Shown: positions 1-22,240 of the stretch, in pieces | Layout of the letters: the number at the start of each line of letters is the position of its first letter | How positions within the stretch are numbered: the stretch's first letter is position 1 | Virus record (IMG/VR): IMGVR_UViG_3300008267_001274 | Location: 1-22,240 of that record | Direction: 5' to 3' (one strand) | Source: a virus | Length of the DNA: 22,240 nucleotides | The notes under the pieces: model-generated | Databases searched by the model: none | What the model was told of the DNA's origin: nothing | Seen by the model: the letters and a program-made list of their open reading frames with translations, nothing else | Program-made: the position numbers and the translations under genes

Positions 1-23
1 ATAAACCAATTAAAACAAATCAA

Positions 24-332
24 ATGGAAGAAACGATATTCAGATATTATACACTTGATTCACACACTGAGGTTATTAGTGTGGACTTAACGCCAGAGGA
101 GAAACAAGAACTTGGGATAGATGAGAACAAGTTCGCCCACCTTAATGAGATAGGTTTTTCTACCCCAGTGGATTCCAACGAATGGGAAGAAGATTGTTTT
201 AATGTACTTATTGGAGAGACCCCAGATGACGAGGAGTTCGATGTTCTTTTGCTTCCTATATCTAGATTGCCCAAAAGATTTGAAGCGACCCACAGGTATT
301 TTCTGAAGGAAAGAGAAAAATATTATTCCTAG
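24..332 (+). CDS. hypothetical acidic protein, 102 aa
   Basis: A 102-residue acidic protein rich in Glu and Asp, with no signal peptide or membrane segment. I recognise no family. The ATG at 24 follows the leader AACCAATTAAAACAAATCAA, which is nearly identical to the leaders of the cassettes at 815 and 3048, so this start is well supported. Its promoter lies to the left of the window. The stop is immediately followed by the promoter of the next cassette, so this is a single-gene transcription unit. Probably an early accessory phage protein; function unknown. Confidence 0.75.
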   Translation: MEETIFRYYTLDSHTEVISVDLTPEEKQELGIDENKFAHLNEIGFSTPVDSNEWEEDCFNVLIGETPDDEEFDVLLLPISRLPKRFEATHRYFLKEREKYYS

Positions 333-333
333 G

Positions 334-365
334 TTTTTTTCCTACGCAGGGAATTAGTACTTTTA
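334..365 (+). promoter_or_regulatory. class A phage promoter (T7-CCTACG ... TACTTTTA)
   Basis: T7 at 334-340, CCTACG at 341-346, an 11-nt spacer, then TACTTTTA at 358-365, 22 nt before the ATG at 388. The T-run sits where the Bacteroidota -33 box would be and TACTTTTA where the TAnnTTTG -7 box would be. The upstream TAGG gives only a weak 4-bp stem with CCTA, so here the element reads mainly as a promoter. Confidence 0.75.
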
Positions 366-387
366 CTTCATAATCAAACACCACACC

Positions 388-738
388 ATGGACACAAAGG
401 TATCAATAGAAAATCTGGAATATGATCTCTCCCATAGGGAGAACATGACCTTCGAGCAAGCAAAATCCCTATGCGTTGACGGATGGAGAATACCAAAAAT
501 CGAGGAGTTAGCCGTGCTGGGGAAGGAGATGTATGTTAAAGGGAATAAAGTGTTCCTTGGAGGAAGACACTTATCCCCTAGACTTTACTGGACACCAGGG
601 ATGGTTAAATTTATGAGTGGAGGAGATATAGATGAATCCCAAGGAGCCTCCTCTCTATTCTATTTCGATCTTAATTGTGGATGGTTTATCTCCCTCCACG
701 AGAACAAACAATTTCTAATCCTAGTTAGGGACATCTGA
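388..738 (+). CDS. DUF1566-like (Lcl_C type) paralog, 116 aa
   Basis: Carries the signature of the DUF1566/Lcl_C domain, a compact C-type-lectin-like fold common in phage and Bacteroidota proteins: an N-terminal strand (NLEYDL), a Thr-Phe-Glu-Gln-Ala helix, DGWRIPKIEEL at about residues 31-41, YWTP at about 68, and the closing FLILVRDI at the C-terminus. Length is usual for a single domain. It is the only member in the cassette region; seven relatives lie at 12301-15773. It has its own class A promoter and is therefore probably expressed at a different time from the late-type cluster. Molecular role unknown; the fold often serves ligand binding. Confidence 0.75.
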   Translation: MDTKVSIENLEYDLSHRENMTFEQAKSLCVDGWRIPKIEELAVLGKEMYVKGNKVFLGGRHLSPRLYWTPGMVKFMSGGDIDESQGASSLFYFDLNCGWFISLHENKQFLILVRDI

Positions 739-748
739 AAATTTATTC

Positions 749-788
749 CCTGTAGGTTTTTTTCCTACGGGGGGAATTAGTACTTTTA
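749..788 (+). promoter_or_regulatory. class A promoter overlapping a terminator-like hairpin
   Basis: CCCTGTAGG pairs across a T7 loop with CCTACGGGGG (one G-T wobble), giving a terminator-like hairpin after the gene at 388. The same T7-CCTACG (757-769), an 11-nt spacer and TACTTTTA (781-788) form the promoter of the gene at 815. Confidence 0.75.
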
Positions 789-814
789 TATTATAACCAA
801 TTAAAACAAATCAA

Positions 815-1030
815 ATGAAAACAACAATTTTAGCCTTATCCTTTTTTGTAATCATGGTCTTTGGAACAGTGATGATGGTATTCGGAAACCACTTCGGTGA
901 TGTCATTGTAGTTATAGGCGCCATTGCAGGACTCTTTATCATGGAGGAAGATGAAAAGAAATTCTCCGATGAAGGGATGCACGAGAAGTACGAGCCTAGA
1001 AGACATGACGCCAACAGGGGATCTAATTGA
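815..1030 (+). CDS. small membrane protein, 71 aa
   Basis: Residues about 3-23 and 28-43 are two hydrophobic stretches separated by a short GNHFGD turn, followed by a charged C-terminal tail (MEEDEKKFSDEG...). This is a small two-segment inner-membrane protein with a hydrophilic tail. The start follows the leader TTATAACCAATTAAAACAAATCAA and a class A promoter. I recognise no family. Small early phage membrane proteins can act in superinfection exclusion or membrane remodelling, but nothing in the sequence tests that here. Confidence 0.75.
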   Translation: MKTTILALSFFVIMVFGTVMMVFGNHFGDVIVVIGAIAGLFIMEEDEKKFSDEGMHEKYEPRRHDANRGSN

Positions 1031-1082
1031 TCCCTAAAGATAGTATAGTAGTAAGATATTGCGCGTACGTGAGAGTATAAGG

Positions 1083-1114
1083 TTTTTTTCCTACGTTCTA
1101 AATTCGTATATTAG
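1083..1114 (+). promoter_or_regulatory. class A promoter (T7-CCTACG ... TATATTAG)
   Basis: T7 at 1083-1089, CCTACG at 1090-1095, 11-nt spacer, TATATTAG at 1107-1114, followed by the AATCAATTAAAA leader of the gene at 1147. No convincing hairpin pairs with this copy, which suggests that the T-run plus CCTACG is itself the conserved signal. The 1031-1082 stretch before it holds nothing I recognise. Confidence 0.7.
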
Positions 1115-1146
1115 CTTCATAATCAATTAAAAAGAAAATTAAGGGA

Positions 1147-1419
1147 ATGGTATCAGCATATGCAGGATGGAAATTAATAGCGACAAAAGATGTTTACTTC
1201 GATAGTGAAAGTAAAGAAAGAGTTTTTTCCCCTCCAAAAGATGGATGGAAAATCTTGGCTCTTGGAAAAGTCTACGAGATTGATTACGTAGTCCGATCCC
1301 ATAATGTATTTGCTATAAGGGGAGAAGATTCGGAGATGATAATAAGCTATGAATTTGCTGAAGAGATATTCGACCTCGAAAACATAGATTATACGGGAGA
1401 ATATTACGAAGAAGATTAA
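1147..1419 (+). CDS. hypothetical protein, 90 aa, SH3-like beta protein possible
   Basis: A short soluble protein rich in alternating hydrophobic/aromatic residues (WKLIATKDVYF, WKILALGKVYEI, VFAIRGED). It reads as a small beta-barrel and is followed by an acidic tail ending EYYEED. The pattern of a GKVYEI strand followed by a protective aspartate-rich end resembles small phage SH3-like proteins, but I cannot assign a family. The ATG at 1147 lies 32 nt after the class A -7 box. Expressed with the broken small ORF at 1438 that follows it. Confidence 0.65.
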   Translation: MVSAYAGWKLIATKDVYFDSESKERVFSPPKDGWKILALGKVYEIDYVVRSHNVFAIRGEDSEMIISYEFAEEIFDLENIDYTGEYYEED

Positions 1420-1437
1420 ATTAATAAATAAACGCAT

Positions 1438-1613
1438 ATGCCACCAGAAGGTTATTACAACAGAAGAAGAGAGGAACAGGATCGTTGATCATCAACGAGT
1501 ACCTCGAGTTCATGAGAAAGAAGGACGAAGAGGCCAAGCGAGAGAAATTATCCACTAAGTACTTCCGGGCTTATTCATCACTAGGAATAAAGATCTTTCT
1601 GAATTTAAACTAA
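1438..1613 (+). pseudogene. frameshifted small basic ORF (about 57 aa if restored)
   Basis: The ATG at 1438 opens only 16 codons (MPPEGYYNRRREEQDR) before TGA at 1486. A -1 shift there joins a frame that continues without interruption to TAA at 1611-1613 (INEYLEFMRKKDEEAKREK...). The two halves have the same highly charged, helical character and together look like one small protein lying 18 bp after the gene at 1147. CGTTGAT is not a classical slippery heptamer. A real frameshift mutation, a sequencing error, or a separate TTG-started ORF at 1485 are all possible. Confidence 0.5.
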
Positions 1614-1630
1614 AAAAAGTTCTTCCTAGG

Positions 1631-1662
1631 GTTTTTTCCTACGACGGAATGAAGTACTTTAG
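1631..1662 (+). promoter_or_regulatory. class A promoter (T6-CCTACG ... TACTTTAG)
   Basis: CCTAGGG, T6, CCTACG at 1638-1643, 11-nt spacer, TACTTTAG at 1655-1662, then an ATAACCAATCAATAAA leader to the ATG at 1689. Spacing matches the other cassette promoters exactly. Confidence 0.75.
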
Positions 1663-1688
1663 CTTCATAACCAATCAATAAAGACCCT

Positions 1689-2204
1689 ATGAAAACTATC
1701 ATCCGCTCAAACATCAACATCAGCAAGCTCGACCAATTCTTTTTCGCTGGTCGTTCTACCCTCACTTTCCGCAACAACGAGAAAGGAACCCACATCACAG
1801 TTCGAGTTAAGCAACTTAAGGATCGCAAAGATCGCAAGACCCCTCTACCTATCTTCTACGTGTTCGTTTCACTAGTGGGAGACAGCGATTACGGGTTCCG
1901 TTTCGGGGGAACAATCTTCAAAGACTCTATGCGTCTTAAGCTTGGAAGAGACGTGGAGTCAGGAGGACAACTCCACAAGGTAATGGAATTCCTTATGGGA
2001 GCTTTGGCTAGCCCAGAGTCTCTAAAGAAAAGAGTTTCTCTACTACACGAGGGCAAATGCTGCCGTTGCTCACGCCAACTCACTCACCCAGAATCAATCA
2101 ACACCGGATTCGGACCTGAGTGTCTAGACATAGTTCTTAGCCAAGCTAAGATCACACCTTCAGATCTATTCGAAAAACTAGGGGGAGAATCTTCTCCCCT
2201 TTAA
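1689..2204 (+). CDS. DUF6011-like zinc-ribbon protein, 171 aa
   Basis: The C-terminal part (about residues 121-150) carries GKCCRCSRQLTHPES followed by GFGPEC, the hallmark of DUF6011: a treble-clef-like zinc site with Cys124, Cys127 and Cys145 and probably a nearby fourth ligand. The N-terminal 110 residues form a basic beta-rich region (THITVRVKQL) of the kind found in phage and plasmid DUF6011 proteins, often suspected of nucleic-acid binding. Codon use differs clearly from its neighbours: many CGC/CGT arginine, ATC and CTC codons, whereas most of the window uses AGA, ATA and TTA. This suggests recent acquisition or high expression. Function unknown beyond the zinc domain. Confidence 0.8.
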   Translation: MKTIIRSNINISKLDQFFFAGRSTLTFRNNEKGTHITVRVKQLKDRKDRKTPLPIFYVFVSLVGDSDYGFRFGGTIFKDSMRLKLGRDVESGGQLHKVMEFLMGALASPESLKKRVSLLHEGKCCRCSRQLTHPESINTGFGPECLDIVLSQAKITPSDLFEKLGGESSPL

Positions 2205-2206
2205 GA

Positions 2207-2215
2207 GATATATAG
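2207..2215 (+). promoter_or_regulatory. class B box GATATATAG before gene at 2219
   Basis: GATATATAG ends 3 nt before the ATG at 2219 and lies between the two genes of this cassette. It matches the GATATATAAG box found before late-type genes. It could give the second gene its own late transcript or may be an A/T-rich translation signal. Confidence 0.45.
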
Positions 2216-2218
2216 ATC

Positions 2219-2707
2219 ATGGAAAAATCGATCGCAATGCCAATTTACCTCAAGTGTCTACTTGAAAGGGAATATCCGGGATATGAATTTTATATCAAGC
2301 CCTTTATAGTAGGGAGTGTTAACGACTATCTCCTTAATCGAGCCCCGTATTTTATCTGCTGGAGTAACCCAGAAAAAGACCCAAAGTGGAGATCCAGTGG
2401 ATACGGAGAAGATTACGAAGAAGGAGAAGACGCATCCTTTCCTGTCTTAGGGGTTATGGTGCCATCAGGGGAGATCTACACTCTTTCCTATGAAGACAAA
2501 TATTACCTCAACTGCGATCCGGAAAATGAGGTCCCAAATAAAGACAAATCCACTCTTAGCGGGATTTCTCAGTTTCTATCAATACCCGGAATCTCCGAAG
2601 AAAGGTTAGCAAACACCCTTATAGACAGGAAAATCCTCGACCCCAAAGGTCACCTCAGAAAGCTTCTAAAAGATGCATTCTATAAGAGTCTTTGGGAAAT
2701 GGAATAA
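2219..2707 (+). CDS. hypothetical protein, 162 aa
   Basis: Soluble acidic protein with an aromatic-rich N-terminal half (YPGYEFYIKPFIVG, APYFICWSNP), a GYGEDYEEGED acidic loop and a helical C-terminal third with two short helices (ERLANTLIDRK, LRKLLKDAFYKSLWEME). I recognise no family. It lies 14 bp after the DUF6011 gene in the same cassette and is followed by a strong hairpin terminator. Codon use is intermediate between the DUF6011 gene and the AT-rich genes downstream. Confidence 0.7.
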   Translation: MEKSIAMPIYLKCLLEREYPGYEFYIKPFIVGSVNDYLLNRAPYFICWSNPEKDPKWRSSGYGEDYEEGEDASFPVLGVMVPSGEIYTLSYEDKYYLNCDPENEVPNKDKSTLSGISQFLSIPGISEERLANTLIDRKILDPKGHLRKLLKDAFYKSLWEME

Positions 2708-2724
2708 TTTCGATAAAAAGTTTT

Positions 2725-2753
2725 CCCGTAGGTTTTTTTCCTACGGGTTTTTT
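2725..2753 (+). terminator. intrinsic terminator CCCGTAGG-T7-CCTACGGG-T6
   Basis: Perfect 8-bp stem 2725-2732/2740-2747 with a T7 loop and T6 tail at 2748-2753. It ends the transcript of the gene at 2219 and shares its T7-CCTACG with the next promoter. Confidence 0.75.
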
Positions 2754-2764
2754 GTGTACTTTTA
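2733..2764 (+). promoter_or_regulatory. class A promoter, embedded in terminator
   Basis: T7 2733-2739, CCTACG 2740-2745, 11-nt spacer, TACTTTTA 2757-2764. Drives the small ORF at 2792. Confidence 0.75.
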
Positions 2765-2791
2765 TATTATAACCAATTAAACAAAAGACCA

Positions 2792-2972
2792 ATGAGAGAA
2801 ATTAATGAAGTTATTGAAACATTAGAAAACGAATTTGGTGCAGAAATTACCAAAAATGAAGATTATTATTATTATGAAGTAAATATCTATGATCCATTTG
2901 AAGGGCATTTATCAGGATTTAGAATTAACCGATGGTGAATTAGTTGATTTATTAGAAATGCTTGAGGGCTAA
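2792..2972 (+). pseudogene. frameshifted small acidic ORF (about 59 aa if restored)
   Basis: The ATG at 2792 gives 48 codons (MREINEVIETLENEFGAEI... ending GFRINRW, TGA at 2936-2938). A one-base shift near 2925 continues as LTDGELVDLLEMLEG to TAA at 2970-2972, immediately before the next hairpin. The restored tail fits both in character and in position at the cassette end, so the 48-aa form is probably truncated by a single extra base in ATTAACC. The gene is more AT-rich than its neighbours and is bracketed by the 67-bp repeats. An intact 48-aa gene is the alternative reading. Confidence 0.55.
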
Positions 2973-2981
2973 AAAAGTTTT

Positions 2982-3010
2982 CCCGTAGGTTTTTTTCCTA
3001 CGGGTTTTTT
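2982..3010 (+). terminator. intrinsic terminator, second copy
   Basis: Stem 2982-2989/2997-3004, T7 loop, T6 tail at 3005-3010; identical to the hairpin at 2725. Confidence 0.75.
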
Positions 3011-3021
3011 GTGTACTTTTA
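2990..3021 (+). promoter_or_regulatory. class A promoter, embedded in terminator
   Basis: T7 2990-2996, CCTACG 2997-3002, 11-nt spacer, TACTTTTA 3014-3021; drives the gene at 3048. Confidence 0.75.
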
Positions 3022-3047
3022 TATTATAACCAATTAAAACATATCAC

Positions 3048-3191
3048 ATGAAAACAATCGAATTTTTAGCTTTCAGATCTCTACAAGCGATAGCGATCGT
3101 ATTAGGTTCAATGGTTTTTGCATCTATCGTTTTCGCGATAGTTCAAATCTTCCTAGGAAACACACTAGCAGGAGCTTCCCGGGAATTCTAA
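3048..3191 (+). CDS. single-span small membrane protein, 47 aa
   Basis: MKTIEFLAFRSLQ is followed by a hydrophobic run of about 28 residues (AIAIVLGSMVFASIVFAIVQIFL) and a short polar tail (GNTLAGASREF). This is a one-pass membrane peptide, or possibly a tight hairpin. The ATG at 3048 follows the standard AACCAATTAAAACATATCAC leader, the ORF fills the cassette, and the stop at 3189-3191 lies 17 bp before the next hairpin, which together support it as a real gene despite its size. Function unknown. Confidence 0.65.
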   Translation: MKTIEFLAFRSLQAIAIVLGSMVFASIVFAIVQIFLGNTLAGASREF

Positions 3192-3208
3192 ATTTCCCGA
3201 AACTTTAT

Positions 3209-3250
3209 CCCCCGTAGGGTTTTTTTCTACGGGGGTTTACCGTACATTTG
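3209..3250 (+). promoter_or_regulatory. class A promoter overlapping a 9-bp hairpin
   Basis: CCCCCGTAG (3209-3217) pairs with CTACGGGGG (3227-3235) around a GG-T7 loop. The promoter reads T7-CTACG, 11-nt spacer, TACATTTG at 3243-3250, the closest cassette -7 box to the host TAnnTTTG. The stem is longer and differs in sequence from the 2725 hairpin while still pairing. Confidence 0.75.
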
Positions 3251-3272
3251 TCCTAATCAAAAACCAAACATC

Positions 3273-3593
3273 ATGAAAATAGAAAGAGAAGATTTAATCG
3301 GAAAGGAATTCCAAGGGAGAAAGGCCTCTCGCGTTATCGAAATTCCAGCAGCGGGAACATTCAGAGCCTTCTACGAGGCGGAGTCCCTAGTAAAAGAACT
3401 GGGTTACCAAGTAGGGTCTATGTGCGGATCAGAACCAATAGGGTTTGCTCTAGGCTACGATTATGTTGCAAAGTGGTATAACATCGACCACGGAGACAGA
3501 AGTCGCTTAGACGGACTCCTATTGCACGACGGAGGGTTTAGAGAAGGAGGAGTAAAGGTCATATTCTTTAACCAACCACACCTGGGCGAATAG
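3273..3593 (+). CDS. hypothetical protein, 106 aa
   Basis: Soluble protein with a MKIEREDLIGKEFQGRKA start, a helix (FRAFYEAESLVKELGY), then GSMCGSEPIGFAL and a VAKWYNIDHGDR segment. I recognise no family with confidence; small phage proteins with a similar GSM-x-x-x-EPIG-x motif occur, and here it resembles an alpha/beta domain. It is a single-gene cassette with its own class A promoter, and the next promoter begins 7 bp after its stop. Base composition is richer in GC than in the genes after 5100. Confidence 0.7.
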   Translation: MKIEREDLIGKEFQGRKASRVIEIPAAGTFRAFYEAESLVKELGYQVGSMCGSEPIGFALGYDYVAKWYNIDHGDRSRLDGLLLHDGGFREGGVKVIFFNQPHLGE

Positions 3594-3599
3594 CCTAGG

Positions 3600-3631
3600 T
3601 TTTTTTCCTACGAGGGGAATTAGTACTTTTA
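3600..3631 (+). promoter_or_regulatory. class A promoter (T7-CCTACG ... TACTTTTA)
   Basis: T7 3600-3606, CCTACG 3607-3612, 11-nt spacer, TACTTTTA 3624-3631, then a TTATAACCAATTAATAAA leader to the ATG at 3658. Confidence 0.75.
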
Positions 3632-3657
3632 CCTTATAACCAATTAATAAAAGCCCA

Positions 3658-3909
3658 ATGAACAAGTACGACGAATTTATTGCCAGCATCGCGAAGCTCC
3701 CAGATGCGAAAAAACAAAGCCTATCGGATACCTGGTGTCCGGACGAGGGTGGGGACGAAGCCACTGCGACCTTAGGTTCTGCTGTATGGACCACTATTAG
3801 AATATCGGATGGCAAGGGATTTCAAGAAAGGGCCATCCGATTCCTGACCTCAGCTGGGGTGGAGGATCCACAGGGGGAATTGGACGAGTTTATTAGGGTC
3901 TTTAGATAG
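3658..3909 (+). CDS. hypothetical protein, 83 aa
   Basis: Small soluble acidic protein: an N-terminal helix (KYDEFIASIAKLPDAKKQSL), a WCPDEGGDEATATL loop, and a C-terminal helical end (GELDEFIRVFR). No recognised domain. It has its own class A promoter and a conserved leader, which support the start. The last cassette before the long non-coding stretch. Confidence 0.7.
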   Translation: MNKYDEFIASIAKLPDAKKQSLSDTWCPDEGGDEATATLGSAVWTTIRISDGKGFQERAIRFLTSAGVEDPQGELDEFIRVFR

Positions 3910-3920
3910 GGGTAAAAAGA

Positions 3921-3971
3921 GGGCCCTCCCGAATCTTGGAGGGCCCCTAAAATAATGTCCTCTTTTAGGGG
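3921..3971 (+). other. two mutually exclusive GC-rich hairpins
   Basis: GGGCCCTCC (3921-3929) pairs with GGAGGGCCC (3938-3946). CCCCTAAAA (3944-3952) pairs with TTTTAGGGG (3963-3971). Both are perfect 9-bp stems and they share 3944-3946, so only one can form at a time. Neither is followed by a proper T-tract. The arrangement could be an attenuator-like or structured RNA element, or a site for a dimeric protein. Confidence 0.5.
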
Positions 3972-4160
3972 GGCTAAGGGCCCTCGTGTATATAAGGAAT
4001 TTCTAGGGTGAAATAGCCCAGGGGAGGGACCCATATTGGAAGGGGGTGTGAAAAAGGTGTGTATGGGGCCCATATAGGGGGTGTATCTAAAGGGGCCTCG
4101 CATATGTGTGAAATATCTGAGAAGAAAATGCCCAGCAAATCCTAGGGAGTTTTCCAATAA
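3972..4160. other. non-coding stretch with GGGCCC and repeated CCATAT-GGGGGTGT blocks
   Basis: No credible ORF on either strand; the leftward frame across 3822-4157 runs through the end of the gene at 3658 and is low-complexity. The DNA is unusually G-rich on the + strand for this genome, with further GGGCCC sites near 3979 and 4063 and two imperfect copies of CCCATAT-x-GG-x-GGGGGTGT around 4029-4083. A GTATATAAGG box at about 3988 resembles the class B box and could start a transcript here. Confidence 0.4.
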
Positions 4161-4240
4161 GCTTTAATAATAAACTTTAATAACCTTTAATAACCTTTAA
4201 TAACCTTTAATAACCTTTAATAACCTTTAATAGATTAAAG
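4161..4240 (+). repeat. tandem 10-bp repeats (TAACCTTTAA)
   Basis: Five perfect copies of TAACCTTTAA at 4181-4230, preceded by two degenerate units at 4161-4180 and followed by a diverged unit. The 10-bp period places every unit on the same face of the helix, as in iterons or protein-binding arrays. Lies 70 bp upstream of the gene at 4299. Confidence 0.85.
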
Positions 4241-4266
4241 AATAACCAGGAAAATCATTTCTCTTT

Positions 4267-4276
4267 GATATATAAG
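4267..4276 (+). promoter_or_regulatory. class B late-like box GATATATAAG
   Basis: Preceded by TTT and located 22 nt before the ATG at 4299, a distance compatible with a normal short 5' leader if this is a T4-late-type TATA box. Confidence 0.6.
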
Positions 4277-4298
4277 AGGATTGACACAAAAAGAAAAA

Positions 4299-5051
4299 AT
4301 GGGAAGACATATATTTACTTTCAATGGGTTTATACTAAATGAAGATTTGGGATCTAAGTATGATTCTATACTAGACATCTACAATAGAAGAAAGGATAAA
4401 ATGACCTCATCCGAAATTGATTTTTTTAAATCTGGGGGAAAACAGGGGGAAAATTTTATGTGGAATTTACCCGAAGACATAAGTTCGGTGGTGGAAGAAA
4501 CAATAGACTATTTGGATGCTAATAGAGTTAATTGGTCGATCGAGGAGACTTGGGCTCCAAGCTTTGGTATGCTTAGGTACTTGAGCATAGATAAGACCCC
4601 ATCGGTCTTATCCCACATTAAAAATCTGTTTCGAGGACTAAAGAATGAAAGTCTTATTCCTTTCATAAAAGAAGACACTGGGGATAATAAATTTGAGGTT
4701 TGGCTTATCGACCCTAGAGATTATAAAGACATCGTGGGTTTAGGACCCATCACCGAATGGATGTGTTTTGGACCGGACTGCTGGATAATTTCAGATCTGT
4801 TGAGGTACCATGGAGAAAAAGTAAATTCCCTTGTAAATGAAATTCTAAAATCCGATAGCCTTAAATCGGAAAATTTATTAATTCAATTTTTGTGTGATCT
4901 TTCTAGTGACATAAACCCTTACGACAAATCCCTAAAGGTAAAAGTAAAGGAAACCATAGGTAAAATTAAATTGGGTAATGATTACCAGTTAGGTGTTGAT
5001 TCTATAGATTCACTTGTATCCGATTTAAACATAGCAGTTCCGAAACCATAA
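4299..5051 (+). CDS. capsid-targeting-peptide protein, 250 aa, function unknown
   Basis: The N-terminus MGRHIFTFNGFILNE resembles the T4 capsid-targeting peptide (basic, F-x-x-F-I/L, then an (L/I)-x-E cleavage site), so the mature protein may begin at Asp16 and be packaged into the head. I chose the ATG at 4299; an in-frame TTG at 4281 would add six residues and spoil the motif. The body is a soluble alpha-rich protein with Trp/Pro-rich segments (NWSIEETWAPSFGMLRYL, ITEWMCFGPDCW) and Lys-rich C-terminal helices. I recognise no enzymatic motif. A class B box precedes it. Confidence 0.75.
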   Translation: MGRHIFTFNGFILNEDLGSKYDSILDIYNRRKDKMTSSEIDFFKSGGKQGENFMWNLPEDISSVVEETIDYLDANRVNWSIEETWAPSFGMLRYLSIDKTPSVLSHIKNLFRGLKNESLIPFIKEDTGDNKFEVWLIDPRDYKDIVGLGPITEWMCFGPDCWIISDLLRYHGEKVNSLVNEILKSDSLKSENLLIQFLCDLSSDINPYDKSLKVKVKETIGKIKLGNDYQLGVDSIDSLVSDLNIAVPKP

Positions 5052-5070
5052 AGTCAGAGGGGCTATTCTA

Positions 5071-5101
5071 TTTTTTTCCTACGATTTATTCTCTATATTT
5101 G
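5071..5101 (+). promoter_or_regulatory. class A promoter, 10-nt spacer variant with TATATTTG
   Basis: T7 5071-5077, CCTACG 5078-5083, 10-nt spacer, TATATTTG 5094-5101, a perfect host-type -7 box. It precedes a six-gene operon starting at 5138. Confidence 0.75.
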
Positions 5102-5137
5102 CTGAGAACCTAAAAGGTAAAAGCAAAATTAATTAGT

Positions 5138-5335
5138 ATGGAAAAAATTATTAGAATTACTGGTTTATTATCGATGGTGTTTTGTTGTTTAACCATATTA
5201 ATATGGACTATGGCGGTATTATGGAACAGCCCAAATGAAGGTATTGTACATAACCTTTTCAGAGTATCAACAATGCTTTTTGTTACATTAGGTTCTGTTT
5301 GGTTCATTTTGTTTACATATAGAGAATCAAAATAA
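5138..5335 (+). CDS. two-TM small membrane protein, 65 aa
   Basis: Two hydrophobic segments, about residues 8-28 (GLLSMVFCCLTILIWTMAVLW) and 43-60 (STMLFVTLGSVWFILFTY), are separated by a short polar loop with NSPNEG. The short basic termini suggest a hairpin in the inner membrane. First gene of the 5138-7244 operon; its stop overlaps the next start as TAATG. The size and topology would also suit a holin, but the endolysin lies 4.5 kb away, so I do not assign that role. Confidence 0.75.
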   Translation: MEKIIRITGLLSMVFCCLTILIWTMAVLWNSPNEGIVHNLFRVSTMLFVTLGSVWFILFTYRESK

Positions 5336-5547
5336 TGGATAATATTGGAAAAATAATAAAAGATTCCTATTGTAATGGTTATGCTGGAAGAAGATATGAT
5401 TTGGGAGAAAGTGTAATTGAAGCAGAAGGAAAAGATTGGATTGTTTGTAGAACTGACAAAGGAGAAGTAGTTTTTATGGATTTTAATGAACAAAATAAAC
5501 AAACTTATATAGATAATTGGATAGGTTTAACCTTTAAATCAGAATAA
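5335..5547 (+). CDS. hypothetical protein, 70 aa
   Basis: Small soluble beta-rich protein (ESVIEAEGKDWIVCRTDKGEVVFMDF). Overlaps the preceding stop by one base (TAATG) and ends directly against the next ATG, so translation is probably coupled. Very AT-rich. No family recognised. Confidence 0.7.
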   Translation: MDNIGKIIKDSYCNGYAGRRYDLGESVIEAEGKDWIVCRTDKGEVVFMDFNEQNKQTYIDNWIGLTFKSE

Positions 5548-5973
5548 ATGAATCAAGAAAAATGGGATGAATTTCATGAAAAACTTGATGAAGCTTTAGA
5601 TTCAGAATTCGGAAAAGCTAAAGTGGCCCTTAGAAAATATTTGTTGGAAAATAAAGAAAAGGTCGCTAATGATTTAGAAGAAATGAGAGAGAAATCAAAC
5701 GAGGATAAAATGAAGAAGACAGCAGTTCAGTGGTTGGCCATTGAATGGAATAGAATCGAGAGAAAATGGAAAAATGTAGGTCAAGGGGATAATCATTGTG
5801 TTGCTGAAAAAAAAGAAGTGTTAGGTCAAGCCGAATCGATGGAAAGAGATCAGATGATATTACTCGTTGAACGACTTATGGAATACACTAGAGAATCTCG
5901 TAGCGTTTTAGGAAATGACGAAAGAGAAGCAAGTGAATTTGTAGATATTTTTTACGGGGAAACCTTTAAATAG
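5548..5973 (+). CDS. charged alpha-helical protein, 141 aa
   Basis: Nearly all Glu, Lys, Asp and Arg-rich helix: KWDEFHEKLDEALDSEFGKAK, then heptad-like segments through residue 75 and a second helical block from about 95 to 135. No membrane segment and no catalytic motif. Starts directly after the preceding TAA. Possibly a coiled-coil scaffold or inhibitor-type phage protein; function unknown. Confidence 0.7.
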   Translation: MNQEKWDEFHEKLDEALDSEFGKAKVALRKYLLENKEKVANDLEEMREKSNEDKMKKTAVQWLAIEWNRIERKWKNVGQGDNHCVAEKKEVLGQAESMERDQMILLVERLMEYTRESRSVLGNDEREASEFVDIFYGETFK

Positions 5974-5981
5974 GAATAAAG

Positions 5982-6323
5982 ATGGAAGACGAAGAACTAA
6001 TTGGAAACATAGAGAATAATGATTATTGGACTGCAACAGGGTATATTGTTGACAGAGTATTAGTGTACAATTCCAACACGACTTCCGGGGATTATACCAT
6101 TTCAAAAGCTCCAGAAGCTCCAATTGTGGAGTGGGCGCCGAAGGAGGATATTACTCCTTATGAAATGGCTCTTTGTGCTCCTATCCTCATATACTCCGGT
6201 ACGGGGATTCTTACTATTGCTGGTCTAGGGGAAATGATAAAAGATATGAACCCAAAGGCTTTGAGACACTTTAGAATAGAAGATCCCAATTTCAAAGGGG
6301 CTGAATGGGATGTCATAAAATAA
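5982..6323 (+). CDS. hypothetical protein, 113 aa
   Basis: Acidic N-terminus (MEDEELIGNIENNDYW), a central Pro/Ala-rich segment (SKAPEAPIVEWAPKEDITPYEMAL) and a mildly hydrophobic stretch (LIYSGTGILTIAGLGEMI, about residues 72-89) that is too glycine-rich to be called a confident membrane span. Fourth gene in the operon, 8 bp after the previous stop. No family recognised. Confidence 0.65.
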   Translation: MEDEELIGNIENNDYWTATGYIVDRVLVYNSNTTSGDYTISKAPEAPIVEWAPKEDITPYEMALCAPILIYSGTGILTIAGLGEMIKDMNPKALRHFRIEDPNFKGAEWDVIK

Positions 6324-6329
6324 AAAAGG

Positions 6330-6818
6330 ATGAAAAGAAAACTAATTAGAACTATTGATGGTTACGAACTATTTACACAAGGATTTCTAAAAGGTTCAAC
6401 AAATCATGGGTTGATTGAATCCTTAAACATAGAAGAAGGTCCTATTAGATATAAACTATCCCTCAAAAACTGTCAAGCAATAGAAAGTGGTTATGATTTG
6501 GATGAGTTGGCTAAAAAAGAAATTGTTGATGGAAGATTACATCCAAATGACGGTGCAAAAAAAGAGGGTATTGCTAGAGGTTTTGAGTTAGCACTTGAAA
6601 TTCTTGGTGATAAGAAGTTTAGTGAGGAGCAATTAAGAGAAGCATTTTTCCATGTACAAAATGAACCCACTTTTGATGTTTTTAAACAATCACTACAACA
6701 AACCCAATGGGATGTTGAGGTTGTGATGGTTCCAGCAATGTCAAATAATGGTAATGTGTATTATGGAGATATACCAAAGCTTGATGCAGGCGGATGTTTA
6801 ACACTTAAGAGAATATAA
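6330..6818 (+). CDS. hypothetical phage protein, 162 aa
   Basis: Begins with a basic beta strand (MKRKLIRTIDGYELF), followed by YKLSLKNCQAI and DLDELAKKEI, then a helix GFELALEILGDKKFSEEQLREAFFHVQ and an EVVMVPAMSNNGNVYYGDIPKLDAGGCLTLKRI tail. It has the look of a widespread conserved-hypothetical phage family with a QTQWDVEV...DAxGCLxLKRI ending, which I know only as uncharacterised. Its stop directly abuts the next ATG. Confidence 0.7.
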   Translation: MKRKLIRTIDGYELFTQGFLKGSTNHGLIESLNIEEGPIRYKLSLKNCQAIESGYDLDELAKKEIVDGRLHPNDGAKKEGIARGFELALEILGDKKFSEEQLREAFFHVQNEPTFDVFKQSLQQTQWDVEVVMVPAMSNNGNVYYGDIPKLDAGGCLTLKRI

Positions 6819-7244
6819 ATGGAAAATGAATTTGTGGGATATGAAGCAGCAAAGAGGTTAAAAGCCTTAGGGTTTGATGAGCCATGCATTGCTGTCTATG
6901 GGTATAATATGCAGGAGGGATACCCTAAAGAAATTAGGGAAAGGATTGTGGGTATTTCCGAGATCTCTTTTACTGAGGGATACCCCACAGAGCCTAAGGA
7001 TCTTAGAAATTCTGTACTAGGAGAAGATATATCTGCTCCGACATATTCTCAGACATTTAAATGGGCCAGAGAGAAGTGGGGCCTAGATCATGAGATCTCT
7101 TATGGGGGAATTCCTGGAATGTACAATGCTTTCGCCGGAGAGTATATCTATGGAAATAATGGAAATAACCCTTCTATATTCACATATTCAGGGGCAGAAG
7201 AGGCTTGTATGGAAAGAATACTAGATTCTTTAGAATCAAAATAA
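6819..7244 (+). CDS. conserved hypothetical phage protein (SAPTYxQxFKWxREKxG family), 141 aa
   Basis: Contains the arrangement LGFDEPCIAVYGY, then SAPTYSQTFKWAREKWGLDHEISY and a final YSGAEEACMERILDSLESK. It is typical of a small phage/prophage family of Bacteroidota with the pattern GFDEPC ... APT-x-x-x-x-x-W-x-R-E-x-x ... YEEAE-x-A-x-x-x-x-L. No activity is known for the family. Last gene of the operon; a hairpin follows at 7262. Confidence 0.75.
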   Translation: MENEFVGYEAAKRLKALGFDEPCIAVYGYNMQEGYPKEIRERIVGISEISFTEGYPTEPKDLRNSVLGEDISAPTYSQTFKWAREKWGLDHEISYGGIPGMYNAFAGEYIYGNNGNNPSIFTYSGAEEACMERILDSLESK

Positions 7245-7261
7245 TTTCGTTCGAGTATAGA

Positions 7262-7286
7262 GGATTTATATATAAGGCATAAATCC
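7262..7286. terminator. hairpin between convergent genes, possible bidirectional terminator
   Basis: GGATTTAT (7262-7269) pairs with ATAAATCC (7279-7286) around a 9-nt loop. Lies between the convergent ends at 7244 and 7309. The stem is AT-rich and lacks a strong T-tract, so termination would be weak. The loop contains a TATATAAG that resembles the class B box. Confidence 0.4.
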
Positions 7287-7308
7287 CACGTGAAAAGATT
7301 TATAAAAA

Positions 7309-7803
7309 TTAAACCTCTGTCATATTTTCGATAGTGGAAACGCTATCTGGGTCATTTAATAGAGCTACCATCCCGGGGTGAAGGGGACTTGGCCAATTTG
7401 GGTATTCTATCCAAGAGAATCCCTGGGTTTCCCAATTGAGAAGAGGGGTAAATTCTGAATCTACAACGAATAGAAAATTGTGATACTGAAACCCACTTGG
7501 TGATTTGAACACAAATAGAGGTATGAGTTCGAAATCCCCTTTATAGCCTGCTTCCTCGTATGCTTCTCTCTTAACGGACTCTTCGGGGGTTTCGGATGAG
7601 TCTATAGCTCCTCCCCAGGTTCCCCATGTATTAGGTTCGAGAACAGATCCGCTCCTGTGAGATATGCAGATTCTTTTTGTGTCCTTTGCCAAAAAAAGAC
7701 ACCCTGCTCCCCTCTTTCCCCAGAACCCTGTTTTTTCTAAATAGTGTCCATGCTCGATTCTATTTGAGCCCTTTAGAAAATCTCCAAAATTTAGCATTGC
7801 CAT
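7309..7803 (-). CDS. Nudix hydrolase, 164 aa
   Basis: A perfect Nudix box, G-x5-E-x7-REUxEExGU, lies at residues 65-87 (GAIDSSE ... REAYEEAGY) and provides the Mg2+-binding glutamates for cleavage of nucleoside-diphosphate-linked compounds. It is preceded by a beta strand GAGCLFLAKDTKRICISHRS and followed by FELIPLFVFKS and HNFLFVVDSEFTPL, as in the usual alpha/beta/alpha fold. Phage Nudix enzymes process NTPs, dNTPs, ADP-ribose derivatives or RNA 5' ends; substrate cannot be read here. Convergent to its left neighbour. An internal ATG at 7797 would give MLNFGDFLKG, faintly like the capsid-targeting peptides elsewhere. Confidence 0.92.
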   Translation of the reverse strand: MAMLNFGDFLKGSNRIEHGHYLEKTGFWGKRGAGCLFLAKDTKRICISHRSGSVLEPNTWGTWGGAIDSSETPEESVKREAYEEAGYKGDFELIPLFVFKSPSGFQYHNFLFVVDSEFTPLLNWETQGFSWIEYPNWPSPLHPGMVALLNDPDSVSTIENMTEV

Positions 7804-7805
7804 CC

Positions 7806-7815
7806 AATATATATC
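7806..7815 (-). promoter_or_regulatory. class B box GATATATATT before Nudix gene
   Basis: On the minus strand GATATATATT is followed by GG and then the ATG at 7803, only 2 nt away. The class A promoter at 7833 points the opposite way, so this is a divergent pair. Confidence 0.5.
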
Positions 7816-7830
7816 GGATCCCGATTATTT

Positions 7831-7858
7831 TTTTTCTACGATAAAATCCATATATTTG
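7831..7858 (+). promoter_or_regulatory. class A promoter, 10-nt spacer variant with TATATTTG
   Basis: T-run then CTACG at 7836-7840, 10-nt spacer, TATATTTG at 7851-7858. Drives the genes from 7928. Confidence 0.75.
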
Positions 7859-7879
7859 ACAAAAGACGATCTCCGTATT

Positions 7880-7914
7880 CCTCCAAGTCCCTGGATTCAA
7901 ACTTGGGGGTTTTA
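7880..7914 (+). terminator. leader hairpin with T-tract, possible attenuator
   Basis: CCTCCAAGT (7880-7888) pairs with ACTTGGGGG (7901-7909, with one G-T wobble) around a 12-nt loop, followed by TTTTATTA. It lies after the promoter and 14 nt before the first start codon, so it could terminate leader transcription or block the start of the gene at 7928. Confidence 0.5.
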
Positions 7915-7927
7915 TTAACTAAAAAAA

Positions 7928-8098
7928 ATGAAAATGAAAAAAACTTTAATTGGTCTGGGAATACTTTCCCTGGGGTTGTGTCTAATATTCTTTTCTCCGA
8001 CTATAGTCATATACGCTATAGCGGGATTCCAAATAGGGACTTGGTCTAGTGATATTGCAAGAAAGATATGGGAAAGGTATGGGAAAGAGGATAAATAG
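7928..8098 (+). CDS. small membrane protein, 56 aa, holin candidate
   Basis: MKMKK is followed by a long hydrophobic region, about residues 6-37 (LIGLGILSLGLCLIFFSPTIVIYAIAG), which could be one long span or two short ones around SPT. A charged C-terminus follows (ARKIWERYGKEDK). First gene after a class A promoter, followed by a 40-aa membrane peptide and an RlpA-like protein in overlapping frames. Size, charge pattern and cell-wall neighbours suit a small holin or pinholin; this is inference. Confidence 0.65.
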   Translation: MKMKKTLIGLGILSLGLCLIFFSPTIVIYAIAGFQIGTWSSDIARKIWERYGKEDK

Positions 8099-8201
8099 GA
8101 TAATCCTAATAGTTCTGGCAGCATCTTTAGCCTACCAGACTTATCAGGTTCACAAGCTAAGTCAAATGGCAGAGAGGTGTGAAATAAAAAGAGGAAAATG
8201 A
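8079..8201 (+). CDS. overlapping 40-aa single-span membrane peptide
   Basis: ATG at 8079 lies inside the last 20 bp of the previous gene in another frame. The product MGKRINRIILIVLAASLAY has a basic N-terminus and one hydrophobic segment (about residues 7-20), followed by a soluble TYQVHKLSQMAERCEIKRGK tail. Its stop overlaps the next ATG as ATGA, so all three ORFs are chained. The N-in, single-span topology resembles a spanin- or antiholin-like component, but no lipobox is present. Small size keeps confidence moderate. Confidence 0.55.
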   Translation: MGKRINRIILIVLAASLAYQTYQVHKLSQMAERCEIKRGK

Positions 8202-8533
8202 GAAAACAAATTTTAGTAGCTTCATTAATCGGACTTTCCTTCACCGGAAGTGATCCTATTATTTGTAGTGCCACCTGGTATAATATGCATGGAGCTAAGA
8301 CCGCTTCGGGAGAAAGAATGCATAGGGATTCTTTGACCGCAGCATACAATTCGAAGCCTTTTGGAACCCGATTAGAGGTTACAAATACAGAAAATCTAAA
8401 AGTGTGTACAGTGAGGGTAACGGATCGTATGGGAGCAAAGGGAGGAGGAAAGATAGACCTTAGTTATGCGGCTTTTGGTAGGATAGCGGATAGAAGAGTG
8501 GGAAGAATAAAAGTAAAAGTAAAACCGATATAA
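8198..8533 (+). CDS. RlpA-like double-psi beta-barrel secreted protein, 111 aa
   Basis: An N-terminal signal-like segment (residues 1-24, MRKQILVASLIGLSFTGS...CSA) precedes the RlpA signature: SATWYNMHGAKTASGERM at about 24-41, LTAAYNSKPFGTRLEVTN, VRVTDRMG at about 72-79, and KIDLSYAAFGRIA at about 85-97 with the catalytic-type Asp87. RlpA proteins are lytic transglycosylases or septal-ring peptidoglycan binders acting outside the inner membrane. The protein has the bare DPBB domain with no SPOR domain, as usual in phages. Translationally coupled to the two membrane peptides, suggesting a periplasmic cell-wall role during lysis or entry. Confidence 0.88.
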   Translation: MRKQILVASLIGLSFTGSDPIICSATWYNMHGAKTASGERMHRDSLTAAYNSKPFGTRLEVTNTENLKVCTVRVTDRMGAKGGGKIDLSYAAFGRIADRRVGRIKVKVKPI

Positions 8534-8536
8534 AAA

Positions 8537-8932
8537 ATGAAACACATTAAACCAATTACACTATTCGATGCTCCAGATCCCACGAAAGACATCAAGAAAT
8601 TTATGGAGGTTCTAGATTTCCCTAGACAGCACGAAGATGGATTCTTGTTGGGATCCGGAATAGTGAGCTACAGATACGATATAAGCGGAAGCCCCTACGA
8701 TGACGGGTACAAATTGATCAAGAGTCATCCGGAGGTTTTAGAAATTCCTGAGATCAAATCCCTTATGGAGGAGTGGTCTATAGCTGGTATTGAATTTTTA
8801 CCGGATGAGGATGTCCAGGTAACCTATATGCCAATGACCAGAAATCAATGGGATACCGGGGGTTATGATGATACCGGAATGAATTACGACGAATATGTAG
8901 AAGAGTTCGGAGGAGAAGAGTCCGAAGGGTAA
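8537..8932 (+). CDS. hypothetical acidic protein, 131 aa
   Basis: Begins MKHIKPITLFDAPDPTKDIKKFME and ends in a highly acidic tail (DDTGMNYDEYVEEFGGEESEG). Contains a central helix (HPEVLEIPEIKSLMEEW) and tyrosine-rich loops. The start faintly recalls the MK-x-I-x-x-x-F capsid-targeting pattern but lacks an (L/I)-x-E cleavage site, so I do not include it in that set. Last gene of the 7928-8932 operon; a strong terminator follows. Confidence 0.7.
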   Translation: MKHIKPITLFDAPDPTKDIKKFMEVLDFPRQHEDGFLLGSGIVSYRYDISGSPYDDGYKLIKSHPEVLEIPEIKSLMEEWSIAGIEFLPDEDVQVTYMPMTRNQWDTGGYDDTGMNYDEYVEEFGGEESEG

Positions 8933-8944
8933 ATCATTTATTAG

Positions 8945-8974
8945 AATAAGGTCCATTAGGACCTTATTTTTTTT
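8945..8974 (+). terminator. intrinsic terminator, 10-bp stem, T8
   Basis: AATAAGGTCC (8945-8954) pairs with GGACCTTATT (8959-8968) around ATTA, running into T8. Ends the RlpA operon and isolates the sigma-factor gene. Confidence 0.85.
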
Positions 8975-8997
8975 ATACGAAAAATTTCTTATTTTTG
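8969..8997 (+). promoter_or_regulatory. class A-like promoter of the sigma gene (T-run, TACG, TATTTTTG)
   Basis: The terminator T-run reads straight into TACG (8976-8979), a 10-nt spacer and TATTTTTG at 8990-8997, ahead of the ATG at 9017. As in the cassettes, terminator tail and promoter share bases. Confidence 0.65.
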
Positions 8998-9016
8998 ACG
9001 TGCAAATAAAACCATT

Positions 9017-9619
9017 ATGAAAACAGTAAAAGAAAAAAAGTTACTAGATCCGGGATTGGTAAATCTTATAGAGGGATGCGTAAGGGGAGAAAGAAGGTCC
9101 CAGGAAAAACTATATTCTATGTTTAAGGAGAAGATGAGAATAGTTTGTAAGAGGTATTTTAAGGATCAGGACTCTATAGAAGAGGTGCTTCAAGACAGTT
9201 TCATAAAGGTGTTCAAAAAAATAGGGGATTATAGACTAGATGGCTCTTTCGAGGGGTGGGTTCAAAGAATAGTAAGAAACACGGCGATAGATCTTATAAG
9301 AAGACATAAAAATAAATTTGTTTTACCCAGTGATGATATTCTTTTCGATCTGGATAGACCGGACGATTCTTTAGGATCTGAGGAATGGGACGACATCGTG
9401 GAAAAGTCCGATATAGTAAAAAGGGAAATGGGAAAAATGACAGACAAGTACAGGGAAGCTATAAATCTGTTTGTTATCGAGGATAAGAGTCACAGAGAGA
9501 TTGCGGTATCCCTGGGAATCCAGGAGGGCACATCCAAATCCAATTTCTTTAGGGCCAAAGCTAAAATAAATAAAACACTCATAGAAAAATATCCAGATAA
9601 ATTCTGGGTTAAAAATTGA
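9017..9619 (+). CDS. ECF-type RNA polymerase sigma factor, 200 aa
   Basis: Region sigma-2 spans about residues 28-98 (KLYSMFKEKMRIVCKRYFKD, EEVLQDSFIKVFKKIGDYRL, FEGWVQRIVRNTAIDLIRRHK), including the -7/-10 recognition helix. Sigma-4 spans about 138-190 (MTDKYREAINLFVIEDKSHREIA ... EGTSKSNFFRAKAKI) with the helix-turn-helix that reads the upstream element. There are no sigma-1 or sigma-3 regions, as in extracytoplasmic-function sigmas, and the sequence type is that of Bacteroidota ECFs. It has its own promoter and is flanked by two terminators, so it is expressed alone. It probably directs a class of phage or host promoters; no anti-sigma gene is adjacent. Confidence 0.92.
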   Translation: MKTVKEKKLLDPGLVNLIEGCVRGERRSQEKLYSMFKEKMRIVCKRYFKDQDSIEEVLQDSFIKVFKKIGDYRLDGSFEGWVQRIVRNTAIDLIRRHKNKFVLPSDDILFDLDRPDDSLGSEEWDDIVEKSDIVKREMGKMTDKYREAINLFVIEDKSHREIAVSLGIQEGTSKSNFFRAKAKINKTLIEKYPDKFWVKN

Positions 9620-9631
9620 GAATAAAAAATT

Positions 9632-9656
9632 AAAAAGGTCCAAAAGGACCTTTTTT
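9632..9656 (+). terminator. intrinsic terminator AAAAAGGTCC/GGACCTTTTT
   Basis: 10-bp stem 9632-9641/9646-9655 with an AAAA loop and T6 tail. Its AAGGTCC/GGACCTT core matches that of the terminator at 8945, so the sigma gene is bracketed by two related terminators. Confidence 0.85.
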
Positions 9657-9671
9657 GTGGAGAATAGATTT

Positions 9672-9682
9672 GATATATATAG
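9672..9682 (+). promoter_or_regulatory. class B late-like box GATATATATAG before endolysin
   Basis: Preceded by TTT; 12 nt lie between it and the ATG at 9695. It comes directly after a terminator, so the endolysin operon depends on this or another cryptic promoter, the clearest argument that class B boxes are promoters. Confidence 0.65.
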
Positions 9683-9694
9683 AAAAAATATCAT

Positions 9695-10540
9695 ATGCTA
9701 CTTAAAAAAGGATCAACAGGAGAAGATGTTAAAAAGCTTCAGACAAGATTAGGGATTACTGCAGATGGAAATTTTGGTCCCGGAACAGAGACAAAAGTTA
9801 AAGAATGGCAGTCTCTTAATGGTTTAACAGCAGACGGTATAGTCGGGGATGGTACTTGGGGAAAATTATTTGCAGGGACAGAAACTAAGACACCAGAAAC
9901 CCCTAAAACGGAATCGGTTCCTAGTGTACCAACTTCAAACTTTAAACTAGATAAATTGAAGGGACATGTTCCGGATTCTGTTATAGCACAGATACCTCAG
10001 ACCGCTGCAAAGTTTAATATCACTACTCCATTAAGACTTGCACACTTTTTAGCTCAGTGTGGGCACGAAAGCGGAGGATTTAAAGCGGTAAGCGAAAACC
10101 TTAATTATAGTGCAAAAGGACTAAGAGGAACTTTTGGTAAATACTTTCCTACGGATGCTTTAGCAAATGCATATCAGAGAAATCCTGAAAAGATAGCTAA
10201 TAGGGTTTATTCAAGCCGAATGGGAAATGGAGATGAAGCTTCTGGAGAAGGATGGAAATATAGAGGACGTGGATATATCCAATTAACAGGAAAAAGCAAT
10301 TACATGTCTTTTGATAAGACAGTAGAGGACGACATCGTTAATAATCCAGATCTAGTTGCTACAAAATACCCTCTTTCTTCTGCAGCATTCTTCTTTGATT
10401 CTAATAAACTTTGGGGAATCTGCGATAAGGGATCTGACGATGCTTCTGTCACAGCAGTCACAAAAAGAGTTAATGGGGGAACCATAGGTCTAGCTGATAG
10501 AATTAAACACTTTAAAGAATACTATTCGTTACTAGCATAA
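9695..10540 (+). CDS. endolysin: PG-binding domain plus GH19 chitinase/lysozyme-like domain, 281 aa
   Basis: Residues 1-60 are a PG_binding_1 module (LLKKGSTGEDVKKLQTRLGITADGNFGPGTE...VGDGTWGKLF). A Thr/Pro-rich linker (about 62-82) leads to a GH19-type catalytic domain (about 85-281) with HFLAQCGHESGGF at 117-129, where Glu125 is the expected acid/base. It also has RVYSSRMGNGDEASGEGW and RGRGYIQLTGKSNY at 190-203, the classic GH19 motifs. It would cleave the peptidoglycan glycan backbone at lysis. There is no signal peptide, so it needs a holin. Starts a late-type operon with the gene at 10552. Confidence 0.95.
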   Translation: MLLKKGSTGEDVKKLQTRLGITADGNFGPGTETKVKEWQSLNGLTADGIVGDGTWGKLFAGTETKTPETPKTESVPSVPTSNFKLDKLKGHVPDSVIAQIPQTAAKFNITTPLRLAHFLAQCGHESGGFKAVSENLNYSAKGLRGTFGKYFPTDALANAYQRNPEKIANRVYSSRMGNGDEASGEGWKYRGRGYIQLTGKSNYMSFDKTVEDDIVNNPDLVATKYPLSSAAFFFDSNKLWGICDKGSDDASVTAVTKRVNGGTIGLADRIKHFKEYYSLLA

Positions 10541-10551
10541 AAATTAAAAAA

Positions 10552-11013
10552 ATGGGAATTAATATTATAACATCAAAGAAAAAATTCGTAAACGAGAATT
10601 ACGAGGTAAATGAATTTTTTAAATTTCTTAGTCTGAGGAAAGGAGGGAAAGAAATGGAAGCCAAAATTAAAAAAGCTAAATCCGAAATTGATCGATTTGA
10701 TTTCAGTACTCTATTTAAAGAACCATCCCAAGCTGAGCAATTAAATAAAGGAAAACAAGAAAAGCTTATAGACATAGCTTTAAAGAAAGCAGGATCCGAT
10801 CTTCCTACCGTAAAAGAATTAATGCCAGCTCCTTTCAATCCTTCGGGTAAAGATATTCTCCCTGCAAGCTATAAGATGGGGAACAAAGTCTTAACAGGAA
10901 TTGTTCCTAGTGGGTTCTCCTTTCTTTTAGATAGAAGGAAAAAAAATTTAATGTTTTCCCCTTCCGAATGTAAATCTATTTTTAAAGAGAAGATCGATAA
11001 ACTAGGAAAATAA
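10552..11013 (+). CDS. hypothetical protein downstream of endolysin, 153 aa
   Basis: Lysine-rich helical N-terminal half (KFVNENYEVNEFFKFLSLRKGG, EAKIKKAKSEIDRFDF) followed by a Pro/Gly-rich middle (VKELMPAPFNPSGKDILPASYKMG) and a short basic tail. No membrane segment or recognised domain. It lies 11 bp after the endolysin gene and before a terminator, so it is cotranscribed with it; whether it acts in lysis is unknown. Confidence 0.7.
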   Translation: MGINIITSKKKFVNENYEVNEFFKFLSLRKGGKEMEAKIKKAKSEIDRFDFSTLFKEPSQAEQLNKGKQEKLIDIALKKAGSDLPTVKELMPAPFNPSGKDILPASYKMGNKVLTGIVPSGFSFLLDRRKKNLMFSPSECKSIFKEKIDKLGK

Positions 11014-11042
11014 AAAATAAAAATTATATCCGATAATCAATT

Positions 11043-11070
11043 AAACCCTAGATATTTCTCTAGGGTTTTT
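11043..11070 (+). terminator. intrinsic terminator AAACCCTAGA/TCTAGGGTTT
   Basis: Perfect 10-bp stem 11043-11052/11059-11068 with a 6-nt loop; T-run follows and leads into the next promoter. Confidence 0.85.
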
Positions 11071-11096
11071 ATTTTGCGAAAAAATTCTTATATTTG
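11066..11096 (+). promoter_or_regulatory. class A-like promoter (T-run, GCG, TATATTTG)
   Basis: The terminator T-run, TTTTGCG (11072-11078) in place of CCTACG, a 10-nt spacer and TATATTTG at 11089-11096, then an AACCAATTAA leader to the ATG at 11121. Confidence 0.65.
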
Positions 11097-11120
11097 TAGA
11101 AACCAATTAAATCTTATAAA

Positions 11121-11564
11121 ATGAATTTTGTACAAAATGATGGGGGGAGATCCCAAGCCGGATACAAAGGAGATACCGGGGATTGTGTTTGCAGATCTAT
11201 TTGTATAGCTACAGGAAAACCTTACAAAGAAGTTTATTCTTTTTTAGCTGAAATGAATTCTAAGCAGAAAGGAAGAAATGGGAATAAGAGACCAAAGACA
11301 GCAGCAAAAGGGATCTCGGTAAATAAAAAGTGGTTTAAGGACTACATGAAAGAACTTGGATTTGAATGGGTAATTACCATGAGAATTGGTGATGGATGTA
11401 AAGTTCATCTATGTGAAGAGGAATTACCTAAAAAAGGAACTCTTATTGTTAGGCTTTCAAAACACTATTCTACTGTTATAGATGGGGTTATCCACGATAC
11501 CTACGATCCTTCTAGAGAAGGAAGAAGATGTGTTTATGGGTACTGGAAACTTAAGGGCAAATAG
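11121..11564 (+). CDS. papain-like cysteine peptidase-fold phage protein, 147 aa
   Basis: GDCVCRSICIATGKPYKEVY at about residues 20-39 carries the candidate nucleophile Cys22. A distal KHYSTVIDGVIHDTYDPS at about 114-131 supplies His115 and a candidate Asp126/129, and the protein ends RCVYGYWKLK. This is the layout of a small phage family (D-C-x-x-R-A/S-I ... H-x-x-x-x-x-D-G-x-x-x-D-T-x-D ... YGYW) with a C39/papain-like fold. Activity has not been shown for the family to my knowledge, so a protease, amidase or deamidase role is inference. Its own promoter with host-type TATATTTG suggests early to middle expression. Confidence 0.7.
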   Translation: MNFVQNDGGRSQAGYKGDTGDCVCRSICIATGKPYKEVYSFLAEMNSKQKGRNGNKRPKTAAKGISVNKKWFKDYMKELGFEWVITMRIGDGCKVHLCEEELPKKGTLIVRLSKHYSTVIDGVIHDTYDPSREGRRCVYGYWKLKGK

Positions 11565-11637
11565 GATTACGTATTGCTTTAAAGGGTACGTTCTAATGGA
11601 CTTTTATTAGAATTATATAGATTACCTTATAAAATTT

Positions 11638-11647
11638 GATATATAAG
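11638..11647 (+). promoter_or_regulatory. class B box GATATATAAG, 2 nt before ATG
   Basis: TTTGATATATAAG followed by GT and the ATG at 11650. If it works as a T4-late-type box, the mRNA would be leaderless or start inside the gene. Confidence 0.55.
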
Positions 11648-11649
11648 GT

Positions 11650-12105
11650 ATGAGATTTGCAGACGCCAAAGACGTAAAAAGAGCACAAGATCTGGGAAAG
11701 CATTCCGGGGCAATAAATTTGAACAGTTTAGAGATTGCTAGGAGTAAAGCTTCCGCAATGGCACAAGCTATCACGGATAAAAGAAAAATTCTGGGAAGAC
11801 TTGAAGCTGTAGCAGGTGAATGGACGGATAGAAAAATTCTAATGCCTTTCGTTTGGAAATGTATATCTCTTTGGCCTAATTCTATTTATACCCAAGCTTA
11901 TTGGGCAGGGGAAAGACAAGGAAGATATATGAATAGAATGAGACCCAATTGGAGACAAGAAGATAGATTGGATCTATCGATAGATTCTCTTAAAAAAGTA
12001 GGAACTATAGAATCTGAATCCGGAAAGACCGTTACCGGATACGAATATGATTGGGACCCTGTTGGGGTTATTATATTTAATACAGTTTTTGGGTATAATT
12101 TATGA
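11650..12105 (+). CDS. hypothetical basic protein, 151 aa
   Basis: N-terminal helix-rich region (residues 1-55, DAKDVKRAQDLGKHSGAINL, LEIARSKASAMAQAITDKRK), then a Trp/Arg-rich middle (KCISLWPNSIYTQAYWAGERQGRYMNRMRPNWRQEDR). No recognised domain. Expressed from its own class B box after an 85-bp gap. Probably a structural or head-associated late protein from its promoter class; this is inference. Confidence 0.7.
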   Translation: MRFADAKDVKRAQDLGKHSGAINLNSLEIARSKASAMAQAITDKRKILGRLEAVAGEWTDRKILMPFVWKCISLWPNSIYTQAYWAGERQGRYMNRMRPNWRQEDRLDLSIDSLKKVGTIESESGKTVTGYEYDWDPVGVIIFNTVFGYNL

Positions 12106-12146
12106 TCAATTTGAAATTTTGTCCTCTATAAAAATGTCCATATTTA

Positions 12147-12156
12147 GATATATAAA
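12147..12156 (+). promoter_or_regulatory. class B box GATATATAAA
   Basis: Located 20 nt upstream of the ATG at 12177, a good leader length; it would drive the small basic gene and the first three clustered DUF1566-like genes. Confidence 0.6.
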
Positions 12157-12176
12157 TCCAACTAAAATCAACTAAA

Positions 12177-12299
12177 ATGGCAAAAGCAAGAAAAGAGGGT
12201 AAACCCAAAAGAAATAGAAGAAATCTCGTTAAGAGATTAAGAATTATAAATAAGAATGAAGAGATCCTAAATAAATTAAAGGAGTCTTTAAATTCCTAA
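12177..12299 (+). CDS. very basic small protein, 40 aa
   Basis: MAKARKEGKPKRNRRNLVKR is followed by a short amphipathic helix (LRIINKNEEILNKLKESLNS). The strong Lys/Arg bias suggests nucleic-acid binding, possibly a packaged DNA-condensing peptide. Supported by the class B box, its stop 1 bp before the next ATG, and lack of any other ORF in the space. No family recognised. Confidence 0.65.
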   Translation: MAKARKEGKPKRNRRNLVKRLRIINKNEEILNKLKESLNS

Positions 12300-12300
12300 T

Positions 12301-12648
12301 ATGGAAAAATTCATAAGATTCGGTAATGTAGAAGTCGAGATTAAATCTGAATTCAACTCAAGTTATGAGAATAAAAAATCTTGGAAAGATTCAAAAGACG
12401 ATCTTATGGATAGAGAACTTAGGTTACCCACGCTAAAAGAATTAAAGTATATTCACAATCTTTTATATTTAAACTACGGCGGATATTTCGAGGAAGGGTC
12501 GGAATATTGGACTTCAGATATTGGCGATGAATGGGCAGAAGGGAGCGAACTGGAATCTCGAAAAACTTTAAGAATGAACTATCAGGGAACACCTAGTCAA
12601 AAATATATTTATTCTCGAATGAGATATAGAGGAGTAAGAAATATATGA
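12301..12648 (+). CDS. DUF1566-like paralog 2, 115 aa
   Basis: Starts MEKFIRFGNVEVEI (the GN/GK-x-E-V strand common to the cluster), then LRLPTLKELKYIHNL at about residues 40-54, YWTSDIGDEW at about 69-78, and the closing MRYRGVRNI. All core DUF1566 landmarks are present in a single-domain length. The stop overlaps the next start as ATGA, so it is translationally coupled to paralog 3. Function unknown; the family usually serves ligand or surface binding. Confidence 0.78.
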   Translation: MEKFIRFGNVEVEIKSEFNSSYENKKSWKDSKDDLMDRELRLPTLKELKYIHNLLYLNYGGYFEEGSEYWTSDIGDEWAEGSELESRKTLRMNYQGTPSQKYIYSRMRYRGVRNI

Positions 12649-13139
12649 AAAGAGAAACTTTAGAAATAGGAAAAATTGAGATCTGTCTAATTGATTTAGG
12701 AGGAGGTACATATCCCGGAGGAAATGAGGATCTGGATGAAATGGTGTCTAGAAAATTAGGATGGATGGGAGAAAATGGATGGAGGTTTCCTACTAAAGAA
12801 GAATTTTTCTATATAGGAAATCTAGTATATGATCTGGGATTAATAAATTATAAGGTATTAGAATCTTTTGAAAAATATTGGTCTGGTACCTCTTTTACTC
12901 TTAATGATCCTCCAAGAAGCGGGGTTCCCGGAGGAGTTCCCGATTATATAGAAGATCTTTTGGCAGCAGGAATAGAAATAGATAAATCGGATCCAATAGT
13001 CTTATTATATAAGCTTTCTACTAAAGCAGGAAAAACTTATAAAGTAGAAGATTGGGAATGGTATCCTTCTGCTTATAGAGAAGGACCCTCAATGGGTAAA
13101 AGACCGGAAGCAAGGTATATAGCGGTAAGAGATCTATGA
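12645..13139 (+). CDS. DUF1566-like paralog 3, 164 aa
   Basis: N-terminal LEIGKIEICLIDL, then NGWRFPTKEEFFYIGNLVYDLGL at about residues 44-66, YWSGTSF at about 81-87 and the end ARYIAVRDL. Longer than the usual single domain because of an insertion between the YW motif and the C-terminal strand (PPRSGVPGGVPDYIEDLLAAG...). Overlaps both neighbours by ATGA. Such a loop insertion in a lectin-like fold is where binding diversity would be expected. Confidence 0.8.
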   Translation: MKRETLEIGKIEICLIDLGGGTYPGGNEDLDEMVSRKLGWMGENGWRFPTKEEFFYIGNLVYDLGLINYKVLESFEKYWSGTSFTLNDPPRSGVPGGVPDYIEDLLAAGIEIDKSDPIVLLYKLSTKAGKTYKVEDWEWYPSAYREGPSMGKRPEARYIAVRDL

Positions 13140-13612
13140 AAAAGAAAATTCTCAAATTAGGAAATTTTGAATTACTTCTAGAAAAATTAGATCCTACTAA
13201 TTATTCAGATCCAGAGAATTACGCAAAAAAGAGAGGTTTAGGTAAAGGATGGAGATTTCCTTCTCCCGAAGAATTCGAATACATATCGGATCTAAAAAAA
13301 TTAAAAATTTTACCAGAGGAATTCCTAAAAATGGGCAGTTATTGGACTAATTTTTATGTGTACTTTGACGAGTTGGATCATATAAAATACAGTAAAGTAA
13401 AGAAAGAAATAGAGGAATTTGTAGAAGAAGAACTTCAAAATAATGAAAATATGAAAATCCACGATTGGACTATTATAGTTAAAACATTTTCCGTGGGATC
13501 AAATTACCATTATCATTCGTATGAATTTTCTGAATATGACGAACGGGAAGAAAAAAGAGATGCAACAATATACCCTACTGGTGGATATATTTTAGTTAGA
13601 GATTTAAAATAA
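13136..13612 (+). CDS. DUF1566-like paralog 4, 158 aa
   Basis: N-terminal LKLGNFELLLEKL, then GKGWRFPSPEEFEYISDLKK at about residues 36-55, YWTNFYVYF, an acidic Lys/Glu-rich insertion (KVKKEIEEFVEEELQNNE) and the end GGYILVRDLK. Contains an unusual His/Tyr-rich stretch near residue 130 (NYHYHSYEFSEYDE) that could bind metal. Ends this co-transcribed set before the terminator at 13635. Confidence 0.8.
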   Translation: MKKKILKLGNFELLLEKLDPTNYSDPENYAKKRGLGKGWRFPSPEEFEYISDLKKLKILPEEFLKMGSYWTNFYVYFDELDHIKYSKVKKEIEEFVEEELQNNENMKIHDWTIIVKTFSVGSNYHYHSYEFSEYDEREEKRDATIYPTGGYILVRDLK

Positions 13613-13634
13613 TGCCTGCTACCTTAGGCAAATT

Positions 13635-13668
13635 AAAAGGATCTAGATCTTAGGGTCTAGATCTTTTT
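13635..13668 (+). terminator. intrinsic terminator, GATCTAGA stem
   Basis: AAAAG-GATCTAGA (13635-13647) pairs with TCTAGATC-TTTTT (13656-13668) around TCTTAGGG, giving 12-13 bp with one G-T wobble and a T-run. A class B box follows immediately. Confidence 0.8.
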
Positions 13669-13672
13669 TAAT

Positions 13673-13682
13673 GATATATAAG
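13673..13682 (+). promoter_or_regulatory. class B box GATATATAAG
   Basis: Directly after the terminator and 4 nt before the ATG at 13687; the genes from 13687 need a promoter here. Confidence 0.6.
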
Positions 13683-13686
13683 AAGA

Positions 13687-14061
13687 ATGGTAAATGAATA
13701 TAAAGATAGTATTAATCTAGGAAAAATCGAAGTATCCCGTAATGATATTAAACTAACAGACGGTACTTATAAATTTTCAATCAACGATTTTAAAGAAATT
13801 AATAATCACATTGAAGAAGGATGGAGATTTCCAACGGAAGAAGAATTTAGATATATTCATTCGATTTGGAAAGATCTGGACGGTTTAGGTCTAGCAAGGA
13901 ATTCCGACTACTGGATATACGGCGAAGCCATTCCCCATCCTATACATAGTGATCCGATATGGAAATTATACCCATGCGCTATTATGAATAGAGATTCTTT
14001 AGAATTTCGGGAATCCCCATTTATGTTAGGTCTTAGAATTAGATTAGTTAGGGATTTATGA
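13687..14061 (+). CDS. DUF1566-like paralog 5, 124 aa
   Basis: INLGKIEVSRNDI, EEGWRFPTEEEFRYIHSIWKDL at about residues 43-64, SDYWIYGEA at about 77-85 and the end LRIRLVRDL. Close to the domain's standard length. First gene after the terminator and class B box; its stop overlaps the next start as ATGA. Confidence 0.8.
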   Translation: MVNEYKDSINLGKIEVSRNDIKLTDGTYKFSINDFKEINNHIEEGWRFPTEEEFRYIHSIWKDLDGLGLARNSDYWIYGEAIPHPIHSDPIWKLYPCAIMNRDSLEFRESPFMLGLRIRLVRDL

Positions 14062-14498
14062 AAGAACTTTTAAATATAAAGGATTATGACTCTTTCTCTC
14101 CGTTGAATGAGATGATGGATGGGTATAAACAAGGGGGAATGGTCTTGATTCTAGGTAAAAAACTAGAGAATGGGGAAAAAAGAATTTTTGCTTGTCCTAT
14201 AAAAACTGTAATACATTCACCAAGAACCAAAATTAACGGGAAGGAAGGGAGTCCTGCTAAAATGGTTATTCTTCATGACGATACCTATAGAATAGAAATG
14301 GATTCTTCTGGTAAATTTACATCACATAAAATATCAGGAAGAGATAAAGCTTTAGGAATTCTCGGAAACAAGATAGCCTTAAATAAAAATAAAACTCCCT
14401 ATCATTGGATATCTACTAATTATCAATCCGTCGGATCCCTAATTTCCGGAATGGATAATATTCTTAAATCAATTCCGGACATAAGATGGAAAAATTAA
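14058..14498 (+). CDS. capsid-targeting-like N-terminus protein, 146 aa
   Basis: MKELLNIKDYDSFSPLNE matches the capsid-targeting pattern, with L-x-E cleavage predicted after residue 18. The mature part is beta-rich (GMVLILGKKLENGEKRIFACP, SPAKMVILHDDTYRIEMDS) and then helical. No enzymatic motif recognised. It sits between DUF1566-like paralogs 5 and 6, overlapping both, so the lectin-like proteins and this possibly packaged protein are made together. Confidence 0.7.
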   Translation: MKELLNIKDYDSFSPLNEMMDGYKQGGMVLILGKKLENGEKRIFACPIKTVIHSPRTKINGKEGSPAKMVILHDDTYRIEMDSSGKFTSHKISGRDKALGILGNKIALNKNKTPYHWISTNYQSVGSLISGMDNILKSIPDIRWKN

Positions 14499-14833
14499 TA
14501 AGATTTGGAAATTTTTTAATATCCCCGGATTCCCAGAAAGAATTAATGAATTTTGAGGTAGAGGAAGAAATTAAAAAATTGGGTCCTGGATGGAGAATAT
14601 GCAAGAAAGAAGAATTTAAATATATCTTAAAATTTTTATTTAAATATAAAACAGGAAAAAAATTCGGATTCAAAGATGGAGATCGGATTAAAGACGGAAA
14701 AATATATCACCCTTTATATTCTTTTGAAGAAGGTGGAATTTTCTACGTGGACAATAAAGATATATTCGAGATATTTCCTTCGGAGGATATGGAAGATTTT
14801 ACATTAAATTATATTTTTGTAAAGGATATATAA
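14486..14833 (+). CDS. DUF1566-like paralog 6, 115 aa, diverged
   Basis: MEKLIRFGNFLIS and PGWRICKKEEFKYILKFLFKY (about residues 33-53) and the end NYIFVKDI mark the family, but the proline-threonine after WR is replaced by ICK and the YW motif is missing. It overlaps the preceding gene by 13 bp. Probably a degenerating or functionally changed member. Confidence 0.72.
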   Translation: MEKLIRFGNFLISPDSQKELMNFEVEEEIKKLGPGWRICKKEEFKYILKFLFKYKTGKKFGFKDGDRIKDGKIYHPLYSFEEGGIFYVDNKDIFEIFPSEDMEDFTLNYIFVKDI

Positions 14834-14834
14834 T
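14825..14834 (+). promoter_or_regulatory. class B-like GATATATAAT overlapping a stop codon
   Basis: GATATATAA encodes Asp-Ile-stop of the previous gene and lies 3 nt before the ATG at 14838. May be chance because the C-terminal motif constrains it. Confidence 0.35.
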
Positions 14835-14837
14835 TAA

Positions 14838-15155
14838 ATGAAGAATCTAGAGATTTACGAAAACTACTCAGGGGAAAAAATTATTAAAATGGATTCTACC
14901 AGGGGAGCTGGGAGCATTACAATTAAAATCCAGGGGTCTAAAATCTTAGATATTATAAATCAGTCGAGAGTAAATTTCCCATTTAGGGAAGGACAAACAT
15001 ACACAAGATCGATAGAGACTTGGGCTTGTAACAATAATTTTAATATAGATGGAAAATCTCCTTGTTCTCCTAAAAAAGTTTTCGGGATAGATCCTAAACA
15101 TATACCTTATAGAGAACACAAGAATATTTCTTACCCCTTTCTCCGTCTCCTTTAA
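14838..15155 (+). CDS. capsid-targeting-like N-terminus protein, 105 aa, altered C-terminus
   Basis: MKNLEIYENYSGE is a shortened form of the MK-x-L-x-x-Y-E-x-x-x-x-E pattern shared with MENIQTYENFLNE at 19833. The middle is beta-rich (GAGSITIKIQGSKILDIINQS). The last 20 residues (HIPYREHKNISYPFLRLL) run antisense through the end of the leftward gene at 15094, which suggests that the ORF was fused to foreign DNA at its 3' end. No known domain. Confidence 0.6.
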   Translation: MKNLEIYENYSGEKIIKMDSTRGAGSITIKIQGSKILDIINQSRVNFPFREGQTYTRSIETWACNNNFNIDGKSPCSPKKVFGIDPKHIPYREHKNISYPFLRLL

Positions 15156-15444
15156 ATCCTGTTCCTACGTGCATGATCTCGTCCGTTTCTACCGAATCGT
15201 ATATAGTAAAAGTCGAGAAATAGAAATTAACTCCTGTGTCATCGGAAGAGAAATAGACCCATTCAGGAAAATCCCCTACTTCTAATTCTTTAAGATTTTG
15301 AATATAATAGAATATTCTTTTATTAGGAACTTTCCATCCTTCCCCTTTATATTTAGGTAAAACCTCTTCCACTAATTGTCTATAGGTAAATCTTTCTCCT
15401 ATCTTCTTAATCGTGATTCTCCCTAAATTTATATCTTTTTCCAC
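15094..15444 (-). CDS. DUF1566-like paralog 7, 116 aa, altered C-terminus
   Basis: MEKDINLGRITIKKIG, EGWKVPNKRIFYYIQNLKEL at about residues 35-54 and VYFSSDD where others have YWTS. The expected final R-x-V-R-D-L is replaced by KKYSCVLYKVYV, and the last 62 bp overlap the convergent gene ending at 15155. Start overlaps the stop of paralog 8 by one base. Reads leftward, opposite to paralogs 2-6. Confidence 0.75.
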   Translation of the reverse strand: MEKDINLGRITIKKIGERFTYRQLVEEVLPKYKGEGWKVPNKRIFYYIQNLKELEVGDFPEWVYFSSDDTGVNFYFSTFTIYDSVETDEIMHVGTGFKGDGERGKKYSCVLYKVYV

Positions 15445-15773
15445 TATAAATCTTTTACAAGTCTTATCCTAAACCTATTAGTACTACTTAAATATTTGGT
15501 TTTTATATTATATGAATTAATCCAATTACCATCTCCGGTTTCGGTTTTTTTCATTAAATAATGAAAAGGAGGGTAAAAATTTTCAAAATTTCCTATTCCT
15601 AAATCATGAATACTTCTTATATACCGGGATTCATCTATTGTTGGTAATCTCCAGCCTTCTTTTGATCTTTCTTCTAGAGCCGATCCTACTTCCATCCAGC
15701 TGCTGTAAAAGACTCCTCCAAAATCATTATCCTCTATTGCTATTTTCCCTATGATTATTTCCCTACTTTTCAT
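15444..15773 (-). CDS. DUF1566-like paralog 8, 109 aa
   Basis: EIIIGKIAIEDNDFGGVFYSSW, then EGWRLPTIDESRYIRSIHDLGIG at about residues 39-61, a FHYLMKKT segment in place of the YW motif, and the closing FRIRLVKDL. Of the set, its WRLPT core is closest to typical DUF1566 proteins. First gene of a two-gene leftward unit diverging from the histidine kinase operon. Confidence 0.8.
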   Translation of the reverse strand: MKSREIIIGKIAIEDNDFGGVFYSSWMEVGSALEERSKEGWRLPTIDESRYIRSIHDLGIGNFENFYPPFHYLMKKTETGDGNWINSYNIKTKYLSSTNRFRIRLVKDL

Positions 15774-15781
15774 CTTTATTT

Positions 15782-15791
15782 TTTATATATC
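15782..15791 (-). promoter_or_regulatory. class B box GATATATAAA, leftward
   Basis: Lies 8 nt upstream of the leftward ATG at 15773; gives the two leftward DUF1566-like genes a late-type promoter. Confidence 0.6.
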
Positions 15792-15821
15792 TTGAAAATT
15801 AAGGTAATCTGTTGGTTTTAC

Positions 15822-15831
15822 GAATATATAC
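15822..15831 (+). promoter_or_regulatory. degenerate class B box GAATATATAC before kinase gene
   Basis: GAATATATAC ends 3 nt before the ATG at 15835. It departs from GATATATAAG, and no CCTACG-type element is present, so how the kinase operon is transcribed is uncertain. Confidence 0.35.
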
Positions 15832-15834
15832 AGT

Positions 15835-17973
15835 ATGTCTTGGAAATATAAAATATCCCTAGTAGTATCTATAGCAATAATGGCTATCTTCTTTGCTACC
15901 CAATCTTTATTGGTTTTTAAATTCATGAAGTATGCCGATACGATAGGATACTTTGGATATTCTTGTTTTTTAGCTTTCATACCTTTCTTTTTGGTTGTAA
16001 TTTCGGAATACATTAAAAAGAATAATAAAGGGAAAGAACAGAATTCCTATGTGAAAAAATTAAACAGGGTACTTATAAATCAAACAAGCAATAAATTATT
16101 CTATGACGGGAACACTAAAGAAGGAGCTAAAGTTCTAACTAAAGAAGTTACGAAATCGATAGGAGCTGATCGATGTTCAATATGGCTATATAGCGAAGAT
16201 AAAACATCAATAACTTGTGAGCAATTGTATATCGAATCCGAAGATAAATGGTACCAAGGATTAGAATTGAAGAAAGATGACTTTGAACCATATTTCGTAG
16301 CCCTTTCGGTAGATCCAATTATAATTGCAAATGACGCGGAAACACATTCAGCTACATCTTGTTTTACTGAAGGATATCTAAAACCTCTAGGGGTTAAATC
16401 GATGCTCGATGTTCCTATTATCTACAGAGGAGATATCATAGGGGTTGTGTGTATAGAAACTTTAACTAATAAAAATTGGAGGGATTGCGAAGTTGATTTT
16501 GCCCAGCTATTATCTTCTATTTATAGTTTCTCCTATTCCGTTAAAGAAGGAAATGATCTACTGAGAAGAAACAAAGAAACTGAAAATTTCTTAAATGCAT
16601 CATCGATTATTTCGACTACAGATAAATACGGAAAAATTACATACGTTAATAAAAAATTCGAGGAGGTTTCCGGATGGTCTTTAGAAGAGGTATCAGGTAA
16701 GGATCACAACATTGTTAATTCCGGATTACAGCCAGATGGATATTGGGGTAAAATGTACGAAACTGTAATGAAAGGGGAGATATGGAATGATGTTGTTACT
16801 AATACATCTAAGACCGGAGAACTTTACTATGTCGACACATACATTAGAGCAAGATTTGATAAAGATAACAAATTAGAAGGTTTTTCTTCTATTAGACAAG
16901 ATGTTACGGACCTTAAGAAAAAAGAGGTAGAAATCCGAAATAGGATGAATGCGATAAATAAATCCAATGCAGTTATCGAGTTTGATCTAAACGGGAATAT
17001 TATTTTTGCTAATGGTATGTTTATAGAAACTATGGGATATACCTCTCACGAAGAAATAGAAGGAAAACATCATAGAATTTTTATAGACGACGAGTATTCA
17101 AAAAGTGAAGAATATTCTATTTTTTGGAAAAAATTAAGAGAAGGAGTATTATTTTCTGGGGAAATTGTTAGGGTTAAAAAAGATGGATCCCTTATACATC
17201 TCCAAGCCACATATAATCCAATTGTTGGTCTAGACGGTAAAATTTATCGTATCATGAAAATTGCTACTGATATTACTAATTCTTACGAACAAAGGAAAGA
17301 GATCGAAAAGAAAAATACTTATCTAGAGCATGCAGCTAAGATATTAAGACATGATATGCACTCGGGAATTAATACTTATATGCCAAGAGGGCTAAGCTCT
17401 CTAGAAAGAAGACTAACCTCCGAAGATATTTCATCTCTAAAAATAGAAGCACCTATCAGAATGATCAAAGAAGGTCTGAAACATTCGCAAAAGGTATATA
17501 AAGGGGTTTACGAGTTTACCAATTTGGTTAAAAAGGACGTTGTTCTCAATAAAGCAGAATGTAACCTAAAAACTATTTTAGAAGATTATTTATCTTCCAC
17601 CGCATATAGTAGCCAAGTTATTATTGAAGAATTACCGACGATTCAAGTAAATGAAGCTTTATTCTGTACAGCGGTTGATAATTTAATTAGAAATGGTCTA
17701 AAGTATAACGATTCCGATACTAAATACGTAAAAATATATTTAGAAAAAGATTACATCTGCATACAAGACAACGGAAGGGGAATCTCACAAGAAGATTTCG
17801 ATCATTTAGCCAAGCCATACACGAGAAAGGAAGGCCAAAAAGAATCTGGTACCGGACTAGGACTAAACATCTGCGTTGCGATTTTAGAAGAACATGGATT
17901 TATCATCACGTGCGAGAAAAACGAGATAGGAACAAAAATGAAAATAAAAATAAAAAAAGAGAAAAATGATTGA
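15835..17973 (+). CDS. membrane hybrid-sensor histidine kinase (2 TM-GAF-PAS-PAS-HisKA-like-HATPase), 712 aa
   Basis: Two membrane spans at about residues 8-30 and 39-59 have almost no periplasmic loop. A GAF domain follows at about 78-235 (DRCSIWLYSED, SMLDVPIIYRGDIIGVVCIET). PAS1 is at about 247-360 (GKITYVNKKFEEVSGWSLEE, ending IRQDVTDL) and PAS2 at about 370-482 (NGNIIFANGMFIETMGYTSHE, ending KIATDIT). The dimerisation helix carries His506 in LRHDMHSGIN, with Gly where HisKA usually has Pro. The ATPase domain has the N-box DNLIRNGLKYN (615-625), G1 DNGRGI (645-650) and G2 GTGLGLNIC (672-680), so it looks active. There is no receiver domain. It overlaps the regulator gene by 8 bp. The sensor appears aimed at cytoplasmic or membrane signals. 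Confidence 0.95.
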   Translation: MSWKYKISLVVSIAIMAIFFATQSLLVFKFMKYADTIGYFGYSCFLAFIPFFLVVISEYIKKNNKGKEQNSYVKKLNRVLINQTSNKLFYDGNTKEGAKVLTKEVTKSIGADRCSIWLYSEDKTSITCEQLYIESEDKWYQGLELKKDDFEPYFVALSVDPIIIANDAETHSATSCFTEGYLKPLGVKSMLDVPIIYRGDIIGVVCIETLTNKNWRDCEVDFAQLLSSIYSFSYSVKEGNDLLRRNKETENFLNASSIISTTDKYGKITYVNKKFEEVSGWSLEEVSGKDHNIVNSGLQPDGYWGKMYETVMKGEIWNDVVTNTSKTGELYYVDTYIRARFDKDNKLEGFSSIRQDVTDLKKKEVEIRNRMNAINKSNAVIEFDLNGNIIFANGMFIETMGYTSHEEIEGKHHRIFIDDEYSKSEEYSIFWKKLREGVLFSGEIVRVKKDGSLIHLQATYNPIVGLDGKIYRIMKIATDITNSYEQRKEIEKKNTYLEHAAKILRHDMHSGINTYMPRGLSSLERRLTSEDISSLKIEAPIRMIKEGLKHSQKVYKGVYEFTNLVKKDVVLNKAECNLKTILEDYLSSTAYSSQVIIEELPTIQVNEALFCTAVDNLIRNGLKYNDSDTKYVKIYLEKDYICIQDNGRGISQEDFDHLAKPYTRKEGQKESGTGLGLNICVAILEEHGFIITCEKNEIGTKMKIKIKKEKND

Positions 17974-18403
17974 TTCAATTTTATTAGTGGATGACGAGGA
18001 TTTATTCCATTTAGTATTCGAAGATGCTTGTTCATTACTTGACATAAGTTTATCTTTAAACTCCTTAAATAGCTCCGACGAAGCAGCAAAGCTATTCCAA
18101 AAGTGGTTCCAGAGTGGGGACGATAACGATAAGCCTGAATGTGTTTTCGTAGATCTTAATATAATAGGAAGTTCTTTCGATGGAATAGAACTTATTAGAA
18201 AAATTAATTTTGAGTATGGGAATCACGTAGTAATAGGTATAATATCTTCTTCGAACGAGGCAGAAGAGCAATCTAAAGCTATTCAAGCAGGAGCCCAATT
18301 CTGGATAATTAAATCCGATGATATCGAACCTAGATTAGAAGAATTCAGAAAAGACTATGAAGGGTATAAGAATAGAACTAATCCGTTCAAGATCTATAAA
18401 TAA
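17966..18403 (+). CDS. single-domain CheY-like response regulator, 145 aa
   Basis: ILLVDDED provides the acidic pair Asp9/Asp10. VFVDLN carries the phosphoacceptor Asp63, IISSSNE the switch Ser94/95, and FWIIKSDD the conserved Lys116, so a complete receiver domain fills residues 1-128. Only a short basic tail follows, with no DNA-binding or enzymatic output domain, so signalling must be by protein-protein contact. Overlap with the kinase gene supports cognate pairing. The closest functional analogues are stand-alone receivers such as CheY, Spo0F or DivK, but the partner here is unknown. Confidence 0.93.
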   Translation: MIDSILLVDDEDLFHLVFEDACSLLDISLSLNSLNSSDEAAKLFQKWFQSGDDNDKPECVFVDLNIIGSSFDGIELIRKINFEYGNHVVIGIISSSNEAEEQSKAIQAGAQFWIIKSDDIEPRLEEFRKDYEGYKNRTNPFKIYK

Positions 18404-18406
18404 CCT

Positions 18407-19075
18407 ATGGTAAAAATAGATAAAAATACAAAATCCCAATTAATAGAGCTCCAGAGATCTAAGAACATTTCTCTGGAGGGAAATATCCTTAAACTGATAG
18501 ATTCTTCGGACGATCCCGAATTCGAAAAGTATATAAAGGATTCTATCGAAAAAGATAGGGAAGGTAGAAAGAAAAGACTGGAGATAACTAAACAAATACA
18601 AACCCAGAACAAAAATCTTACCGAATTAAATTCGGAAAACGAAAGGATAAATTCAGAAATAAAATGCGCTCTTGCTGAAATGGAGGAATCCAAAACGAAA
18701 ATAGAATCTCAGAATTCCGAGCTGGTAGAATGGAGAGAAGAAAATGAAAGGATTACACAGGAACTACATAAAGCATTAGAATCTGCAGAAGAAGCAAAAA
18801 AATTAGCAGAAACAGATCTAGATCTTCTCCAAAAGAAAACTCAATTTGAACTAATCGGAACTATCGTAAGAATTTCTCTTTTTGTGATCATAGGCGTAGG
18901 TGTTATAACTACTGCGGTTTATATGGTTGCTCTTTTCATGGAAAAAGATACCGAAATAATAGCATCCACGTGGAGTAATATGTTTGGTATCCTTTTAACT
19001 AATTCCTTTAGTATAATAGGAACTATAATGGGAGTTAAATACGCAGCTTCTACGAATAAAGAGGAAGGAAATTAA
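18407..19075 (+). CDS. coiled-coil two-TM membrane protein of the kinase operon, 222 aa
   Basis: Residues about 45-145 are heptad-rich, highly charged coiled coil (KKRLEITKQIQTQNKNLTEL, EENERITQELHKALESAEEAK). Two membrane segments follow, at about 149-175 (IGTIVRISLFVIIGVGVITTAVYMVALF) and 188-210 (WSNMFGILLTNSFSIIGTIMGVKYA), with a short acidic linker. No enzymatic motif is visible. It begins 3 bp after the response regulator stop, and no other genes follow in the operon; its 3' end overlaps the convergent gene by 4 bp. A plausible membrane effector or anchor that the receiver controls, but this is inference. Confidence 0.85.
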   Translation: MVKIDKNTKSQLIELQRSKNISLEGNILKLIDSSDDPEFEKYIKDSIEKDREGRKKRLEITKQIQTQNKNLTELNSENERINSEIKCALAEMEESKTKIESQNSELVEWREENERITQELHKALESAEEAKKLAETDLDLLQKKTQFELIGTIVRISLFVIIGVGVITTAVYMVALFMEKDTEIIASTWSNMFGILLTNSFSIIGTIMGVKYAASTNKEEGN

Positions 19076-19350
19076 TTTTCTATTAGACTATATTCTTCAA
19101 CTATTTTTCTATCTACTTCTGAATATAATCTAGATTCTAAAGTTCTATATATAGTTTGTATTTTTTTGATCTCATTATATTTATAAAAAGGACAATTATA
19201 AAGATCTATTAACAATTTTATTTTATTAGACCAAGATTTTATTAGATTATAACAGGATTTTAATTGATCTGGGGATTCGCAAGAATTTATAACTCTGAGG
19301 ATCCAGCTTTTATCCCTTTTTATTTCGTTCAAAATATCTTCTACCCTCAT
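19072..19350 (-). CDS. hypothetical helical protein, 92 aa
   Basis: Lys/Ile-rich alpha-helical protein (MRVEDILNEIKRDKSWILRV, ending EVDRKIVEEYSLIEN) with a Cys-containing middle (NSCESPDQLKSCYNL). No recognised domain. Last gene of the leftward nine-gene operon, 4 bp after the preceding stop. Confidence 0.68.
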   Translation of the reverse strand: MRVEDILNEIKRDKSWILRVINSCESPDQLKSCYNLIKSWSNKIKLLIDLYNCPFYKYNEIKKIQTIYRTLESRLYSEVDRKIVEEYSLIEN

Positions 19351-19354
19351 AATT

Positions 19355-19609
19355 TTATTTTTTTATAGAATTTACAAAAGAATCAAATAGATCTTTATAT
19401 TTTTCTATTCCTTCTTGTAAAAAAACTTTTAAAGTGGAATAAGAAGATCCGTATGTAATTTCTCCTTCTATTTCTTTAGAGGATTCTTTTTCTAAAGTTT
19501 CGTAAAAATTCTTTAATGATTCCGAATTTCTAGAACTCACCGAAACATTTAAAATGGACCCTTCTCCATTAGGAACTATAAAATACAATATTTTATTTCT
19601 ATTATTCAC
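19355..19609 (-). CDS. hypothetical protein, 84 aa
   Basis: Begins NNRNKILYFIVPNGEGSILNVSVSS, a beta-strand-rich opening, then a helical acidic-basic second half (SLKNFYETLEKESSKEIEGE, EKYKDLFDSFVNSIKK). No family recognised. In the middle of the leftward operon between a packaged-type protein and the gene at 19072. Confidence 0.65.
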   Translation of the reverse strand: MNNRNKILYFIVPNGEGSILNVSVSSRNSESLKNFYETLEKESSKEIEGEITYGSSYSTLKVFLQEGIEKYKDLFDSFVNSIKK

Positions 19610-19629
19610 TAAAGGATAAAAATTCTTAT

Positions 19630-19833
19630 TTATTTTTTAAATTCTTTTTTAGCTTCTTCGAAATCTTCTTTTGTTAGATCCCAGTTTTTCTTTTTATTTT
19701 TTATGTATGCTTTTGCACTTTCGAAATTAGGGGACTTGGCAGAAGAGAAGTAACCTTTTAGATCATTATAGATTGCAAAGCTAATTCCTTTTCCCTCGTT
19801 TAAAAAATTTTCGTATGTTTGTATATTCTCCAT
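19630..19833 (-). CDS. capsid-targeting-like small protein, 67 aa
   Basis: MENIQTYENFLNEGKG is an almost textbook capsid-targeting peptide, with L-N-E cleavage before Gly14. The mature part (about 54 residues) is Lys/Ser/Tyr-rich and helical (SAKAYIKNKKKNWDLTKEDF, EAKKEFKK), with basic clusters as expected of a small internal head protein that binds DNA. It starts 1 bp after the preceding stop. Confidence 0.78.
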   Translation of the reverse strand: MENIQTYENFLNEGKGISFAIYNDLKGYFSSAKSPNFESAKAYIKNKKKNWDLTKEDFEEAKKEFKK

Positions 19834-19834
19834 T

Positions 19835-20407
19835 TTATTCTTTTTCTTCGGTTTCTTTTTCTTCCTTTTTATTTTTCTTCCAGGTTTCCCCGTATTTTCT
19901 ATATGCTCTCCGCATACCTATATTATCGGGTTCACCCTCAACAAGTTTATATTTTTTAGATTCTGTTTTTTCTGCTTCTTCGAACCATTTTTTAAATTTA
20001 TCCCCATCTTCTTTAGATAAACCTGTAGATTTTGAATCTGAAACGATATCATCCATCAGCGAATCATCTATTTCGGATTTTACCTTTGATTTATCTACTT
20101 TTAGAATTTCGGTTTGATATTTTTTCAAAGCATTTAGAGTATTACTCCCAAATACACCATCATTTTTTTTCCCGTCCTTAGGTTTATCCAGATACCCTAA
20201 ATAAACTAAAAAATCTTGTACCTTCTGAACCCAATTTTTTCTAGAATCTTCTTCTTTTAAAGGGAATTCTTTAAATTGAGAAATATCTTTATCCAGATCT
20301 TTTATATTGTCTATAATATTAGAAACTCCCTTTGAAAATTTTTTTGCAAAATCATCAATTCCCCCTGACTCCAATAAATACTCGTTAAATCTTAGAAGAT
20401 TTTTCAT
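19835..20407 (-). CDS. capsid-targeting protein with PG-binding-like domain, 190 aa
   Basis: MKNLLRFNEYLLESGG has the targeting pattern with L-L-E cleavage before Ser14. Residues about 58-100 form a PG_binding_1-like module (WVQKVQDFLVYLGYLDKPKD, DGVFGSNTLNALKKYQTEI), the fold also found in the endolysin at 9695. A Lys/Glu-rich charged C-terminal region follows (YKLVEGEPDNIGMRRAYRKY ... EEKETEEKE). The combination suggests a virion protein that meets peptidoglycan, for example ejected with DNA. A class B box precedes it inside the operon. Confidence 0.78.
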   Translation of the reverse strand: MKNLLRFNEYLLESGGIDDFAKKFSKGVSNIIDNIKDLDKDISQFKEFPLKEEDSRKNWVQKVQDFLVYLGYLDKPKDGKKNDGVFGSNTLNALKKYQTEILKVDKSKVKSEIDDSLMDDIVSDSKSTGLSKEDGDKFKKWFEEAEKTESKKYKLVEGEPDNIGMRRAYRKYGETWKKNKKEEKETEEKE

Positions 20408-20411
20408 ATGC

Positions 20412-20421
20412 TTTATATATC
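20412..20421 (-). promoter_or_regulatory. class B box GATATATAAA, leftward, internal to operon
   Basis: Overlaps the end of the upstream gene (Asp-Ile-stop) and lies 4 nt before the ATG at 20407. Could start an extra transcript of the distal genes. Confidence 0.4.
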
Positions 20422-20706
20422 AATTTGTCCTTCTTTTATCTTGGTAACTTTAACTATAAGATCTTTTTCTCCCATTATTACCCTATGGTATTTCCCTTTC
20501 GGTATTAATATAGGGGTTTTGCTTATGGTAAAAGGAAGATCGTCGTCAAATTGAAACATCCAATCGGTTTCTTCTACCAGTTCTACTATTCTATCCTCTT
20601 CGTCAAAATGCCATTTTAATTCTTCAGGGTCTATTCTTTTCGTAAATCCCCTTATGGAAGAATTTTCAGATATAACAATTTCGTTATATGGAAAATTTTC
20701 TACCAA
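20413..20706 (-). CDS. cupin-like small phage protein, 97 aa (TTG start preferred)
   Basis: The motifs LKWHFDEEDRIVELVEETDWMF, then QFDDDLP, ILIPKGKYHRVIMGEKDLIVKV, match a cupin-like beta-barrel found in T4-like and pelagic phages (WH-x-D-x-x-DR ... IPKG-x-x-HR-x-I-x-G-x-x-DL). The first His and the IPKG-H pair would be the metal ligands. The longest frame opens at an ATG at 20766, 67 bp inside the upstream gene, and its extra N-terminus (residues 1-20) is not convincing. I prefer the TTG at 20706, which overlaps the upstream stop TAG by 7 bp. Enzymatic role unknown. Confidence 0.7.
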   Translation of the reverse strand: MVENFPYNEIVISENSSIRGFTKRIDPEELKWHFDEEDRIVELVEETDWMFQFDDDLPFTISKTPILIPKGKYHRVIMGEKDLIVKVTKIKEGQIDI

Positions 20707-21296
20707 GGTTTGTTTGACTTTAGGCCTAAAAGTTTTGCATATCTTCCGACATTGCAAGCCCACCATCTAGCTTTCCATCTAGGTCCGGGGGTTTTACATT
20801 TATGCCTAGCTCTAAAAGATCTTGAAGCTTCCGGATTGTCGTTTTTAACTGTAGCTCCCGGTTGTCCCCATTCAACTTTAACTACCCTTCCTTTGTCATT
20901 TTTAGTAAAAACCCTAAATTTATGTTTACCCGACATTCTTCTAGGTTTATTAAGATCTACTTTTTTACCCTGATATTCCGCTTCATATAGATCTTCTTCG
21001 TCTTCTTCTGAATCCCCTTTTTCAAAAGGAACGTCTAGAAGAACTTGTTCGCCTTCAAAAATTCCTATTTTTCCAGCATCCGTACTTATTAAAAATAAAT
21101 CATCTTCTTCTAGCTCTATCGATCCTTCTTCCCATAGGGTTCTTGCTTCATTCACACAATTTATCCAAGAATCTGACCCTATTCTTAGGACGCTATCCAA
21201 TAGACCTATTTCGTGTTTTAAATGGTAATTTAGAAATTCGCTTATTTGATATTCCCCTTCTTTTATAGGGGAGTTTAGAGGTTTTAGGTTTTTCAC
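20700..21296 (-). CDS. phage RARH/PGP-motif C-terminal domain protein, 198 aa
   Basis: N-terminus MKNLKPLNSPIKEGEYQISE has a possible targeting peptide with I-K-E cleavage before Gly14. The C-terminal domain (about residues 104-188) reads LYEAEYQGKKVDLNKPRR, then KHKFRVFTKNDKGRVVKVEWG and SFRARHKCKTPGPRWKARWW, a signature I know from T4-like cyanophages, pelagiphages and jumbo phages as an uncharacterised domain near head genes. Cys residues in RARHKC and WWAC could bind a metal. No function is established to my knowledge. Confidence 0.8.
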   Translation of the reverse strand: MKNLKPLNSPIKEGEYQISEFLNYHLKHEIGLLDSVLRIGSDSWINCVNEARTLWEEGSIELEEDDLFLISTDAGKIGIFEGEQVLLDVPFEKGDSEEDEEDLYEAEYQGKKVDLNKPRRMSGKHKFRVFTKNDKGRVVKVEWGQPGATVKNDNPEASRSFRARHKCKTPGPRWKARWWACNVGRYAKLLGLKSNKPW

Positions 21297-21305
21297 TTTT
21301 TATCT

Positions 21306-21617
21306 TTATAGTTCATTGTATATATTCCCTCCCCAATATTTTTTCTTTAGATAAATAAAATGGGAAATTGGAATATTTTTTGGAGGAATGTCTATAGATT
21401 CCCAGTCTCCTTTATCCGGGGATTTTATTTCCCCTATTCTCCAGCTATTCATTAAATCGGATCTCATTAATTTTTTTTGCCGATAAATAGATTCTTGTCT
21501 TTGGTTCCTAAATAATTTTCTAGCAGTTTCCCCTCCTATTCTTTTAGTGGCTTTCCTAATAATGAAAATCTTTTTAATCCTTCTAATTTTTAGGGATATC
21601 TTTTGTATTATTCTCAT
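21306..21617 (-). CDS. hypothetical very basic protein, 103 aa
   Basis: Arg/Lys/Ile-rich (MRIIQKISLKIRRIKKIFII, RKLFRNQRQESIYRQKKL), then a Pro-containing tail (ESIDIPPKNIPISHFIYLKKKYWGG). The high positive charge suggests binding to nucleic acid. It overlaps the upstream gene by 35 bp, and the true start may be a few codons later. No recognised family. Confidence 0.65.
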   Translation of the reverse strand: MRIIQKISLKIRRIKKIFIIRKATKRIGGETARKLFRNQRQESIYRQKKLMRSDLMNSWRIGEIKSPDKGDWESIDIPPKNIPISHFIYLKKKYWGGNIYNEL

Positions 21618-21768
21618 TTTTTATTTTTTCTATTCTTCTTCTTAAAACCTCGTCTTCCAAATATATATTACTGTTTTCTTCCAAGTGTTTTTTTATTTCT
21701 TCAAACCCATAGTCATTAAATAAATTATAATGACTTTCTATTATTTTGGAAATAATGTCTTTTTCCAT
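21583..21768 (-). CDS. hypothetical helical protein, 61 aa
   Basis: Glu/Lys/Asn-rich helical protein (MEKDIISKIIESHYNLFNDY, EEIKKHLEENSNIYLEDEVL). No recognised motif. Starts 1 bp after the preceding gene ends and overlaps the next by 35 bp; a small operon filler of the kind common in phages. Confidence 0.6.
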   Translation of the reverse strand: MEKDIISKIIESHYNLFNDYGFEEIKKHLEENSNIYLEDEVLRRRIEKIKNENNTKDIPKN

Positions 21769-21769
21769 A

Positions 21770-21961
21770 CTAATTTTTTTTATTCTGTGCCGAGGTTAAT
21801 AAATTTATAACGTGTAGAATTATTGATGCCCTATCCTCCGGATTTATTTTGGAAGACATAATATCATTCCTTATAGCTATAGCTTGGAGGTATGAGTTTC
21901 TAGCTAGTTTTTCTACCCCTTGTTTGTAAATTTTTAAAGGGTCTTCGTTTCTTGGATCCAT
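21770..21961 (-). CDS. hypothetical helical protein, 63 aa
   Basis: MDPRNEDPLKIYKQGVEKLA then AIAIRNDIMSSKINPEDRAS and HVINLLTSAQNKKN: a compact all-helical small protein without a signal or membrane span. First gene of the leftward operon; the 50-bp AT-rich gap to 22012 must carry its promoter. Confidence 0.6.
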   Translation of the reverse strand: MDPRNEDPLKIYKQGVEKLARNSYLQAIAIRNDIMSSKINPEDRASIILHVINLLTSAQNKKN

Positions 21962-21985
21962 TACTTTATTTTTTAATTATTATAT

Positions 21986-21996
21986 GATATATAATA
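21986..21996 (+). promoter_or_regulatory. class B box GATATATAATA
   Basis: Ends 15 nt before the ATG at 22012 in a very AT-rich divergent intergenic region. I see no equally good leftward box for the operon starting at 21961. Confidence 0.55.
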
Positions 21997-22011
21997 TAAA
22001 AATATTTCGAC

Positions 22012-22240
22012 ATGAAAATTCTTAATTTCGACAGTTTTCTTAATGAAAAAGAAAATTTCTTAAACGAATCTTTAGATGAGGGGGAAGCTTATCTTATCGG
22101 AGATTCTACAAGTATATTATTATCGCAGACCCGAGAGCTAAAAAACAAAATAACAACTATAAAGGATCTTTCCATAGTGGGGATAGGAACCTATGCTTTT
22201 AGCGAAATTTTAAAAGATTACAGAAAAGAATACCCCGAAA
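22012..22240 (+). CDS. partial capsid-targeting protein with SGNH-like GDS motif
   Basis: Truncated by the window edge (76 residues seen). The N-terminus MKILNFDSFLNEKENFLNES has two candidate L-N-E cleavage sites. Right after it, AYLIGDSTSILLSQTREL resembles block I of SGNH/GDSL hydrolases (GDS with the nucleophile serine), followed by DLSIVGIGTYAFSEILKDY. Phage SGNH proteins deacetylate or cleave surface polysaccharide or act as virion hydrolases. Without the downstream blocks II, III and V, the assignment is tentative. Preceded by a class B box. Confidence 0.6.
   Translation, partial: MKILNFDSFLNEKENFLNESLDEGEAYLIGDSTSILLSQTRELKNKITTIKDLSIVGIGTYAFSEILKDYRKEYPE

What the first reader, a model, noticed from the sequence alone, without database searches (positions are those of the whole stretch)
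12301..15773. Seven-member array of DUF1566-like (lectin-fold-like) paralogs, with an eighth at 388
Seen: eight proteins share GK-x-E near the start, GWR-x-PT-x-EEF-x-YI in the middle, a YW site and a terminal R-x-V-R-D-L, while loops differ strongly in length and sequence. Some have lost motifs (14486, 15094). Known: DUF1566/Lcl_C belongs to compact lectin-like folds used for binding. Inference: duplicated, diversified binding proteins, perhaps for host-range or surface adhesion, or head decoration, expressed late from class B boxes beside capsid-targeting genes.
Basis: partly seen in the sequence, partly recalled or inferred. Interest (0 to 1): 0.72.

Follow-up and report, generated by a model that had tools for sequence, protein, structure and literature searches.

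The report
Phage array of lectin-fold binding proteins
A giant virus of bacteria carries eight very different copies of one small "grabbing" protein shape, and its relatives carry none to four at the places I could read, so this looks like a changing toolkit of binders, but what they bind is unknown.

Summary
The array is real. Eight window proteins form one family: a profile built from them and their relatives scores all eight at 51-76 bits and every other window gene below 7. The predicted fold is a C-type lectin fold. The best solved match is the Legionella Lcl C-terminal (DUF1566) domain at Z 9.0, ahead of snake-venom lectins at 7.0.

The proteins are divergent relatives of Pfam Lcl_C, all below its curated cut-off. 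Relatives exist in about twenty uncultured phage contigs, often as tandem arrays. Copy number differs between relatives: none in a 348-kb relative, 2, 3 and 4 at one syntenic site in a second lineage, eight here. No reverse transcriptase was found in 12 related records, so this is not an evident diversity-generating retroelement.

The adhesin or head-decoration reading is possible but not shown. The member at 388 sits in a separate, probably early promoter block, is 81% identical to an ortholog, and is under purifying selection. The others sit in late-type operons among genes with capsid-targeting-like N-termini. In one other phage the domain is fused behind such an N-terminus. I favour diversified cytoplasmic or virion-carried binders over surface adhesins. 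Ligands are unknown.

The parts
388..738 (+). family member 1 (116 aa); probably early class; ortholog in phage record G014
357..377 (+). class A promoter-like box (GTACTTT...ATAATCAA) before 388
   Evidence: sequence
11638..11645 (+). late-type box GATATATA, 4 nt before the ATG of 11650; 11650 heads the transcription unit inferred for 12301-13612
12301..12648 (+). family member 2 (115 aa)
12645..13139 (+). family member 3 (164 aa); modelled, best structural match Lcl C-terminal domain Z 9.0
13136..13612 (+). family member 4 (158 aa)
13640..13663 (.). palindromic stem-loop between members 4 and 5; terminator-like, reported by the scan on the minus strand
13673..13680 (+). late-type box GATATATA, 6 nt before the ATG of 13687
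13687..14061 (+). family member 5 (124 aa); first structure model
14058..14498 (+). interleaved gene, not a family member; homolog in G001 (32%)
14486..14833 (+). family member 6 (115 aa), degenerate motifs
14825..14832 (+). late-type box GATATATA, 5 nt before the ATG of 14838
14838..15155 (+). interleaved gene with capsid-targeting-like N-terminus (MKNLEIYENYSGE); homologs in G001 (45%) and G014 (40%)
15094..15444 (-). family member 7 (116 aa), C-terminus antisense to the 3' end of 14838, no terminal VRDL
15444..15773 (-). family member 8 (109 aa)
15784..15791 (-). late-type box GATATATA, 10 nt before the start of the minus-strand pair

Best explanation
These are stand-alone, single-domain C-type-lectin-fold (Lcl_C/DUF1566-like) binding proteins that belong to an old, repeatedly duplicated and lost family in T4-like large phages, probably of Bacteroidota. 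A fixed core (first hairpin, GWRxPT turn, helix 2, last strand) holds long loops that differ between copies, so each copy should present its own binding surface. Shown: homology, fold prediction, copy-number change, absence of a reverse transcriptase in the related records, two promoter-like sequence classes. Inferred: that they bind ligands through the loops, and that they work inside the infected cell or travel in the virion with internal head proteins, rather than as surface adhesins. On this reading 388 acts early in the cell, and the seven array copies are made late, for packaging or for late-phase targets.
For: Fold: the model of 12645 (pLDDT 74.5, pTM 0.67) matches Legionella Lcl-CTD at Z 9.0, rmsd 2.9 over 107 residues, next best 7.0, and all 50 listed rows appear to be C-type-lectin-fold chains; the model of 13687 has the same top hit (Z 5.9). 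Family: 19 of 31 members hit Lcl_C at E<=0.01, and relatives in L077 and L068 exceed the Pfam cut-off. Dynamics: 0 copies in G001 and 4 in G010, 3 and 4 in the partial records G011 and G012, and 2, 3 or 4 copies at the same place in L067, L061/L115 and L116/L117, with a supported fourth-copy duplication. No array lies beside the chitinase and histidine-kinase genes in G014. No reverse transcriptase in 12 related records. Regulation: 52 of 77 GATATATA sites in G001 lie within 45 nt upstream of a gene, and genes with capsid-targeting-like N-termini are enriched for the box (odds ratio 12, p 2e-12). Class A sites cluster in one block in G001 and G014 and share no gene with GATATATA there; the 388 ortholog lies in that block. 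Packaging link: in L077 two such domains follow a capsid-targeting-like N-terminus (MRLLEILPLLEA), beside an ART-PolyVal-like gene and near a gp21-like prohead protease. Conservation of 388: 81% identity, pN 0.12 against pS 0.76.
Against: No ligand, expression or virion data. The window proteins themselves have no capsid-targeting-like N-terminus. The fusion is one architecture in two near-identical contigs. In G010 the enrichment of the box at capsid-targeting-like genes is not significant (p 0.30). Early and late are inferred from sequence motifs only. Lcl_C domains elsewhere are mostly known as extracellular adhesins or tail-borne retroelement targets.
Confidence: 0.5

Rival explanations
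1. Virion surface proteins: head-decoration or tail-associated adhesins whose different loops bind different host or environmental glycans and adjust attachment or host range.
For: Lcl binds sulphated glycosaminoglycans through this domain (PMC11162425). C-type lectin domains are known phage receptor-binding parts and retroelement targets (PMC10743442, PMC8143477). Array units have late-type boxes. A stand-alone fold can decorate a capsid, as T4 Hoc does.
Against: 388 has the other promoter class, its ortholog lies in a probably early gene block, and it is conserved. No stalk, trimerisation or fibre-binding extension, and no calcium-site motif (EPN, QPD, WND) in the window proteins. Array neighbours are not recognisable tail or decoration genes.
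Confidence: 0.28
2. Packaged and injected accessory proteins only (a narrower form of the best explanation): all array copies ride inside the head and act in the newly infected cell, like T4 IPI to IPIII or Alt.
For: Interleaving with genes whose products begin with capsid-targeting-like sequences, here and in G010, L057, L058 and L066. Fusion behind such an N-terminus in L077.
Against: The window copies have no capsid-targeting-like N-terminus; they start with a beta strand. Adjacency may only reflect a shared late accessory region.
Confidence: 0.2
3. Selfish or near-neutral duplication in a permissive accessory region, with decay of copies and little function.
For: Rapid copy-number change. 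Degenerate copies 14486 and 15094. A shortened copy in G010 relative to its L057 and L058 orthologs.
Against: Orthologs are under purifying selection: pN well below pS for every ortholog pair compared, and pN 0.12 against pS 0.76 for 388. Core fold residues are kept in copies with about 20-35% identity.
Confidence: 0.12
4. Variable proteins of a diversity-generating retroelement.
For: C-type lectin-fold DUF1566 proteins are common retroelement targets (PMC4159848).
Against: No reverse transcriptase in 12 related records up to 372 kb and no reverse-transcriptase-like motif in a gene of the window; the exact 20-base repeats listed fall at class A promoter elements. Copies differ throughout, with insertions and deletions, and not only at template adenines.
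Confidence: 0.02

Closest known systems
Legionella pneumophila Lcl C-terminal domain (PDB 8q4e; Pfam PF07603 Lcl_C, formerly DUF1566)
   Same: Predicted fold (Z 9.0 over 107 residues), GWRxPT core motif, final VRD strand, and no calcium-site motif, as in Lcl
   Different: No collagen stalk or surface anchor; stand-alone phage proteins; below the Pfam cut-off; trimer not tested
Phage C-type-lectin retroelement targets (Mtd, Bacuni phage DUF1566 proteins, tentaclins)
   Same: Same fold class; variation concentrated in surface loops
   Different: No reverse transcriptase or template repeat found; variation by old duplication and divergence; no tail or immunoglobulin domains
T4 internal head proteins (IPI-IPIII, Alt) with capsid targeting sequences
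   Same: Late-type promoter boxes and genomic neighbourhood; one fusion behind a capsid-targeting-like N-terminus in L077
   Different: Window members have no such N-terminus; sequence unrelated
T4 Hoc head decoration protein
   Same: Small accessory binding-fold phage protein, as a hypothesis only
   Different: Different fold; no virion evidence; several paralogs

Membership tests
Pfam PF07603 Lcl_C (DUF1566) | Score above the curated cut-off (34.9 bits) | tested here: not met
   Best window protein 17.2 bits. Not filed as a Pfam member; relatives in L077 and L068 do pass.
Pfam PF07603 Lcl_C (DUF1566) | Core GWRxPT turn plus terminal VR(D) strand | tested here: met
   Consensus GWRxPTxEEFxYI ... 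VRDL; 14486, 15094 and 12301 deviate.
Pfam PF07603 Lcl_C (DUF1566) | Same fold as the solved Lcl-CTD | tested here: met
   Predicted model: top structural match Z 9.0, 2.9 A, 107 residues; same top hit with a second model, Z 5.9.
Pfam PF07603 Lcl_C (DUF1566) | Trimer formation and glycan binding as in Lcl | not testable with these tools
   Needs protein.
Calcium-dependent C-type lectins | EPN/QPD/WND calcium and sugar motifs | tested here: not met
   None in the eight window proteins.
Calcium-dependent C-type lectins | Conserved disulfide bonds | tested here: not met
   0-2 cysteines per window protein, not shared between copies.
Diversity-generating retroelement target | Reverse transcriptase nearby | tested here: not met
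   None in 12 related records, and no RT-like motif in a window gene; the window is a fragment.
Diversity-generating retroelement target | Template and variable repeats | tested here: not met
   The exact 20-base repeats listed fall at class A promoter elements.
T4-type internal head protein | N-terminal capsid targeting sequence | tested here: not met
   All eight start with a strand-forming 'IxxGxIE'-type sequence.
Head decoration protein (Hoc/Soc-like) | Present on the virion surface | not testable with these tools
   No proteomics.

The most novel reading that the evidence does not exclude
Large phages keep a germline repertoire of lectin-fold binders, diversified by duplication and not by a retroelement. 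One is expressed early and others late, and they act inside the host cell (some perhaps injected with the DNA) against host factors such as defence proteins or signalling molecules.
Probability: 0.25. Interest if true: 0.78.

Novelty: new variant of a known kind. Interest (0 to 1): 0.52.

Why it matters
C-type lectin domains are the best-known fold in phages for tolerating extreme variation, but are mainly described as retroelement-targeted tail proteins. A 2021 survey of 224 jumbo phages reported no FGS domains of this fold (PMC7824862). A retroelement-free, tandemly expanded family in large T4-like phages would be a second route to diverse binders. Pfam, PHROGs and NCBIfam do not identify the window members above cut-off, so it goes unannotated. 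The orthologous arrays with 2, 3 and 4 copies make the function testable by comparison.

Tried and rejected
PHROGs and NCBIfam gave no credible match for any member. Sequence search of solved structures found nothing useful. tblastn of window members against 50,697 phage genomes gave no match for 12645 and 13687, and only weak hits (E 0.3 and above) in E. coli phage tail fibre and J proteins for 15444. Three relatives also gave no match. Strict DNA patterns for GWRxPxxEEFxY found nothing else in viral contigs. In bacterial genomes they found only a Prevotella lipoprotein-like surface protein, set aside as a separate protein. Foldseek alone gave no E below 0.001, and BFVD gave nothing. Diversity-generating retroelement rejected. 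A recent local burst rejected: window copies need 7 label changes on the tree, as shuffled labels do (mean 7.4), though many branches are long and weakly supported. Positive selection over whole genes not seen; synonymous change is large, so ratios are rough. Structural genes of G010 are too divergent for PHROGs to name, so 'late' for the GATATATA box rests on its T4-like form, on capsid-targeting-like genes and on one helicase-type gene carrying it.

Full report
What was checked. The window is a 22,240-base virus record, probably a fragment. All eight open reading frames exist as stated. They are homologous: phmmer within the window groups them, and a profile of 31 sequences, the eight included, scores them 51-76 bits while the next window gene scores 6.9. 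The seven-copy stretch is interrupted by two unrelated genes (14058, 14838) and turns to the minus strand for the last two copies.

Fold. Two AlphaFold2 models were made, 13687 with 8 sequences (pLDDT 64, pTM 0.60) and 12645 with 31 sequences (pLDDT 74.5, pTM 0.67). For both, the best structural alignment among solved chains is the Legionella Lcl C-terminal domain, 8q4e: Z 5.9 and Z 9.0 with 2.9 A over 107 residues. The remaining listed rows appear to be C-type lectin-fold chains throughout, the best at Z 7.0. Foldseek alone is weak. Pfam Lcl_C is found below its cut-off for three window members and for 19 of 31 relatives at E<=0.01. In Lcl the conserved DUF1566 residues are mostly core residues (PMC11162425), so the shared motif here is best read as fold core and not as an active site. 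Length differences are largest between the YW strand and the last strand.

Relatives. A 348-kb record, G001, shares some genes at 60-73% identity with the window but has no copy. A 206-kb record, G014, shares the response regulator (86%), histidine kinase (53-58%), chitinase-like lysin (69%) and an 81% ortholog of 388. It has three further members elsewhere (one weak) and none around the lysin and kinase genes, where the window has the array. G010, collinear with G001 in its structural module, has four members. G011 and G012 carry three and four. Another lineage has 2, 3 or 4 tandem copies at one place (L067, L061, L115, L116, L117), with the same downstream gene in the loci displayed. The fourth copy of L116 groups with its third-copy type with full support. 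More distant Lcl_C-like arrays and multi-domain versions occur in 306- and 372-kb records (L068, L074).

Evolution. Window copies do not form one clade, so they look like old paralogs. Ortholog pairs of members in G010, L057 and L058 evolve faster than the most conserved neighbours but with pN well below pS. 388 against its G014 ortholog gives pN 0.12 and pS 0.76.

Regulation and place. GATATATA, resembling the T4 late promoter, lies 4-10 nt before the starts of 11650, 13687, 14838 and the minus-strand pair. In G001, 52 of its 77 occurrences lie in the 45 nt upstream of genes, and genes with capsid-targeting-like starts are strongly enriched for it; in the shorter G010 record the same test is not significant. 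388 has a different promoter-like box; such boxes cluster in a block of about 20 kb in G001 and about 30 kb in G014, with no gene there carrying both, and the 388 ortholog lies inside that block. That the block is early is inference. Members in G010, L057, L058, L060 and L066 lie next to genes with capsid-targeting-like starts, including a CHAP/NlpC-type and an SLT-type gene. In L077 two domains follow a capsid-targeting-like start in one 497-residue protein, next to an ART-PolyVal-like gene and near a gp21-like prohead protease. No reverse transcriptase occurs in 12 related records.

Interpretation. The safe statement is an expanded, retroelement-free family of Lcl_C-like C-type-lectin-fold proteins in T4-like large phages. 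Host Bacteroidota is inferred from Flavobacterium phages as the nearest named relatives of one gene and from promoter form. That the loops bind different ligands is inference from the fold and from known relatives. Inside the cell or inside the head is preferred over surface adhesion because of 388's class and conservation, the lack of anchors and stalks, and the L077 fusion, but this is not decided. A surface role for the late copies remains open at about 0.28.

Novelty. The fold and domain are known. [quoted passage not shown] It is called a new variant of a known kind.

Noticed in passing
window 15835-18403: Phage-encoded two-component pair: GAF/PAS histidine kinase and response regulator. 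The response regulator is 86% identical in G014, the most conserved shared window gene there, and G014 has a second kinase piece.
   Followed up: partly
window about 320-3660: Repeated element before class A genes: a short inverted repeat with a T-rich loop (for example CCGTAGG-T7-CCTACGG) followed by GTACTTTTA...TATAACCAATTAA. Class A genes cluster in one block in G001 and G014.
   Followed up: partly
window, G001, G010: GATATATA late-type box sits 4-6 nt before many start codons, which would give leaderless or near-leaderless late transcripts.
   Followed up: partly
L077 4278-7571: Tandem proteins with capsid-targeting-like start MxLLExLPLLEA, one with two Lcl_C domains, beside an ART-PolyVal-like gene; the N-terminal domain also occurs in a 735-kb phage record (LR756501).
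   Followed up: partly
L060 1-2458 and L061 380-952: Tandem paralogs of another repeat protein (MTREEFIxxLxxxGYxYxIxGDKI...LPPGVxFxNxGxVxLxSL); in L061 it directly precedes the lectin-fold array.
   Followed up: no
window 9017-9619: ECF-type sigma factor gene in the phage, outside the class A block.
   Followed up: no
window 20700-21296: HVA1-like C-terminal domain shared with phages of Flavobacterium, Methylophilales, Tenacibaculum, Pelagibacter and Roseobacter; start resembles capsid-targeting sequences.
   Followed up: no
window about 4190-4260: Tandem AACCTTTAAT repeats just before the gene at 4281.
   Followed up: no
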